Notes under the pieces: generated by a model | Database searches by the model: none | Seen by the model: only the letters and a program-made list of their open reading frames with translations | Told to the model about the DNA's origin: nothing | Shown here: one piece after another, positions 1-50,883 of the stretch | Numbering within the stretch: position 1 is the stretch's first letter | How the letters are laid out: each line of letters starts with the position of its first letter | Program-made: the position numbers and the translations under genes | DNA from: a virus | Virus record (IMG/VR): IMGVR_UViG_3300044960_000579 | Span: 1-50,883 of that record | DNA: 50,883 nucleotides | Reading direction: 5' to 3' (one strand)

Positions 1-5
1 CACGC

Positions 6-1337
6 TCATCCCCACGGTCGGTCACGTTCCCCTCCTGCGTTCCACGGCGAGTTGTGGGTAATCGCGAGCGGATCGAGCGCCTCACCGCGCCGTTCGCTCA
101 ATAACAGGTCAGTCACAGCCCACACCAACGCGTCGAGCCGGTCCGGGCTCGGCTGCCCCGGCACCCACGACGTCAGTTGATCCTCCAGCACCGGGAACCG
201 GCCAGCGTGGTGAATCCGGCCCTGTGCAGCAAGCGCCGACACCGGCTCAGCGCGCACGACCTTGCCGCGCGTGGCGCGCACCGGCCGGATCGGCAGGTTG
301 CGTCGCACCCGGTGCAGCGTCTCGGTCGCCATCTCCCCACCCTGGTTGACCTCGATCACGACGGCATCGGCCTCGTAGGTGTCGTAGGCCGCGACGGCTG
401 CCGTTGCCCATTCGAGGGGGGTGCCCCGGCGCGAGACGTCGGCCAGGACGTAGAGGTGCCCATCACTGCCACGCGCAACGACGACGATCCCACACTCGGC
501 ACCGTCGTGCGAGGCCGGTGGGTCGACGGCAACCACAACCCGGACGCGTTCCACGCCAGCCGGCCAGGCCGGGACGCGAAATTCCTCGATCTGGTCGAGA
601 TGCCACAGCGCCCCCTCGACCTCGGCTGCCCACTCACCGAGCCGCAGCCGCCGGTAACGCACCCCGGTCAACTGTTCCAGCCGGGCCAGGTAGGCACGCC
701 CCTCGGGGGTCCAATCGCCACGGCGCGCGTCATACAGCCAGGGGTTGTCCTCATGGCGCGAGACGAGCATGAGCGTTTTGCCATCGTCGCAGCGCCGTTT
801 CAGCCAGTGGTTCGGCCCGGCCGGGTTACAGTCGGCGATCAGTTGCTGGTAGGGCATCACGCCGTGCCGCAGCCGGCTCGCCGCCATTTCCCAGTCGGTC
901 AGGGTGAGTTCCGTTGCCTCGTTGAGGTAGATCAGGTCGAATTCACTCGATTTGATTTTCTCAGGATCGTCGAAACTGCCCAGGACGATCACCGAGCCGT
1001 TGTCGTACTCGAACGCCGGGGGACGGTGGCGCGATCCACCGTAGTAGGTCACCCGGTAGGCGTTCGGATCCGTGCCGAGCACCTGTTCGCGATAGGTCAC
1101 GACGGCCGAGGCTGCCAGGGCCGTCCCCGTTTTGCGCGCGAGCAGGGCACGGGCGCCGGGATACCGGGCCATCGCCAAGTGCAGTTTCCAGCAGCAGGCG
1201 ACCGTTTTCCCGGTCCCCGATGGGCCAGCGAGTAGCACCTCGGGATCGCGCCGGTGGAACAGCTCACGGGCAGCGCCACGGAAATCGAGCTGGATGGGTG
1301 TGCCTGCTGCCGGTGGCGATGGGAGGGCAACGACCAT
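6..1337 (-). CDS. terL: Terminase large subunit
   Basis: ATPase-nuclease motor that packages phage DNA into the prohead. The 443-residue protein has a Walker A motif GPSGTGKT (residues 38-45), a Walker B region LIYLNEA near 136-141 and an IADCNPAGPNHW motif near 167-178. A C-terminal RNase H-like nuclease has acidic residues at AVDPP (D272), LADVS (D300) and VVIEVNQGG (E329), and a final D in RLDALVWA. Length is typical of a compact two-domain TerL. The start abuts the stop of the small-subunit-like gene just upstream, as is usual. The portal gene is expected next, beyond the left edge. Confidence 0.95.
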   Translation of the reverse strand: MVVALPSPPAAGTPIQLDFRGAARELFHRRDPEVLLAGPSGTGKTVACCWKLHLAMARYPGARALLARKTGTALAASAVVTYREQVLGTDPNAYRVTYYGGSRHRPPAFEYDNGSVIVLGSFDDPEKIKSSEFDLIYLNEATELTLTDWEMAASRLRHGVMPYQQLIADCNPAGPNHWLKRRCDDGKTLMLVSRHEDNPWLYDARRGDWTPEGRAYLARLEQLTGVRYRRLRLGEWAAEVEGALWHLDQIEEFRVPAWPAGVERVRVVVAVDPPASHDGAECGIVVVARGSDGHLYVLADVSRRGTPLEWATAAVAAYDTYEADAVVIEVNQGGEMATETLHRVRRNLPIRPVRATRGKVVRAEPVSALAAQGRIHHAGRFPVLEDQLTSWVPGQPSPDRLDALVWAVTDLLLSERRGEALDPLAITHNSPWNAGGERDRPWG

Positions 1338-1960
1338 CAGATTGCCTCGGGGTCAATGCCGATCAGGTGGACGACCGGGACATTGGCCGTGACCTCGCGC
1401 TGCTCGACCCACTGGCCGAGTTCGGTCGCTGCCTGCTGCTGCAGCGACTGGATCTGCCGGATCAGGTCGGTATCGACGCGAGGGGCCTTGACGGTCTCAG
1501 TTTTGTGCTTGGTGGCGATGTGGCGCTCTTCCTCGATCACCAGGCCGGTGGTTGCGCCCGGTGGCAGATCCGGATCGTTTGCGCGCGCAGCGCTGGCGGC
1601 TGCCCGTTCCTCGATGATCTGCCAGCAGCGTTCATGCAACTCGTTGAGGCGCCGGATGCGTTCCGGTTTCCTGGCGATCGGGTGACGCAGCATCTCGCGA
1701 AGGATTTCCTCGCGTTCCTGCGCCACGAGCGCAGCAAAATCGGGACGATTTTTCCATTTCGTGAGCGCGCGTCGCGAAATACCACACTGAGCAGCAATGT
1801 CTTCATCCGTCAGGACATCGTCAGCGACCAGCCGGGCAGCGAGACGCACGCGCGGGCGCGAACAAAAGCCGGTTAGCAGGAACTTTTGCGCACTTTCCGG
1901 CACGCTCAACGTTCGTACCGCGAGAGCATCACTGGTTTTTGAGGCGTTCTGGGAGGCCAT
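1337..1960 (-). CDS. terS: Terminase small subunit-like DNA-binding protein
   Basis: Probable DNA-recognition subunit of the packaging terminase. Residues 35-70 hold a helix-turn-helix, with LTDEDIAAQCGISRRALTKW readable as the recognition segment, followed by a charged helical region (AALVAQEREEILREML) and a coiled C-terminus. It lies directly upstream of the large subunit and the reading frames abut. The 207-residue length fits the family. Assignment rests on HTH plus position; no residue-level family signature beyond the HTH was recognised. Confidence 0.8.
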   Translation of the reverse strand: MASQNASKTSDALAVRTLSVPESAQKFLLTGFCSRPRVRLAARLVADDVLTDEDIAAQCGISRRALTKWKNRPDFAALVAQEREEILREMLRHPIARKPERIRRLNELHERCWQIIEERAAASAARANDPDLPPGATTGLVIEEERHIATKHKTETVKAPRVDTDLIRQIQSLQQQAATELGQWVEQREVTANVPVVHLIGIDPEAI

Positions 1961-2096
1961 ATTTCCGTTTATAGGTTGAGGCCTTGATCGTTTTGCCTCC
2001 GATCTTGACGGGTTTCCCCTGTGCAGCGCGATTGGCGTTCCGTTTTCGGGCTCGTGCCAGTGCTCGCAGAGCCCGGCGAATTCCTGGTGTGCTCAT
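1929..2096 (-). CDS. Small basic phage protein
   Basis: A 55-residue, strongly Arg/Lys-rich protein (IRRALRALARARKRNANRAA near the N-terminus). The ATG at 2096 is chosen because GGGAGG lies 6 nt upstream; an upstream in-frame start has no such site. Its end overlaps the start of the terminase small-subunit gene by about 30 nt, suggesting translational coupling. Composition suggests nucleic-acid binding, which is inference only. A similar small basic gene sits at 50625-50801 near the head genes. Confidence 0.6.
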   Translation of the reverse strand: MSTPGIRRALRALARARKRNANRAAQGKPVKIGGKTIKASTYKRKYGLPERLKNQ

Positions 2097-2115
2097 CGGA
2101 ACCTCCCGAAACACC

Positions 2116-2199
2116 GCCTAGTTGGTCCACCGGTCAACCACCGGACCGGTCACATGAGACGTTATACCACAACGGCCAGAATTGCCCAGAATTTCGCTC
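2116..2199 (-). promoter_or_regulatory. Putative promoter/operator region before the terminase genes
   Basis: This short intergenic stretch precedes the leftward terminase block. On the minus strand it contains TATAAC, a fair -10 element without a convincing -35. A dense palindromic cluster follows, built of ACCGG/CCGGT and GGTCAACCAC. The 10-mer GGTCAACCAC also occurs in inverse orientation in the regulatory gap at 30793-30866. A shared late-gene regulator is plausible but unproven. Confidence 0.4.
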
Positions 2200-2652
2200 C
2201 TAGCGTGGACCGATGCTCGGTTCGGCTGTTGGCGCTGGCGCCGGTGTTGGCGTCGGCGCCGGCGCGATACACCGCGTACCACTCGGCAGGCTCAGCGAGC
2301 ACGCCGGGTAGGGGGTCGGCGGTAGTGGCGTCGGCGGGGGGACCTGGTAGAGCCGGCCTGGAGTGGCGAACCGGGGATCGTAGTACGGGATGAGTGTGTT
2401 CGTGGGAATGGGGGGGATCGTTGGCCAGGGTGTCGGCGTTGGCGTGCGCTCGGGTGTCGGCCAGGGTGGCATGGTGACCTGGACCTCGATCACGGGTGGG
2501 AGATTGGGTGCTGGGACAACCGGCTGCGGTGGGGGACGGAGCGTGGCCCATGAGCCGGCGATCACCCAGAGCAGGGCGACGCCGAGGAACGCAACCCCGA
2601 GCAGAAACCAGGGGGTGCGATCAGGTGATGATTGCTGAAAACGCGCTGACAT
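2200..2652 (-). CDS. Single-pass membrane protein with Pro/Thr-rich tail
   Basis: No family recognised. The 150-residue product has one hydrophobic segment near residues 14-35 (WFLLGVAFLGVALLWVIAGS), then a long extracytoplasmic-type Pro/Thr linker with PTPTPW and PTPAPAPT runs and one Cys pair. The ATG at 2652 is favoured over an upstream start because GAGGG precedes it. It is the last gene before the 36-bp repeat array. It could be a small envelope-anchored accessory or lysis protein; nothing in the sequence decides this. Confidence 0.6.
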   Translation of the reverse strand: MSARFQQSSPDRTPWFLLGVAFLGVALLWVIAGSWATLRPPPQPVVPAPNLPPVIEVQVTMPPWPTPERTPTPTPWPTIPPIPTNTLIPYYDPRFATPGRLYQVPPPTPLPPTPYPACSLSLPSGTRCIAPAPTPTPAPAPTAEPSIGPR

Positions 2653-2813
2653 CGCAATACCCTCATGAAGGAACGGGAGTGTGGGGACGTTGATGTCCCC
2701 ACACCAGTTGCTCACGTCTTGCGGCGCTCACTCTTGCATGGGCTCCCTCGCACGCCATGGTCCTCCTGAATCCCGCCGGGTCGCTGCCAATCTGCGGTCC
2801 ACGCGAACGCTAT

Positions 2814-3945
2814 GGCTCGCTCAACTCGTCCGATCCCGTTCTGTCCTCGGCTCGCTCGCAATGCACGGTCCCCTGGAGCCACCGGCTCACGCTTCGTCCG
2901 AGGTCCTCGCTGACCGCTCGGTTCGCGCGAAATTTCCGGTCCACGCCACACATGTGGCTCGCTCCCATTTTCGGTACGCTCCCTGCCGCACGACTCGCTC
3001 GCATGAGACGGCCCCCTAGCCGCGCTCGACTCACTGCCCCTGGTCGGTACACGCCGGACACCCGGTTCGCTGCATCGCCCCCGGTCCACGCATCGATCTG
3101 GGCTCGCTCACTTCAATCGGTGCACTCCTGTCAACCGGCTCGCTCGCACGCCCGTTCAGGTCGTAGTCCACGACTCGCGCTTTCGGTACGGCCCCCCTCG
3201 CCTCGTGTGGCTCGCACCACTAGTCCGGCCCACTTCCACACCACGGCTCGCGCCTTCAGTACGGTCCACTCTCCCACTATGGCTCGCTCGCCCCGTTGAG
3301 GTTCACTCAGGAGTCGAGGCTCGCTGACGAACATCGGTACCCTCACACCCCAATGGCTCGCGCCAAAGTTTCGGTCCGCTCGCCGTTCGTGGCTCGCACA
3401 GAAACGCCGGTGCTCTCACGCCCACTGGCTCGCTCACAAATGCCGGTACGCACAACATTTGCGACTCGCTAACCCCTGGCCATTCCATCGACCGTCGCGG
3501 CTCGCTCCAGCATCGCTGGTCCCCGCAGCAAACTCGGCTCGCTCGCAAGTTTTTGTCCACTCGCCGTTCGTGGCTCATTCCACATGTTGCGGTCCGCGCG
3601 GTTGATCCAATTCGCTCCACTCATGCCGGTGCACTCGGTCGATATGGCTCGCTCCCTGGTCACCGTGCACTCCCTGGGACGTGGCTCGCTCACTCACGCC
3701 GGCCCTCGTTGACCACGACTCGCTCACTGACCTCGGTGCTCTCGTGAATGACGGCTCGCTCGTCGCAACAGGTTCACTCCAGCTCGGCGACTCGCTCCCA
3801 TTCACCGGTACTCTCAGGCCACGAGGCTCGTTCTCGCGCAACGGCCCACGCATCGACGTCAACTCGCTCCCATCCGCCGGTACCCTCAGGCCAAGAGGCT
3901 CGCGCAGTTTCGCTGGTCCACGCAGCATGTACGGCTCGTGACAAC
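2814..3945. repeat. Degenerate 36-bp tandem repeat array (left part)
   Basis: About 32 head-to-tail units with a period of 36 bp (observed 35-37). Each unit has two 18-bp halves: GGCTCGCTC plus nine variable bases, then a CGGTNCNCTC-type core plus eight or nine variable bases. Core starts are readable at 2814, 2849, 2884, 2956, 2992, 3101, 3137, 3172, 3209, 3245, 3281, 3318, 3355, 3391, 3427, 3463, 3499, 3536, 3572, 3646, 3683, 3753, 3789, 3825, 3861, 3897 and 3933. Indels of one base break every reading frame, so the array is not coding as it stands. It continues at 5131-5300 beyond the TnpB element. Function unknown. Confidence 0.85.
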
Positions 3946-3946
3946 T

Positions 3947-3964
3947 CCCTCGGAAATCCGAGGG
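3947..3964 (-). other. Right-end hairpin of the TnpB element (probable guide-RNA terminus)
   Basis: Perfect 8-bp stem CCCTCGGA/TCCGAGGG with a two-base loop, 5 nt beyond the tnpB stop. In this family the 3' part of tnpB plus the right end is transcribed as the omega (re)RNA, whose guide is the sequence just outside the element. Here the guide would be GAGCCGTACATGCTGCGTGG (minus strand, 3937 to 3918), that is, repeat-array sequence. Confidence 0.6.
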
Positions 3965-3968
3965 CTTC

Positions 3969-5093
3969 TCAGGAAACCGCAACCATCGTCGCGGTGAGCT
4001 CCTGACGGCGGTGCCCCCGCCGAAGAATGTTCTTGGCCGCGTTCAGATCGCGGTCACCAACGTAGCCACAGGAGGCACAGTGATACACCCTGTCAGACAG
4101 CGTGAGCCGCACGTCGGGCAAACATCCACAGCAGCTACACGCCTGCGTTGTGTTGTGGGCGTCCACCGCGACCACCTGCACCCCGGCCCCCTCCGCCTTG
4201 GCTGCAAGGATCGCGAGAAACTGTGCCCATCCTGCGTCGTGAACCGACCTCGCCAGACGCGTTCGGCCAAGGCCGGCAACGTTCAACGCCTCAACGTAGA
4301 TCGTGCCGTACCTATCAACCAGCCTCTTCGCCACCTTGTGGTGAAAGTCCCGTCGCTGGTTCACGACCTTGACGTGGCAACGAGCAAGTCGTTCCCTGAC
4401 CTTGCGTCTCCGATTGCTTCCGCGCTGGCAGCGAGAGAGTGCGCGCTGAGCACGACGCAGTTTCGCCTGCGCCCGCCGCGCGAAGTGTGGTGTCTCAACC
4501 CGCTCACCGTCGGACGTGACGAGAAACGATGTCAATCCCAGGTCGATGCCTACCTCTGGCCGATCGGTTGCCAGCGGCGGAGCGTCGCCCAAGTCGCAGG
4601 AGACAACGACGAACCAGCGACCGGCTTCGCGCTTGAACGCAACGGTCTTGATCGTGCCTTGAACTGGCCGGTGGTATTTGACCTTGACCGTTCCAACGTT
4701 CCAAAAATAGACGCGCTTGCCGTGGAACTTGCAGCCATTGCCGTGGGTAGAAAATTCGACGGTGTCGAAACGGCCAGGTCCCTTGAACCTCGGATAGCCC
4801 GGTTTTTCGCCCGCTTTGACGCGACGGAAGAAGGCCTTGAACGCACGATCCAGCCGGCGCAGTGTCGCTAGACACGACGAATGGCTACAAACAGCCAGCG
4901 ACTCGTCTTCGCGGCGAATTTCCTTCAACTCAGCGCATTGGTCGAAGTACGTGATCGAAACCCCGCGTTGCCAGGCCAGGCGCCGGTGTTCGAGCGCGGC
5001 GTTGTAAAGCTGGCGATGCGCTTCGAGCATCACGCTCATCATCTCAGCTTGTTTCCGGTTTGGGTAGAGACGGTACTTAAAGGAGCGACGCAT
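3969..5093 (-). CDS. tnpB: TnpB RNA-guided nuclease
   Basis: Transposon-associated RuvC nuclease of the family ancestral to Cas12. It is 374 residues, a full-length size. The N-terminus (KYRLYPNRKQAEMM) is the typical OrfB_IS605 start. RuvC-I is VGIDLG (D184), RuvC-II IYVEALN (E268) and RuvC-III DRDLNAAKNI (D349). The zinc ribbon uses C319/C322 and C339/C342. All three catalytic acids are present, so it should be active. Family members cut DNA matching the guide next to an element-specific motif and promote retention of the element. The gene is flanked by repeat array, not by phage genes. Confidence 0.93.
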   Translation of the reverse strand: MRRSFKYRLYPNRKQAEMMSVMLEAHRQLYNAALEHRRLAWQRGVSITYFDQCAELKEIRREDESLAVCSHSSCLATLRRLDRAFKAFFRRVKAGEKPGYPRFKGPGRFDTVEFSTHGNGCKFHGKRVYFWNVGTVKVKYHRPVQGTIKTVAFKREAGRWFVVVSCDLGDAPPLATDRPEVGIDLGLTSFLVTSDGERVETPHFARRAQAKLRRAQRALSRCQRGSNRRRKVRERLARCHVKVVNQRRDFHHKVAKRLVDRYGTIYVEALNVAGLGRTRLARSVHDAGWAQFLAILAAKAEGAGVQVVAVDAHNTTQACSCCGCLPDVRLTLSDRVYHCASCGYVGDRDLNAAKNILRRGHRRQELTATMVAVS

Positions 5094-5130
5094 CTCCTGG
5101 CCTTTCTGTCAGCAGTGTGCATCCCGATCA

Positions 5131-5300
5131 CGACCCGCTCAAGATTCTGGTTCTCACGACTCACTCCCGCGCATCGGTACTCCCAACGGCGCGCTCTCCG
5201 TTGCCAGCTCGTTCATCAGGTTCGGCACTCTCGATCATTTACCAACTCGCTTCCATTTGTCGGTTCCCTCTGTCCAGACGACTCGCTCTCGTGCCTATGT
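5131..5300. repeat. Degenerate 36-bp repeat array (right part)
   Basis: Continuation of the 2814-3945 array on the other side of the TnpB element. Cores CTCGTTC, CTCGCTTC and CTCGCTC start near 5207, 5245 and 5281, 36-37 bp apart, with CGGT-type half motifs at 5175 and 5261. Units are more eroded near the element. The array ends just before the stop of the next gene at 5318. The 5094-5317 interval contains no convincing gene. Confidence 0.7.
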
Positions 5301-5317
5301 CCCCCCGACAATGACGG

Positions 5318-6319
5318 CTAGCTACCCCGGCGACGGCGACGCCTTTTTTCAGTATTGAGTGGCCAGCCTGGTGGTGCAATCAGATCCGTGTGTCCCAAAT
5401 GCGAGATCGCGAACGGTGCGACCACCGGCAGCCCATTGCTCTCACGCAGGACCTGCTGGAAATGCGCCAGGAACAGTTTCACGGCATAGCGCCGGGAACG
5501 CAGCTCAATCCGCCCCGGTGGCAGCATGCCGGCCTCGTACCAGGAACGCGTCGCCTGGTCCTGGATCCGGCGCTCGGCCAGGGTGCGTTCGGCAATCTCC
5601 CGGTACTGGCCGTTCTCGTTGCGCCAGATTTCGAGCGCTTTGCGTTTGGCGTAGATGTGCCCGTAGTAGCATTCGGGTCGCCGGTGGAATTTCACAAACG
5701 AGTCACCAGCTTTCCAGCAGATCACCTTCAGCCGGGCGTTGTAGGGGCGCGTCTGGCCTGGCAACCAGACCATTTGGGGGTTGAGGCCGGCGAACGACCA
5801 GACATTACCGGCTGTGACCGCGCGCTCGGGGTCGATGTGGGCGAGCAGCCCGGCGGCGATCACCGGTCCGACGCCGTACTGTGACAGTGCCCAGACACCG
5901 GCCTCGTATTCCTCGGCCCAGCTCTTCATCAGCCGGACGAGGCCGGCCTCTAACTGGATGAATTGTTTCGCCAGCCAGGAGGAGAGTTTGTGTGGTTCAC
6001 CGGCCACAGCAGAGGCACGTGCAGCGTTGCTGAGCCGGATGCGCATTTTTTGAATCTGCTCGTAAGTATCGACGTAGTAACGCATATCGCCGCGACCGAG
6101 CGTGCGCGCAGCATCGACGATATCAGCCGTGAGGCGTTCGATCAGGTCGGCAGACGGCGCGACGACCAGGTCGTGATCGTCATCAGCGACCGGCTCGGGG
6201 GCGTCGTCAATCTCCAGGTCGAGATCGACGGGCAGGCCGCCGGTCTCGGGTGGCGCGCCATTGGCGTGGCTCAGCCGCGGCGCATAGGGCCGGTCCTCAG
6301 CAGTGCGATACCTACGCAT
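5318..6319 (-). CDS. Helix-hairpin-helix protein resembling IS110-type Transposase_20
   Basis: A 333-residue protein whose centre (GVGPVIAAGLLAHID through WSFAGLNP, about residues 149-182) matches the helix-hairpin-helix DNA-binding domain found at the C-terminus of IS110/IS116 transposases. The N-terminal DEDD catalytic domain of those enzymes is absent, and no IS ends are visible, so this is probably a phage DNA-binding protein rather than a transposase. The C-terminus is very basic (KRRRRRRGS). GGGGAGG lies 7 nt before the ATG. Role unknown. Confidence 0.6.
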   Translation of the reverse strand: MRRYRTAEDRPYAPRLSHANGAPPETGGLPVDLDLEIDDAPEPVADDDHDLVVAPSADLIERLTADIVDAARTLGRGDMRYYVDTYEQIQKMRIRLSNAARASAVAGEPHKLSSWLAKQFIQLEAGLVRLMKSWAEEYEAGVWALSQYGVGPVIAAGLLAHIDPERAVTAGNVWSFAGLNPQMVWLPGQTRPYNARLKVICWKAGDSFVKFHRRPECYYGHIYAKRKALEIWRNENGQYREIAERTLAERRIQDQATRSWYEAGMLPPGRIELRSRRYAVKLFLAHFQQVLRESNGLPVVAPFAISHLGHTDLIAPPGWPLNTEKRRRRRRGS

Positions 6320-6321
6320 CG

Positions 6322-6711
6322 TTAACCTCCCCGCCGCGCATCGCGCGCGGCACGAACCAGATCGGATACCCAGCTTGATTGCGAGCGCCGTTCGGCAAAC
6401 CGTTCTGTCACCCGGTGCCGGGGACGGTGATCGCGATCGATCACGACGTCCACCGCCGCGTCGTCATGCGCCCGTCCCCCACTCGCGGAGTACTGTCGAA
6501 ATTTTGTCAAGTTTCGACAGTTGTCGCCCGGTGGTGATTGACGTGCGCTGTCAGGTCCGTACTGTCGCGACTGTAGTGCGTTACGCCACCAGGTGGGATC
6601 CGTCCAGTTGGGGTGCGCCAGGCGGCTGACCTCGCGTGCTGCTGCGAGACGTGCACCGATACGTTTCCAGTAGCGCTGGCTGAACCAGTTCGGGTGACAT
6701 AGCTTGATCAT
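6322..6711 (-). CDS. Hypothetical protein with two HPNW motifs
   Basis: No family recognised. A strong GAGGAGG site precedes the ATG at 6711. The N-terminal half carries two related blocks, LCHPNWFSQRYW and LAHPNWTDPTWW, which look like a short internal repeat. The C-terminal half is Arg-rich with low complexity. A 30-bp dyad element (6492-6521) lies inside the frame. The gene start overlaps the preceding zinc-finger frame by about 130 nt, which is unusual. Confidence 0.5.
   Translation of the reverse strand: MIKLCHPNWFSQRYWKRIGARLAAAREVSRLAHPNWTDPTWWRNALQSRQYGPDSARQSPPGDNCRNLTKFRQYSASGGRAHDDAAVDVVIDRDHRPRHRVTERFAERRSQSSWVSDLVRAARDARRGG
6492..6521. promoter_or_regulatory. 30-bp dyad element, copy 1
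   Basis: Perfect 10-bp inverted repeat ACTGTCGAAA ... TTTCGACAGT around a 10-bp centre containing TTGTCAAG. A near copy (27 of 30 positions) lies at 12227-12256. On the minus strand each centre reads CTTGACA. Likely a repressor, ParB-like or replication-protein binding site; the partner is unknown. Confidence 0.6.
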
Positions 6712-6898
6712 CGTCAACAATCCTCCTCATGCGACGCCGTGGCGTCGTGAGATGCCACCGGTTGCACAGCCGGCAGTGATAGGGGACGAGCAGGACGCGC
6801 GCCTTGCGCCGCCGCGCGATCCTGGCGACGCGTGTTGCTGCCGACCAGGTCAAATAGACATCTTTCCCGGACGGGCAGGTCTGTTCCTCGATCCACAC
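6581..6898 (-). CDS. Small zinc-ribbon-like phage protein
   Basis: The first half has the pattern CPSGKDVYLTWSAATRVA then YHCRLCNRWHLTT, a treble-clef/zinc-ribbon-like arrangement common in short phage proteins. The GTG start at 6898 is chosen because GGAGG lies 9 nt upstream. The second half (from about residue 52) is unlike a folded protein and overlaps the next gene out of frame. Either the overlap is real or a sequence error has removed the true stop. Function unknown. Confidence 0.55.
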   Translation of the reverse strand: MWIEEQTCPSGKDVYLTWSAATRVARIARRRKARVLLVPYHCRLCNRWHLTTPRRRMRRIVDDDQAMSPELVQPALLETYRCTSRSSTRGQPPGAPQLDGSHLVA

Positions 6899-6916
6899 GG
6901 CAGAACACCTCCATCG

Positions 6917-7117
6917 CTATTCCCCCGTTTCATTCCGGCGCCGGTGCAGCCAGTCCAGGAACATCACGAGCACCTCCGGCGAGATGACGGACATCACGCC
7001 CAGCGCACCACCGCTGAGCGCGAGTGTCACAGGGCTCTGCGACGTTTCGAGCGTTGCGATGATGTTCGCAGCGAATTCGGGCAGTTCGTCGTAGTCCAGT
7101 TGCTCGTCACGGTTCAT
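6917..7117 (-). CDS. Hypothetical 66-residue protein
   Basis: No family recognised. An acidic N-terminus (MNRDEQLDYDELPEF) is followed by a mildly hydrophobic stretch (VTLALSGGALGVMSVISPEVLVMFLDWL) that could be a weak membrane helix, and then a basic tail. GAGGTGG precedes the ATG at a good distance. It lies in a row of small leftward genes. Confidence 0.55.
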   Translation of the reverse strand: MNRDEQLDYDELPEFAANIIATLETSQSPVTLALSGGALGVMSVISPEVLVMFLDWLHRRRNETGE

Positions 7118-7142
7118 TGCACCACCTCAAACATTCCCATCG

Positions 7143-7751
7143 TCATCGCCAACGGCGTATCCATTCGTGGAGTTTTGGGACGGGCAACACGATGTTCGTC
7201 GCAAGCGTTTCGAGCCAGTCGGGGTCAACCGCGAGGCTACCGGTCATCTCCTCCGGCTCCACGATCGCCGTCAGCGGCGTGCCGTAGGCGATTGCATCGA
7301 TGGGTGAGGCATCCGGATCGTGCAGAGCGATGATTGCTGTACCAGGTAGCCATGGCCGGGCCTGCTGGATCATCGTCCGGTCCGGCTCCAGGATCACGTG
7401 ATCACCATAGTCACGCGCGTCGTCTGTCAGCGACATTTGCCAGTTCTCATGCATGGTCACGAGCCCGGCCTGGGCGAGCGCAAGTTCGGTCAGGCACAGG
7501 TCCGTGCTGAACGGTCCCCAACGCGTCATGCGGAACGGCGCATTGAAGATTTTGCGCATCTCCCTATAGGCAGCGTAGGCAAGGGAAAAGAGCGCCCGGT
7601 GCATGGTGATCCGGTCTACCGGACCTGGCTGGCCGCCGAGCCAGGTGATGACGACAGCGGCGTCAATCGTTGCCTCGTCAGGCGTCCGTTCTGTTCTCAT
7701 GATGTCCCAGTCTCCTGCGTCTTCAACCGTCACCCCTCTCATCTCAAACAT
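7143..7751 (-). CDS. Hypothetical protein, possibly Panacea/SocA-like
   Basis: A 202-residue product from the ATG at 7751, which overlaps the stop of the upstream gene by 8 nt; an internal ATG (IMRTERTPDEAT) is an alternative start. The segment ALFSLAYAAYREMRKIF ... RMTRWGPFSTDLCLTELALAQAGLV resembles the Panacea (SocA/DUF4065) pattern, in which a yGPfs motif precedes a helix and GLI. Panacea proteins act as antitoxins or chaperones. No toxin partner is evident next door, so the assignment is tentative. Confidence 0.45.
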   Translation of the reverse strand: MFEMRGVTVEDAGDWDIMRTERTPDEATIDAAVVITWLGGQPGPVDRITMHRALFSLAYAAYREMRKIFNAPFRMTRWGPFSTDLCLTELALAQAGLVTMHENWQMSLTDDARDYGDHVILEPDRTMIQQARPWLPGTAIIALHDPDASPIDAIAYGTPLTAIVEPEEMTGSLAVDPDWLETLATNIVLPVPKLHEWIRRWR

Positions 7752-8172
7752 GCTCACCGTCACTGCCAATCAGCACGCGCAACGCTCGTGCCCCTCGCCG
7801 GGATGCCCGGCATTTCGCCAGCCAGTAGGACACCTCCTCAGCCGGCATCGTGTGAGCGATCGCCTGTGCAACGGTGACGCAGGTGCTGAGATCGCGGACG
7901 TATCGCGTTGTCAGGGCGATCAAAGCAGCACGAATCCCCATATCGTAGGCAACCTCCCATTCTTGGCCAGGATCCGGCAGAATGCCGAGCCGGGCCAGCA
8001 CCGGCGCGAGTGGTACCACGCGTGGCCAGGTGATCGTGACCGTCCGCCTGCCATGCCAGCCGCGCTCCTCGATGATGAGCCGGCGATCGAGATCGCCGGG
8101 TGTGCCATCAGGGCCGGTTGGCGCGATGTGACGGACGCTGTAGCGTGGCATGGAGATCGTGATGTTTGGCAT
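7744..8172 (-). CDS. Hypothetical protein
   Basis: No family recognised. The 142-residue product begins MPNITISMPRYSVRHIAP, with alternating polar and hydrophobic residues suggesting beta strands. A helical C-terminus contains AEEVSYWLAKCRASRRGARA. It overlaps the next gene by 8 nt and is separated by one base from the upstream gene, consistent with one operon of small early genes. Confidence 0.55.
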   Translation of the reverse strand: MPNITISMPRYSVRHIAPTGPDGTPGDLDRRLIIEERGWHGRRTVTITWPRVVPLAPVLARLGILPDPGQEWEVAYDMGIRAALIALTTRYVRDLSTCVTVAQAIAHTMPAEEVSYWLAKCRASRRGARALRVLIGSDGEHV

Positions 8173-8173
8173 C

Positions 8174-8410
8174 TCAGCCCTCCTCTCGCTGTTTCACTGG
8201 CTCGATAATCAGCGTCACCTGGTAGGCCCCATCCTCCGGCACTAGTCGCGCCATATGCCGGTCGTCCGGCCGGACATCTCGCCAGGTGTGCAGGATGTAT
8301 GCAGCCTCCAACAGTGCCATGTCGAAACGTTTCGGCCTTGGGTCACACGACCACTGGCCACGCGACCGGTAGCGCAACCACAGGCGCCATCGTTCAGGTT
8401 CCCTGCTCAT
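8174..8410 (-). CDS. Hypothetical 78-residue protein
   Basis: No family recognised. The sequence is Arg- and Trp-rich at the start (MSREPERWRLWLRYRSRGQW), with a central helix and a strand-like end (YQVTLIIEPV). It sits one base from both neighbours in the leftward operon, which supports it being translated. Possible DNA- or protein-binding accessory protein, by composition only. Confidence 0.5.
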   Translation of the reverse strand: MSREPERWRLWLRYRSRGQWSCDPRPKRFDMALLEAAYILHTWRDVRPDDRHMARLVPEDGAYQVTLIIEPVKQREEG

Positions 8411-8411
8411 C

Positions 8412-8702
8412 TCATCCTCCCGAGGAACTCAGCCGCAATCGCCGGTTCGCGAATCGGCTGGCATCGGCGCACGTCAGCCAGTGGTTGGTGTACCGTGGCG
8501 TTCCGGCTGGCAGCGCCACAATTTCTGCGTCCGTCAGCGACCGGCACGTTCCGTCGCCGGTGACGATGAACCGGCCGTCCGGCGACGGTTGTGCATCCAA
8601 TGGGACACGTTTCCCCGTTTTCTCGTTGACGGCGTAGAAAATCTCAGCGTCGCAGTTCCAGCCGCGTGATCGTCCAGAGCACCGTGTCGTTTTCGTCTGC
8701 AT
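8412..8702 (-). CDS. Hypothetical Cys-containing protein
   Basis: The ATG at 8702 is selected because it overlaps the previous stop as ATGA, a layout repeated throughout this operon; the open frame extends further upstream only as an out-of-frame shadow. The 96-residue product has C8 and C17 (TTRCSGRSRGWNCDAEIFY), then an EKTGKRVPLD turn and a possible zinc-binding C52. No family recognised. Confidence 0.5.
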   Translation of the reverse strand: MQTKTTRCSGRSRGWNCDAEIFYAVNEKTGKRVPLDAQPSPDGRFIVTGDGTCRSLTDAEIVALPAGTPRYTNHWLTCADASRFANRRLRLSSSGG

Positions 8703-8929
8703 CACAGCCCCCTCTGCCGGCAACGCCAGCACCTCGTCTCGCCGGCCGTCATGACCCGGCGTCCACACGAGCAGATGCGACCCACGCGATCCCGGCGTCG
8801 TTCCTGGCGCGACGACTGCACCACCATAGGTTTGCGCCGGTCCTCTGCCGCGAGTAGCTCCTTGACGCGTTCGATCGCCGCTTTCGCTTCCGGCGTGTCT
8901 GGAGGAATTGGCCAGGCATCCTCGCTCAT
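8702..8929 (-). CDS. Small zinc-finger-like protein
   Basis: A 75-residue protein with a helical N-terminal half (EAKAAIERVKELLAAEDRRK). The C-terminal four-cysteine ribbon reads ICSCGRRV ... CWRCRQRGL, with CxC and CxxC pairs that could hold one zinc. It is coupled to the next gene through ATGA. It probably binds nucleic acid, as inferred from the basic ribbon. Confidence 0.55.
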   Translation of the reverse strand: MSEDAWPIPPDTPEAKAAIERVKELLAAEDRRKPMVVQSSRQERRRDRVGRICSCGRRVMTAGETRCWRCRQRGL

Positions 8930-8931
8930 CC

Positions 8932-9354
8932 CTAGCCCCTCTCAAACGAATGAGCTATTGCCGTCGCAATGCTGTCGAGCATCTGTTCGCTCGTCGGGCG
9001 TCTCGGTGGCCAGATATCGCCGAATCTGTCGCCTTCCCACCGGGGCACCGCATGAACATGCAGGTGCAGCACCGTTTGGGTCGCGGCTCTGCCGGCCGAT
9101 GTGATGATGTTCATGCCATCTGGAATGAGCGCCTCTCGAATGGCGAGCGCCACCTCTCGAACGGCCAGCCATAGGTCAGGCACGTCCGATGCCGGGAGTT
9201 CGAAGAAGTTTTCGTAATGCCGTTTGGGGATGATCAGGGTGTGCCCTAACGTTGCAGGTTCAAGCGGGAAAAAGGCGATATGCGACCCCGTCTCATACAC
9301 GACACGTGCTGGTGCGTTGCGATGCACAATCTCACAGAACGGGCATTGAGCCAT
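8932..9354 (-). CDS. HIT-family nucleotide hydrolase/transferase
   Basis: Histidine-triad protein of 140 residues, the usual size. The catalytic motif HLHVHAVPR (H97, H99, H101) is intact, and an N-terminal C4-x2-C7 pair with CPFCEIV is typical of the branch that binds zinc. HIT enzymes hydrolyse nucleoside phosphoramidates or dinucleotides. The ATG at 9354 has GGAGG upstream. HIT genes are unusual in phages; it may adjust nucleotide pools or remove nucleotide adducts, which is inference. Confidence 0.9.
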   Translation of the reverse strand: MAQCPFCEIVHRNAPARVVYETGSHIAFFPLEPATLGHTLIIPKRHYENFFELPASDVPDLWLAVREVALAIREALIPDGMNIITSAGRAATQTVLHLHVHAVPRWEGDRFGDIWPPRRPTSEQMLDSIATAIAHSFERG

Positions 9355-9544
9355 CAATGACCTCCGAAGGAATTACCGCAGTTCGCGCGTCGTCGGGCTC
9401 GTAGCGCCACGCACCCCCCTCGCGATATGTGGCTGACTCGCAGCACGTGAAACATGGCGCTACGAGCCTCTGGACGCGCGACAGGGGCATTCCTGACGTT
9501 GTTGACCTAGCAGTGTACGTGCACCGTGTCCGGACAGTGGTCAT
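9332..9544 (-). CDS. Hypothetical 70-residue protein
   Basis: The ATG at 9544 overlaps the stop of the upstream nuclease gene as ATGA, which decides the start. The product contains VAPCFTCCESATYREGGAWRYEPDDARTAV. This small Cys-rich block resembles a CxxC knuckle and may bind metal. Its end overlaps the HIT gene by about 23 nt. No family recognised. Confidence 0.45.
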   Translation of the reverse strand: MTTVRTRCTYTARSTTSGMPLSRVQRLVAPCFTCCESATYREGGAWRYEPDDARTAVIPSEVIDGSMPVL

Positions 9545-10134
9545 GGCGCCTGGAACCTCCTCTCGATCACGCGATCGATCGCTGTGTTGACGTTTGCGGT
9601 CTCGTCGTTCTCCAGCACGTCGTGAACATCCTCGATGAACCGGATGAACTCGATATCCGTCATCCGGTCGTGCAGATCGCGTGGCGTTTCCCATGCAACA
9701 ATCGCGCACTCCGGGCAGAGCGAAAATCCCCGCCAGATCACGGTCGCCCGATCAAGGCAAACAGCGCATTCCAGACTCTGCATGACAACCTCCTCATCTA
9801 GCCGGCAGATCGCCTCATCCAGCCCCACCTCACCCGGACGTGGCGGCTCACGAACGACCCACGTCTCGACGCCGGCCGCGCGAAACGCTGCGAGCCACCG
9901 GTCCTGCTCGGGGCTGAGCCGGCCTCGTGGCGATTTGCACTCGGCGACGATCAGCCGGCTGCCCCGGATCATGACCAGGTCGGGGAATCCGGCCCCGTCA
10001 GCGCTCACCGGTGTGCGCCAGCCACGCGCTGTCTGGCCGGGCCGGAAATGGGCAACGAGATAGCTGAGACGCTGGGCAGCCGCGATGACGGCGTCCTGCA
10101 GCAGATCCTCGACAACAGGAACGCCCCTGATCAT
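9541..10134 (-). CDS. VRR-NUC nuclease with C-terminal zinc-binding region
   Basis: Residues 1-95 form a VRR-NUC PD-(D/E)XK nuclease: GFPDLVMIRG (D52), VAECKSPRGRLSPEQDRWL (E65, K67, Q77), then ETWVVREP. This stand-alone type is known as a structure-specific or Holliday-junction-type endonuclease in phages. Residues from about 117 add CAVCLDR ... CPEC, a likely zinc ribbon, followed by a helical tail. The extra domain may represent a fusion of two small genes, since an internal Met (MQSLECAVC) begins it. It lies beside the helicase-loader gene. Confidence 0.8.
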   Translation of the reverse strand: MIRGVPVVEDLLQDAVIAAAQRLSYLVAHFRPGQTARGWRTPVSADGAGFPDLVMIRGSRLIVAECKSPRGRLSPEQDRWLAAFRAAGVETWVVREPPRPGEVGLDEAICRLDEEVVMQSLECAVCLDRATVIWRGFSLCPECAIVAWETPRDLHDRMTDIEFIRFIEDVHDVLENDETANVNTAIDRVIERRFQAP

Positions 10135-10622
10135 TGCGCCTCACCCCCGGTGAGCCGGCCTATGGCACCGGCCGGTTCGAGCGCGAGGGGCTGGGCGACG
10201 TGGCGGCGACGCAGCACCTCGTAGGTCCGGCAGAACCATGCGCGATCGGCTGCCAGATCCTCGCTCGTGCAAAGGCTGCGCCAGCCGATCCGGCGCACAG
10301 CGTCGGCAACGACCGGGTTGGAGAACGACGGCGATCCGTAGGATCCGACACGGCGCATCTGTTCCACCACCTCAGCCCAGGCATCCTCCGGCGACGGCGC
10401 CACGCCAAGCACGTTCAACGCCATCTCGCGCAATTCGGCCGGCGCCGGGAAAAACCGCGACGTCCGGATCCACGTCGCAACTGCCTGCTCGCCAGCGCTG
10501 TAGGGGAGGTCCGACAGCGCCAGTTCGAATGCTCGGACCTGCGCGCCTGGATCACCAGCCGGCGCGCCCGGCCAGGCAGCGTGCAGCATCGCCAGCAATT
10601 TGCCGACCTCATCTCTGGTCAT
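10131..10622 (-). CDS. G39P-like replicative helicase loader
   Basis: A 163-residue protein with the pattern of the phage SPP1 G39P helicase loader/inhibitor family: EVGKLLAMLHAAWP at the start, LPYSAGEQAVATWIRTSRFFPAPAELRE near residues 39-67, then an Arg-rich disordered tail. Such proteins deliver the host or phage DnaB-type helicase to the O-like initiator at the origin. It follows the initiator gene with a 4-nt overlap, in the classic O-P arrangement. No phage helicase is visible in the window, so a host helicase is probably loaded. Confidence 0.65.
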   Translation of the reverse strand: MTRDEVGKLLAMLHAAWPGAPAGDPGAQVRAFELALSDLPYSAGEQAVATWIRTSRFFPAPAELREMALNVLGVAPSPEDAWAEVVEQMRRVGSYGSPSFSNPVVADAVRRIGWRSLCTSEDLAADRAWFCRTYEVLRRRHVAQPLALEPAGAIGRLTGGEAQ

Positions 10623-11734
10623 GGCTCCTCTCCGTTCGCGATCCTGAGGAACGCTGCGATCTTGTCCCTGGCCTCCTCGTCACGTGATCGCGCTGGGGGT
10701 CGCGACGCCGAAGGTGGCGTTCGCGCTGTTTCCGGTTTGCCGGCCAGCAGCCATTTGGCACGTTGTTTCTCGATGAGGAACAGGTCGACGCCATCAACCC
10801 ACGACTGGCCGAGCAGCCAGCGCGTTTCGCGGCGGATATCGTCCGGCGTCGCGCCGGCGGCCAGCAATCGTTTGGCGACGGCCAGCTGTTTTTTGCGCTC
10901 GGCAGAACTCAGCGTCGTGACGTCGGCGCCAAGCTCATCACACAGTGCTGCGAGCAGGTCGAAGGGCTGTCCCGGCGTGTCATCCTCGCGCGCGTGCGTG
11001 TGCTCGTGCTCGTGCGCGCGTGCATGTGCGCGTGAAGGGTTTTTTGCAGCGAATTCCTTCTGAGACGCGCCAGCGTCGAAGAAGGAATTTTGCGTCTGAG
11101 ACGCGTAAGCGTCGAAGACGCACTCTGTTTCTCTCCCCTGTCTCTCTATTACTGTTTCTCTATTATTCCTCTTAATAGCTTGGTCAAATCCCTTTACCAA
11201 GGCTTGGTCAAGTTGCTTTACCAAGCCTTGGTCAAATCCCTTTACCAAGGGGGAGTTAGGAGATTTTACCTCACTGCCCGTTTGCCCGGTGCCGGCGGGC
11301 TGGTTTTCGCTGGGTTCGTCCGGTGCGATTTGGGCATGCTCTGGCGGCGCTGTGCTGGTTTCCGGCTCGCACAGGTTGAGCCGGTAGGTGGTTGGCTCGT
11401 TGCCCTTCTCAGCGGACTGCCGGCGATTGACGACGATAAACCCCCGCTCCTCCAGCGAACGAAGCGCTGCCAGTAACGTTGGCTTGCTCAACCCCACTCC
11501 ACGGTCGAGCGCTCGCCCGTCAGCGGCTTGCAGGCCGTTGAGCATCTGTGACAAGCTGATGGTCTCTTCCTGCCGGCGGAAACCGAGCGTGCGCCGGACG
11601 ATGTAGAGTAGCGCGCGCAATTCACCCAGATTCAGGTCTTGCATCAGGAAGTCGAACACAATGTCCGGAACCGGTGTAAACGCCGGGGGGACGAACCCCT
11701 TGAACCGCTCCCGTGGCGTAATCGTGGCTTCCAT
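10619..11734 (-). CDS. O-like replication initiator containing the origin
   Basis: The 371-residue protein starts with a winged-helix domain (residues 15-120: DIVFDFLMQDLNLGELRALLYIVRRTLGF, SKPTLLAALRSLEERGFI) as in phage replication O proteins. A low-complexity linker follows. Part of it, SPLVKGFDQ with repeats GLVKQLDQ and ALVKGFDQ, is simply the translation of three 24-bp DNA iterons. A His-rich HARAHEHEHTHA stretch and a helical C-terminal domain complete it, the latter probably binding the loader. The design mirrors lambda O, where the origin lies inside the gene. Confidence 0.8.
   Translation of the reverse strand: MEATITPRERFKGFVPPAFTPVPDIVFDFLMQDLNLGELRALLYIVRRTLGFRRQEETISLSQMLNGLQAADGRALDRGVGLSKPTLLAALRSLEERGFIVVNRRQSAEKGNEPTTYRLNLCEPETSTAPPEHAQIAPDEPSENQPAGTGQTGSEVKSPNSPLVKGFDQGLVKQLDQALVKGFDQAIKRNNRETVIERQGRETECVFDAYASQTQNSFFDAGASQKEFAAKNPSRAHARAHEHEHTHAREDDTPGQPFDLLAALCDELGADVTTLSSAERKKQLAVAKRLLAAGATPDDIRRETRWLLGQSWVDGVDLFLIEKQRAKWLLAGKPETARTPPSASRPPARSRDEEARDKIAAFLRIANGEEP
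11125..11249. other. Probable phage replication origin: three iterons plus AT-rich tract
   Basis: Three iterons at 11179-11201, 11203-11225 and 11227-11249 (period 24 bp) each begin CTTGGTCAA and end TTTACCAAG, an imperfect dyad CTTGGT/ACCAAG. Copies 1 and 3 are identical. The adjoining 11125-11178 tract is pyrimidine- and AT-rich and would serve as an unwinding element. Location inside the initiator gene matches the lambda-type origin. Confidence 0.8.
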
Positions 11735-11742
11735 GGGTCACC

Positions 11743-12090
11743 TCACCGGATCGTGTAGATGTTGGGCATATCGCCGCGAAATTCAGTGCGACGCCGCTCG
11801 ACGGTGATCAGCCCGCGTCGCTCAAGCTCGCTGATCGCCGGAAGGATCGCCGTTTTGGATAAGCCCGTCCCGCGGTCGATGCGACGCCCTTCTTCGTCGC
11901 GTTCGCCGTTTCGCAGTTCGTCCAGGCTCAACTCAACAGATTCGCGCCCGCAACCGAGCGTTTTACGGTAGAGGTACAGCAAAACGAGCGCCTCGCTAAG
12001 CTTGAGTTCAGGCAGCAATTCGTCCAGCAGCTTGTTTGGCACCGGTGTTGCGTCCGGCATGTACACCGCGACCCCACGTTGACGTTGCAT
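11743..12090 (-). CDS. Winged-helix protein, O-like N-terminal domain only
   Basis: A 115-residue protein equivalent to the DNA-binding domain of the neighbouring initiator: MPDATPVPNKLLDELLPELKLSEALVLLYLYRKTLG, then TGLSKTAILPAISELERRGLI. It lacks the linker and C-terminal half. GGAGGG lies 7 nt before the ATG. As a paralogous solitary domain it may compete for or assist at the iterons, or control the operon. That role is inferred from the duplication. Confidence 0.7.
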   Translation of the reverse strand: MQRQRGVAVYMPDATPVPNKLLDELLPELKLSEALVLLYLYRKTLGCGRESVELSLDELRNGERDEEGRRIDRGTGLSKTAILPAISELERRGLITVERRRTEFRGDMPNIYTIR

Positions 12091-12264
12091 GATACCCTCC
12101 GGTCAACGACCCATTGCCCCCGGCCCCACCGCCGGGCCTCGCGCAGATAACACGACGTGTACACTACAATGGCACCATCGCAACGACAATATTGTGAAGA
12201 AATGCACAATCAATGTCGCCTTGGCTACTGTCGAAATTGTGTCAAGTTCAGACAGTAGACAGTG
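12091..12264 (-). promoter_or_regulatory. Regulatory gap upstream of the replication genes
   Basis: Non-coding gap before the leftward replication operon. It contains the second 30-bp dyad element (12227-12256), a local AT-rich stretch with AATATTGTCG, and the 8-bp palindrome GTGTACAC near 12154-12161. The minus-strand TTGACA inside the dyad has no good -10 at 17 bp, so it is better read as an operator than as a simple promoter. Confidence 0.5.
12227..12256. promoter_or_regulatory. 30-bp dyad element, copy 2
   Basis: It begins ACTGTCGAAATTGTGTCAAG and ends TTCAGACAGT. It differs from copy 1 at 6492-6521 in three positions, two of them weakening the right arm. Sits in the gap between the exonuclease stop and the replication genes. 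Confidence 0.6.
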
Positions 12265-12963
12265 CTAGACGTCGCTTTGCTCGCGGCGTCGCAGTTGCCA
12301 CCGGAAAATCGCGAGCGCACCGAGGAACGCGTTGAACGTTTCCGGTCCGATATCGACCGGCACCAACCGCCAACCGTTCGCTGTGACGTGGACGATGTAC
12401 GCCTTCTCGACTGGTGGCACAGGCACCTCGGTACCGTCCGGCATGCCGATGAATTCGGCGTTGGCGTAGGCCGATACTTGAAGAGCATACTCAGGATAGA
12501 TCGCTTTGCTCGTTTTGATGTCCAGCAGCACGTGCTCTCCGCCGATTGTGCAGAAACAGTCCGCCGTCCCAGCGTAGCCGGCGCGCGGCGCATACACGGG
12601 CACCTCGTTGAACAGAAACTCCGGCTGCACGTCATCGAGGAACCGGCGTAGTTGCCGGACAAGCGGTTCCGTCTCTGCTGTCACCTCAGCCGGTTGCCCG
12701 CCAGCGAGCAACTCAGCAGCGAGATGCGCCGCAGTCCCCGTTTCTGCTGCACGCCGTTTGACGCGATCCGGAGCCCTGGTGAGCCAGTCTATGGCAGCGT
12801 CGCGGTCGAGCGACACCAGGTCCAGCAGCCGGTCGAGATGTTCGACCGCTTCGGTTGCCGTGACCTTCGCCGCCCACCGCACCAGGGCCGGTTTCGCGAC
12901 AACTTGCAGGATCGACGTCACGGATGGCAGAACCAGGTTGCCCCAGCGGTACCACCGAGTCAT
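12265..12963 (-). CDS. PD-(D/E)XK exonuclease (RecB/Cas4-type)
   Basis: The 232-residue protein carries the RecB-family nuclease signature: H80 (GTAAHLAAEL), E120 (FNEVPVY), GTADCF (D135), LLDIKTSKAIYPEYALQVSAYA (D148, K150, Q162, Y166). Phage members chew 5' ends to create single strands for a RecT annealase, and a RecT gene lies in the same leftward cluster. Start ATG at 12963 follows a strong GGCGCC hairpin leader and the first pentamer array. Confidence in the fold is high, in the exact activity moderate. Confidence 0.85.
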   Translation of the reverse strand: MTRWYRWGNLVLPSVTSILQVVAKPALVRWAAKVTATEAVEHLDRLLDLVSLDRDAAIDWLTRAPDRVKRRAAETGTAAHLAAELLAGGQPAEVTAETEPLVRQLRRFLDDVQPEFLFNEVPVYAPRAGYAGTADCFCTIGGEHVLLDIKTSKAIYPEYALQVSAYANAEFIGMPDGTEVPVPPVEKAYIVHVTANGWRLVPVDIGPETFNAFLGALAIFRWQLRRREQSDV

Positions 12964-12988
12964 TGCTATCGTGTCCTTCCCTCGCTGG

Positions 12989-13014
12989 TGGCGCCGGAGA
13001 TGTCTCCGGCGCCA
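12989..13014 (-). other. Strong hairpin in the exonuclease leader
   Basis: Perfect 12-bp stem TGGCGCCGGAGA/TCTCCGGCGCCA with a TG loop, 25 nt upstream of the exonuclease ATG and immediately downstream (minus strand) of pentamer array I. There is no T-tract, so it is not a classic terminator. GGCGCC hairpins also precede the other genes of this cluster. Confidence 0.6.
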
Positions 13015-13039
13015 GCATGAAATGAAGATTCCGCGCCCC

Positions 13040-13915
13040 GTCTCGCCCAGCCGGGCCTAGCCAAGCCCTGCCACGCCGAACCTCGCCGCGCCATGCCTCG
13101 ACTGCCGTGCCGTGCCGGTCCCAGCCCAGCCATTCCGGGACACGCCACGCCGCGCCCAGCCCCGACTGCCATGCCACACCGGGCCAAGCCACGACTGCCT
13201 TGCCCCGCCTAGCCAGGCCCCGCCCGGCCATGCCCCGCCATGCCGTGCCATGACTGCCCTACCAGGCCCCGCCCAGCCCGGCCGCGCCGAGTCGCACCTT
13301 GCCCTGCCAATCCGTGACTGCCACGCCTGGCCTCGCCGCGCCATGCCAGCCCATGCCATTCCACGCCACGACTGCCTCGCCGATCGCTGCCATGCCGCTC
13401 CACGCCGCGCCCAAACCTGCCGCGACTGCCTGGCCGATCCGCGCCCTGCTCCGCCCTGCCGTGCCCCGCCCACCCCAGCCGTACCGAGACTGCCCAGCCC
13501 CGCCTTGCCCGGCCATGCCAGACCAGACCTCGCCCCGCCCAGCCATTCCATGCCGCGCCACGCCGTGCCGCGCCTCGACTGCCACTCCGCGCCGCGACTG
13601 CCATGCCTGGCCCGGCCACACCGCGCCACGCCCCGCCCCGCCATGCCCTACCCCGCCGTGACTGCCTTGCCGTGCCGAACCCCGCCGCGCCGTGCCCAGC
13701 CGTGCCGTGCCGCGCCATGCCCCGACTGCCACGCCTAGCCGCGTCGAGCCGTGCCCGGCCTAGCCGATCCTTGCCTGTCCGTGACTGCCGGTCCTTGCCA
13801 CACCAGGCCCCCCACGCCTCGCCATGCCACGCCGCGCCGGGCCCTGACTGCCGTGCCCCGACTGCCTCGCCGGGCCGGGCCCTGCCCAGCCGTGCCTAGC
13901 CTTTCCGCGCCGTGT
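13040..13915. repeat. Pentamer repeat array I (NNGCC with GACTGCC punctuation)
   Basis: About 870 bp of five-base units of the form NNGCC (GGCNN on the minus strand), with the two N positions variable. At intervals a GACTGCC resets the phase by four bases. Its starts are 13100, 13164, 13193, 13252, 13316, 13370, 13424, 13488, 13577, 13596, 13660, 13724, 13783, 13846 and 13860. Nearly all gaps equal 5n+4, most often 64 (12 pentamers plus 4). All frames stay open because the units rarely form stops, so long open frames here are not genes. No terminator or promoter was seen inside. Confidence 0.85.
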
Positions 13916-13934
13916 CTGGTCGCGTGACAGCGTG

Positions 13935-14651
13935 TCACGCGACGCGCTCGTTGCCGGTGACACCGGCGACGTTCGCCAGCCATTCGTCGATCGCCGCCCG
14001 CAGCAACCGAAGCTCCTCGACAAATTTCTGGTCCTGCGGGTTCGCCGTCCGCGCCTCTAGTTGCAGCCGCAGTTGTCGCGCTGTCAGCAACAAGGACGAG
14101 CCCGGCGCGATGTCGTGCGCGTGTTCCTGCAACGGACTGAGTTTCAGCCCAGAAAGGTGCACAAAACTCCGTTTCAACGGGATCGGCTCGCCGGTTTTCT
14201 GCGAGACCGCAATGCGCACGCGCAACGCTTGGACTTTCTGCTCGGGAACCTTCAGAACGACCGAAATCGACTTCTGGTCGAGCCCTGCACGGCTCAGCAG
14301 ATCGATGCACCGAATCTGGTCGATCCGATCCAGCCGCCGCCCGTGCGTTGCGTTCTGCGCGACCGCATCGGCGATCAAATCTGCCTCGGATGGATACGTC
14401 CGCAGAATGACATCAATCGCCGCCGTATCGCCTACGACGCGCCGATACGCCCGGACGCGATGCCAGCCGTCAACAATCCGCAATGTCTTCGCATCAACGA
14501 CCGGCGGCGGTAGAATTGCTCCAGTTCCCAGGGCATCGGCGAGCCGGCGAATATGATCGTCGTCAACCGCGTGTCGCGGGTAGATACTGGAATCTTCAAT
14601 GAGCAATGCGAGCGGAACCGTTTCCTTTTTGTCTGGAATTTGCCTACTCAT
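13935..14651 (-). CDS. ParB-like nuclease-domain protein
   Basis: A 238-residue protein with a ParB/Srx-type N-terminal domain: LALLIEDSSIYPRHAVDDDHIRRLADAL, then LRIVDGWHRVRAYRRV near residues 57-72, with DGWHR in place of the ENIQR/GERR box. A helix-turn-helix-like middle (ISVVLKVPEQKVQALRVRIAVS) follows, then a helical tail. ParB-fold phage proteins bind or nick DNA, or use CTP to slide. Being flanked by two pentamer arrays, it is a natural candidate to bind them, but this is speculation. Confidence 0.8.
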   Translation of the reverse strand: MSRQIPDKKETVPLALLIEDSSIYPRHAVDDDHIRRLADALGTGAILPPPVVDAKTLRIVDGWHRVRAYRRVVGDTAAIDVILRTYPSEADLIADAVAQNATHGRRLDRIDQIRCIDLLSRAGLDQKSISVVLKVPEQKVQALRVRIAVSQKTGEPIPLKRSFVHLSGLKLSPLQEHAHDIAPGSSLLLTARQLRLQLEARTANPQDQKFVEELRLLRAAIDEWLANVAGVTGNERVA

Positions 14652-14675
14652 ATTTCACGAATCCTTTGCTTCCGA

Positions 14676-14689
14676 GCGCCCTCTGGCGC
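14676..14689 (-). other. GCGCC-CTCT-GGCGC leader hairpin, copy 1
   Basis: Five-bp stem with a four-base loop, 25 nt upstream of the ParB-like start and between it and pentamer array II. The same hairpin occurs before the two paralogous genes at 16248-16261 and 17497-17510. Confidence 0.55.
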
Positions 14690-14754
14690 GTCCGATACCG
14701 GTTGTGATTGGCGAGTGCTCTGTGGCGGTCCTCGCGCTGTCATGACGTCCGCCA

Positions 14755-15482
14755 TTGCTACGCCGTGCCCTGCCGTGCCGATCCGGGCCGAACCTCACCG
14801 TGCCTGGCCCAGCCATGACTGCCGCGCCTGGCCGGACCCGGCCCCGCCTCGCCCCGCCATGCAACGCCCGGCCTGACCGTACCGTGCCAGGACTGCCTCG
14901 CCCCTGCCAAGCCATGCCGCGCCAAGCCGCGCCCGGCCGCGACTGCCAGGCCTCACCATGCCGGGCCAGACCGCTCCTGGCCTCCCCCTGCCATACCCGG
15001 CCGCACCAGACCTCGACTGCCACGACTGCCTTGCCGTGCCCTGCCCCACCATGCCCCTCCAAGCCATGCCTTACCGCGCCGCGCCTCACCGCGCTATGCC
15101 GTGCCATGACTGCCTTGCCTCGCCCCGCCGTGCCCCGCCGCGCCTGGCCTCGCCGTACCACGCCGGACCGCGCCACGACTGCCTCGCCGGGCCGGTCCTC
15201 GCCAAGCCCTGCCACGCCATGCCCAGCGTCTCCGTGACTGCCTCGCCGTGCCGCACCGGACCGTTCCCCGCCCCGCCTGACCCGGCCGCGCCCAGCCTAG
15301 CCGGACCGCGACTGCCTCGCCGTGCCACGCCATGCCATGCCGGGCCGAGCCCTGCCCTGCCATGCCGATCCGCGACTGCCCAGCCCCGCCTAGCCGCGCC
15401 ATGCCCTGCCCGGCCAAAACCTGCCGCGACTGCCTTGCCGCTCCGGGCCTCACCCGACCGCGCCACGCCATGCCAGGCCCCG
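14755..15482. repeat. Pentamer repeat array II
   Basis: Same NNGCC structure as array I. GACTGCC starts at 14817, 14891, 14941, 15015, 15024, 15108, 15177, 15236, 15310, 15374 and 15428; gaps are 74, 50, 74, 9, 84, 69, 59, 74, 64 and 54, all but one equal to 5n+4. The block 15008-15118 is nearly identical to 16472-16582 in array III, so parts were copied between arrays. The stretch holds no gene. Confidence 0.85.
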
Positions 15483-15485
15483 CCG

Positions 15486-16217
15486 CTACCGGTTGCCCCG
15501 CGTCGCGAGCGAGTATGCCGCCAGCACTTCGCGCGCGAGGCCATCGAAAGGCTCTGGCGTCGCAAGCGCCGCAGCCTGCGCCTCAGCGGTCGATTGCTCG
15601 ATCAGTTCGAGCAGGCGCGGATCGTCCGGCGCGACCACCTCGAACGTGCCGAAGTCACCGCCCGCCCACGGACAGAACAGTCCGATGCCGACCGAGCGAC
15701 CGGCTTCGGATAATGCCCTGATGGCGGTTCCGACCGAGACGAGCTGCTGCAGGGCCTGCACGTTGAGCCGCATGCCCCAGCGCGGGAAGATGGCCCGCGA
15801 TCGGACATACAGCCGGTCATCCCATTTCGCAAACGAGATGTGGATGCGCGGCAGGCCGTACAGCGGGAGTAGCTCCCGACCGAACCGCACGCACCGCTTC
15901 AGCCGCGCCGGGGGGACTTCATTCAAGCGCTCGCCGGCCCGCATGGTAGGCAACCAGTATGCAGACGCGCTAAATCCAAGCAGCGTCGGGCTGCCATCCG
16001 GCATTTTGTAGACGGACTCGCGGTAGTCTTCGATCGGATCGTCGATGATGACGACGTTCCCGACCCGAACCGTATTCCTGCGGCGGAAGCATTCGATAAC
16101 TCCGCTGTTAGCTATCCTGCCTGATAGCAGCGGTGTTAGACCAAGGATGCCGACCTGGACGACGTCGATCCAGGTTTCCTTGTCAACGACGGTAGCCTGC
16201 TGCAGTTGAGCTTGCAT
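15486..16217 (-). CDS. Conserved phage protein, paralog A
   Basis: A 243-residue protein paralogous to the gene at 16687-17463: VGILGLTPLL, DYRESVYKMPDGSPTLLGF, LLPLYGLPRIHISF, TRAIFPRW-like SRAIFPRWGM, and SEAGRSVGIGLFCPW..GDFGTFEVV. In related phage proteins the last block reads GVGEWRPEKxGxFG; here EWRPE has been lost, so this copy is diverged. The function is unknown; such genes often sit near RecT-type recombinases. ATG at 16217 has GGAGGAAACG upstream. Confidence 0.75.
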   Translation of the reverse strand: MQAQLQQATVVDKETWIDVVQVGILGLTPLLSGRIANSGVIECFRRRNTVRVGNVVIIDDPIEDYRESVYKMPDGSPTLLGFSASAYWLPTMRAGERLNEVPPARLKRCVRFGRELLPLYGLPRIHISFAKWDDRLYVRSRAIFPRWGMRLNVQALQQLVSVGTAIRALSEAGRSVGIGLFCPWAGGDFGTFEVVAPDDPRLLELIEQSTAEAQAAALATPEPFDGLAREVLAAYSLATRGNR

Positions 16218-16247
16218 CGTTTCCTCCAATTGCGACCCCTGTCGCTT

Positions 16248-16261
16248 GCGCCCTCTGGCGC
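16248..16261 (-). other. GCGCC-CTCT-GGCGC leader hairpin, copy 2
   Basis: Hairpin 30 nt before paralog A. A 23-bp stretch around it is identical to that around copy 3 (17495-17517), although the two genes have diverged, so the leader is conserved more than the proteins. Confidence 0.6.
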
Positions 16262-16279
16262 CGAATCAAACACCGGTCA

Positions 16280-16640
16280 TGGTCTTGCCGCGCCGTGCCG
16301 GCCCCGCCGTGCCCGGCCTCGCCTCGCCACGCCCTACCGGGCCAAGCCATGCCGCGACTGCCATGCCAGGACTCGCCGCGCCGCGCCTCGCCAGGCCGCA
16401 CCTCGCCCCGCCACGCCTCGCCAGGCCGTGCCTCGGCTGCCACGCCCGGCCTGACCGCGCCCGGCCGCGGCAGACCTCGACTGCCACGACTGCCTTGCCG
16501 TGCCCGGCCCCACCATGCCCCTCCAGACCATGCCCTACCGCGCCGCGCCTCACCGCGCCACGCCGTGCCACGACTGCCTCGCCCCACCCGGCCTCACCGC
16601 TCCCGGCCACGCCATGCCGTGCCGTGCCGTCACTGCTATG
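16280..16640. repeat. Pentamer repeat array III
   Basis: Third and shortest NNGCC array. GACTGCC starts at 16355, 16479, 16488 and 16572, with gaps of 124, 9 and 84, all 5n+4. The segment 16472-16582 matches array II almost base for base, including the double GACTGCC and the following 84-bp interval. It lies between the two paralogous genes; no gene inside. Confidence 0.85.
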
Positions 16641-16686
16641 CGAAGACAAGCGGCGCGGCCGCACCGGACCGCGCCGCTCGCTGTCC

Positions 16687-17463
16687 CTATTGCCCCGGCA
16701 GCGTCGGCTGCATGCCGCGCGACTCAGCACTCTCGAGGAACGACTCAAGCAGGCTGGCCGTCTCATCGTCGTAGGGCTCCGCGTCACGCAGCGCCGCAGC
16801 CTGCGCCTCAGCGGCGGATTCCGCCATCAGCTCGAGCAGGCGCGGATCATCGTCGGGAACGATTTCGAACATTCCGAACGCACCAGCACCCTTCTCTGGG
16901 CGCCATTCGCCAACGCCGACCGTGCGACCGCTCGCGAAGAGCAGCCGGCTGACGGCGACCGGCGTAATCAACGGCGCAACCGCCTGGACCTCGAGGATCA
17001 TGCCCCAGCGCGGGAAGATGGCGCGAGTGCGGATATCCGGTGTCCGGGCGGGATCAGAATTCCGAACCACGCTCATGTGCAACTTCGGAACGCCGTACAG
17101 TGGCAGCAAATCACCGAGAACGGTCACCAAACGTTTGATTTTGGCGCCGGTAACGCCGGGAATGTCCGATGCTGCCGTCACCATCGCGCCCTTGAACGCC
17201 GACGCCAGGAAACCGAGCAGTGTCGGTCCACCGGCTGGAAGGACATAGACTGAATCGCGAAATTCGCTTATCGGGTCGTGCTTGAGGGTGCTCGCGCGTT
17301 GCGCGCGGTTTTTCGCCGGCGGCGGGTTCAGCAGGGTTTCCTTCGCCTTGCGGCTCATCCGGTTCACGATGAGCGGGCTCAGACCCAAGATGCCGACCCG
17401 CAGCACGACGGTTTCGATATTGGGAATTTCGATAACGTCTTGAGTTTTCCGTGGAGTAGGCAT
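16687..17463 (-). CDS. Conserved phage protein, paralog B
   Basis: A 258-residue protein with the full family pattern: VGILGLSPLIVNRMSRKAKE near residue 24, EFRDSVYVLPAGGPTLLGFLASAFKGAMV, LYGVPKLHMSVVR, RTRAIFPRWGMILEV, FASGRTVGVGEWRPEKGAGAFGMFEI. The glycine-rich GVGEWRPEK..GxFG block is the hallmark. No enzymatic motif recognised. The ATG at 17463 is preceded by GAGGAAA; an upstream GTG lacks support. It directly follows the recT gene, suggesting a role in recombination or DNA protection (inference). Confidence 0.75.
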   Translation of the reverse strand: MPTPRKTQDVIEIPNIETVVLRVGILGLSPLIVNRMSRKAKETLLNPPPAKNRAQRASTLKHDPISEFRDSVYVLPAGGPTLLGFLASAFKGAMVTAASDIPGVTGAKIKRLVTVLGDLLPLYGVPKLHMSVVRNSDPARTPDIRTRAIFPRWGMILEVQAVAPLITPVAVSRLLFASGRTVGVGEWRPEKGAGAFGMFEIVPDDDPRLLELMAESAAEAQAAALRDAEPYDDETASLLESFLESAESRGMQPTLPGQ

Positions 17464-17496
17464 GTCTATTTTCCTCGTTGCGGCCACTGCCGCGTT

Positions 17497-17510
17497 GCGC
17501 CCTCTGGCGC
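17497..17510 (-). other. GCGCC-CTCT-GGCGC leader hairpin, copy 3
   Basis: Same hairpin and flanks as copy 2, 34 nt upstream of paralog B. Unlike the other copies it is preceded by the recT gene rather than a pentamer array. Confidence 0.6.
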
Positions 17511-17598
17511 CGAATCATCCGTTCCCTCATCCGTTTACCGTCCCCTGCCACCGCAGACATCACCAGGTGGCCCCCTGCACGTCGCAGTCACGTCGTGA

Positions 17599-18558
17599 TT
17601 AGGCATCAATCGCCTCCTCTTCCTGCTCTCCGGCCTGCAACGCTGCCTCGCGCCGCCGGTAGATCGCCCGCAGCAGGTCACGCGCCGGTGCCGGCATTGC
17701 CGTGGGTCGCAGCGTCGCGCCAATCTCCCGGAGCGTGTCGAGATCCGGCGCGACCGCAATCGCGTCCGCCGAAGCGAGCCACGCCCGGAACACCGGCTCA
17801 GTCTTGAGCGACGTCGCCGCAGCCGCGAGCGTCGCCATCTCGTCATCCGGCAGGTCGCGCAGGTGCTCGACGCCCCACGCCGCCGACGCGATGAGGTGCA
17901 GCGCACCGAGCGCCTCGTCGCCGATCAGGCCCCGCACGTGCGCGAAGAGTTTCCGGTTCAATTTGTCCCGGTCCTCAGCGCGCGCACGTTCCGGCGGCGC
18001 AGCCGGTTGCTCGACCTCGACCGTCACGACCTCATCTGGACCACGCCCTTCGGCCAGTTCCTCAGGCGTGTACAGACCGGCAAGATCGGCCGGGAAGGCT
18101 TTCCTGAGTGCATGCGCCTCGGCGACTTTCCCGAGCATGTGCCGTGGTTTTTCGCGCCAGATTCCACGATCGCCGGACGGCGCGAACTCGGTCCAGAACG
18201 CGATCGCCGAGAATGGGCAGCGATGCCCCTGCACGAGCCGGTAGACCGTCACCGTCGCGCTGACCGGTAGACCGTCAGGCCCCATCTCGAACTGGGGTGC
18301 ATCGCTGCCAGCGTATTGCCCGGTCCGGGCAGCGATCAGGCGCAGGCCGTCGATCCCGACGGTGACGACCCAATCGCTGCCGCGCCGGATCAGGTAAATC
18401 TGGCGCTGCTCCGGCGCCAGGCCGGTGCGACGTGCGACCGCGAGGAACAGGTCGGCCACGCTCGCCGGCGCATTGCCGACGAACGTGCGCCGGATGAATT
18501 GCTCTCTCTCCGGCGTCCAGTCCTGGGCTGGTACCGGCAGGTCACTGTGTTCGGCCAT
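17599..18558 (-). CDS. recT: RecT/Bet-type single-strand annealing protein
   Basis: Phage recombinase that anneals complementary single strands. Family signatures: LAPEQRQIYLIRRG (residues 47-60), GIDGLRLIAARTGQYAG (68-84), WREKPRHMLGKVAEAHALRKAFPADLAGLYTPEE (134 onward). The 319-residue length is typical, with a helical C-terminal extension. The partner exonuclease is encoded about 5 kb downstream, separated by a ParB-like gene, two paralogs and three repeat arrays, which is an unusual separation for this pair. Confidence 0.9.
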   Translation of the reverse strand: MAEHSDLPVPAQDWTPEREQFIRRTFVGNAPASVADLFLAVARRTGLAPEQRQIYLIRRGSDWVVTVGIDGLRLIAARTGQYAGSDAPQFEMGPDGLPVSATVTVYRLVQGHRCPFSAIAFWTEFAPSGDRGIWREKPRHMLGKVAEAHALRKAFPADLAGLYTPEELAEGRGPDEVVTVEVEQPAAPPERARAEDRDKLNRKLFAHVRGLIGDEALGALHLIASAAWGVEHLRDLPDDEMATLAAAATSLKTEPVFRAWLASADAIAVAPDLDTLREIGATLRPTAMPAPARDLLRAIYRRREAALQAGEQEEEAIDA

Positions 18559-18805
18559 GGAGCATCACCCCCGTGATGAGATCCGCCGGATGCAGGCCGG
18601 TGCATTCACGCAACACCTCGTAGAGCATGAGCAGGTCGTCGTCGTTGCGCACGCGTACCGGCACGCCGAGCGCGCGCGTCAGCGCCTTGCTGGCTGCGGC
18701 GTATCCCTCAGTTGCGTAGGGTCTGAGTTGATTTGGCAAATTCACGTAGACGGATGCCATTTTGACCAGATCGTGCGAGGTGACGTGACACGGCAACGGG
18801 GTCAT
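18542..18805 (-). CDS. Hypothetical 87-residue protein
   Basis: No family recognised. The central part is helical (EGYAAASKALTRALGVPVRVRNDDDLLMLYEVLREC). It is coupled on both sides: its start overlaps the upstream stop by 4 nt and its end overlaps recT by 17 nt. It is therefore probably co-translated with the recombination genes. Confidence 0.55.
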   Translation of the reverse strand: MTPLPCHVTSHDLVKMASVYVNLPNQLRPYATEGYAAASKALTRALGVPVRVRNDDDLLMLYEVLRECTGLHPADLITGVMLHGRTQ

Positions 18806-19038
18806 TGTTGTGCCTCCTGCAGTTCATTCCACGCCGCCGTGAGCTGGTCGCCGGCGGCGCGATAGAGCCTGGCGTAGCGCTGCGCTGCCTCTGGCCGGCC
18901 GAGCGACAGCGCCCACCGGACCATCGCCTCCCAGAGCGCTGCGTCGCTGCAGGCGCGCGCGTATTGCTGCTCGGCGAGCCAGCGACGTCGCGACGGCTGC
19001 GCGTGGTGGTGGCTCGGATGGATGTTGTTCCACCTCAT
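18802..19038 (-). CDS. Hypothetical 78-residue protein
   Basis: ATG at 19038 chosen because it overlaps the preceding stop as ATGA. The product is helical and aromatic/Arg-rich (SRRRWLAEQQYARACSDAALWEAMVRWALSLGRPEAAQRYARLYRAAGDQ), with spacing that recalls a TPR-like helix pair. It has a His cluster near the start (HPSHHHAQ). No family recognised. Confidence 0.5.
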   Translation of the reverse strand: MRWNNIHPSHHHAQPSRRRWLAEQQYARACSDAALWEAMVRWALSLGRPEAAQRYARLYRAAGDQLTAAWNELQEAQQ

Positions 19039-19238
19039 CGCGCTACCTCCTCCGGAACGCGGCAGACGAGGAACGCCGCATAGACGCCATCCGGCAAATA
19101 TGGTGAACAGACCTGGACCGAGATCACGTCGCCGCCGGCCACTTCGACCTGCGCAATGCGCCAGTTGACGTCGCCGGCGAGCCCGGCGGGATCGCCGCTG
19201 GTGATGACGAATACGCGTGTCACGAGTTGTCCTAGCAT
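19035..19238 (-). CDS. Hypothetical 67-residue protein
   Basis: ATG at 19238 lies downstream of the GGGAGGC-loop leader hairpin and of GAGGGGGAG. The product is beta-rich (LVTRVFVITSGD, WRIAQVEVAGGDVISVQVCSP, GVYAAFLVCRV). It is the first gene after that leader and couples to the next gene by a 4-nt overlap. No family recognised. Confidence 0.5.
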   Translation of the reverse strand: MLGQLVTRVFVITSGDPAGLAGDVNWRIAQVEVAGGDVISVQVCSPYLPDGVYAAFLVCRVPEEVAR

Positions 19239-19286
19239 GTGGTATACTCCCCCTCGGAACGTTCCTCCGTTCCCAATCGTCCCCCT

Positions 19287-19311
19287 GGGCCACGTGCCTC
19301 CCACGTGGCCC
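19287..19311 (-). promoter_or_regulatory. GGGAGGC-loop leader hairpin, copy 5 (minus strand)
   Basis: Stem GGGCCACGT/ACGTGGCCC (9 bp) with loop GGGAGGC on the minus strand, followed by GGGAACGGAGGAACG. The four rightward copies have the same loop and trailing sequence but different stems. It precedes the gene starting at 19238. Confidence 0.7.
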
Positions 19312-19362
19312 GCTCCATATGATCTCTGCCATCACCTCCCGTCTAGCGCTGTGTCGCGCAAT

Positions 19363-19476
19363 TCACGGCAAATCGTCGCGTTCCTCGTCCGGCCAGCACG
19401 CAGCCAGGACCAGGGCGACGATGGTGCTGAGGACAAACGCAGCAGCGATGCCGAGGACGAAACTCGACCAGTCCAT
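19363..19476 (-). CDS. 37-residue single-pass membrane peptide
   Basis: A short gene with GGAGAG 9 nt before its ATG. The product begins MDWSSFVLGIAAAFVLSTIV, continues as hydrophobic helix (ALVLAACW) and ends with the acidic tail PDEERDDLP. One membrane helix, probably N-out or a small holin-like or regulatory peptide; no family recognised. Confidence 0.5.
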   Translation of the reverse strand: MDWSSFVLGIAAAFVLSTIVALVLAACWPDEERDDLP

Positions 19477-19791
19477 TGGCGCTCTCCAGAGACGGGTGCG
19501 GGGACCGCAGCCAGCCGTCGTGGCAGCCAGGCAGTTGGCTGGCCGGTGGTCCCCGCGTACCGGCCCGCGCGACTCGATTGGCCTCCTGAGCGCGTCCCCT
19601 CCATTCGCCTGGCTACCGGCTGCACCGTGCAGCCACGCGAGGCGGCCGGCATGTGTCCACCTGGCGTGGCCGTCCCTGCCCTGCGAGTGCCGCGCCCGGC
19701 CGCCGTGGCCCGGCCGGGGTTGGCAGGGAGGATCAGGGGGATGCGCGTTGTCTGGACTGAGGAGAGGGGGGATAGTGCCACGGTGGAGCTC
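19477..19791. other. Gene-poor leader region with a long hairpin
   Basis: No convincing gene in 315 bp; the open minus-strand frame here is Arg/Ser/Pro-rich and overlaps the small membrane gene out of frame. The notable structure is a two-part hairpin at 19500-19554: GGGGACC pairs with GGTCCCC, and CCAGCC with GGCTGG inside it. It would lie in the leader of the 37-residue gene. Confidence 0.4.
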
Positions 19792-19974
19792 CTAGCACAT
19801 GCGTCGCAACCGCACGGCGACCAGGTGCGCCTCGGCGGCGGAAAGCTGAATCGGCACGAGCCGGCGCTCGTTGGGCGCGTAGGCGCGCAGCGCCGCCACG
19901 ATCCGGCTCCTCAGTTCGGGTGGCACCACCAACGCGAGTGCCGCCCAGGTCATGGTCGAGAGGTGGAGCGTCAT
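19792..19974 (-). CDS. Hypothetical 60-residue protein
   Basis: GGAGG lies 8 nt before the ATG, and the start overlaps the previous stop as ATGA. The product has a hydrophobic start and two helices (LRSRIVAALRAYAPNERRLVPIQLSAAEAHLVAVRLRRM). No family recognised. Confidence 0.5.
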   Translation of the reverse strand: MTLHLSTMTWAALALVVPPELRSRIVAALRAYAPNERRLVPIQLSAAEAHLVAVRLRRMC

Positions 19975-20198
19975 CGCTCGACCTCCCGGAGGTTGTTGAC
20001 GAGACGCAGCCGGGTGAGTTCGGCATTCATGTCGGCCAGCGCGGCGCCCAGGGCATCGACTTGCGCCTGCAGCGCGCTGACCTCGGCGGACAGTTTGGTG
20101 ACGATCTGGTGGATGGTCTCGATTTCAACGACGGTTCCGGTTCGCCATTCGTTCCATTCGTCTGTCCGGGGCATGTCTCCGATGATCGCTGTGCTCAT
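19971..20198 (-). CDS. Coiled-coil protein
   Basis: A 75-residue protein dominated by a heptad-like helix (IHQIVTKLSAEVSALQAQVDALGAALADMNAELTRLRL, residues 29-66). Start ATG at 20198 overlaps the excisionase-like gene stop by 4 nt. Likely a small oligomeric scaffold or regulator partner; no family recognised. Confidence 0.55.
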   Translation of the reverse strand: MSTAIIGDMPRTDEWNEWRTGTVVEIETIHQIVTKLSAEVSALQAQVDALGAALADMNAELTRLRLVNNLREVER

Positions 20199-20413
20199 GA
20201 CTGATTCCCTCCGTTCGATGTCGATGCCTCGCGATCGAGGCGCTCGGCGATGTATCGCTCCAGCTCCGCGATCGGGACGCGGAGCGAGGTGCCGATGTGA
20301 ATGCCGCGGATCTCGCGACGGGCGAGGAGCTCGTAGAACTTGCTGCGCGAAATCCCCAGGGCCTGAGCGGCCTCCGTGGGGCGCAGGAGGAGTCGTGGAA
20401 CCTCGGTCGTCAT
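20195..20413 (-). CDS. Excisionase-like HTH protein
   Basis: A 72-residue MerR-type winged HTH of the HTH_17 class: LLLRPTEAAQALGISRSKFYELLARREIRGIHIGTSLRVPIAELERYIAERL. Such proteins serve as excisionases or small repressors. No integrase gene is visible in the window, so its role as recombination directionality factor is uncertain. It is translated together with its neighbours, judging from the short overlaps. Confidence 0.8.
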   Translation of the reverse strand: MTTEVPRLLLRPTEAAQALGISRSKFYELLARREIRGIHIGTSLRVPIAELERYIAERLDREASTSNGGNQS

Positions 20414-20607
20414 CAGAACGGCTCCTCATCCGGCGCGACCGGCCGTGGTTCGCGGACCGCAGGCCGCGGCTCTGGTTGTGGCGCCACGTCCACGGGATCC
20501 AGATCCTGGTCACCGGGATCGGCGTCCAGCCACGGCTGGCGGTCGTCCCAGGCATCGGCGTTCAGCTCGGCGAGGATCTCGCGCTCGCCATCGGTGAGCG
20601 TCCGCAT
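20413..20607 (-). CDS. Acidic Pro-rich hypothetical protein
   Basis: A 64-residue protein: short helix (TDGEREILAELNADAWDDR), then an acidic/Pro-rich disordered tail (PGDQDLDPVDVAPQPEPRP). It lies between the excisionase-like and Cro-like genes with almost no spacing. No family recognised; the acidity could suit a DNA-mimic or adaptor role, unproven. Confidence 0.5.
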   Translation of the reverse strand: MRTLTDGEREILAELNADAWDDRQPWLDADPGDQDLDPVDVAPQPEPRPAVREPRPVAPDEEPF

Positions 20608-20608
20608 C

Positions 20609-20863
20609 TCAGGCCGCCTCCTTTTCCGGTGACGGAGTTTCGTCGTCCGTTGACAACTCGAAGATCATAAAAAATGGCACACCAAGGAGTTCCGCAATTC
20701 GCCGTGCGGTCGATTCAGAAACCGTCCGCCGCCCCTTGGCAACGTGGACCACATAGGAGCGGTGTTGACCGAGCTGGCGTCCCAGCCACGCTCGTGTCCG
20801 GCCCTGAGCCTCCAGGGTCTCCTCTAGGTTCGTTGCGCGATACCGAGGTGTCATGTCCTTCAT
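20609..20863 (-). CDS. Cro-like XRE-family repressor
   Basis: An 84-residue HTH protein (TNLEETLEAQGRTRAWLGRQLGQHRSYVVHVAKGRRTVSESTARRIAELLGVPFFMIFEL). It is transcribed leftward from a promoter whose -10 ends 7 bp before the ATG, so the message may be leaderless; the internal ATG at 20854 has AAGGAC upstream and is an alternative start. The divergent HTH gene to the right completes a cI/cro-like switch. Confidence 0.75.
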   Translation of the reverse strand: MKDMTPRYRATNLEETLEAQGRTRAWLGRQLGQHRSYVVHVAKGRRTVSESTARRIAELLGVPFFMIFELSTDDETPSPEKEAA

Positions 20864-20869
20864 GGTGAC

Positions 20870-20898
20870 ACGATATCACCAATCGACAACGTTGTCAA
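20870..20898 (-). promoter_or_regulatory. Leftward promoter with palindromic operator
   Basis: -35 TTGACA (20898-20893), 17-bp spacer, -10 TATCGT (20875-20870). A perfect 12-bp palindrome GACAACGTTGTC (20885-20896) overlaps the -35, and GGTGA ... TCACC flanks the start. Probable operator of the divergent regulator pair. Confidence 0.7.
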
Positions 20899-20919
20899 CT
20901 AATGTTGAGACTGTGTCGA

Positions 20920-21285
20920 ATGAGAATTTTTGGACGATGGCTGAGAACCCAATTGGCCCGGCGGGAGTGGTCCCAAGCGGAGTTTGCCCGGCGTCTGAGA
21001 ACGGCGCCCGGTGTTGTCAGCCATTGGGTCCGCGGTGAGCGTGTGCCGGATCCGCAGTCGTGCGATCGGATCGCGGACGTCCTGGGGGTGGATCCGGACC
21101 TGGTGCTCGCGCTGGCCGGTCACCGTCCTGCCATCGAGCCGTTGCAGCCGGATGATGAGCGGCGTGAGCTCATTGGGTACGTTCGCCGGCTGCGTTTGAC
21201 TGATGACCGGGTCACGGCACTGCGTAGCCTGCTGCGCGGTTGGCTGGAGGCAGATTTGCGGGAGAGGGAGACGCAGAAGGGGTAG
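20920..21285 (+). CDS. CI-like XRE-family regulator
   Basis: The N-terminal HTH reads RTQLARREWSQAEFARRLRTAPGVVSHWVRGERVPDPQSCDRIADVLGVDPDLVLALAG. A short C-terminal helical domain (ELIGYVRRLRLTDDRVTALRSLLRGWLEADL) lacks a LexA-type protease fold, so RecA-induced cleavage is unlikely. ATG at 20920 is used; an upstream ATG at 20902 would add six residues. Divergent to the Cro-like gene and followed by a strong terminator. Candidate repressor of the early promoters. Confidence 0.75.
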   Translation: MRIFGRWLRTQLARREWSQAEFARRLRTAPGVVSHWVRGERVPDPQSCDRIADVLGVDPDLVLALAGHRPAIEPLQPDDERRELIGYVRRLRLTDDRVTALRSLLRGWLEADLRERETQKG

Positions 21286-21297
21286 GAGGTAGCCGTG

Positions 21298-21651
21298 TTA
21301 CTGTTCGGCCTGACGCCAGCGCTGTGCGACGCGCCACGTGACCCAGCCCTGGCCGTCGCAGAGGGTGCAGGCAAACCAGCCTTCACCCCCGCAGGCCGGG
21401 CAGGCAACCGGTGTCGCTGGGTCCGCCGGGGCCGTCTCGCGCCTTTTCGGCTTGGGAACCGGCCGGGGTGGCCGGTTGCGGGCTGCCCGCCGGTAGCGTT
21501 CGTCAATACAGCGTTCCCGGCGTGAATGTGGGACTGGCCATGCCGGGGCATCCTGACACCACGGGATACCGACGCTGGTATCCCGTGGTTTTTGTTGTGC
21601 CGGCCGTATCGAGATTTCCCCAGATTTTCCCCTGTTCCAGGGTATTGACAA
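21298..21651 (-). CDS. DnaJ-type zinc-finger protein
   Basis: The C-terminal part, CPACGGEGWFACTLCDGQGWVTWRVAQRW, is a two-knuckle CxxCxGxG zinc finger as in DnaJ and small phage proteins. The N-terminal part is basic and disordered. The start is uncertain: the open frame runs through the rightward terminator and into promoter P1, and only a TTG is available at 21651. The true start is probably internal and non-ATG, or the gene is a remnant. Confidence 0.45.
   Translation of the reverse strand: MSIPWNRGKSGEISIRPAQQKPRDTSVGIPWCQDAPAWPVPHSRRERCIDERYRRAARNRPPRPVPKPKRRETAPADPATPVACPACGGEGWFACTLCDGQGWVTWRVAQRWRQAEQ
21559..21596 (+). terminator. Intrinsic terminator after the CI-like gene
   Basis: 12-bp stem CCACGGGATACC/GGTATCCCGTGG, loop GACGCT, then TTTTTGTT. 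Strong rho-independent signal for rightward transcription, separating the repressor unit from P1. Confidence 0.9.
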
Positions 21652-21673
21652 ATTGCACGCTATGTGCTATTCT
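21645..21673 (+). promoter_or_regulatory. Early promoter P1 with spacer operator
   Basis: TTGACA (21645-21650), 17 bp, TATTCT (21668-21673). The spacer contains the near-palindrome GCACG-CTA-TGTGC. The same layout recurs at P2 and P3, including the upstream GGGTA. Confidence 0.9.
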
Positions 21674-21685
21674 ACAGGCAGATGA

Positions 21686-21706
21686 GGGGGCTGGGAGGCA
21701 GCCCCC
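21686..21706 (+). promoter_or_regulatory. GGGAGGC-loop leader hairpin, copy 1
   Basis: Stem GGGGGCT/AGCCCCC with loop GGGAGGC, a few bases after the predicted P1 start site, followed by AGGAACGGAGGAAC and the ATG of the first early gene. Confidence 0.75.
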
Positions 21707-21731
21707 CAGGAACAGGAACGGAGGAACAGCG

Positions 21732-22076
21732 ATGGAGCGCGAGGAACTGATCAACCAGGAGCTCAACCGGCTGGCGCAGAAAATCAACGAGAAACTCGCG
21801 GCAGGGAACCTGAGAGAGGTCGGACGCCAGGTGATGTACGCAGCGCTGGTCGTCAACCTGCCAGCGCCACGGCACCGGGGTGACGAGCAGGCGCAGATTG
21901 GTGCGCTCAAAATGGCGCAGGTCGCCGGCAGCATCAGCGCCTATGCCGCCGCGGCTGGATACGGCGCCGATGTTGCTCGGCATTTCGGCTTCGGGACGGA
22001 CATGGCGCGCTGGGCTGAGCTGGTCGAGGCACCAGTCCATGCCGATCAGTTGCGGGCGCGGCTGGCGATTTCGTAA
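21732..22076 (+). CDS. Early phage protein, paralog of the 23702 gene
   Basis: A 114-residue helical protein: REVGRQVMYAALVVNLPAPRHRGDEQAQIGALKMAQVAGSISAYAAAAGYGADVA. This aligns with GELVARAAFVIALPAP...EQIDALQQGASTITSYARR in the gene at 23702. The two share the P1/P3 promoter and leader hairpin, so the whole cassette was duplicated. No known family. GGAGG is 8 nt before the ATG. Confidence 0.7.
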   Translation: MEREELINQELNRLAQKINEKLAAGNLREVGRQVMYAALVVNLPAPRHRGDEQAQIGALKMAQVAGSISAYAAAAGYGADVARHFGFGTDMARWAELVEAPVHADQLRARLAIS

Positions 22077-22088
22077 CGGTGGGGCGAT

Positions 22089-22113
22089 GGGGAGGCTGGG
22101 AGGCAGCCTCCCC
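22089..22113 (+). promoter_or_regulatory. GGGAGGC-loop leader hairpin, copy 2
   Basis: Stem GGGGAGGCT/AGCCTCCCC (9 bp), loop GGGAGGC, then AGGAACGGAGGAACGG. This copy is intercistronic, without its own promoter, which argues for a role in translation or RNA processing rather than in initiation of transcription. Confidence 0.75.
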
Positions 22114-22137
22114 GGAGGCAGGAACGGAGGAACGGCA

Positions 22138-22437
22138 ATGGTTCGGATGGTGATGAGCGAGGACATTCGAAACGATCTCGGGCAGGGCGAGTTCACGGTC
22201 CTGCTCTCGGTGGAGGGCGAACCGTTCCACGTTTCACTGAGCAGCGCTAGCGCCGCCGAGGCGGCCTACCACACATTCTGGACGCTGAAGCGCGCTGGCG
22301 CGTTCCGGCGGGGCAACCGGCACACGCGCGCCATTGCTGCCGTGGTCCCGGCGGCGGGTGGCCAGGGCCGGGCGTATTACATCGGAAACGACGGCAACGT
22401 GTACGAGGCAGGCACGTGCGAGGCGCGTGTCGCGTAG
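22138..22437 (+). CDS. Hypothetical early protein
   Basis: A 99-residue alpha/beta protein: FTVLLSVEGEPFHVSLSSASAAEAAYHTFWTLKRAGAF, then TRAIAAVVPAAGGQGRAYYIGNDGNVYEAG. No family recognised. Preceded by the leader hairpin and AGGAACGGAGGAACGGCA; followed by a terminator, so it ends the P1 transcript. Confidence 0.65.
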   Translation: MVRMVMSEDIRNDLGQGEFTVLLSVEGEPFHVSLSSASAAEAAYHTFWTLKRAGAFRRGNRHTRAIAAVVPAAGGQGRAYYIGNDGNVYEAGTCEARVA

Positions 22438-22450
22438 GAGAGGGAGACGC

Positions 22451-22483
22451 GTGCGCCGGCATTCCCCGGCGCACATTTCTCTC
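22451..22483 (+). terminator. Terminator before P2
   Basis: 9-bp stem GTGCGCCGG/CCGGCGCAC (22451-22474) with loop CATTCC, followed by the pyrimidine run ATTTCTCTCT. It closes the P1 transcript 12 bp before the P2 -35. Confidence 0.75.
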
Positions 22484-22494
22484 TGCCAGGGGTA

Positions 22495-22523
22495 TTGACA
22501 AACTGCACGCGGCGTGCTACTAT
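22495..22523 (+). promoter_or_regulatory. Early promoter P2 with spacer operator
   Basis: TTGACA (22495-22500), 17 bp, TACTAT (22518-22523). The spacer holds the perfect palindrome GCACG-CGG-CGTGC. Confidence 0.9.
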
Positions 22524-22534
22524 ACAACCAGAAC

Positions 22535-22553
22535 GGAACCGGGAGGCGGTTCC
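22535..22553 (+). promoter_or_regulatory. GGGAGGC-loop leader hairpin, copy 3
   Basis: Stem GGAACC/GGTTCC, loop GGGAGGC, then AGGAACGGGGGAACGG and the ATG at 22580. The stem sequence is unrelated to the other copies, showing compensatory variation. Confidence 0.75.
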
Positions 22554-22579
22554 AGGACAGCAGGAACGGGGGAACGGAA

Positions 22580-22783
22580 ATGGCAACGCTAGCAGAGATC
22601 AAAGCGAATCCGGCGGCGTACCTGGGCGAGGGTGGTGAGCCCAACGAGTACGCGCGTTTCATCGAGGCCGTCGAGGCACTCATCGCCCGCGGCATGGACG
22701 AGCAGGACGCCATCGCTCTCGTCTGGAACGAGGGCGACTGGTACGGCAGGGCGCTGGCGATCGTCGAGGAGACCGATCGCTAA
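22580..22783 (+). CDS. Small acidic early protein
   Basis: A 67-residue acidic helical protein (MATLAEIKANPAAYLGEGGE, then EYARFIEAVEALIARGMDEQDAIALVWNEGDWYGRALAIVEE). First gene of the P2 transcript, followed by an attenuator-like hairpin. No family recognised; small acidic early phage proteins often target host enzymes, but nothing specific is visible. Confidence 0.65.
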   Translation: MATLAEIKANPAAYLGEGGEPNEYARFIEAVEALIARGMDEQDAIALVWNEGDWYGRALAIVEETDR

Positions 22784-22791
22784 TCGCCGGC

Positions 22792-22828
22792 GTGCCCGGT
22801 GGTAATCCCACCGGGCACTCGCTGTTTT
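22792..22828 (+). terminator. Terminator/attenuator after the P2 small gene
   Basis: 11-bp stem GTGCCCGGTGG/CCACCGGGCAC, loop TAATC, followed by TCGCTGTTTTGT. The T-run is short and set back, so read-through into the next gene is likely. Confidence 0.7.
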
Positions 22829-22840
22829 GTGGGGGACACA

Positions 22841-23248
22841 ATGCGCATTCGGAATTTTGACGACCTCGTCCAATTCGTGCAGCAGGCGCCGTTCCCGGTC
22901 TACGTCCGGTGGACGGCGAGCCTGCCGCCGCGCCAGGACGTCAGAATTCCGTACTCGACGAACTACCGGATGGGCGCGGCGCTCATAAACGGCTGGCAGC
23001 GCCCGGTGGAACGTGGCAAATCGGCGGTCAGGATCGGCGGCTCGCCGGCCGAGATCGCTGATGCGCTGCTGGCCTACTGCGAGATCGGTGGGTGGGCATA
23101 CCTGCTCACCGGCCGCGAGGTCGGCGAGGGCGCCGACGGCGAGCCGTTGCTCGCCGACCTGCGCTACCTGGCGACTGTTGGCATCTGGGCCATCGCCCAG
23201 GCGTGCCGATACGAGACGGGAAGGGGGCAGAGGCATGCAGACTACTGA
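22841..23248 (+). CDS. Hypothetical early protein
   Basis: A 135-residue protein: MRIRNFDDLVQFVQQAPFPVYVRWTASLPPRQDVRIPYSTNYRMGAALINGWQRPVERGKSAVRIGGSPAEIADALLAYCEIGGWAYLLTGREVGEGADGEPLL in outline, with mixed alpha/beta character and a Tyr/Trp-rich core. The ATG at 22841 is selected because GGGGGACACA precedes it; the frame overlaps the next HTH gene by 14 nt. No family recognised. Confidence 0.6.
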   Translation: MRIRNFDDLVQFVQQAPFPVYVRWTASLPPRQDVRIPYSTNYRMGAALINGWQRPVERGKSAVRIGGSPAEIADALLAYCEIGGWAYLLTGREVGEGADGEPLLADLRYLATVGIWAIAQACRYETGRGQRHADY

Positions 23249-23570
23249 TCACATCGATGCCATCATCCGGCGCGCGCTGGATGAGATCGCAACCACACGA
23301 TCGCCGGCCGCGATCGAGGCGATCGTCCGGCGCGCCGTGCACGAGGCGTACCGGCGCGGTCGTGCTGACGCGCTGAATGGCCTGATCACGGCGACCGAGC
23401 TGTCACAGCAGATCGGCGTCTCGCGCTCATCGATCAGCCGGGCAGCGCACAAGCTCGGTGTCGGCTGGTCCATTGATGGCAGGTTACTCCTGCTCGATGC
23501 CGAGGGCGCCGAGCTGGTCCGGCGCAACGTCAGCAACAAACCAGGTCGCCGGCCGAAGCCGGCAGTCTGA
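23235..23570 (+). CDS. HTH regulator
   Basis: A 111-residue protein with an N-terminal dimer-like helix (IIRRALDEIATTRSPAAIEAIVRRAVHEAYRRGRADAL) and an HTH (ITATELSQQIGVSRSSISRAAHKLGVGWSIDGRLLLL), then a basic tail (NKPGRRPKPAV). It may act on the GCACG-N3-CGTGC operators or on the late genes; the target is unknown. Preceded by GGGGGCAGAGGC. Confidence 0.7.
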   Translation: MQTTDHIDAIIRRALDEIATTRSPAAIEAIVRRAVHEAYRRGRADALNGLITATELSQQIGVSRSSISRAAHKLGVGWSIDGRLLLLDAEGAELVRRNVSNKPGRRPKPAV

Positions 23571-23612
23571 AAAATTGTGAGATTTTCATAGATTTTTCCA
23601 TGGTCTGGGGTA

Positions 23613-23641
23613 TTGACAAACTGCACGAGACGTGCTATTCT
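23613..23641 (+). promoter_or_regulatory. Early promoter P3 with spacer operator
   Basis: TTGACA (23613-23618), 17 bp, TATTCT (23636-23641), spacer palindrome GCACG-AGA-CGTGC. Upstream GGGGTA and downstream ACAGGCGGATGAGGGGG match P1 closely. Confidence 0.9.
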
Positions 23642-23654
23642 ACAGGCGGATGAG

Positions 23655-23673
23655 GGGGTTGGGAGGCAGCCCC
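23655..23673 (+). promoter_or_regulatory. GGGAGGC-loop leader hairpin, copy 4
   Basis: Stem GGGGTT/AGCCCC (one G-U pair), loop GGGAGGC, then AGGAACGGAGGAACGG before the ATG at 23702. Confidence 0.75.
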
Positions 23674-23701
23674 GAGGGGGAGCAGGAACGGAGGAACGGA
23701 G

Positions 23702-24130
23702 ATGATCACCAAGCCAGCCACCGAGAAGCAGATCCAGTTCCGGAACAAACTCGTTGATGAGGCGCTGGCCCGGATCGCATCCCGGCTGAATGAGCCAGGC
23801 AACGGGCACATCGCCGGCGAGCTGGTCGCCCGCGCCGCGTTCGTGATTGCGCTCCCGGCCCCGGCGAGCAGCGCCGAGGCGAGCGAACAGATTGATGCCT
23901 TGCAGCAGGGCGCGAGCACGATCACCTCCTATGCACGGCGTCACCAGGCGTGGGCAGAGGCCGTTATGGCCCAGGCGATGGCCCGTCTGGGCGAGGATGC
24001 GAGCCAGTGGCCGGCTCGCATCGAGCGCGACCCACGGTTTGTGACCGAGTATGCACCCGGTGGCGTGGTGCGCCGGGTGCAGGATGGCGAGCACGTCACG
24101 GCGGCGAGCCTGCGCCGGACGTTCGCCTAG
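23702..24130 (+). CDS. Early phage protein, paralog of the 21732 gene
   Basis: A 142-residue helical protein sharing the block ARAAFVIALPAP ... EQIDALQQGASTITSYA with the gene at 21732. It has a longer C-terminus (ASQWPARIERDPRFVTEYAPGGVVRRVQDGEHVT). First gene of the P3 transcript. No known family. Confidence 0.7.
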   Translation: MITKPATEKQIQFRNKLVDEALARIASRLNEPGNGHIAGELVARAAFVIALPAPASSAEASEQIDALQQGASTITSYARRHQAWAEAVMAQAMARLGEDASQWPARIERDPRFVTEYAPGGVVRRVQDGEHVTAASLRRTFA

Positions 24131-24139
24131 AACCAGCAG

Positions 24140-24183
24140 CCCGGCGCGACGGCGTGACGCCGGGGATCGAACCCCCCGCCGGG
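24140..24183 (+). other. Possible three-way-junction RNA leader
   Basis: Outer stem CCCGGCG (24140-24146)/CGCCGGG (24177-24183) encloses two hairpins: CGGCG-TGA-CGCCG (24150-24162) and GGG-ATCGAA-CCC (24163-24174). On the minus strand the second hairpin reads like part of a tRNA T-arm (GGTTCGATCC). It lies in the 125-nt gap before the gene at 24256; a further CGACC ... GGTCG hairpin follows. Confidence 0.5.
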
Positions 24184-24255
24184 CACCGCGACCGGAACGG
24201 TTGGTCGCCACGTTCACACACCCACCGCCGGGGAACGGCAGGCAGGAGGCTCACC

Positions 24256-25008
24256 ATGAGCACGTACCACATTCCCTCGCTGGTCAACGGCATCGCGTTG
24301 TCCCTCGGGCACGCGATGGCGACCGACCCTCAGACAGCAGCGGCGTGCGCCACCGTTGCCGACTGGCACGTGGCGGCGACCGAGCGTCTGAACCAGCGCA
24401 TCGCCGAGCTGGACAACATGAAGCGCTCCGGCCTGACGCCGGTCTACCCCAGCGCTTCCTGGGAACTCGACGGGCAGACCGGCAGCGTCCAGCACGTCAC
24501 GGCGTCGGGGCGCCTGACGGTCGTGGCGAGCGACGAGGAGCTCTGGCTCTTCATCGAGGCCGGACCGGCCCGGCCGGAGAGCCGGGAATGGGCCGGGTAT
24601 TTTGAGCGCGTTGAGGGGAACCTATTCCGGTGGGTGCCGGCGACCAGGCGAGTGTGGAACGAGCCATTACGCTACACGATGGATGTCGTGACAGGCTGTT
24701 CGAGCCCCGCCGACCGGGTCAATTGCTACTGGCTCCCGGCCGATAATCGCGACGGCTACGTCACCGGCATGACCGGTATCGAGAAGCCCGGCCGGAACGT
24801 CGTGGGCATCACGGTCAGCAGCGACGGTCACATCGACGTTGAGTGGTTCGACGCTCACCTCGCCGAGGAGAAACCACAGCGTCTCTCGCTGATTTGGGAG
24901 ATTGACGACGAGGTGTTCAACGGCGCCATCGCTGCCGCCGACAAATCCGGTTTGCTGAACCGGCTCGCGGAAACCGTGCGCGCTGCCGTTGCCCAGGATA
25001 ATGCATAG
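24256..25008 (+). CDS. Hypothetical early protein
   Basis: A 250-residue protein with a helical N-terminus (SLVNGIALSLGHAMATDPQTAAACATVADWHVAATERLNQRIAELDNM) and a beta-rich remainder (WELDGQTGSVQHVTASGRLTVVASDEELWLFIEAG). No family recognised. GGAGG lies 8 nt before the ATG. It ends with a terminator-like hairpin and is the second gene of the P3 transcript. Confidence 0.65.
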   Translation: MSTYHIPSLVNGIALSLGHAMATDPQTAAACATVADWHVAATERLNQRIAELDNMKRSGLTPVYPSASWELDGQTGSVQHVTASGRLTVVASDEELWLFIEAGPARPESREWAGYFERVEGNLFRWVPATRRVWNEPLRYTMDVVTGCSSPADRVNCYWLPADNRDGYVTGMTGIEKPGRNVVGITVSSDGHIDVEWFDAHLAEEKPQRLSLIWEIDDEVFNGAIAAADKSGLLNRLAETVRAAVAQDNA

Positions 25009-25018
25009 CGTGTGTCCA

Positions 25019-25050
25019 CCCCGGCAGGTTTCCCCTGCCGGGGTTCTCGT
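25019..25050 (+). terminator. Terminator-like hairpin
   Basis: 10-bp stem CCCCGGCAGG/CCTGCCGGGG, loop TTTCC, then TTCTCGTGTT. The weak T-run suggests partial termination before the HTH and Cas12m-like genes. Confidence 0.6.
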
Positions 25051-25066
25051 GTTGGAGGAATCCCCT

Positions 25067-25705
25067 ATGGCCCTGATTCCCATGGCTGAGGCAGCCAGGC
25101 GCCTCGGATACCATCCATTTGCAATTCGCCGGGCGCTCGAAAAGCAAGGCATCCCCCTCGTGCGCCAGGGGGATGCCTGGTACGTTGACGAGGCTGATCT
25201 CGCACGAGCCGAGCACCGGCCCAGGCACCGGCCACCCGCTGGCGCCACCTCACGCGCCCTGCTGATCCATGCTGCTCTTGCTGCCGGTGGCCGGCCAGGG
25301 TTCATTGCTCATACCCTGGCCTACCGGTGGGGCGAGGAATGGCTGACGACGCCAGCGCTGCGTGAGGCGCTGGGTATCCCCACGGACGACGCGGGCACCG
25401 AGACGCTCGCACGTCTCGCGCTCTGCCTGAAACCACGCACGACCGATGACATCGTGCGTATCGCCACGGAATTTGGCATCGAGCCCTACCGGCTGCGTGC
25501 CGTGCTGGTGCCACGCCTGTCGGATGCGCTCGACCAGGCAGCGCTCGGCGCCGAGCAGAACGCGCACCAGGCGATCGCCGACGGCGATCCCGAGGGGGCC
25601 GAGCTCGCCCTGCGTATCGCCGCAGCGTGTCAGCGTCTCGCGGACACGCATCGTGCACGCAGGTTGATCGAGGAAAATCCCGAGTTGGATCCGAACCAGC
25701 GCTAA
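25067..25705 (+). CDS. MerR/excisionase-type HTH protein upstream of the Cas12m-like gene
   Basis: A 212-residue protein. Residues 1-50 form a winged HTH (MALIPMAEAARRLGYHPFAI, then RRALEKQGIPLVRQGDAWYVDEADLARAEH). A helical region of about 150 residues follows, with two similar halves around TPALREALGIPTDDAGTETLARLALCL and EFGIEPYRLRAVLVPRLSDAL. The ATG at 25067 has GGAGG upstream. It sits 44 bp before the Cas12m-like start and is probably co-transcribed with it. Possible regulator of the effector operon; no partner function is known. Confidence 0.65.
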   Translation: MALIPMAEAARRLGYHPFAIRRALEKQGIPLVRQGDAWYVDEADLARAEHRPRHRPPAGATSRALLIHAALAAGGRPGFIAHTLAYRWGEEWLTTPALREALGIPTDDAGTETLARLALCLKPRTTDDIVRIATEFGIEPYRLRAVLVPRLSDALDQAALGAEQNAHQAIADGDPEGAELALRIAAACQRLADTHRARRLIEENPELDPNQR

Positions 25706-25710
25706 CGAGA

Positions 25711-25738
25711 GCCCCGTCCGCGGGCGTGTGGATGGACC
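25711..25738 (+). repeat. Diverged CRISPR-repeat copy before the Cas12m-like gene
   Basis: 28 nt, matching the downstream array repeat at 25 of 28 positions (changes at positions 4, 10 and 22). The GTCC/GGAC stem is kept. It ends one base before the GGAGG ribosome site (25739-25743) of the effector gene. It may be an array fossil or a crRNA-like regulatory element. Confidence 0.8.
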
Positions 25739-25749
25739 GGAGGTGTGAT

Positions 25750-27300
25750 ATGGCATTCGGACGTACGGGGGCAACGGGTGAGGTCCGTATCTGGCGTTAC
25801 GGCGTCGCACCGGCGGCACTGCGCCGGCACGGCAGCGAGCACCTCGACCTGCTGGTGGACCAGATGCGCCGCCGGCATAACCTGTGGAACACGCTCGTTG
25901 CGATCGATCGCGAAATTCGCGCCCTGCAGCAGCCGGTGATCGAGGCCGGTCGTGGCGAGGATGGCCGGCTCACGCCTGAGGCTCGCCGGCGGTTGCAGGA
26001 AATTGAGGAATCGTTCCGGGACCGGATCAACGCGGCCTGCCGCGAATCCGGCTGTTTCTGGACCAACTCGCAGGAGGTCAAACGCGACTGGCAGGCAGCA
26101 CGGCGCCGTGGCGAGGTCCGCTTCCATCGCTGGGACGGCTCGGGCGGGTTCCGGATTTTCCTGACGAAACTCCCAGCGCCAGCCGAGCTCTGGGATGAGG
26201 ACGGGCGCTACGTCCGGTTCCGGCGACGTGGGTCACGTGACACCGATGCCTGGATCGACATTCGCGTTGCCTCGACCGGGCCAGGTGGCCGGATTCCGGT
26301 ATTCGCGTCGCTGCCGGTCACGCTGCACCGGCCGTTGCCACCGGACGGCGTTGTGCGCAGCGCTGGCGTCGTGCGCGAGGTGATCGCCGGCAAACCACGC
26401 TGGCACGTTGACCTCATGATTGAGCGCACGCCAGGCTCGTGGCGCACGAGCCCAGCACCTGGACGTGGGCGCATCGCCCTCGACCTCGGCTGGCGCGTCC
26501 GGTTGGATGGGAATGGACAGCCGGCTGGTGTGCGCGTGGCTGCCTGGCTGGACGATACCGGCCAGTCGGGTGAGCTCGTGCTTGATGCGTGGCTGTTCCG
26601 GGATAGCCAGAAAATCGAGGATTTGCAGTCGATTCGCGACACCATGCTCAACAACGTGCGCGCGCAACTCGCTGCCTGGCTGGCGACCAATCCGATCCCC
26701 GAGTGGTTGCGCACCGAGACGGCGACGATTGCGCAATGGCGCAGCCCTGGCCGGTTCGTGCACCTCTGGCGGGTGTGGCGCGACCAGCGATTCGAGGGTG
26801 ATGCTCCCGGGTTCGCGTTGCTCGATGATGGGCGTGCGAAATGGCGCGACAACCTCGGGTTTGTGCCACGCGATCACCACCTGTGGACGTGGCAACAGAA
26901 CCTGCGTGACGAAATGCTGCACCAGCGCCAGCACGCCTACCGGACGTTCGCTGCGTGGGTTGCGCGCACCTACGCCGAGGTGGTGCTGGAGGACATGGAT
27001 CTTCGCCCGATGGTGCGCGTCCAGGAACCTGAGGATGCTGGACGCGAGATGCCCCAGCCGGTACGCCGGATGCGTCAACTGGTGGCACCGGGGATGTTGC
27101 GCCAGGATGTTGTCGCAGCGTGCACGCGTGAGGGACGCCGGATCGTGCTCGTGCCGGCGGCGAACACGACGCGCACCTGCCACCAATGTGGGCATCAGCA
27201 GGATGTTGGCGCTGAGTTGTTCCACCGGTGCGAGGCGTGTGGTGCGCTGTGGGACCAGGATATGAACGCGTGCCACGAGTTGCTGCGGCGGGCAGCGTGA
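25750..27300 (+). CDS. cas12m: Cas12m-like (type V-M/V-U1) CRISPR effector
   Basis: A compact 516-residue RNA-guided effector. The following blocks align by eye with Cas12m as I recall it: FHRWDGSGGFRIFLTK (125-140), PVTLHRPLPPDG (189-200), RIALDLGWRVR (241-251), ATIAQWRSPGRFVHLWRVW (325-343), APGMLRQDVVAACTREGR (446-463) and DQDMNACHELLRRAA (502-516). RuvC acids are D245, E414 (VVLEDMD) and D504. The zinc ribbon is C477/C480 and C494/C497. Known Cas12m binds DNA and silences without cutting and has non-canonical RuvC residues; this protein keeps D-E-D, so cleavage is possible. ATG follows GGAGG. No cas1, cas2 or other cas gene is present. Confidence 0.85.
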   Translation: MAFGRTGATGEVRIWRYGVAPAALRRHGSEHLDLLVDQMRRRHNLWNTLVAIDREIRALQQPVIEAGRGEDGRLTPEARRRLQEIEESFRDRINAACRESGCFWTNSQEVKRDWQAARRRGEVRFHRWDGSGGFRIFLTKLPAPAELWDEDGRYVRFRRRGSRDTDAWIDIRVASTGPGGRIPVFASLPVTLHRPLPPDGVVRSAGVVREVIAGKPRWHVDLMIERTPGSWRTSPAPGRGRIALDLGWRVRLDGNGQPAGVRVAAWLDDTGQSGELVLDAWLFRDSQKIEDLQSIRDTMLNNVRAQLAAWLATNPIPEWLRTETATIAQWRSPGRFVHLWRVWRDQRFEGDAPGFALLDDGRAKWRDNLGFVPRDHHLWTWQQNLRDEMLHQRQHAYRTFAAWVARTYAEVVLEDMDLRPMVRVQEPEDAGREMPQPVRRMRQLVAPGMLRQDVVAACTREGRRIVLVPAANTTRTCHQCGHQQDVGAELFHRCEACGALWDQDMNACHELLRRAA

Positions 27301-27343
27301 CATCGGCGTGGTGAGATGGTAGATTTTCGCGTACGTACGAAGT

Positions 27344-27493
27344 GCCTCGTCCACGGGCGTGTGGGTGGACCGTAGGCCTGCCTCGACCATGCTCCGCAGC
27401 ACGCGCCTCGTCCACGGGCGTGTGGGTGGACCGAGGAGCGTCGCGCCCAGGTCGGCCAGGTCCCGGCCTCGTCCACGGGCGTGTGGGTGGACC
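27344..27493 (+). CRISPR. Mini CRISPR array: three 28-nt repeats, two 33-nt spacers
   Basis: Identical repeats at 27344-27371, 27405-27432 and 27466-27493 (period exactly 61) begin GCCTCGTCCACGGGCG and end TGTGGGTGGACC, with an internal GTCCAC/GTGGAC dyad. Spacers are 27372-27404 (starting GTAGGCCTGCCTCGACC) and 27433-27465 (starting GAGGAGCGTCGCGCCC). A 43-nt leader separates the array from the Cas12m-like stop; the last repeat abuts the stop of the convergent holin gene. No full match to either spacer was found in the window. Confidence 0.93.
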
Positions 27494-27757
27494 TTAGCCG
27501 CGTGCCGTCGTTTTCACACCCGAGTAGAGCCCGCTCGCCGCGAGGCCAGCGAGCAGTCCGCCGAGTGCCACGCGTGCCCAGTTCCCGTCAAATCCACCCA
27601 GGACATTGCCCCAGGCTGCCAGCAGTGCCAGCACCACGCCGGCAATCAGGGCAAACACCGGCGCCCAGCGCACCGGCAGTCCAGCACGTTTTGCAACCTC
27701 AACGACCCCGATCGTGACCGGGCTCAGGATCAGTGCCGCACTCGTGAGTTCGTCCAT
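27494..27757 (-). CDS. Holin-like membrane protein
   Basis: An 87-residue protein with two clear membrane helices (VRWAPVFALIAGVVLALLAAW near 29-49, and ARVALGGLLAGLAASGLYSGV near 61-81) and a weaker N-terminal one, ending in a short basic tail. Size, helix pattern and position near the endolysin gene suit a phage holin that permeabilises the inner membrane. The terminal stop touches the CRISPR array. Confidence 0.75.
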   Translation of the reverse strand: MDELTSAALILSPVTIGVVEVAKRAGLPVRWAPVFALIAGVVLALLAAWGNVLGGFDGNWARVALGGLLAGLAASGLYSGVKTTARG

Positions 27758-27950
27758 TTCCAGCCTCTCTTCGTGCTAACGATTCCAAAAACACCTCGGC
27801 CGATCGCTCGTAGAATGCGCGCAAATGCGTCCCCAATGATGACCACGACGGCGCCATGGTGATGTCAATTCCGAGCTCCTGCTGTGCGAGCAGCAGGGCG
27901 AGGTGCAACAGCTCACCGTCCGTCGGCGTCGGCAGGTGCTGGCCACGCAT
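27699..27950 (-). CDS. Hypothetical protein upstream of the holin
   Basis: An 83-residue helical protein (ELLHLALLLAQQELGIDITMAPSWSSLGTHLRAFYERSAEVFLESLARR). It overlaps both neighbours (58 nt with the holin gene, 37 nt with the upstream zinc-finger gene), so either the ends or the gene itself are uncertain. No family recognised. Confidence 0.4.
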   Translation of the reverse strand: MRGQHLPTPTDGELLHLALLLAQQELGIDITMAPSWSSLGTHLRAFYERSAEVFLESLARREAGNGRTHECGTDPEPGHDRGR

Positions 27951-28128
27951 GCGCAGTTCCCGATCCCCCGCAGAACGGGCAGGGCGTTTCCCACCACGTG
28001 CCGGTCACGAGGCGCTCACCATCCCAAACGGCATTGGCGCACTCGCACGCGCCGGTACCGTGGCACCAGCAGCACACCGGTGCACTGCTGCCTACACCTA
28101 TCCGGCTGAGCCAGATTGCGTGATCCAT
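27913..28128 (-). CDS. DnaJ-type zinc-finger protein
   Basis: A 71-residue protein with two CxxCxGxG-like knuckles, CCWCHGTGACEC and CPFCGGSGTA, that should bind zinc. It is related in pattern, not sequence, to the zinc-finger gene at 21298. It lies between the methyltransferase and the lysis genes, overlapping the former by 31 nt. Confidence 0.6.
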   Translation of the reverse strand: MDHAIWLSRIGVGSSAPVCCWCHGTGACECANAVWDGERLVTGTWWETPCPFCGGSGTAHAWPAPADADGR

Positions 28129-29156
28129 GCGAGTTGCACTCCCGGTGTCTGGTCTACCGGCAGGCAGTGCGGCGATAGCCAGAGCCGCTCCAGCCGTTGC
28201 GTATCTGGTCCACCCATTGCCGAGTACCCGCCGGGTTTATTCCACCGGACCAAGCGCCATCCCGGCGGCAATTCCACATCCCCCTCCCAGCCAGCGAGCA
28301 CAATCCGCAGCCGGGGATCGTCGCCGTGCTCGAACGCCCAGGAGTAGGCGTCGAGGGCCACGTCGCTCTCGGTCGCGTACAAATGGGGATCACGACCATT
28401 GTCGCGCCGGTAGGGCGGATCGAGGAATAGGCCGGTGATGCCACGAGATCGCCTGCAAAACAGGACCGACGGCGTGCAGACGCTGCGCCAATCGCCGCAG
28501 AGGATGCGCACCCGTTCGAGCCGGGCCGCGATCGACCGGAACCAGCCGAGCAGGAACTCCCGTCGTGGCGCCTCGCGCCAGCCGCGATCTGGCAATACGT
28601 GCACCCCGTTCCGGCAGGTGAGGTGAGGCCGGGCGAGAGATATTCCCGGCGCGCCAGCGGGCGATTTCTCGCCCATGATGCGCTCCCGCGTCCACGCGCC
28701 GGCGCCGTGGCACCAATCACCGCATATGCATGATCCGAGCCCCCATATCCACCACCCCGCCGCGCGCGCGTCGTAGTAGTAGGGATCAGTCATGAGCCGT
28801 TTGACGTCCGGTTTCGCCTCGCTCAGCAGCGCCAGATGCCGGGCGTGGAGGTCGAGCTCGCTCACCGGCCAGTCGGCGTGCTCCGTCACCTCATCCGGCG
28901 CGAATTTCAGCGCCCGGAGCGCATTCACCACGTACCCGTCTGCGTCGTTGATGGTCTCCAGCCTGTTCGCGCGGGCAGGCACCGCCAGCAGCACCGCGGC
29001 CGTCCCGCAAAATGGCTCAATATAGTGCTGCACGTTCTCGCCGATCGCCTGCCAGACGAGACGCGCGGCGTGCCGTTTGCCCCCGAAATAGGGCGCCGGG
29101 AAACCGCGCTCAACCGCAGGAGCAATGATGTCGCAAACGTCAGCCATCGCCACCAT
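28098..29156 (-). CDS. D12-class N6-adenine DNA methyltransferase
   Basis: Dam-like enzyme of 352 residues. FPAPYFGGKRHAARLVWQAIG (residues 19-39) is the AdoMet/N-terminal motif, YIEPFCGTAAVLL (45-57) is motif I, and GLFLDPPYRRDN near residue 245 is the DPPY catalytic motif. No restriction endonuclease is adjacent, so it is an orphan methylase, probably protecting phage DNA. The ATG overlaps the endolysin stop as TAATG. Confidence 0.9.
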   Translation of the reverse strand: MVAMADVCDIIAPAVERGFPAPYFGGKRHAARLVWQAIGENVQHYIEPFCGTAAVLLAVPARANRLETINDADGYVVNALRALKFAPDEVTEHADWPVSELDLHARHLALLSEAKPDVKRLMTDPYYYDARAAGWWIWGLGSCICGDWCHGAGAWTRERIMGEKSPAGAPGISLARPHLTCRNGVHVLPDRGWREAPRREFLLGWFRSIAARLERVRILCGDWRSVCTPSVLFCRRSRGITGLFLDPPYRRDNGRDPHLYATESDVALDAYSWAFEHGDDPRLRIVLAGWEGDVELPPGWRLVRWNKPGGYSAMGGPDTQRLERLWLSPHCLPVDQTPGVQLAWITQSGSAG

Positions 29157-30577
29157 TACGCGTTCTCGAGCGGCCGGAACTCGCCTTTCGCGTTCGGTCG
29201 CCAGAGGGTGAACGAGGCGAACCGGAAATACTCCCGGCCGTCGTCAAATTTCCAGACGTCCACGATTTGGCTGTATCCGCGTGCCGCGCCGTAGCGCAAC
29301 CACGCCTGCGAGACCGGCCCACGTGGATTGAACCGGTAGGTTTTGCCATTCTTCGTCAACGACCCGAACAGCCAGGACGCGATGCCCTCGTCCATTCCGG
29401 CCGGATACGTGATCGCTGGGGAAGGCGCCGGTCCGGTGAAATCCGGCCAGCGATCGTAGGCATCCTGCACCCATTGCATCAGGGTGGGCCAGAATCCGTC
29501 GTTGAGGATCTGTGCCGGGCACCATTTCCCCTCATCGCTGACCTGCCGGTGCTGCAGAATCCGGTCTACCGAGAACCGGCCCCGGCTGCTGCCCGATCCC
29601 CAGTCAAACGCCGGGTCGCCGCGCACGATCCGAGCAATGCACTCAGCCAGGTTCCGGCGCGTGCGCTCCTTGCGCACCGGATCGTTCTCGGCGTTGACAC
29701 ATTTCTCGATCGCGACCGACCGATAACAGCCGATATCCGTCTGCGGGTTGTCGCAGCCGTCGCCAGCGTGCCAGCCGATCTCATCTAACGGCAGGCCCTG
29801 CACGATCTGCACATCGTCCACGGCCAGGTGATAGCTCACTTGGCGCTGCCGTGCCTCTGCCGTTTGCAGGTAGGCGATTTGCGACGGGGCATCGGCTTTG
29901 GGGTTCGTGTTCCCCGTCTCGTGCACAACGATGTAGAGGTTCCCAGATTGCGCCAATTTTTTGCCCGGCCGGTTCGCGGCCGTTGCTGGTAGCAGGTTCT
30001 GGACAACCGGAACGCCGATGGTGACTGACATGGTTGTTCCTCCCAATGGCTCGCCAAACAGAATGCCGAGCCAGCGAACAATTTTGTTGTGATAATCGGG
30101 ATCCGTAGCCCACTTCCCCGTGAGGTCGCGGATCGTCCGGACGGTACCGGCCCATCCGGCAGCGATCACGGCGTCGCGCCGGGGATCGAGGTGGTGGTAG
30201 GGCGCGAGCACGTCGCCAGAAACCGGCGATCGCGACACGCCGTTGACGTAGACGTCCATGTGGACAATGTGCGCCCGGGCGGCGTCGGTGCCATTAGACC
30301 AGCGATATCCCAGATCGCCGCCATCAGTTATGCCGATCCCGGCCGGATTGAGACGCGTCGCCCACGCGCGCGAGGTGAACCCGGCTGTCTCCTCAACGGC
30401 CTGACCGAAGAGCACACATGGATCCAATCCGACCTGTGGTGCCAGTCGCCAGAGCTCTCGCGTATAGGCTCGGACGTCGTCAGGACGCGCAACGGTGCGC
30501 GTTGCCAGCCACTGTTCGGCCTGTGCGACCGTGGCGCGTGGCTGCGACCGGATCGGCATGTCAGGTGTCCAGGGCAT
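29156..30577 (-). CDS. Two-domain endolysin (glucosaminidase-like plus amidase)
   Basis: A 473-residue cell-wall hydrolase. The N-terminal third (VGLDPCVLFGQAVEETAGFTS ... NPAGIGI) resembles glucosaminidase/lysozyme-like domains, with a putative catalytic E in VEETA. The middle is an N-acetylmuramoyl-L-alanine amidase of the Amidase_2 type, with zinc ligands suggested by VVHETGN, SYHLAVDD, GWHAGDG and QHRQVSDEGKWCP. A C-terminal wall-binding region follows. Start ATG at 30577 overlaps the preceding stop. The order with the holin gene nearby is a lysis module. Confidence 0.85.
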   Translation of the reverse strand: MPWTPDMPIRSQPRATVAQAEQWLATRTVARPDDVRAYTRELWRLAPQVGLDPCVLFGQAVEETAGFTSRAWATRLNPAGIGITDGGDLGYRWSNGTDAARAHIVHMDVYVNGVSRSPVSGDVLAPYHHLDPRRDAVIAAGWAGTVRTIRDLTGKWATDPDYHNKIVRWLGILFGEPLGGTTMSVTIGVPVVQNLLPATAANRPGKKLAQSGNLYIVVHETGNTNPKADAPSQIAYLQTAEARQRQVSYHLAVDDVQIVQGLPLDEIGWHAGDGCDNPQTDIGCYRSVAIEKCVNAENDPVRKERTRRNLAECIARIVRGDPAFDWGSGSSRGRFSVDRILQHRQVSDEGKWCPAQILNDGFWPTLMQWVQDAYDRWPDFTGPAPSPAITYPAGMDEGIASWLFGSLTKNGKTYRFNPRGPVSQAWLRYGAARGYSQIVDVWKFDDGREYFRFASFTLWRPNAKGEFRPLENA

Positions 30578-30792
30578 CACGACTCCAATTCGACCTCGTA
30601 GCGAATCCGATAGCCATCAGGGGTTCGCGCGACGTGCACCTGCTCGGTGTCCGGCACCGGCGGCCACGGTGGCAGTTCCTGCCGTGCGTAGGAACGGAAA
30701 TTGAGGACGACCTGGTAGAGCACCCAGGGCTCTAGCCCCTGCTGGGATTCGACGGTTGCCTCTCGGATGATGCGCACTGGCGTACCTCGCAA
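30577..30792 (-). CDS. Hypothetical 71-residue protein
   Basis: A beta-rich small protein (PWVLYQVVLNFRSYARQEL, then VHVARTPDGYRIRYEVELES). First gene after the regulatory gap at 30793-30866 and translationally coupled to the endolysin gene. No family recognised. Confidence 0.5.
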   Translation of the reverse strand: MRGTPVRIIREATVESQQGLEPWVLYQVVLNFRSYARQELPPWPPVPDTEQVHVARTPDGYRIRYEVELES

Positions 30793-30866
30793 CCGGTTGA
30801 CCGGTTAGCCGGTCAGGTGGTTGACCACTGCACCAGATACTAGCACGCGCACGTGCAGGCGGCGAG
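30793..30866 (-). promoter_or_regulatory. Putative promoter/operator of the lysis genes
   Basis: The minus strand reads TAGTATCT (possible -10) followed by a palindromic cluster of GGTCAACCAC and ACCGGTCAACCGGTT. The 10-mer GGTCAACCAC also occurs in the terminase upstream gap (2116-2199). Likely a regulated late promoter; the regulator is unknown. Confidence 0.45.
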
Positions 30867-31286
30867 CTAGGACGTGCTGAGTGTCACGCCAGCAGGCGCT
30901 GCGACCGGTGATGTGGGCAGGGGGCGCATCCCGACCTGGCGCAATGCGCGGTACACCGGCGCCATCGGCTCCAGCGCTGGCCTGACCGTCGCTGCCCAGC
31001 TATCGAGCGCCGCGTTGAGGATCGCCGCGATTTGCGTTGCCGTTTTCCCGGCGAGCGCCGTCATGTCGATCTGAATCGGCGCCTCATGGATCACCGAGAT
31101 CAGCGCCTCATCGGCTGGGTTGCCAGGAATCGCCACCGACGGGTTGTACTGCGTATCGTCGTAGGCGATGATCTGGGCCGGCAGCACCAGCAGGCCCTTC
31201 CCTGACGGATCGAACCCAGCGATCGTCGTCTCCAGCGATGTTTTGTTCACCTGGGGCTTGTAGCGCGACCGGACAACGAGTGCCAT
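30867..31286 (-). CDS. Hypothetical structural protein
   Basis: A 139-residue protein (MALVVRSRYKPQVNKTSLET ... APIQIDMTALAGKTATQIAAILNAALDSW), with Pro/Ala-rich C-terminus. It is the last gene of the tail block before the lysis promoter. No family recognised; a virion role is suggested only by position. Confidence 0.5.
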   Translation of the reverse strand: MALVVRSRYKPQVNKTSLETTIAGFDPSGKGLLVLPAQIIAYDDTQYNPSVAIPGNPADEALISVIHEAPIQIDMTALAGKTATQIAAILNAALDSWAATVRPALEPMAPVYRALRQVGMRPLPTSPVAAPAGVTLSTS

Positions 31287-31654
31287 TAGCGAGCCTCCTC
31301 TGCAAATTGCGCGAGACCGGCCAGGTCGGCCGGTTCGAGCACGACCGAAAACTGCACCTCAGTAATGCCGTGGGGATTGGTCACGACCGGCTGCAGGCGC
31401 ACCTGCCACGGGATACCGGTCACCTCCTCGCGCCGGCGCTGCTCGGCGAGCAGGACGCTGACGGCGTCAACGAACTGCCGGAGCAGGCCGGCGAGCGCCG
31501 GATTCGGCGGCGCCGGTGCAGGACGCACGGCGTCGAGCGCCGCGGCATCGCCCGGCTCGACGATCTCGGCCGTCACCGGCTCAGCCGCCGGCGCCAGCTC
31601 GGCCGTGACCACCGCGAGCCAGGACTCAGCCCGTTGTTCCGTATTCGCCGGCAT
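31286..31654 (-). CDS. Hypothetical tail-block protein
   Basis: A 122-residue protein with an Ala/Pro-rich N-terminal half and a C-terminal half that reads VTGIPWQVRLQPVVTNPHGITEVQFSVVLEPADLAGL. ATG at 31654 chosen over an upstream in-frame start, which lies inside the neighbouring gene. Overlaps neighbours on both sides, as usual here. Confidence 0.5.
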   Translation of the reverse strand: MPANTEQRAESWLAVVTAELAPAAEPVTAEIVEPGDAAALDAVRPAPAPPNPALAGLLRQFVDAVSVLLAEQRRREEVTGIPWQVRLQPVVTNPHGITEVQFSVVLEPADLAGLAQFAEEAR

Positions 31655-31853
31655 TCGCGACCTCCAGCAGCAAATGGGCCAGTTCTCGCGCCTCGGCCGG
31701 GGTGAGCAGCGCGATCTCGGTGTCGATGCCGTGCCGTTCGAGGCCGATTCGGACGGCACGCTCCGGCCGGACCAGCCCACGCGACCGGGCGGCAACGGTG
31801 ATCACCCGCACGCCGTCACGCTGCTCGACAACCAGCGCACCGTAGGTGGTCAT
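31626..31853 (-). CDS. Hypothetical 75-residue protein
   Basis: A small mixed protein (YGALVVEQRDGVRVITVAARSRGL, then LTPAEARELAHLLLEVANAGEYGTTG). The second half has the pattern of a short regulatory helix pair. Coupled to the fibre gene by a 4-nt overlap. No family recognised. Confidence 0.5.
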   Translation of the reverse strand: MTTYGALVVEQRDGVRVITVAARSRGLVRPERAVRIGLERHGIDTEIALLTPAEARELAHLLLEVANAGEYGTTG

Positions 31854-33721
31854 GCTGCCCTCACGAGGTCGTAGCGCCAGCGCGCCGGGCCGCGCGCAAC
31901 GAGCACGTCACGGTGCATCGGGCTGAGTGGCGATGCGTAGACGAGCGCCGGCCCGAGCGCGCCGTTGAGTGGCTCGCTGCCATCCTGGCGCGTCCCGAGG
32001 CTCGCGTTGCCAGCACCGAACGATCCGGCCGGCGCATCGCGTGTCCCGGTCGCCAGGTTCCCATTTCCGAGCCGGACGCCGATGTCCGTCCCATCCCAGG
32101 CTGCGTAGCAGATCACCTCGGTGCCGAGCGCTGCCGTCTCTGCCGTCGTCACCGTGGTGACGGCACCACCGTTGCTCTGGCAGGCGAGTTGCAGCGCACC
32201 TGTCGGCGTAAATCGCAGCGTCAGCCTATCGGTTCCGGCACCACCGTTCCCGACGTCGAGTAGTGTCTGGTTGCCACCGGTGTTGACCATCCGGCGAGCA
32301 GCGAGCACGATGCTTCCGCGTACTGGTGCGACGCGCCCGGCCGGTGAAAACGTCAGGGTCGTTGCCGCCCGCGAACTCGTGCTCGCCCAGATGCTGCCAG
32401 TCCAGGAGTAGCCAGTACCGAGCGAGCCGTGAATAGGCGAGGTTGCGTAGGGTTTTTGCTCAAAACCGACACACCCGACACCCCACATCACCGCGCCCGT
32501 TGATACCTGCTCGATCCCCACGAGCGCCTTGACGGTATTCGCGTTTGCAAACGTGACGGTGAGAGATGGCAACGCGCCCAGCCGCCAGTCATAGGTATCG
32601 TCGTTCGCGGTGAAGGATGGACCTGTGAACGTCTCGGTCACGTTGTTGCTGGCATCAATGCCCCAGACCATGAGGCGCAATTGTGGCGGTGTATCACCGA
32701 ATCGCGGTCGCACAGCGCACGATGCCGTCCACGTCTGCCCAGCGCTCACCGCGGGCGCAGTCCCAGGCACCATTTTCACACCCTGGTTCGCGCCCGTGGT
32801 CGTGACCTCGCCGTAGGCCGAGAAATGATATGGGAACGCACCGTCTGACACTTTGCTAGCGAGAGTCGCGCCACCATACGCGACCCAATAGTTGCCGAGC
32901 GGTGTTGCGAAAAACTGCGGCGAGGGCACGGCGTTCAGTGAGCCCTCCTCAATGAACGCGAAGGCGCTCGCAACCAGCGGGGTGCGAACAGAATGCAACT
33001 GCCCCGACGCGAGGACCTTTACCGTCGCCGCACCATCAACGGCGACTCCACGACTCGCAACGTCGTCATCAGCGTAGATAACATCACCAGGTACGGCGTT
33101 GGGGAACTCTAGCCGAATGGACAGACGATTGATCGATCTCGGCACGCTGGCCTGAATGACCACGCGCTGGTAGGATGTGGACAGCGTTACCGCCTGCGTC
33201 GCGATCACCGACGAGCCAGGTAGGATAAATCGAGCAGCTATTAGCTGTAGCGTGGCCTGTTTCCCCGCCGCCTGGGCGTTTGATTTGATCCAGATACTGT
33301 ACTGCCACGTGTCGCCCTCATGGTGTGGCCCCGCCGTCTGTTCCATCGACAACAACTCGACCTGCACCGTCCCTGCCTGCGTGCAGGTCACGCGCGCTGA
33401 CTGCTGGCCCGTTCGTGCCTCAGCGAACGGCCAATCAACCGTGGCGTTAGCAACAAAACCCCCGTACCCTGGCGTCGTACCACCGCTCTCATATCCAGGT
33501 TCGCTGACCCAGTTCTGTGGCTCATCCAGCCGCGGCATCCAGCGCAACGCGCCCGTCCCCACGAGCGAGAACGTACCGTTACGATCGCGTCCCGTGAGGT
33601 TGCCCGACAAATTTGCGAACATCGTCACGGGCCAGCGATTGACGACTGGCTCGGTCGCCCGCGCCAGCACGCTCGGTACGAGCACGCCATCACCGAGTTT
33701 GGTCAGCAGTTTGACGGCCAT
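31850..33721 (-). CDS. Tail fibre/receptor-binding protein with lectin-like modules
   Basis: A 623-residue beta-rich protein. Residues about 90-230 resemble a carbohydrate-binding jelly roll (ARVTCTQAGTVQVELLSMEQ ... WQYSIWIKSNAQAAGKQATLQL), a second similar module spans about 270-400, and the C-terminal 200 residues (GSIVLAARRMVNTGGNQTLL ... AAWDGTDIGVRLGNG ... GPALVYASPLS) have a LamG/concanavalin-like pattern. Likely the adhesin at the tail tip. Low sequence identity to known fibres is expected. Confidence 0.7.
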   Translation of the reverse strand: MAVKLLTKLGDGVLVPSVLARATEPVVNRWPVTMFANLSGNLTGRDRNGTFSLVGTGALRWMPRLDEPQNWVSEPGYESGGTTPGYGGFVANATVDWPFAEARTGQQSARVTCTQAGTVQVELLSMEQTAGPHHEGDTWQYSIWIKSNAQAAGKQATLQLIAARFILPGSSVIATQAVTLSTSYQRVVIQASVPRSINRLSIRLEFPNAVPGDVIYADDDVASRGVAVDGAATVKVLASGQLHSVRTPLVASAFAFIEEGSLNAVPSPQFFATPLGNYWVAYGGATLASKVSDGAFPYHFSAYGEVTTTGANQGVKMVPGTAPAVSAGQTWTASCAVRPRFGDTPPQLRLMVWGIDASNNVTETFTGPSFTANDDTYDWRLGALPSLTVTFANANTVKALVGIEQVSTGAVMWGVGCVGFEQKPYATSPIHGSLGTGYSWTGSIWASTSSRAATTLTFSPAGRVAPVRGSIVLAARRMVNTGGNQTLLDVGNGGAGTDRLTLRFTPTGALQLACQSNGGAVTTVTTAETAALGTEVICYAAWDGTDIGVRLGNGNLATGTRDAPAGSFGAGNASLGTRQDGSEPLNGALGPALVYASPLSPMHRDVLVARGPARWRYDLVRAA

Positions 33722-33848
33722 GGGCCACCTCCAGCCACGCCAGGATCAGGTCGATCATCTCATCCGGGACGTCGCCGTTGCGAATTGCTACGGCGAGTGC
33801 TCGCGCTCGCTGCCCGAGCTCGGCGACGGATGCACACGGCTGCGCCAT
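33690..33848 (-). CDS. Hypothetical 52-residue protein
   Basis: The ATG at 33848 is chosen because the longer frame overlaps the neighbouring gene and has poor composition. The product is MAQPCASVAELGQRARALAV followed by DEMIDLILAWLEVAHGRQ, a short helical protein. Overlaps the fibre gene by about 30 nt. Low confidence because it is short. Confidence 0.4.
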   Translation of the reverse strand: MAQPCASVAELGQRARALAVAIRNGDVPDEMIDLILAWLEVAHGRQTADQTR

Positions 33849-34054
33849 TCCGCCGCCTCCAGGATCTCCTGCAGCGCCCGGCGGAGGTATTCGCGCTCCG
33901 CCTCGCAGATTTCCAATTGCGCCTTCGCATTCATCGTATCCGCGATCCGGCCGACCGTCCGGTGCTCGCTCTGGCGAAACCACCGGCGTGCCAGCCAGGC
34001 GAGTGCCCCGAGGATCGCTGCGCTGATCACCTCCCACCGGTCCCGCGTGTCCAT
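33788..34054 (-). CDS. Small membrane protein with coiled coil
   Basis: An 88-residue protein with a short membrane helix near residues 8-24 (VISAAILGALAWLARRW) and a charged helix (MNAKAQLEICEAEREYLRRALQEILEAAEW). This layout matches inner-membrane spanins, which would imply an outer-membrane host, but the partner o-spanin is not evident. Overlaps the next small gene by 61 nt. Confidence 0.45.
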   Translation of the reverse strand: MDTRDRWEVISAAILGALAWLARRWFRQSEHRTVGRIADTMNAKAQLEICEAEREYLRRALQEILEAAEWRSRVHPSPSSGSEREHSP

Positions 34055-34074
34055 TCATTGGTTCCTACCCACAT

Positions 34075-34326
34075 TCACCCAACCGGTCCCCAGCGATCGT
34101 CCTGGGCCAGCACTCCCAGTACCCCCGCCACCTCGTTCCCCGGTACCCGTGCCGGCCTTCCCCGAGCGCTCTCCCCGGCAGAGGCAAGGCGCAGGCGCAC
34201 GGCCCCGCTCATGCCGGGATCGTGTTCGACACTCGCGATGACTGGGCGGCCGCCGTACGCATCAGGCTCACCGTGCAACTCAAATGCCTGGTACATTGTT
34301 CCCAGTTTCTCTAGCGCCAGTTTCAT
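34075..34326 (-). CDS. Hypothetical 83-residue protein
   Basis: A small protein (MKLALEKLGTMYQAFELHGE, then GGRPVIASVEHDPGMSGAVRLRLASAGE). Start overlaps the preceding stop as ATGA. No family recognised. Confidence 0.5.
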   Translation of the reverse strand: MKLALEKLGTMYQAFELHGEPDAYGGRPVIASVEHDPGMSGAVRLRLASAGESARGRPARVPGNEVAGVLGVLAQDDRWGPVG

Positions 34327-34916
34327 CGTTTCCCTCCCTGGGGCGAGATCAGCCGGGCCGCCAGCAATTTGCAGCCCATATCAGCCGTGGTTGGCGCGAA
34401 CGTTGCATCGCAAACGATGCGCGCATCGAGCAGCGCTCCCGCGGCGAACGGAATTCCCTGCGGTGGATCGAGGTACGCACAGGCAGTCTGCGTTCGCACG
34501 TTCCCCCACTCATCGGTCCCACCGTCCAGGGCGCACTCCGTCAGGTCGTAGTCGGTGTTGATCCCACCCTGCGTGATTCGTACCCTGAGCCAGGCGCTCC
34601 CTGCCGTTCTCGCTTGGTTGCTCCACAGCCAGCCGGCAATGATCAGACCCGGCCATGGCGCAACCTCAGCGATCGCAGTCGTCTGCCAGGACGTGACGTC
34701 GGTCGGTGTCGCCGCCCGCGTCGTGTAGCTCGCCGCCCCGACACTCCCGATGTTCTCCCGGAAATACGGTCCAACCGTCCAGGTGTAGAGCAGCACCGGT
34801 GACGCGAGAAACGCCCGTAATTCCTCCAGCCGGGCGAGAAGTTCAGCCTGCGATTCCCAGCCAAGCGCTGCCAGGTTCCCTTCATCGAGCGGGGCACGCG
34901 GATCAATCTGCCGCAT
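34323..34916 (-). CDS. Tail-associated protein
   Basis: A 197-residue protein with a helical start (DEGNLAALGWESQAELLARLEELRAFLASP) and beta-rich remainder (LLYTWTVGPYFRENIGSV ... GLIIAGWLWSNQARTAGSAWLRVRITQGG). Starts at the stop of the hub-like gene. Probable minor tail component, based on position. Confidence 0.5.
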   Translation of the reverse strand: MRQIDPRAPLDEGNLAALGWESQAELLARLEELRAFLASPVLLYTWTVGPYFRENIGSVGAASYTTRAATPTDVTSWQTTAIAEVAPWPGLIIAGWLWSNQARTAGSAWLRVRITQGGINTDYDLTECALDGGTDEWGNVRTQTACAYLDPPQGIPFAAGALLDARIVCDATFAPTTADMGCKLLAARLISPQGGKR

Positions 34917-36010
34917 CAGCGCATCACCCCCTCAGACCAGGCGTCTCCAGCAAATTCGACGAGGCCATCATCGAGCAATGCCGCACGAGAGCGGATGCGG
35001 AAATCGAGGGGCGCCGGCTGGCTCGCGAGCCAGACGCGACACCAATCCCCCTCACGGAGATAGAGCCCCAATCCCTCCGTCGCCGCGATTCGAAGCGAGA
35101 GTGGCCCAGCCGGTTGAGCCAGCCGCCGCAGATCGCGCTGGGCGGCCACGCGTAACGACGACTCTCGGAGGTGCCCAGGATAGGCAACACTGTCCTGGCG
35201 CCGGCCAAACTGCAAGATGGACGATGCGTCCTGAACAACCACGCGCTGCCGGCCAGCAAATCGCTCAACCCCCGTGACTGCCAGCCGGTCGTTGACGACC
35301 GTCGCGATCGATGATCGCCACTCAGCACTCACGATCTGATATCCCTCGGCCAGCAACACCTGACTCCGGCGGTCCGCGCCAACCATTACCCGCCACTCGA
35401 AAATGATCGACCGGTCGTCCTGGACAACGACGCGCCATTCCTGGCCGGACGCCTGAACGAGGTTATCGAGGACCTGGAGGACCGAATCACCGCGCCATTC
35501 CTGCTCAATCAGGGCACCGGCAGTGTCTGCCTCTGCGCCGGTCAGCCAGAGCCGGTCCACATTCGCACTCGTCCGCAACGCCGCAAGCGCGAGCTGTCCG
35601 GCCGTCGCCTTCGCCGGTTTCGCGCGGAATGGACCACGCCGCACGCCGAACAGGGCCGGGAACCCCACGCAGGAGAGCTCTCGCCCGCGGTTCGTATCGA
35701 CCGGATCGGCCTCAACGAAACCGCCCCACCCTCCCTGCGTCGGATGCTGCCACCAGACCCACATCCCCTTGACATCGCGTGCTGCCGGTAACGCTCGCGC
35801 GGGAATGATGCAGGAGAGCCGTCCCGGCTCATTGATGGCCCACGACGCCTGGACATTGGCGACCTCAATCAGCCGTGGCGCAACCCAACCCGGACGGGAG
35901 ATTTCGAGCAACGTCGCCGTTGCCACCGGTCCCGTCCCCACGACGTCGCCGGCGTAGGCCCGTCGCCCGAGTGGCGTCATCCCGTAGCGCGTCGCCGCGA
36001 ACCGCCCCAT
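34916..36010 (-). CDS. Tail hub-like protein (baseplate hub/endopeptidase family)
   Basis: A 364-residue protein beginning with a beta-rich region (VANVQASWAINEPGRLSCIIPARALPAARDVKGMWVWW). The pattern, including the L.VLDNLVQASGQEWRVVVQDDRSI segment near residue 180, is that of siphophage tail-hub (prophage endopeptidase tail) proteins. It lies after the distal tail gene, the expected position. Direct catalytic residues were not recognised. Confidence 0.6.
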   Translation of the reverse strand: MGRFAATRYGMTPLGRRAYAGDVVGTGPVATATLLEISRPGWVAPRLIEVANVQASWAINEPGRLSCIIPARALPAARDVKGMWVWWQHPTQGGWGGFVEADPVDTNRGRELSCVGFPALFGVRRGPFRAKPAKATAGQLALAALRTSANVDRLWLTGAEADTAGALIEQEWRGDSVLQVLDNLVQASGQEWRVVVQDDRSIIFEWRVMVGADRRSQVLLAEGYQIVSAEWRSSIATVVNDRLAVTGVERFAGRQRVVVQDASSILQFGRRQDSVAYPGHLRESSLRVAAQRDLRRLAQPAGPLSLRIAATEGLGLYLREGDWCRVWLASQPAPLDFRIRSRAALLDDGLVEFAGDAWSEGVMR

Positions 36011-36019
36011 CGCTGCCCC

Positions 36020-36742
36020 CTACGGATGCGCGATCTGGACACGCGAGATCGCAATCGCCCGCGCCGCCGCCGTGAGCGTCGTCACCGTCGCATACCATGA
36101 CAGCGAGGTGCTCCCGGCCGGAAGATCGGTCGTATGCTCGGCGACCTCCGCGCCGTTGAGCCAGAATTCAACGCTCGCTGCCTTCAGCCGGATGCGGCAT
36201 TCGTAGACGGTACTTGCCGTGACCGCGACGGACGTTGCCGTGACCGTCGGGGCTGCCCCGGCGTCGTCCGTACAGCAACGCCAGAACGCACTCCCGTCGG
36301 CGCCCGTGTCGTAGCGAAATGCCGCCAGGTGAATCGCTGGCGTCGCGCTTCCGGTCGGGCTGCCCGAGAACAGGCCGATCCAATACCGCACGCTCGTGAT
36401 CGTCGCGGGCAATTTGATCCGGGCAGCGAAATCGGCCTTCCAGTCGCGACGGCAGACGGCCGCCGCACTGTTGAGGCCGCCGACGCTGCCACTCGTCGCC
36501 GCGGACGTATACAGGACGAAGGGTCCATCGACATCGTCGGCGTTGCTCGCCGTGCCGGTCGCCGTCGGCGCGGCGGCGAACCCGACGGTGGTGAGCGTCG
36601 CCGCGCCCGGATTCGCCAGGACCTGCATCCGGCGCCCGGCCACGGCCATCTCCTCTGCCGCCACCTGCAGCTCGTTGATATCAGCCGCCATGACGAGATC
36701 GGCGTAATCGGTTTTTCGGGTAAACGCAAACGGCAGCGGCAT
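36020..36742 (-). CDS. Minor tail protein
   Basis: A 240-residue beta-rich protein with jelly-roll-like features (FTRKTDYADLVMAADINELQ at the start, then YWIGLFSGSPTGSATPAIHLAAFRYDTGADGSAFWRCC). It contains a dense Thr/Ala stretch and lies between the distal tail and hub genes. Probable baseplate component; family not recognised. Confidence 0.5.
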   Translation of the reverse strand: MPLPFAFTRKTDYADLVMAADINELQVAAEEMAVAGRRMQVLANPGAATLTTVGFAAAPTATGTASNADDVDGPFVLYTSAATSGSVGGLNSAAAVCRRDWKADFAARIKLPATITSVRYWIGLFSGSPTGSATPAIHLAAFRYDTGADGSAFWRCCTDDAGAAPTVTATSVAVTASTVYECRIRLKAASVEFWLNGAEVAEHTTDLPAGSTSLSWYATVTTLTAAARAIAISRVQIAHP

Positions 36743-36751
36743 CCGCGCCTC

Positions 36752-39181
36752 CTAGCTCATGTATCCCTCACGCCAGAGAATCTGGATCTCCACTGACCCG
36801 ATCGCAGGCTCCTCGTAGTACCAGGTGCTCGCACCTGGCGGGAGTGGGAGCCAGACCGGCGCCATCCGCCCATCGAGAACCCCGTCGTTGTTGGGATCAT
36901 CAGGGTAATAGAGAATCCGGCAAGCCCAGGGCGCCTCACGGTTGAACAGCAGTGGTCCACCGAGCGAGAGTGGTCCACCGTTATAGGTGCGCACCCGCCC
37001 GTTCTCGCAATCGACCTCAATGACATTGCCGGTGTTCTGGCCGAGGAACACGTAATGCCCCTCGCCGCCGAAAATCAGCCGCTGGTGCCCAAACGAGGCA
37101 GTGAGCCCGGTGCGCAACGTCCCAGCGAGGTGATAGACGCTTTCCTCTGCCGACAGGGCGCCGAACTGGATCGACGCCGGGTCCACCTGCACCTCTAGCC
37201 GGGAATTCCAGCGCACACGCAGTTCGTCCGTTGCCGCCGCGCTGGTAGCAACCTCCACGCCGTCTGCCGGGATCGCCGCCATGATGATTTGGGTTGGGTT
37301 GCCGTCAGGATCGCGCAGGTTGTAAAACGCCGTCGCCACGGTCGTGAAGCTGGTGCGACGCGTACTATCCTCCAGGATCGTCTGCCAGTCGAGATTGCCA
37401 TCGGCCCGGACCGCGACGATAAAGTCCCCAATTCCGTTCGTCGCGCCCGGCGCAGAGTTCGTATTCAGCATCCGGTAATCGAAACGCACCCCCGTCAGAC
37501 CGAGCTGGGAAATGAAGGTGACACCGTTCCCGAGTCCCTCCTCACTGTAGGTGCGCGGCGATTGCCGGCGAAGCCGGGCCTCCAACCCAGTCTGAAAAAA
37601 ACTGTTATGGACACCAACGGGGCCGAGATCGACGTAACTGAGCTGCGTCCAATCGTCGTTGCCGCCAACCGGATAGGTGTCCCGCTGCCAGCCACCGACG
37701 CAGAAATCGCCGAACGCCATCTGGGTCGGTTTGGAGTAGAACCGGTTGATCTGCCAGCCGCCACGGTGTCGAACGGTGAGCGATCCCGCGTCGAAATCGG
37801 TTGTGCCCACCGCCCACGCGTAGTGCCCGTACCGCTCGACCGCGTACACGCTGGTCGTATCGGGCGTCGTCGTCCAGGCCGGAGAGACGGTGAACGAGGT
37901 CGCGGTGTTCGTGCTTATCGTCCGGCTCTGACCGGCGCCGGTTCCGGAGAGGATCGTGATCGTCCCACCAGCGAATTCGTTCGTCGCCAAACTCAGACTG
38001 CTATCCGTGAGCGAGGTACTCGTTGCCGAGCTCGCGATCCCGCCATGGACCATCCAGCCGGACCGCCAGAGACAGTATTTGCTGGTCGCATCAGGCGTCG
38101 TCGTCCAGGCCCGTTCCACCGTGATCTGCGTCGCGGTATTGGCGCTGATCCGGCGCCGCTGGCCAGCACCGGTGCCGCTGACGATCTGGAGGAACCCGCC
38201 GATCCAGTAGCTGGCCGGCCAGTTTTTGCCTGTATCGTTGAGCGTTGTGCTCGTGTTGCCTCCGGTGCTCGTCCCATTGTCCCCGGTCAGGTCGACCGCG
38301 CAATAATCACCGTCAACCGTTGTCCGGTCACTCAGTGTTTTCGGGGCACCGGCACTAGCGTTGCCATAGACGATTTCCAAATCGACCGACTCGCCAGCCG
38401 GGATCTCTGGGTGCACGACGACGAAAGTACGCCCCGTGTTCCAGTTGATGAGCGTCCGCGCCAACATCTTGCCATACAGCACCACGCGGAGATCGTTACC
38501 GTTTGCCAGCGCCTTGCCCGAGCTGACCAGTCCGGTCGTATCCCCGAGGTCGAGAAAGATCGGTTCGAGCCCGTTCCAATCACGCGTCGTGAGGTTCGTG
38601 ACCCGCAGCATCCGGCGGTAACGCCAGCCGACCGTCGACGTCCCGGTCGAGCGCTGCCCGCCCGGCGCCATGCAGAAACGAATCACTGGGAAGGACCGCG
38701 CTTTCCCACTGTTCGTCAACGCTAGCGAGGCCGGTGACGATGAGACGGTAAATACGCCTGGATCGGTATAGGTCAACCGGCGCCAGGTGTCGCTGACGGC
38801 GACAAGCTCGACCTCGAGAGCGGTCACCTCGTCGCGCTCGATGAACCGGTACGTCTCAACAACCGCGTCGACAGCGAGCGTCGCCTCCAGAGTCCCGTCA
38901 CCATCGAGGTCGAACAGAGCCTGCAACTCTCGGGGCTCATCGTTCGCTGGATCGAGGAGACTCAACGCCGTCTGTAGCGACGGCAACACCGCGTTGCCGG
39001 GGAGCGGGAGAATCTCGATCGTGAGCCGGCGACCGCCAAAACTGCGCCCAGCGTACAGGCCGGCCGGTCCAGGCCGGTCGTAGATTTGAGCCCGGGCATC
39101 GATGCCCTCCCGGTCAGGGAGGAATCCGGCCACCAGGTTCGCGGCGCTAAACGATTTGCCGTTATAGCTGATCGGTCTCAC
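36752..39181 (-). CDS. Distal tail (Dit)-like protein with inserted DUF2341-like domain
   Basis: An 809-residue protein. The N-terminus (RPISYNGKSFSAANLVAGFL ... YAGRSFGGRRLTIEILPL) is a phage tail-component start. Residues about 180-270 (WRYRRMLRVTNLTTRDWNGLEPIFLDL ... GNDLRVVLYGKM ... GRTFVVVHPEIPAGESVDLEIVYGN) resemble DUF2341, a carbohydrate- or ligand-binding insertion. A Ser/Thr-rich repeat region (SGTGAGQSRTISTNTATSFTVSPAWTTTPD) follows. The C-terminal end returns to a Dit-like fold. Located between tape measure and hub genes. Confidence 0.7.
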   Translation of the reverse strand: MRPISYNGKSFSAANLVAGFLPDREGIDARAQIYDRPGPAGLYAGRSFGGRRLTIEILPLPGNAVLPSLQTALSLLDPANDEPRELQALFDLDGDGTLEATLAVDAVVETYRFIERDEVTALEVELVAVSDTWRRLTYTDPGVFTVSSSPASLALTNSGKARSFPVIRFCMAPGGQRSTGTSTVGWRYRRMLRVTNLTTRDWNGLEPIFLDLGDTTGLVSSGKALANGNDLRVVLYGKMLARTLINWNTGRTFVVVHPEIPAGESVDLEIVYGNASAGAPKTLSDRTTVDGDYCAVDLTGDNGTSTGGNTSTTLNDTGKNWPASYWIGGFLQIVSGTGAGQRRRISANTATQITVERAWTTTPDATSKYCLWRSGWMVHGGIASSATSTSLTDSSLSLATNEFAGGTITILSGTGAGQSRTISTNTATSFTVSPAWTTTPDTTSVYAVERYGHYAWAVGTTDFDAGSLTVRHRGGWQINRFYSKPTQMAFGDFCVGGWQRDTYPVGGNDDWTQLSYVDLGPVGVHNSFFQTGLEARLRRQSPRTYSEEGLGNGVTFISQLGLTGVRFDYRMLNTNSAPGATNGIGDFIVAVRADGNLDWQTILEDSTRRTSFTTVATAFYNLRDPDGNPTQIIMAAIPADGVEVATSAAATDELRVRWNSRLEVQVDPASIQFGALSAEESVYHLAGTLRTGLTASFGHQRLIFGGEGHYVFLGQNTGNVIEVDCENGRVRTYNGGPLSLGGPLLFNREAPWACRILYYPDDPNNDGVLDGRMAPVWLPLPPGASTWYYEEPAIGSVEIQILWREGYMS

Positions 39182-42100
39182 CGCCGCACCTCACTCCGGC
39201 GGTATTTCGCGAGCTCACGGCCAAACGCCACCGGATCGTTGGCCACAACCGTTACCGGCCCCGTGATCACCACATCGCCGCTCCCCCGGCTCATCCGCCG
39301 GAGCCGGCTCTCTGTTGCCGGGTGCGCAAGCACCTGCGCACCGGCCGGGAGATGAACAAGCTCACGCCCAGCCTCTCCAACCACCGCCATCGTGCCGCTG
39401 CTGGTCATACCGACGGCCGCGTGCGGGAACGACGGATAGGCGGGTTCGTGCGTCACCGTTCCGCCGGTTGCGTACGGCTGAAAGCCCCCGAGCCCACGGA
39501 CATTCTCGACCCCGACATAGACGGTTCCCACGTAGCTACCGTCAATCGCGTTGACCGCCGTCCAGAACGGGGTGGTGTTCGCGACCACGGACACCGACGC
39601 CGTCGTCCCATCAAGATCGTCCATCGCCTTTTTCGTTTGCGCGATTTTCTGCCTGGCCTCGTTCTCCAAATATTTGACGGTAATCTCCAAGTCCGGTTTC
39701 CCGTCGATCAGGTCGATCGCGATAGCCAAGTCCTCTAGGTTCCGGTTCGTTTTATCGAGCAACTCATTGATCGATTCACCCTCAGGGAAATTGACGGTCA
39801 CGGTTCCGTCGGCGCCGACCGAGATCAGCCCGAGATCCTCCAGCATCGCCTTTAGCACCGGGTCGGCCGCGACCGCTCCCTGGATGATCCGCGTCGCTGT
39901 CTCCTCACCGGCCGCCCCGAGTTCCCCATACGCCGCTTGGGTCGCGAGCATGACGGCCTGCTGCGCTTTCATCGACTCGGTAGCGTCCATAAACCCGAGC
40001 GTAATCATCTGCTGCTTGGCATCCATGCGGGAAATGTCAGCGATCAGCTCGGTATATTGCTCATGCGCCTCATCGAGCAGCGGCAATTGTTTCGCCCGGA
40101 TCCGGTTGAGGTTTTCCTCGATCTCCGCCTGACGCTGCTGAATCCGATAGCCGGCCTCGACGGCCATGTTGTACCGTTTCTGGCTGATAAACCCCTTGGC
40201 CAGCATATCGTCGATCTCGGCGTAGACCCCCGGCTCGCCGACGAGATTTTTGGCGATCTCCACCGCGTCTTCGCCACGGCGCTGGAGCTGGTCCACCTGG
40301 GCGTAGATACGGAGCACAGCGTCAAGGGCCTCGGTCCGTCCCTGCATCTCCGCAGCGAGGCCAATGGCCTTATCAGCGCCAACGACCGGGAGATCAAACG
40401 GACGGAGCGCCTGAGCAACCGTGTTCAAAACGCCAAGCTCATTCGCGTATTCGCGCAGCTGCAGGCGAGCCTGGACGTAGGCGTCGATCTGCTGCTTGAT
40501 GAAGGCGTTGACCTTTTCCTGCTCCGCGGCCCAATCGGCCTCCGCCTGCCGGGCTCGCGCCGAGCCGTCGCGCAACAGATCATAACCACGCGCGTGATCT
40601 TCAACCGCCTGCTCTCCAGCACGGTGCGCCGCGACCGTCGCGTACAACTGGTTCGTCACCGCCTGGAGGTGAATCTCCTCGCGACGCAACGCCTCGTTCA
40701 GGCCAAGGACGGCACGTTCAAACTGCTCCAGGCTGATTTTTCCATCCTGGTACGCGTGCCACGTCGCCAGCAGCGCCTCCCGGTAGCCATCTGCATGGGG
40801 CACCGAGGCCTTCAGAATATGCGCGATCGCATCGAGAACCTTCTGATTCTCAGCAGCCGGCTCGGTGAGGCTGCTGAGCGCTTTCCCGTAGGCCTCGATC
40901 GCCTTCGCCGAGACCGTTGCCTCCTGGCCGATTTTTTTGATTCCCTCGGCTGACGAGGTCGCCATCCGGTTCAGATCAGGCAGCGTTTGTGCGATGTCCT
41001 GGATCGCCTGCATGAGCTGCGGGAGTGTGATTCGCCCCTCCTGGAACATCTGGAACAGCCGGCTCACTGCGTCCCGCGCTCCAGCGGCGGCCGGCCCCGT
41101 ATCGTTGAGGATCGCGTTGAGCGCGGACAACGTCTCTGCCTGCTCGCGCTCTGCCGTTTTCGCATCACCGAAAACGTCGATCAGCTGCTCGATCTGGGAA
41201 ATCTGTTCCTCAACTGCGGCAATCTGGCGATCGATTGCCTCCAGTTCCTCAGTTGAGGTGACGCCGAGTCGCCGCTGCTGCAAATCAAGCAATTGCGTGT
41301 TCAGATCTTCGAGTTTCTGGCCGAGGTTGTCGAACGGCGCAAACGCAGCCTCAAACTGCGCCTGCCAGGAGGTGCCGAGTAGAGACCTCGGATCGGCTGC
41401 TTCCGCAAGCTGACGAATGCTTTGGGCGAGATCATCACTCGCTTTCTGCGCACGCGCCGCGGCCTCGCCGTAGCTTTCCGTCAGCGCGTCGGCAAGCGCG
41501 ATCACACCGGCAACCGCCGCCCCAGCCGCGAGCACGAGCCCTGCCGGACCAAGCGCCGTCACAAATCCCGTCAACGCCGGCGTCGCCGCCCGGATCCCGC
41601 TCACAAGTTGCGTAATCCCTGCGGTGGCCAGGCCAACCTGCAACGCCTGCTGGGAAAGCGCCGCCGCCATCTGTCCGGCAGGACCGGTTGCCGCCGCGAA
41701 TTCCTGGGCCAGGTCCTGCACCCGGTTCATCAGCTGCTGCGTCCGGCCGGCAGCGGTCTCGGCTCGCTCGGCCGCCAGTCCCTGCGCATAGGCTGCCTGG
41801 CGCAGCAGTGCCTGGAACCGGATCTGCCCCTTCTCGGCATCCGTTGTCGATTTGCTCATCCGGTCGATGCCGAGCGCGGTGTCGTTGAGCGTGAGCCCGA
41901 GAAACTCAGCCGACTCAGCCTCTCCCCGCATCGCTGCCTGGATCCGCTCTGCGGCAGAGACGAGGTCGATCCCCTTCGCCGCCGCCAGGTCGGCTGAGAC
42001 CTTGATCAGCGTTTTGATCTGCTCGGTGGTGAACCCGTAATTCTGGGCGAGTGTCGCAAAACTCGCTGCCGCCTCGCGGGCAGCATCGTTCGAGAACGAC

Positions 42101-42480
42101 GTCGTGCGCTGCAGATCCTCAGCAAATTGCAGAAGCTCATCTGCCGCCGCGCCATATTGCCGGCTCAGAACCGCGATCTGCCGTTCCTGATCAACGGCGG
42201 CACGGGATGCCATGACGAAATTCGCGCCCAGCACGGCGAGGCCGACCTTGAGGTCTGACAGCGTTCCCTTGAGGCCTTTCGCCTCGCGATCCGTCCGGTC
42301 GAGGCCACGAGCAGCCGCCTCCAGCGCCTTTGTTGCCTGAGCAGATTCACGTTCTAGGCTGTCCATGACGCGGCGGACGCCGTCAACGTCACCACTCGTC
42401 GCCTCAGCCGCCTTGCCGATGCGCTGGAAAACGGGCGTCACCCCATCAGTCGCCGTGAGTTTGATTGCAACGTCGCTCAT
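39178..42480 (-). CDS. Tape measure protein
   Basis: At 1100 residues it is the longest gene, as expected for a protein that sets tail length. Long coiled-coil stretches alternate with a hydrophobic, Ala/Gly-rich segment at about 285-335 (ATAGITQLVSGIRAATPALT, then GLVLAAGAAVAGVIALADAL). The C-terminus has a GxxP-type bead region. A coiled piece near residues 390-413 (LLDLQQRRLGVTSTEELEAI) is echoed in a small gene on the opposite strand at 42510. Overlaps the Dit gene by 4 nt. Confidence 0.9.
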   Translation of the reverse strand: MSDVAIKLTATDGVTPVFQRIGKAAEATSGDVDGVRRVMDSLERESAQATKALEAAARGLDRTDREAKGLKGTLSDLKVGLAVLGANFVMASRAAVDQERQIAVLSRQYGAAADELLQFAEDLQRTTSFSNDAAREAAASFATLAQNYGFTTEQIKTLIKVSADLAAAKGIDLVSAAERIQAAMRGEAESAEFLGLTLNDTALGIDRMSKSTTDAEKGQIRFQALLRQAAYAQGLAAERAETAAGRTQQLMNRVQDLAQEFAAATGPAGQMAAALSQQALQVGLATAGITQLVSGIRAATPALTGFVTALGPAGLVLAAGAAVAGVIALADALTESYGEAAARAQKASDDLAQSIRQLAEAADPRSLLGTSWQAQFEAAFAPFDNLGQKLEDLNTQLLDLQQRRLGVTSTEELEAIDRQIAAVEEQISQIEQLIDVFGDAKTAEREQAETLSALNAILNDTGPAAAGARDAVSRLFQMFQEGRITLPQLMQAIQDIAQTLPDLNRMATSSAEGIKKIGQEATVSAKAIEAYGKALSSLTEPAAENQKVLDAIAHILKASVPHADGYREALLATWHAYQDGKISLEQFERAVLGLNEALRREEIHLQAVTNQLYATVAAHRAGEQAVEDHARGYDLLRDGSARARQAEADWAAEQEKVNAFIKQQIDAYVQARLQLREYANELGVLNTVAQALRPFDLPVVGADKAIGLAAEMQGRTEALDAVLRIYAQVDQLQRRGEDAVEIAKNLVGEPGVYAEIDDMLAKGFISQKRYNMAVEAGYRIQQRQAEIEENLNRIRAKQLPLLDEAHEQYTELIADISRMDAKQQMITLGFMDATESMKAQQAVMLATQAAYGELGAAGEETATRIIQGAVAADPVLKAMLEDLGLISVGADGTVTVNFPEGESINELLDKTNRNLEDLAIAIDLIDGKPDLEITVKYLENEARQKIAQTKKAMDDLDGTTASVSVVANTTPFWTAVNAIDGSYVGTVYVGVENVRGLGGFQPYATGGTVTHEPAYPSFPHAAVGMTSSGTMAVVGEAGRELVHLPAGAQVLAHPATESRLRRMSRGSGDVVITGPVTVVANDPVAFGRELAKYRRSEVRR

Positions 42481-42509
42481 GCTAACATTCCCGAGAACGG
42501 AGGTGACGA

Positions 42510-42821
42510 ATGAGAATCGCTCTGACCACGCTGCTGGCGCTGCTGGCGCTGATCGTCACGGTTGGTATTTGGACCGCGCACCCCGAGCGCCGCAACGACC
42601 CAGATCCCGGCGTTCCCCCCGACGTGCGTCTGCTCGATCTGCAGGAGCGCCGGATTGGCGTCACCGAATTGGAGGACCTTGACCGGATCGATCGCGAGAT
42701 CGTCACTGTCCAGGCGCAGCTGACGGCCACGTCCCAGGCTGTGGGGACCCGTGCCGTTCCATTCCCGCACGCACCTGTCGTTCCTCCTCCAACGCACCAT
42801 AGAACGCCTCCTGCAGACTGA
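42510..42821 (+). CDS. Opposite-strand membrane protein with tape-measure-like segment
   Basis: A 103-residue gene on the plus strand inside the leftward tail operon, with GGAGG 7 nt before its ATG. The N-terminus is a membrane anchor (MRIALTTLLALLALIVTVGI). Residues about 40-72 (RLLDLQERRIGVTELEDLDR, then IDREIVTVQAQL) match the tape measure segment LLDLQQRRLGVTSTEELEAIDRQIAAVEEQIS. The C-terminal third is antisense to the assembly-chaperone gene. Function unknown. Confidence 0.6.
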   Translation: MRIALTTLLALLALIVTVGIWTAHPERRNDPDPGVPPDVRLLDLQERRIGVTELEDLDRIDREIVTVQAQLTATSQAVGTRAVPFPHAPVVPPPTHHRTPPAD

Positions 42822-42936
42822 GCACCAGGTACGCCTCGTCCGCCGGCCAGGCCCACCATTCCCACCAGCGCAGGTCTCGCGTGCTGATTCGCAATGCAAA
42901 TCCCAGCTCGGGTGGTGGCGTCGGCAATGGCCTCAC
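42703..42936 (-). CDS. Tail assembly chaperone, C-terminal-type partner
   Basis: A 77-residue protein with the Trp-rich pattern ISTRDLRWWEWWAWPADEAYLVLSLQEAFYGALEEERQ, as in tail assembly chaperone T-type partners encoded between the tail tube and tape measure genes. A GTG start overlaps the stop of the upstream gene (GTGA), so it is read by coupled initiation rather than by an obvious slippery frameshift. No slippery heptamer was seen. Confidence 0.6.
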   Translation of the reverse strand: MRPLPTPPPELGFALRISTRDLRWWEWWAWPADEAYLVLSLQEAFYGALEEERQVRAGMERHGSPQPGTWPSAAPGQ

Positions 42937-43574
42937 GGGGAATCCTCGCTGCTGCCGTTCGGCGTTGTCGCGCTGGACTCGGGCGAGAGCCCGGGCGTAC
43001 CGTTCGGTGGCAGCAACGAGTTCCCGGGTTTTTTTCCCTGCCGGTACGCATCCAGCACCTGGCGCTCTAGCCAGGCCATCGCCGTCGCCGGAAAGAACTC
43101 GAATACCTCCGGACCTGCCTCTGCCGGCGGCGGCACCGGTGGGTATCCGTCGTCATCCACCTGGCAGAGATTCCAGGCGCGAATGTACGGAGCCAGGAGC
43201 GCCGGCCGGCGCTGGCGAAGCCGTTCGAGTTCCTGGGCCATCCGATTGAGGATCCGATCCACGGCTTTGCGTTTCTCCAGCCACGCAATCGGATTCGCTA
43301 CGCCATCGATCTCGCCGGTTTGCTCTTCGAGTCGCTCTGCCTCGGCCTTGTACCGGTCGATAATCTCCTCGCGCTCACGATCGAGCTCGGCGAGCCGCTC
43401 AAGCAGGTTTGCCCGTTCGCCATTCGTCAGCGAACAGCGCACCTCGATCCAGAGCCCCGCAAAACCGCCAGACGCCACCTCAGGATCGCTGGCCTCCGCC
43501 ACCAACCGGACGTAGCGTTCGGCCGGGACGAACATCCCGGCCGGCATAACAGGTACGGCTGACTGCTGCATCAT
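42933..43574 (-). CDS. Tail assembly chaperone (G-type)
   Basis: A 213-residue helical protein with a strand-rich N-terminus (GMFVPAERYVRLVAEASDPE) and a long charged helix (LAELDREREEIIDRYKAEAERLEEQ), then a Pro/Ser-rich tail. The position between tail tube and tape measure genes is that of the chaperone that coats the tape measure protein. Its start overlaps a tiny upstream frame as ATGA. Confidence 0.65.
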   Translation of the reverse strand: MMQQSAVPVMPAGMFVPAERYVRLVAEASDPEVASGGFAGLWIEVRCSLTNGERANLLERLAELDREREEIIDRYKAEAERLEEQTGEIDGVANPIAWLEKRKAVDRILNRMAQELERLRQRRPALLAPYIRAWNLCQVDDDGYPPVPPPAEAGPEVFEFFPATAMAWLERQVLDAYRQGKKPGNSLLPPNGTPGLSPESSATTPNGSSEDSP

Positions 43575-43657
43575 GACTCCTCGGACGCCGGCGCTGCGAT
43601 GAGCGCGCCGGTCCTGCTATCGTCAACGAACACAACGGCACCACCCACGCCGGCCAC
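43571..43657 (-). CDS. Possible 28-residue small gene
   Basis: The gap between tail tube and chaperone genes is spanned by an open frame starting with GTG right after the tail-tube TAG and ending in TGA that overlaps the chaperone ATG. It encodes MAGVGGAVVFVDDSRTGALI followed by AAPASEES. No ribosome site is obvious; it may simply couple translation. Confidence 0.35.
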   Translation of the reverse strand: MAGVGGAVVFVDDSRTGALIAAPASEES

Positions 43658-44671
43658 CTACGGCAGCGTCGCCAGCGCATTGACCACCGAGATCTCGAAC
43701 GATTTGTTCGCCGTGCCATCAACGTAACCGGCGAAGCCGAACGTGGCGGTCAGGTTCGTGTCTCGGTTCCCCCGAGTCCACGAGCTCCAATAACCGTACA
43801 TGTCCACGCGCAAGCGTTTGTTGACGTTCGGCGAACCATGAATCTGTGTTCCGTCTCGCTCTAGCCGGATCATCCGCATGACCGGCGCGCTACTGCGGTA
43901 ATTCGCAAATTCGGTATCGTCATCGAACTCGAACGTGAATTGGGCATCGAGCAGCCGGGCGCCGCGTCCCACTTTGTTGGCAGCGACGAAATCGACATCC
44001 TCGGCAAACGCTTTGAACATGAGGTTATTCGTGATCGTGATCGACCAGTTGATCAGCTTCCCCTGGACCTGTGTCGTTCCGATCGTCCCCCCGGCCGAGT
44101 CAATGTACAGTTTCGTGCCCCGCGCCAGGATCACCTCGGTCGTCCGGTCGGTGAGACTGGCGAAGCTTGTCAGCGTCGTCAGGTCGCGAGCCATGATCTC
44201 GGCGTCGATCATCCAGCCCGGCTCCCGGTCATTATCGGGATCACCGCGCAGCGTGATGCTGTTGACCATGCACTGGCTGGAACGGTATTTGTTGTTCGTC
44301 TCGCCGAATTCGAGCGTAAACGATTTCAGATCATCAACGGCCATCGACGGCGTGAATTGGTAGGTATAGGCCGGTGGCGTGCCCCCATCGCTCGTACCGG
44401 TAACGCCGCCTTTCACCGCCATTTGGAGCCACCAGGGGAGATCCTCGAATGTCGCGATATCAACGGCATTGAATCCGACGCGCGCCCGGCCGGCAGCGAC
44501 GCGACGGCGTGGCTCGAACGTCCCGCTCGTGTCCTGGAATTCCATGAGCGGGCGCTCATAGGTCGGCGTGATCTGCGCGTAGACCTTGCGCGTGGCGGCG
44601 ACTGCCGTCCCCCGCGTCGTCTCCATTCCTGCTTGCGCTTGGAGGAGAATGACCTCGTTTGTCTGTGGCAT
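43658..44671 (-). CDS. Major tail tube protein
   Basis: A 337-residue beta-rich protein, typical for a siphophage tube: MPQTNEVILLQAQAGMETTRGTAVAATRKVYAQ, a conserved N-terminal extension, then repeated beta strands (TYQFTPSMAVDDLKSFTLEFGETNNKYRSSQCMVNSITLRGD) and the closing segment FEISVVNALATLP. It lies directly upstream of the assembly chaperones. Main component of the tail. Confidence 0.85.
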   Translation of the reverse strand: MPQTNEVILLQAQAGMETTRGTAVAATRKVYAQITPTYERPLMEFQDTSGTFEPRRRVAAGRARVGFNAVDIATFEDLPWWLQMAVKGGVTGTSDGGTPPAYTYQFTPSMAVDDLKSFTLEFGETNNKYRSSQCMVNSITLRGDPDNDREPGWMIDAEIMARDLTTLTSFASLTDRTTEVILARGTKLYIDSAGGTIGTTQVQGKLINWSITITNNLMFKAFAEDVDFVAANKVGRGARLLDAQFTFEFDDDTEFANYRSSAPVMRMIRLERDGTQIHGSPNVNKRLRVDMYGYWSSWTRGNRDTNLTATFGFAGYVDGTANKSFEISVVNALATLP

Positions 44672-44738
44672 GGCGAATCAGTCCCTTTCCTGGCACTGAT
44701 CCGCCCCGGGATGCTCGCCTCTGGCCCGTACGAGGGCG

Positions 44739-44978
44739 CTACTCACGTATGTGATCAGCCGGGCGGGACACGAACCCCCGCCGGCGCTTGCACCGATCGC
44801 AGACGGCCTCGACCCAGCCGTCGAACCGGGCGATCAGGATCAATTTCCCGCACCGGTGACACCGGTACTCGATGTATCCGCCCTCGACCGGCGCCGCCCA
44901 TTCCGGTTCCGACGATTGCACCGGCGGCCGAGCGCGATGCGCCGGTGGGCTCGCCATGGCTGGCCCCCGGCTAGCCAT
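44739..44978 (-). CDS. Com-like zinc-ribbon protein
   Basis: A 79-residue protein whose C-terminal half (YRCHRCGKLILIARFDGWVEAVCDRCKRRRGF) matches the pattern of phage Mu Com, a zinc-binding RNA-binding regulator of mom translation. No mom-like gene was recognised. ATG at 44978 overlaps the upstream stop; an in-frame later ATG at 44957 is possible. Confidence 0.65.
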   Translation of the reverse strand: MASRGPAMASPPAHRARPPVQSSEPEWAAPVEGGYIEYRCHRCGKLILIARFDGWVEAVCDRCKRRRGFVSRPADHIRE

Positions 44979-45216
44979 CTGCCCCGGCAGGGGTATTCCC
45001 GGTCTCACGCCGCTGTTTCACCGGGACGTAGAGACGCTTCCCCGCCGGCGAGTTCAATTTGGCCAGTTGCGCCTCGGTGAAGCCGGCGAGATCGGCCTCC
45101 GTCAGATCACGCGGCGGGAGCCCCTCATCCCCCCCGAACCACTCATACCAGCCGGGTCCACCTGGGTTCCAGACTCCTCGCCATTCGTACACGACCCGAT
45201 CGTTTCGCTCCGTCAT
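44971..45216 (-). CDS. Hypothetical 81-residue protein
   Basis: An acidic/aromatic protein (VVYEWRGVWNPGGPGWYEWFGGDEGLPPRDLTEADLAGFTEAQLAKLNSPAGKRLYV). No family recognised. In the connector-to-tail region and overlapping its neighbour by 8 nt. Confidence 0.5.
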   Translation of the reverse strand: MTERNDRVVYEWRGVWNPGGPGWYEWFGGDEGLPPRDLTEADLAGFTEAQLAKLNSPAGKRLYVPVKQRRETGNTPAGADG

Positions 45217-45225
45217 AGCTGCCTC

Positions 45226-45651
45226 CTAGCCCCACACCGTCGGCGCCTTCTCGCGAAGCACGATATCGAGATAGCACCCAGCGTAGGTTTTGTCGCGCCA
45301 GGAGATGATCCCAATCTCCCCGGCCGGTTCACCCACGTAGATGCCGTAGGAGAATCCGGCCGCAGCCAGCGTTTCAAAAATCGTCCGGGGCATGTCCGCG
45401 ACCGTAGCATCGAGATCAGCAGCAATGTCCCCGGTCCGCTCCGTGTCCAGGTAATAGATCCGGTAGGGATAGGTGAATACTGTCAGGTTCCCCGGCGTGA
45501 TTGCGTACGCCTGGGCCTCGGCGACGATCGCCGGCAAGCCAGACCCCGTTGGCGGGGTCTCCGGCGCCGGGACGTGCACATTTGCGGCCGGGACACCCGG
45601 CACTCCCTGGAGCGCCGTTTTCAGTTGTGCCCGCAACGCCGAGTGCGTCAT
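45226..45651 (-). CDS. Tail terminator-like protein
   Basis: A 141-residue alpha/beta protein beginning MTHSALRAQLKTALQGVPGV, with GSGLPAIVAEAQAYAITPGNLTVFTYPYRIYYLDT. It has the length and position of tail terminator (gpU-like) proteins, between the gp10-like gene and the tail tube. ATG at 45651 overlaps the upstream stop as ATGG/TGA; the family match is positional. Confidence 0.55.
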   Translation of the reverse strand: MTHSALRAQLKTALQGVPGVPAANVHVPAPETPPTGSGLPAIVAEAQAYAITPGNLTVFTYPYRIYYLDTERTGDIAADLDATVADMPRTIFETLAAAGFSYGIYVGEPAGEIGIISWRDKTYAGCYLDIVLREKAPTVWG

Positions 45652-46112
45652 GGTCCACCCTGCGCCCACCGCGCGATGCGCGCCATCGCCGCACGAAATT
45701 CTCCCTCAATCGCCGGAATGGCCCGCGCCAGTCCCCGCTCATTGAATCGCTGAGCCGGCGCCGGCCCGACGCGCTTACGGAAGAAAATCACGCCGTCAAT
45801 CTCGAACCGCAACGCTTTCGCCCGTTTCGCAACGACCGGTCCCCGGCCGTACGCCACCCATTTCGCGTAGGGCGCCAGCCAGCGAACGATGCCCTCGATC
45901 CGCCGGGCGAAGACGTTCGTCCGGACGTCGGTCTCGCGTGCCAACCGGCCCGTTTTATGCCGGATCAGGCTGTTCGCTGCCTGCCGGGCGTGTTCTGCGC
46001 TCCGCGCCATCGCCGTCGTGAGCTCGTTCATTACCACGCGGTCAGCACCCTGGTACTGGCGCGCGATCCGCCGGATCTGGCTGAAATCAATCGAGAAGGA
46101 CAACTCGGGCAT
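45648..46112 (-). CDS. HK97 gp10-like neck protein
   Basis: A 154-residue protein with the family's pattern: helical N-terminus (VVMNELTTAMARSAEHARQAANSLI), RHKTGRLARE near residue 51, then PYAKWVAYGRGPV and a C-terminal helix (ARAIPAIEGEFRAAMARIA). Such proteins complete the head-tail joining. Position in the connector block agrees. Confidence 0.8.
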   Translation of the reverse strand: MPELSFSIDFSQIRRIARQYQGADRVVMNELTTAMARSAEHARQAANSLIRHKTGRLARETDVRTNVFARRIEGIVRWLAPYAKWVAYGRGPVVAKRAKALRFEIDGVIFFRKRVGPAPAQRFNERGLARAIPAIEGEFRAAMARIARWAQGGP

Positions 46113-46113
46113 C

Positions 46114-46440
46114 TCAGCGCCTCACGCAATCGAACCGGATGAGAGGATCGGCAGAACCGGCGGCGACGAGCCGGACCACCTCCAGGGTCATCCCATCCAC
46201 GATCACGCGATCCGTCACCGCCATCGCCTGGCCGGCTGGTGCGTAGACACGGTAGGCATACCCTGTCCCACCCTCGTAGTCGAGCGGGGCACCAGTGGCC
46301 GGCGGCGTTTCCTCGTAGAAACAGGCGAAGGTCCCGGCGCTCGCCCAGCCCTGTGCCGCCGCCTGCCGCGTGCAGCTGCGGCTGAGCAGATGACGCGTCA
46401 GGAGATTGCCGGCCAGCGTCACCGTTCCCGCAATGCTCAT
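46114..46440 (-). CDS. Head-tail stopper-like protein
   Basis: A 108-residue beta-barrel-like protein (AGWASAGTFACFYEETPPAT, GYAYRVYAPAGQAMAVTDRVIVDGMTLEVVRLVAAG-type strands). Start ATG at 46440 overlaps the adaptor gene stop as ATGA. The order adaptor, stopper, gp10, terminator is canonical. Assigned by position and strand pattern. Confidence 0.6.
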   Translation of the reverse strand: MSIAGTVTLAGNLLTRHLLSRSCTRQAAAQGWASAGTFACFYEETPPATGAPLDYEGGTGYAYRVYAPAGQAMAVTDRVIVDGMTLEVVRLVAAGSADPLIRFDCVRR

Positions 46441-46883
46441 GACGTCCACCCATCGTCAGGATCAGCGCCAGGCGGGTCACCGCCAGCACGCGTAAACGCC
46501 GGCTGGACGCGATCCGCATCATCCTCACGCGCCTGTTTCGCCGCGATGGAAACCCCACCGACAAACGGTGCCACCGTCGTCGCCACCGCCGCCTGCGCTC
46601 GCCAGATCGGGAGCATCTCTCGCAACTGTGTCACACGCTGGGACAGGCTCACACTCGTCCCGCCAGCCGACATGTCCACAGAAACATGGCTAAATTTGGC
46701 GAGAACGGCTTGCGCGGCCAGCACCGCCGCGAGGTAATCGTTTGCCTGACCCAACTGGCCGCCGGCGAGAAACGCGGCGAGCTCTTCGTCCTGCATCAAC
46801 GGTGCCGAGCTGTCCGTGTCACCAAGCAGGAGGCGTACCCGGTTGCGCTGGTTACTGAAATCCGTCGTGTACGTAAACGTCAT
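46437..46883 (-). CDS. Head-tail adaptor-like protein
   Basis: A 148-residue protein beginning MTFTYTTDFSNQRNRVRLLL with GDTDSSAPLMQDEELAAFLAGG, the N-terminal pattern of connector (gp6-like) proteins, followed by helices (NDYLAAVLAAQAVLAKFSHVSVDMSAGGTSVSLSQRVTQLREML). ATG at 46883 overlaps the preceding stop as ATGA. It attaches to the portal in the virion. Confidence 0.8.
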   Translation of the reverse strand: MTFTYTTDFSNQRNRVRLLLGDTDSSAPLMQDEELAAFLAGGQLGQANDYLAAVLAAQAVLAKFSHVSVDMSAGGTSVSLSQRVTQLREMLPIWRAQAAVATTVAPFVGGVSIAAKQAREDDADRVQPAFTRAGGDPPGADPDDGWTS

Positions 46884-47218
46884 GTCAGATCGAACCAGAG
46901 ATACCGCCACGACCGGCTCGCGCCGTCCACGGCAGACCCGGTGGGGTTATAGAGCATCACGGTGACCGTGTTCGCCGCCGAGACGTAGTGCCCCACGTAG
47001 AGCAGTCCGGTTTCCAGCGCCGCCGGCGGTTCGAGGATGACGATATCGCCTGCCGCCACACCAGTGATCGTCGCGGTGGCAGTCCCTCGCGTGTTGGCGG
47101 AAATACTCGGCGGGTCGATCGCGACCGAGCCGGATTTCACCCCACGCAACAGCGCGCCGGACAGTCCGATCCGCGCAGCGCCGACCGCGGTCTCCGACCG
47201 GAATTTATTGATCGACAT
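46880..47218 (-). CDS. Hypothetical head-region protein
   Basis: A 112-residue beta-rich protein (MSINKFRSETAVGAARIGLSGALL ... GTATATITGVAAGDIVILEPPAALETGLLYVGHYVSAANTVTVMLYNPTGSAVDGASRSWRYLWF). The strand pattern resembles small virion decoration or head-closure proteins, but no family was recognised. Coupled by 4 nt to the adaptor gene. Confidence 0.55.
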   Translation of the reverse strand: MSINKFRSETAVGAARIGLSGALLRGVKSGSVAIDPPSISANTRGTATATITGVAAGDIVILEPPAALETGLLYVGHYVSAANTVTVMLYNPTGSAVDGASRSWRYLWFDLT

Positions 47219-47238
47219 AGCAGTCTGCCTCCACCGTA

Positions 47239-47568
47239 CTAGCCGGCCGCCTGGCCGACGTAGAGCGGCGCGATCTCACTCAGCAGACGTTCCTCACGGT
47301 CGGCGAGCGCATCCTCCTCGGCCGGCGTCAACGGTATACGCCGGTGGCGCCGGTCACCGTGGGCGCGCCGCTCCGACTCGCCGATGAACTCTGCGCCGCA
47401 CTCGGCGCAGGCGTAGACCGATTGGCCGCGATCCAGCTCGGCCACATAGCCGAGCCGGATCAGCTTATCGTCATTGCGCCTGCCGCGGAGCGTGAAAACC
47501 TGCCCGCGATCGAGCGCGAGCTCTTCATAGTGAAACGGCCGCCTTGCCCAAACGCGCCCCTTCGCCAT
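47239..47568 (-). CDS. C2H2 zinc-finger protein in the head cluster
   Basis: A 109-residue protein with YACAECGAEFIGESERRAHG followed by DRRH: C54-x2-C57-x12-H70-x4-H75, the classical C2H2 spacing. Upstream is a strand-rich part (RGQVFTLRGRRNDDKLIRLGYVAELDRG); downstream is a helical segment (TPAEEDALADREERLLSEIA). ATG at 47568 preferred because the longer frame overlaps the capsid gene. Unusual among virion genes; probably a regulator or DNA-binding head component. Confidence 0.65.
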   Translation of the reverse strand: MAKGRVWARRPFHYEELALDRGQVFTLRGRRNDDKLIRLGYVAELDRGQSVYACAECGAEFIGESERRAHGDRRHRRIPLTPAEEDALADREERLLSEIAPLYVGQAAG

Positions 47569-47578
47569 GCCTGCGCTC

Positions 47579-48529
47579 CTAGGCCACAGCGTTCTGCAGG
47601 AATGTCCCCGCGAGCGTTGAGGTGGCCTTCTGATCGAAATAGCTGTTCGCCTCATAAATCCAGACCGACCGCTCCTCATCGCGCAGCCGGCGGATGTATT
47701 GAAGCGCATTCGGCACACGCATCCAGACGAATGTGTAGCCAGCTGCCGGCTGCCGCAGGCTCGGCCGGTCCGGGGTGTAGAGGAACAGCGCGTGCTTGCC
47801 CCAGACACGGCTGAGCGTGACTGAGGATTCCGCCGTCCCCTCAAGCTGGGTCGTGACCAGCGCCCGGCCGATCAGCAGGCGATCGAGCCCGACCATGGTC
47901 CGGAACAAATCCTCGCTGACCACCCCCGTCTGCGTAAATTTGATATTGTCGATCACATCGGGGTGCCACTTGAGGACGTTCCAGACCTGTTTCCCGATCA
48001 CGACCACGTTCGCCTCGCGGCCGATCCGGCTCTCCACGTCATCCATGTAGGTGGTGAAATCGACGAGTGGGTTCGAGTTCGCGTAATCGCTCCATTGGGT
48101 GAACTCAGTCCCGCCGGTGTCATCGTTCGCCCAAACACCCGTCGTGAAAAAGTCGGTCGCAAATGCACGCTCGCGCCGCAATTGGATTTTGTCGGTGGCA
48201 AGCTCAGCCGCATCGCGCTCCAGGTCGAAAGGGTTATCTGCGAGAGCGATGTCGTCGTCGGCGATTTCCTCGGCCCAGAAATAGCGATCGCAGAAGAATT
48301 TGTCCGTCTTGTCCACGGTGAAATCGCCGCGCGGAGCGCGAGCGCCGCGCGTCGCGAGTTTCGCGCCGTCACGGAACCAGTGGCTGCGATCGTACTTCGG
48401 GACGATACCGGATTCCTTACTCACCGTGACGATCGGGAAGATCTGGTCAGCGATGTAGCTCGTGTTCCGGTAGGCAATCGAGATCTCGGTCAGCAGTCCG
48501 TCGACATGCAAATCCTGCCCGGTGGGCAT
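47579..48529 (-). CDS. Major capsid protein
   Basis: A 316-residue protein of the E-type HK97 fold group: long N-terminal arm (EISIAYRNTSYIADQIFPIV), KYDRSHWFRDGAKLATRGARAPRGDF, a spine-helix region (LRRERAFATDFF), VVVIGKQVWNVLKWHPDV, LIGRALVTTQLEGT, and a C-terminal strand (NSYFDQKATSTLAGTFLQNAVA). Located after the decoration gene and the protease, as expected. Length is typical without an N-terminal scaffold, which is supplied by the upstream protease/scaffold gene. Confidence 0.9.
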   Translation of the reverse strand: MPTGQDLHVDGLLTEISIAYRNTSYIADQIFPIVTVSKESGIVPKYDRSHWFRDGAKLATRGARAPRGDFTVDKTDKFFCDRYFWAEEIADDDIALADNPFDLERDAAELATDKIQLRRERAFATDFFTTGVWANDDTGGTEFTQWSDYANSNPLVDFTTYMDDVESRIGREANVVVIGKQVWNVLKWHPDVIDNIKFTQTGVVSEDLFRTMVGLDRLLIGRALVTTQLEGTAESSVTLSRVWGKHALFLYTPDRPSLRQPAAGYTFVWMRVPNALQYIRRLRDEERSVWIYEANSYFDQKATSTLAGTFLQNAVA

Positions 48530-48547
48530 CGTCAGTCCTCCTCACCA

Positions 48548-48955
48548 CTATCCGGCCGCGGTCCGGAACCAGTTGATCGGGATGCAGAAAAACTCGATGA
48601 TCACGCCGTCAGCGCTCGACGCATCGTTGGCAATGCCGATGACGGAATGATCCGCCGTGGCCTTCTTGACGAGTTTGCCGGATGCGTTGAATCCGACGTA
48701 ATCACCGACCGCGATCGCGGTCCCCGAACCATCGGAGACCGCCTTCATCCGCTGACCGAACATCAGGACCTGGGCGTGCTGCCCGGCCGCGGTTGGTTTG
48801 TTCATCAACACACCGATGGCGCGATCGGCCGCAGCGCTCACGACGTTGACAGTGTCCTTGGCCGTCAGCTTGACACCCTTCCACTGGTGCGCCGAGAGGT
48901 CAGCCGCGGCCTTGAACGATTCGATTCCCGTTGGCTGGGTCGCAATGGTGCTCAT
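48548..48955 (-). CDS. Capsid decoration-like protein
   Basis: A 135-residue beta-rich protein with the DUF2190-like pattern: KAAADLSAHQWKGVKLTAKDTVNVVSAAADRAIGVLMNKPTAAGQHAQVLMFGQRMKAVSDGSGTAIAVGDYVGFN. Such proteins stud the capsid and stabilise it. It lies directly before the major capsid gene in the transcript. Confidence 0.75.
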   Translation of the reverse strand: MSTIATQPTGIESFKAAADLSAHQWKGVKLTAKDTVNVVSAAADRAIGVLMNKPTAAGQHAQVLMFGQRMKAVSDGSGTAIAVGDYVGFNASGKLVKKATADHSVIGIANDASSADGVIIEFFCIPINWFRTAAG

Positions 48956-48967
48956 CCTCGCTCACTC

Positions 48968-50509
48968 CTACACACGCACCGCAGTTTCTTCGCGGTACCG
49001 CTGGTACAGATCCGGCCGCTCCCGGAATACGCGAGATCGTGCCGTCACGGGATCAACGCCGGCCGCAACATGCTGGCTGACGAGCCGGTCGATCTCGGCG
49101 AGGGCAGATCCCTCATGCGGCCGCGCGTCCGTCCCCGTTTCGTTCGCAATCCGGGCCTGGCGCTCCAGCTCGGCAAACGCCCGGCCAATACGCCGGCCGA
49201 TCGTCACGAATTTCTGACGCAACTCGGCCGGGAGCGCCTCCAGGATCGCCACATAGTCGCCGGCGAATTCACCGGCGAACGCCCACGGCGTATCATTCGC
49301 ATCGCTGCGGCCCATCACCTCGCCGGTAAATTGCTGCAGACGCTCACGCTCTTCGAGCGCAGCGACGCGCGCCTCAGCCGCTTCGCGGGCTTCACGCTCG
49401 GCACGGATCTGCTCGGCAAACTGCTGAGCGATCCGCTCCTCAATCTCACGAAACTGAGCCTCACTCATGACCATTGCCTCCTGTGCCTCAGTCGCCGGTG
49501 CCATGCCGGCGGTCACCTCGATCTGTGGCATGTCTGCTGTTTCCTCCCCGCGCTCAGTTGCCACGAGTGGCGCAAGCACGTGCTCCTTGAAAAATGGCTG
49601 GTTTGTGAGCGCCAGCCCGATCAGGACGTCATGGTGTTCCTCCCCCGTGACCGGATCCGTCCATCGCTCATACCACTGCGGACTGACGTAGCGGACGCGT
49701 CCCTCGCGAATAAGCTGCTCGCCACGCCGCGTCCAGCGCACCTCCGCTGTGGCACTCCCATCAGGCTCAACGCGTGCTGATCCCAGCTCCCCCATGGCGC
49801 CGTAAAGTTTCGGCGCATGCTCAGCATCAACCAGGACCGGAACGTCCTGGCCATAGACGCGAGCGTTGTGGTTCGCAACGAATCGCGCGATCCGTTCCGG
49901 CGTGAGCCGGATCTCGCCGTAGACCGGATGGCGATAGGTTCCGGGTTTGGGGAGGATCGGGACCCGTTCAGGTGGCTCGATGAACGCCACCTCAGCGAAC
50001 AGCCGGGGACCGGCGCCGGTCTCGCCAACGAGCACCTCGCGATACATCGCCGGCATGTCCTCTGGTGGTGGGAACGTCATCGCCGGAGGCTCGGCGTACA
50101 GGTCGCAGGTCATCCGGGCATCGATCGTTCCCTCAACGATCGAGCAGGTCCCATCGCCGCGAAAATACCGGCAGAGGCCACACCGGCGAACCGAATCGGG
50201 ATCGCCCTCACGGTAATTGACAACCGGGTGCGATTTGTCGAGCCGGGCGACCGGTGGGTCACAGGCAACAGCCGGAGCGTCGTTACCAGCTTCGCTCGAC
50301 GCTCGCGCGAGCCGGTGACGGTGTGCGCGCGCCGCACCACCGACACTGCTCCGCGCCTGCCGTACCTCGGCCTCGAAATCGTCACGCGTCAGAAATCCGG
50401 TCCCGCGGATTCGCTCTCGCAGACGCGTATAGAGCCCAGCGACGAACTCGCGGAACCAGTCTGGTTCGGGATCGGGCAGAATGGGATCTGCTGCGTCAGT
50501 CATCGGCAT
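48968..50509 (-). CDS. Mu I-like prohead protease/scaffold with N-terminal Cys motif
   Basis: A 513-residue protein. Residues about 105-140 (RRCGLCRYFRGDGTCSIVEGTIDARMTCDLYAEPP) have four Cys in a HiPIP-like spacing. The middle (HPVYGEIRLTPERIARFVANHNARVYGQDVPVLVDAEHAP) matches the Mu-like I protein, whose N-terminus is a protease. The rest is a long coiled-coil scaffold (IEERIAQQFAEQIRAEREAREAAEARVAALEERERL). It directs capsid assembly and is then removed. The start was not refined. Confidence 0.75.
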   Translation of the reverse strand: MPMTDAADPILPDPEPDWFREFVAGLYTRLRERIRGTGFLTRDDFEAEVRQARSSVGGAARAHRHRLARASSEAGNDAPAVACDPPVARLDKSHPVVNYREGDPDSVRRCGLCRYFRGDGTCSIVEGTIDARMTCDLYAEPPAMTFPPPEDMPAMYREVLVGETGAGPRLFAEVAFIEPPERVPILPKPGTYRHPVYGEIRLTPERIARFVANHNARVYGQDVPVLVDAEHAPKLYGAMGELGSARVEPDGSATAEVRWTRRGEQLIREGRVRYVSPQWYERWTDPVTGEEHHDVLIGLALTNQPFFKEHVLAPLVATERGEETADMPQIEVTAGMAPATEAQEAMVMSEAQFREIEERIAQQFAEQIRAEREAREAAEARVAALEERERLQQFTGEVMGRSDANDTPWAFAGEFAGDYVAILEALPAELRQKFVTIGRRIGRAFAELERQARIANETGTDARPHEGSALAEIDRLVSQHVAAGVDPVTARSRVFRERPDLYQRYREETAVRV

Positions 50510-50624
50510 GGCTCGCCTACGCCGCCTCCGCCCCTACGGTACCGGCGCAACCGGCGTCAACGCCATGCCACCTCTCATTGCCCATAGCATACCATAACGA
50601 CGAATGCAAGCAGAAAAGGCACCG

Positions 50625-50801
50625 TTACCGGCGGCGGGCACGCCGGGTTGCCGCCGCCTTCCGCGCCATTCGTTGCCGCCCCGCTTTCGTCCGTCCGGCG
50701 TTGGCGATCGCCGCCGCTGCCGATTTCCCGAGTTTCCCCTTCAGCCGTTCATAGACATGGCGCCGGTTCGGGGCAATACTGCGCAACCGGTTCCCTAGCA
50801 T
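50625..50801 (-). CDS. Small basic phage protein
   Basis: A 58-residue protein, Arg/Lys/Ala-rich, that begins MLGNRLRSIAPNRRHVYERL and ends GRQRMARKAAATRRARRR. GGAGG lies 6 nt before the ATG at 50801. It resembles in composition the basic gene at 1929-2096; both may be nucleic-acid-binding virion or packaging helpers. Confidence 0.65.
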   Translation of the reverse strand: MLGNRLRSIAPNRRHVYERLKGKLGKSAAAAIANAGRTKAGRQRMARKAAATRRARRR

Positions 50802-50811
50802 TGCATCCTCC

Positions 50812-50883
50812 TAGACCGAGGCGACGACCACCGTCACCGTCACCTGGCTCGTCTGGTTGACCGGCGTGCCGGATGAACCGGAA
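50812..50883 (-). CDS. C-terminal end of a beta-rich phage protein (partial)
   Basis: Only the last 23 codons are in the window: a Ser/Gly-rich linker then the strand-like end TPVNQTSQVTVTVVVASV before TAG. The rest lies beyond the right edge, in the region where the portal and other head genes are expected. Not identifiable. Confidence 0.5.

What the first reader, a model, noticed from the sequence alone, without database searches (positions are those of the whole stretch)
2814..5300. 36-bp half-constant, half-variable tandem array
More than 32 units share GGCTCGCTC and CGGTNCNCTC cores, each followed by about nine free bases. Period is held at 36 with one-base slips, so selection appears to act on spacing of the cores and not on the codons. 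A few consecutive in-frame units translate as G/D-SL repeats, so decay of a repeat-protein gene is the main alternative.
Basis: seen in the sequence. Interest (0 to 1): 0.8.

Follow-up and report, generated by a model that had tools for sequence, protein, structure and literature searches.

The report
Phage TIGR guide-RNA array with TasA
The strange half-constant, half-variable repeats are a TIGR array, a recently described kind of RNA guide store, sitting beside its partner protein TasA in a phage and split by a jumping gene; the kind is known, but its natural targets are not.

Summary
On the minus strand, two 10-nt repeats, GAGCGAGCCR (edge) and GAGNGNACCR (loop), alternate every 18 bp and are separated by 8-nt variable spacers. 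That makes about 38 units of 36 nt. Directly beside the array, in the same orientation, lies an intact 333-aa ORF (5318-6319) that encodes the Nop-domain protein TasA. It passes the curated NCBIfam TIGR-Tas cutoff, and its fold matches solved TasH and TasR without a nuclease domain. The same array motif occurs in at least 119 viral stretches. A TasA relative was found in 82 of those loci, always in the array's orientation. No frame is open, so a decayed repeat-protein gene is ruled out. New here: spacers are inherited as edge-A-loop-B pairs between phages (p = 2e-10), which fixes the unit; and a 91%-identical relative has a ParB-like gene in place of the whole locus. No targets were found. Side finding: the same phage carries a second, apparently undescribed array type, pentanucleotide-phased and linked to a Cas7-fold protein.

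The parts
5131..5289 (-). tas-proximal block of the TIGR array (about 4.4 units), between tasA and the tnpB element
   Evidence: repeat profile hits at 5288, 5270, 5232, 5196, 5184, 5166, 5157, 5140
2722..3934 (-). main block of the TIGR array (about 34 units): edge GAGCGAGCCR, 8-nt spacer A, loop GAGNGNACCR, 8-nt spacer B
   Evidence: unit phase
3935..5130 (-). IS200/IS605-type solo tnpB element inserted in the array (ends approximate; hairpin CCCTCGGAAATCCGAGGG near 3947-3964 at the tnpB 3' side)
   Evidence: array phase breaks here; junction sequences
3969..5093 (-). tnpB, 374 aa
   Evidence: Pfam OrfB_IS605 1.1e-26 and Cas12f1-like_TNB; NCBIfam guided_TnpB 289.6 bits vs cutoff 100
5318..6319 (-). 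tasA, 333 aa, solo Nop-domain TIGR-associated protein (N-terminal 60 aa predicted disordered, no nuclease domain; homologues begin near residue 57)
   Evidence: NCBIfam NF052498 TIGR_Tas_endo 8.1e-46, 156.7 bits vs cutoff 100; PDB TasH and TasR hits; 82 array-linked homologues

Best explanation
A TIGR-TasA locus carried as exchangeable cargo by a tailed phage. Shown here: array architecture, TasA homology and fold, strand relation, unit phase, absence of coding, tnpB insertion. Inferred from the published systems: the minus-strand transcript is cut in the edge repeats into 36-nt tigRNAs (half edge, spacer A, loop, spacer B, half edge). A TasA dimer holds each tigRNA by the box C/D-like ends shared by both repeats (GAG...CCR). 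Spacers A and B then pair with opposite strands of one DNA site of about 16 bp, of the form A followed by reverse complement of B. With no nuclease, the likely effect is binding and bending of target DNA, that is blocking transcription or replication of a competing element or steering another enzyme, not cutting.
For: Architecture matches the TIGR definition: two alternating 8-12-nt repeats, short spacers, 36-nt unit, array beside the tas gene (PMC12045711) against the window. Adjacent ORF: NCBIfam TIGR_Tas 156.7 bits, cutoff 100. Profile against PDB: TasR 9mty 2.9e-26, TasH 1.2e-14. Model: Foldseek top hits all TasH/TasR, Z 20.0 to TasH, 17.9 to TasR, 12.9 to IS110, 7.3 to Nop5. 82 of 82 homologues on the same strand as the array, most within 100 nt. 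TasA in 46 of 49 whole array contigs. Spacer pairs co-inherited across the loop repeat 47/97, across the edge repeat 12/122, Fisher p = 2e-10.
Against: No RNA data. Box D in these repeats is GAG, not UG. No rho-independent terminator was found at the array's end. Repeats in this phage are more worn than usual (47% exact edge cores; median 83%) and the array is broken by tnpB, so it may be partly inactive. No target found: A+rc(B) sites are not enriched over shuffled pairs.
Confidence: 0.95

Rival explanations
1. A true TIGR locus that is decaying: after tnpB inserted, repeats drift and the array is no longer processed along its length.
For: tnpB splits the array. Exact edge cores 47% against a median of 83%. 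No tnpB relative found in any other array locus, so the insertion looks specific to this phage.
Against: tasA is intact and keeps the invariant family residues; repeats stay in phase far beyond chance; several other arrays are equally worn.
Confidence: 0.25
2. A cis-acting DNA array: protein-binding sites (iterons, a partition or packaging site) where core spacing matters and the rest is filler.
For: Spacing conserved and coding absent; in a 91% relative a ParB-like gene occupies the same place.
Against: The 'filler' is inherited in fixed pairs across the loop repeat, which a site array does not predict; constant linkage and orientation with a Tas protein.
Confidence: 0.04
3. Remains of a gene for a protein with 12-residue repeats.
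For: 36 is a multiple of 3; short stretches read as G/D-S-L repeats.
Against: Stops in all six frames of 212 array runs, slips of one base, no intact frame in any relative.
Confidence: 0.01

Closest known systems
TIGR-TasA systems (Faure et al. 2025, PMC12045711; e.g. Flavonifractor plautii FpTIGR)
   Same: Solo Nop protein, dual-repeat array, 36-nt unit, phage or mobile-element setting.
   Different: About 38 units (paper: most often 5-15), 8-nt spacers with 10-nt repeats, GAG...CCR repeat ends, tnpB inserted in the array.
Salicola phage CGphi29 TasH (SpTIGR)
   Same: Only cultured phage protein found by sequence (26% identity); also a 16-nt combined spacer.
   Different: It has an N-terminal HNH nuclease; the window protein has none.
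IS110/IS621 bridge-RNA transposases
   Same: Nop-like domain, Z 12.9.
   Different: No DEDD catalytic domain and no single bridge RNA; a regular array instead.
CRISPR arrays
   Same: Constant repeats with variable spacers.
   Different: Two alternating 10-nt repeats, 8-nt spacers, no cas genes alongside.

Membership tests
TIGR-Tas | Two distinct alternating 8-12-nt repeats separated by about 9-nt spacers, 36-nt unit | tested here: met
   10-nt edge and loop repeats, 8-nt spacers, 18/36 phase, shuffle test
TIGR-Tas | Adjacent Nop-domain Tas protein | tested here: met
   NCBIfam cutoff passed; TasH Z 20.0 and TasR Z 17.9; linkage and orientation 82/82
TIGR-Tas | Box C/D-like ends shared by edge and loop repeats (UG...CCA, may diverge but covary) | tested here: met
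   Both repeats share GAG...CCR; box C close to CCA, box D diverged from UG
TIGR-Tas | Edge-A-loop-B is the functional unit | tested here: met
   Spacer pairs co-inherited across the loop repeat, 47/97 against 12/122
[quoted passage not shown]
   None found by consensus scan at the array end
TIGR-Tas | Processing to 36-nt tigRNA; RNA-guided DNA binding | not testable with these tools
   needs RNA-seq and binding assays
TasA subtype | Nop domain without N-terminal nuclease | tested here: met
   Model residues 1-60 disordered, rest all-helical Nop fold; most homologues 262-320 aa beginning near residue 57
TasH / TasR subtypes | N-terminal HNH or RuvC domain | tested here: not met
   no such domain in the model and no nuclease domain match in Pfam
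TnpB (insert 3969-5093) | RNA-guided TnpB family domains | tested here: met
   guided_TnpB 289.6 bits vs cutoff 100
CRISPR array | Single repeat of about 25-36 nt with spacers of similar size, cas genes alongside | tested here: not met
   two 10-nt repeats, 8-nt spacers; array-flanking genes are tasA and tnpB

The most novel reading that the evidence does not exclude
This one phage carries two different guide-like arrays: the TIGR-TasA array, and a second, undescribed system in which a Cas7-fold protein (phrog_4652) with its partner phrog_15946 uses arrays of 49-64-nt units built of pentamers GGCNN, giving guides whose specificity lies in two bases out of every five. The second is present beside the gene in about 72 of 80 viral loci, probably including cultured mycobacteriophages. 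The two may be parallel solutions for RNA-guided competition between phages.
Probability: 0.35. Interest if true: 0.92.

Novelty: new member of a known kind. Interest (0 to 1): 0.55.

Why it matters
TIGR systems were described only in 2025; what they target, how arrays grow and why phages keep them is open. This locus adds: (1) a large set of viral arrays sharing one repeat type; (2) comparative evidence that the 36-nt edge-A-loop-B block is the unit of inheritance, gained, lost and reordered whole, which gives a handle on array evolution without known adaptation genes; (3) a matched pair of phages with and without the locus, useful for tests; (4) an array invaded by TnpB, another RNA-guided nuclease family. 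PHROGs files this protein family under 'transposase' (phrog_4285), so TasA is probably under-annotated in phages.

Tried and rejected
Rfam: no family at gathering score in the window or in three array loci. Coding array: rejected. Targets: exact or 1-mismatch A+rc(B), rc(A)+B and control sites in all fetched loci and about 1.2 Mb of further phage contigs, with pairing shuffles; no enrichment and no exact self-target. Two whole-collection scans for the predicted sites of recurrent units gave 4 and 41 hits; the 41 fall mostly in unrelated contexts. ParB beside tasA, as reported for some TasA loci: neither the window's nor the relative's ParB-like protein has a relative in the array loci. TnpB in other TIGR arrays: none. 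Literature for the core sequence, pentamer arrays or Cas7-like phage proteins with such arrays: nothing relevant. The motif scan was built on this repeat consensus, so other TIGR repeat types are not sampled.

Full report
Observation. The window is a 50.9-kb IMG/VR virus record with terminase genes at 6-1960 and a major head protein at 47.6-48.5 kb. The repeats described at 2814-5300 are there. On the minus strand they read GAGCGAGCCR-N8-GAGNGNACCR-N8, 36 nt per unit. A profile finds 37 repeats in the array blocks, 23 in phase; 200 shuffles never exceed 8 and 1. The profile density is 16.9 per kb against 0.06 per kb elsewhere in the window. The middle of the interval, about 3935-5130, is an inserted tnpB element.

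Relatives. The repeats there are often cleaner than in the window. Beside the arrays lies a protein related to window ORF 5318-6319. It was found in 82 loci at 26-51% identity, always on the strand that reads GAGCGAGCC, and in 46 of 49 whole contigs.

Identity. The ORF matches solved TasH and TasR by sequence and exceeds the curated cutoff of NCBIfam TIGR_Tas. The AlphaFold model (pLDDT 82.8) is an all-helical Nop-type fold, Z 20.0 to TasH, 17.9 to TasR, 12.9 to IS110 and 7.3 to Nop5. Its first 60 residues are disordered and hold no nuclease domain. It is therefore TasA. The definition of TIGR systems used here is that of Faure et al. 2025 (PMC12045711).

Unit phase. When two arrays share a spacer that follows GAGCGAGCCR, the next spacer is the same in 47 of 97 cases; after GAGNGNACCR in 12 of 122 (Fisher p = 2e-10). 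So GAGCGAGCCR is the edge and GAGNGNACCR the loop, and spacers travel as pairs. Close relatives keep shared units in order; more distant ones hold the same units in changed order. Related arrays usually share only a minority of spacers.

Locus as cargo. A relative with 91-92% DNA identity over the terminase region (G001, 40,054 bp, with an end overlap of about 127 bp seen, hence probably complete) lacks array, tnpB and tasA. The place is taken by a 222-aa ParB-like gene (ParB_N 1.8e-6).

Mechanism. From the published systems, and so inferred here: a transcript of the minus strand is cut in the edges to 36-nt tigRNAs, held by a TasA dimer, with spacers A and B pairing to opposite DNA strands. 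I derive the site form A+rc(B) from the reported 3' overhangs. Without a nuclease the effect would be binding and bending. No target could be found.

Not coding. Stops occur in all six frames of 212 array runs. Two frames have fewer than a column-preserving shuffle predicts, but even those have one stop per 40-120 codons.

Second array. At 13.0-13.9, 14.75-15.5 and 16.28-16.63 kb the phage has arrays of pentamers, GGCNN on the gene strand, broken by 4-nt steps so that units are 4 plus a multiple of 5 nt long. The neighbouring ORFs 15486-16229 and 16687-17487 belong to phrog_4652. A model of a relative from another locus has the Cas7/Csm3 fold (Foldseek 4.1e-6, Z 10.6). A protein-only search for relatives found 5-nt-periodic arrays in 72 of 80 loci, against 1 of 80 terminase loci. 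One of the 72 (L363) is a homopolymer run and should be discounted. Where GGCNN arrays are strong enough to orient, they lie on the gene's strand in 38 of 39. In five loci that are probably the cultured mycobacteriophages (record lengths match), the gene is 98-100% identical while whole 54-59-nt units are gained or lost. I know of no description of this; the literature searches found none.

Verdict. TIGR-TasA: already a known kind, new member, confidence 0.95. Activity of this worn and interrupted array, and any target, remain open.

Noticed in passing
window 13010-13930, 14750-15500, 16280-16630; ORFs 15486-16229 and 16687-17487 (-): A second array type: pentamers GGCNN (gene strand) with 4-nt steps, units of about 49-64 nt, beside a Cas7/Csm3-fold protein (phrog_4652; Z 10.6). 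72 of 80 viral phrog_4652 loci carry such 5-nt-periodic arrays (one of them a homopolymer artefact) against 1 of 80 controls. Possibly an undescribed guide system.
   Followed up: partly
L346, L348, L349, L351, L352 (about 3440-3990): Probable cultured mycobacteriophages with a 98-100% identical phrog_4652 gene differ by gain or loss of whole 54-59-nt pentamer-array units: unit-level turnover.
   Followed up: partly
L209 9658-10218 and twelve further loci: phrog_15946, a small protein of unknown function, lies beside the pentamer array, usually between it and the phrog_4652 gene, in 13 loci, always on the gene strand.
   Followed up: partly
window 13935-14651 (-): ParB-like protein (phrog_1033, 1.2e-11) flanked on both sides by pentamer arrays; related proteins lie within 10 nt of such arrays in L210 and L224.
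   Followed up: no
window 25627-27300 (+): 557-aa ORF with a Cas12f1-like TNB domain (4.6e-11): a second, larger TnpB/Cas12f-like protein in the same phage.
   Followed up: no
window ~2630-7165 against G001 (L121, L320, L321): The whole TIGR locus is absent from a 91%-identical relative, where a ParB-like gene occupies the site.
   Followed up: yes
PHROGs phrog_4285: This family is named 'transposase' but the window TasA matches it at 6e-33: probably Tas proteins misnamed in phage annotation.
   Followed up: no
window 27344-27497: Tandem repeat of period 61, 2.5 copies, 82% matches.
   Followed up: no
window 11178-11270: Tandem repeat of period 24/48 with inverted halves GCTTGGTCAAATCCCTTTACCAAG.
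   Followed up: no

Follow-up and report, generated by a model that had tools for sequence, protein, structure and literature searches.

Viral Interference Programmable Repeat (VIPR) systems are presented, in the available text of an April/June 2026 preprint (bioRxiv 2026.04.26.720920; PMC13142463), as RNA-guided DNA recognition related to CRISPR. These systems are carried mainly by phages, proviruses and plasmids (PMC13142463). That text centres on Pseudomonas fulva and on Escherichia phage SUSP1, whose type II system is the type locus. The protein component is a phage-encoded RAMP with an RRM core and a glycine-rich loop, and the RNA component (vrRNA) is an alternation of GGY and NN (YNNGG), with 9-16 repeats per guide, located in intergenic regions flanking vipr (PMC13142463). 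The NN pairs read the target DNA while skipping one base, which is usually the wobble base, and targeting by NN has been demonstrated for SUSP1 (PMC13142463). VIPRs that target other VIPRs are reported as well (PMC13142463). In the SUSP1 clade the vrRNA bears an invariable 3' tail, but array architecture differs among types; the tree of the preprint comprises seven VIPR types, and staggered and other array types are mentioned (PMC13142463).

In this study, we analysed a 50,883-nt stretch of viral DNA (IMG/VR record IMGVR_UViG_3300044960_000579; hereafter, the window), which carries three arrays of five-base units. Our results indicate, with a probability of about 93%, that this region is a phage-encoded, RNA-guided VIPR locus whose array transcript is read as guides. 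The locus is a new individual member, and its kind is already explained by VIPR. The statement of an initial annotation that the arrays are not a known repeat class was correct until April 2026, but no longer holds since VIPR was posted.

As in SUSP1, the locus comprises a RAMP, homologous to SUSP1 Vipr, and tandem GGY/NN repeats that adjoin vipr in sense orientation. Guides have 10-16 units in the window and 9-16 in the available preprint text, and the NN letters resemble codon positions 1+2 in composition, which a skipped wobble base would lead one to expect. Unlike SUSP1, the window has two vipr paralogues, one of them with an altered glycine loop, and the repeats are GGC instead of mainly GGT. 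A gene for a ParB-like protein is the candidate vap, whereas this role falls to agp038 in SUSP1. Moreover, the window contains three dense, abutting arrays, in contrast to the separate RNAs of ~100 nt with a 3' tail found in SUSP1. A tail is not required of every VIPR, because array architecture varies among types, and the dense tail-less architecture may already figure among the array types of the full preprint.

Two other systems are close. The RAMPs of class 1 CRISPR systems (Csm3/Cas7, Cmr and type VII Cas7) share the RRM fold and the glycine-rich loop and are the top structural matches, but they have a 6-nt register instead of the 5-nt register of the window; neither identical or palindromic repeats with spacers nor any other cas gene set was found in the region. 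On the other hand, TIGR-Tas (PMC12045711) is likewise RNA-guided, found in phages and equipped with a tandem array of degenerate units, but it relies on another protein family and its 36-nt units consist of two 18-nt halves.

Organisation of the locus

The genes of the locus all lie on the minus strand, in the order RecT, vipr1, A3, vipr2, A2, ParB-like, A1, exonuclease. The arrays thus have RecT, exonuclease and ParB-like genes as neighbours, and this order, running from RecT to exonuclease, bears out their previously noted placement within a recombination gene cluster. Coordinates are those of the window, and the arrays were delimited in guides by a dynamic-programming parse.

12978..13018 (ends approximate), minus strand: hairpin of another type (GGCGCCGGAGA/TCTCCGGCGCC), separating A1 from the exonuclease gene
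13040..13917, minus strand: predicted vrRNA array A1, ~14 guides of GGCNN units
13935..14651, minus strand: ParB-like protein (phrog_1033, E 1e-11), between A1 and A2
14676-14689: copy of the GCGCCAGAGGGCGC hairpin, before the ParB-like gene
14755..15490, minus strand: predicted vrRNA array A2, ~12 guides
15486..16229, minus strand: vipr2, diverged paralogue of vipr1 (phrog_4652), glycine loop altered to GRSVGIGLFCPW
16248-16261: copy of the GCGCCAGAGGGCGC hairpin, before vipr2
16280..16640, minus strand: predicted vrRNA array A3, ~5-6 guides, the RNA sense being the minus strand
16687..17487, minus strand: vipr1, RAMP-fold protein of 266 aa (phrog_4652, E 3e-13), glycine loop GRTVGVGEWRP
17497..17510, minus strand: GCGCCAGAGGGCGC hairpin, before vipr1

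Since the genes are on the minus strand, the transcript of the arrays would read (GGCNN)n. Distances between array and vipr gene are 2-59 bp.

Repeat grammar of the arrays

On the plus strand, an NNGCC unit recurs every five bases in A1 (13045-13901), A2 (14762-15484) and A3 (16287-16628), with GCC constant and NN almost free. Identity at lag 5 amounts to 0.577, 0.561 and 0.582 in A1, A2 and A3, respectively, against 0.35-0.37 in 1000 dinucleotide-preserving shuffles per array (z = 14.9, 13.2 and 9.0). Hence, the autocorrelation analysis substantiates the five-base arrays described in the initial annotation. The arrays contain more than 120 copies of the pattern GCC..GCC..GCC; the rest of the plus strand of the window has two, and the minus strand none. 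Across 356 units read in RNA sense, the positions of GGCNN carry 1.87, 1.45, 1.07, 0.13 and 0.03 bits, in agreement with the proposal of a fixed phase combined with freedom at the N positions.

The initial annotation also described GACTGCC as punctuation spaced at 5n+4, with a favoured interval of 64 bp. The spacing rule is followed by 24 of the 27 intervals, which is explained by the nature of the 'punctuation': NNGAC is followed by a TGCC unit (GGCA on the RNA), whose linker has a single base. GACTGCC itself is present, but it is one variant of a general TGCC tetramer, and GCCTGCC is commoner in other phages. The 64-bp interval is frequent in A1 alone (5 of 14) and corresponds to 12 units plus 4, as lag 59 scores equal to lag 64; elsewhere no such preference holds.

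The grammar of the window RNA is GTCNN(GGCNN)nGGCA, repeated. The parse yields a total of ~30 guides, most of them with 10-16 units, which abut through GGCA/GTC junctions with no spacer between neighbours, and we saw no separate 3' tail there. A2 and A3 have a diverged segment of 170 nt in common, which is 84% identical. The folding energy of the array RNA is at the level of shuffled sequences, and an Rfam search with the array returned no match.

Distribution of the arrays and linkage to a RAMP family

Pattern scans of IMG/VR retrieved 87 loci in one case and at least 120 in another. In bacterial genomes the scan retrieved 110 stretches, about half of which are chance occurrences or simple repeats according to a density criterion. 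The same grammar is found throughout the viral loci, whose GC content ranges from 0.53 to 0.75; their linkers are of two bases in 2844 cases and of one base in 185, 161 of the latter being T. Related phages carry the same grammar with different NNs, and the possibility raised in the initial annotation that they might have unrelated sequence at this place is not borne out.

We found that array loci fetched by DNA pattern alone contain a phrog_4652 gene in 124 of 177 cases. Among the other 53 loci, 32 are truncated ahead of the gene position, and in 21 no such gene could be detected within the examined stretch. An iterative HMM placed the family in 156 loci, almost all of them obtained by DNA pattern only. 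In all gene-array pairs no more than 1.5 kb apart (158/158), GGC is read in the sense orientation of the gene, and 126 arrays are located 3' of the vipr gene, immediately behind it or separated from it by a single gene of ~450 bp. The converse search, which used only the protein, led to a sense-strand GGY array right behind the gene in each of the three viral loci recovered. In genomes, 8 of 12 loci recovered in this way have a clear sense-strand GGY array and none has an antisense array.

Relatives occur in more than 100 IMG/VR contigs. In INPHARED, tblastn detected a Vipr relative in 27 phages of Mycobacterium and 5 of Gordonia. Searching independently at the DNA level with A1 led to 27 Mycobacterium phages, and gene and array coexist in 27 Mycobacterium phages. 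In Mycobacterium phage Quico, for instance, the array occupies the gap adjoining the vipr-family gene. These data explain the unannotated GC-rich 'pentamer' regions of well-studied mycobacteriophages (Cheoctovirus, e.g. Quico, Saal and Philus), and the function of the Cheoctovirus arrays is testable in laboratory strains.

Vipr1 and Vipr2

The AlphaFold2 model of Vipr1 has a pLDDT of 91.2. A Foldseek search with this model gave 67 PDB matches at E <= 1e-3, the best being CRISPR Csm/Cas7 RAMPs; of these 67 matches, the 50 that were listed are all CRISPR RAMP subunits or Cas7-11/gRAMP. At the sequence level, the phrog_4652 family profile recovers the solved structure of SUSP1 Vipr (PDB 36pp) with E = 8.5e-19, and has no significant similarity to PDB chains other than Vipr. 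The family HMM also matches SUSP1 agp039 (4.7e-27), with an hhalign probability of 98.9 (E 1.9e-17), and agp039 adjoins GGTNN repeats in SUSP1. Neither Vipr of the window matches a Cas model in Pfam, PADLOC or NCBIfam.

Vipr2 is 43% identical to Vipr1. It has GIGLFCPW at the position of G[VI]G[ED].R in its relatives, so that the E/D..R of the glycine loop, which is present in practically all Vipr relatives, is lost; the fold signature is still carried despite this loss. Only ~5 loci have two Viprs. A heteromeric VIPR is conceivable, in which Vipr1 would form the backbone and Vipr2 would be a specialised subunit for the cap, for cleavage or for recognition of the GGCA/GTC junction. We hold this reading tentatively and consider it rather unlikely. 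If it were true, the locus would illustrate, in an extant phage, the duplication of a RAMP that has been proposed as the route from VIPR to CRISPR, and would be a system that reads a compact array of ~30 guides without tails.

The predicted guide code and candidate targets of the guides

Provided that skipping falls on the wobble base, the NNs of a guide should resemble codon positions 1+2 on either strand. We found that this composition fits 86% of 936 guides from 182 loci, with the sense strand scoring best in 47% and the antisense strand in 38%. Simulated targets with skips of 0-3 and random phase fit codon positions 1+2 in only 34-38%. The split between strands operates per guide, beyond what shuffling within arrays produces (z 7.7). 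When only the guides of the window are considered, a sense model of codon positions 1+2 surpasses a phase-free model by 16-17 log units. Altogether, this is an independent check of the VIPR code from raw sequence, starting at the array alone.

A direct search against a target set of 5 Mb gave few matches. The best of them involves a guide from a Mycobacterium szulgai prophage, which matches the vipr gene of another phage contig at 11 of 11 units (22/22 bases), with skip 1 and in wobble phase (contig L225); the same guide has no match in 297 genomes from that genus. Matches with skip 1 at E < 0.02 number 19, against 10-15 for order-shuffled guides, so that unit order contributes a modest excess, most of the signal being owed to composition.

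Within the window, one guide of A2 and its diverged copy in A3 were decoded by taking each NN pair for the first two bases of a codon whose third base is skipped:

15031..15110, minus strand: 16-unit guide, [IM]T[IM]A[DE]AA[KN][IM][FL]G[IM]G[RS]T[KN]
16495..16574, minus strand: diverged copy of this guide, VTVA[DE]AA[RS][IM]LG[IM]GRT[KN]

The differences between them are mostly conservative codon changes, and the merged decode is [IV]T[IV]AEAA[KR]I[FL]GIG[RS]T[KN]. With ambiguous residues picked by eye, the decoded pair matches Pfam HTH_17 at E 0.006-0.008, and neither order-scrambled versions nor other decoded guides gave a match. These data are suggestive of an excisionase- or regulator-type helix-turn-helix motif as the decoded product of two guides, that is, of one pair among the ~30. 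Exact gapped scans of IMG/VR revealed no natural target for a guide of the window: there was no hit for the helix-turn-helix guide at a length of 16 or 12 units, nor for a 10-unit piece of the A1 guide at 13495-13579. The 10-unit helix-turn-helix guide identified two related helix-turn-helix genes in IMG/VR, in frame and with at most 26/32 over the merged guide. Short decoded peptides had no tblastn match in INPHARED, and self-targeting by the guides of the window did not rise above shuffles.

Discussion

Based on the described VIPR systems, the arrays would be transcribed along with the neighbouring minus-strand genes into an RNA whose pentamers have the form GGC(Y)NN. A stretch from one GGCA/GTC junction to the next (TGCC on the plus strand), typically of 10-16 units, would then constitute one guide. 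Vipr proteins, with their RAMP/Cas7 fold, may align along this RNA and grip the GGY of each unit. The NN pair would thereby stay free for reading DNA, and each unit would pass over a single base, as a rule the wobble base of a codon. Once bound, the complex could repress genes of competitor phages or prophages, and the silencing of genes in rival phages is the probable purpose of the ~30 guides and the two Viprs. We infer transcription, processing, binding and repression, as well as the roles of Vipr2 and of the ParB-like protein, from PMC13142463.

Among the four ideas put forward in the initial annotation, a structured RNA comes nearest, as the arrays do appear to specify an RNA element, but this RNA folds no better than shuffles and would act as a guide and not through its fold. 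A scaffold RNA bound by Vipr, with NN letters devoid of target information, would also account for the strict RNA orientation and for the RAMP fold. We regard it as very unlikely, because the NNs of each guide fit codon positions 1+2, with strand heterogeneity among guides, because the folding energy is that of shuffles, and because NN targeting is demonstrated in SUSP1 in the available preprint text (PMC13142463). Less probable still is that the ParB-like protein uses the arrays as a track for DNA binding or segregation, even though its gene (13935-14651) sits between A1 and A2 and locus L232 has such a neighbour too. The arrays are tied to the RAMP family in more than 120 loci, mostly with another or no intervening gene; dozens of phages have arrays beside a RAMP gene, whereas L232 is the single further locus where an array was found to adjoin a ParB-like relative, and the seven phage loci found via the ParB-like protein have no array. 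Moreover, a DNA track requires neither a fixed transcription orientation nor codon-like NNs, which the DNA-shape and recombination ideas also leave unexplained.

Two further explanations have a negligible probability. A neutral, microsatellite-like expansion of a GC-rich pentamer would agree with the tandem units and with the duplicated A2/A3 segment, but the units are not identical copies, since GGC is kept and NN is near-random, the same grammar recurs in unrelated phages of 53-75% GC, and the orientation is constant (158/158). The linkage of the arrays to vipr genes refutes such an expansion. As for protein-coding repeats, frames of 150-250 aa are open through the arrays, and some phage records annotate such frames (e.g. 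the N-terminus of Philus gp52). However, a period of five with free NNs opens several frames on both strands, the frame shifts at each TGCC unit, and the true neighbouring genes have normal codon-position GC. Expression of these frames as protein, considered in the initial annotation, is contradicted by their lack of a coding signal.

Within the favoured VIPR reading, the ParB-like protein is a candidate VIPR accessory protein (vap) by its accessory-gene position, and L232 repeats the order vipr, ParB-like, array. The interest of the locus lies in its arrays of ~30 guides, in its duplicated Vipr and in the coexistence of VIPR, TIGR-Tas and TnpB in one phage. Besides terminase, major head protein, tail and endolysin genes in the window, the VIPR-bearing contig has genes for a TIGR-Tas endonuclease and for TnpB, as well as a TIGR-like array of 36-nt units.

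Other RNA-guided systems in the window

The phage that carries the VIPR locus also encodes a TIGR-Tas RNA-guided endonuclease, and a degenerate array adjoining its gene shows an 18/36-nt periodicity. The features of this region are:

~2735-3940 and 5130-5310, degenerate TIGR-like array in two parts, 18/36-nt periodicity
3969-5093, minus strand, TnpB (NF040570, E 4e-86)
5318-6319, minus strand, TIGR-Tas endonuclease (156.7 bits against NCBIfam model NF052498, for which the cut-off is 100)

Together, the endonuclease gene and the neighbouring array make up a TIGR-Tas locus. The two parts of the array flank the TnpB gene, as if a TnpB element had inserted into it. Because TnpB is present besides TIGR-Tas and VIPR, the contig holds three RNA-guided systems.

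Vipr genes and arrays in other loci

A guide of L153, a Mycobacterium szulgai prophage, matches L225:7827-7859 at 11 of 11 units and in the wobble phase. This target lies inside the vipr gene of another phage, and the pairing is thus a predicted case of VIPR directed against VIPR. Two different vipr-family genes also occur in each of three comparison loci (L311, L313 and L144). In L311, the copy at 1035-1676 has a loop (GLSTYRPRFG) that is closer to SUSP1 Vipr, and the loop of the second copy reads GIGEGRP.

Array sequence is annotated as protein in two records:

L328:2264-3247, Mycobacterium phage Philus gp52
L327:5053-5211, ByChance gp39

The N-terminus of Philus gp52, MAGMARHGAAWQGMAGRGEAW..., is translated array fused to a real Vipr. 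Clear arrays with no Vipr detectable within the stretch examined were found in 21 loci (including L009, L012, L040, L060, L076, L206, L212 and L217), which may represent incomplete stretches, distant Vipr types or orphan arrays.

Other features of the window

8932-9357, minus strand, HIT-family protein
21611-21705, 22490-22532 and 23579-23673, near-identical promoter-like repeats (TTGACA...TATTCT) ahead of small genes

PADLOC places the HIT-family protein near ThsC of Thoeris (E 2e-16), yet its fold is a common hydrolase fold. The three promoter-like repeats share the leader CAGGAACGGAGGAAC.
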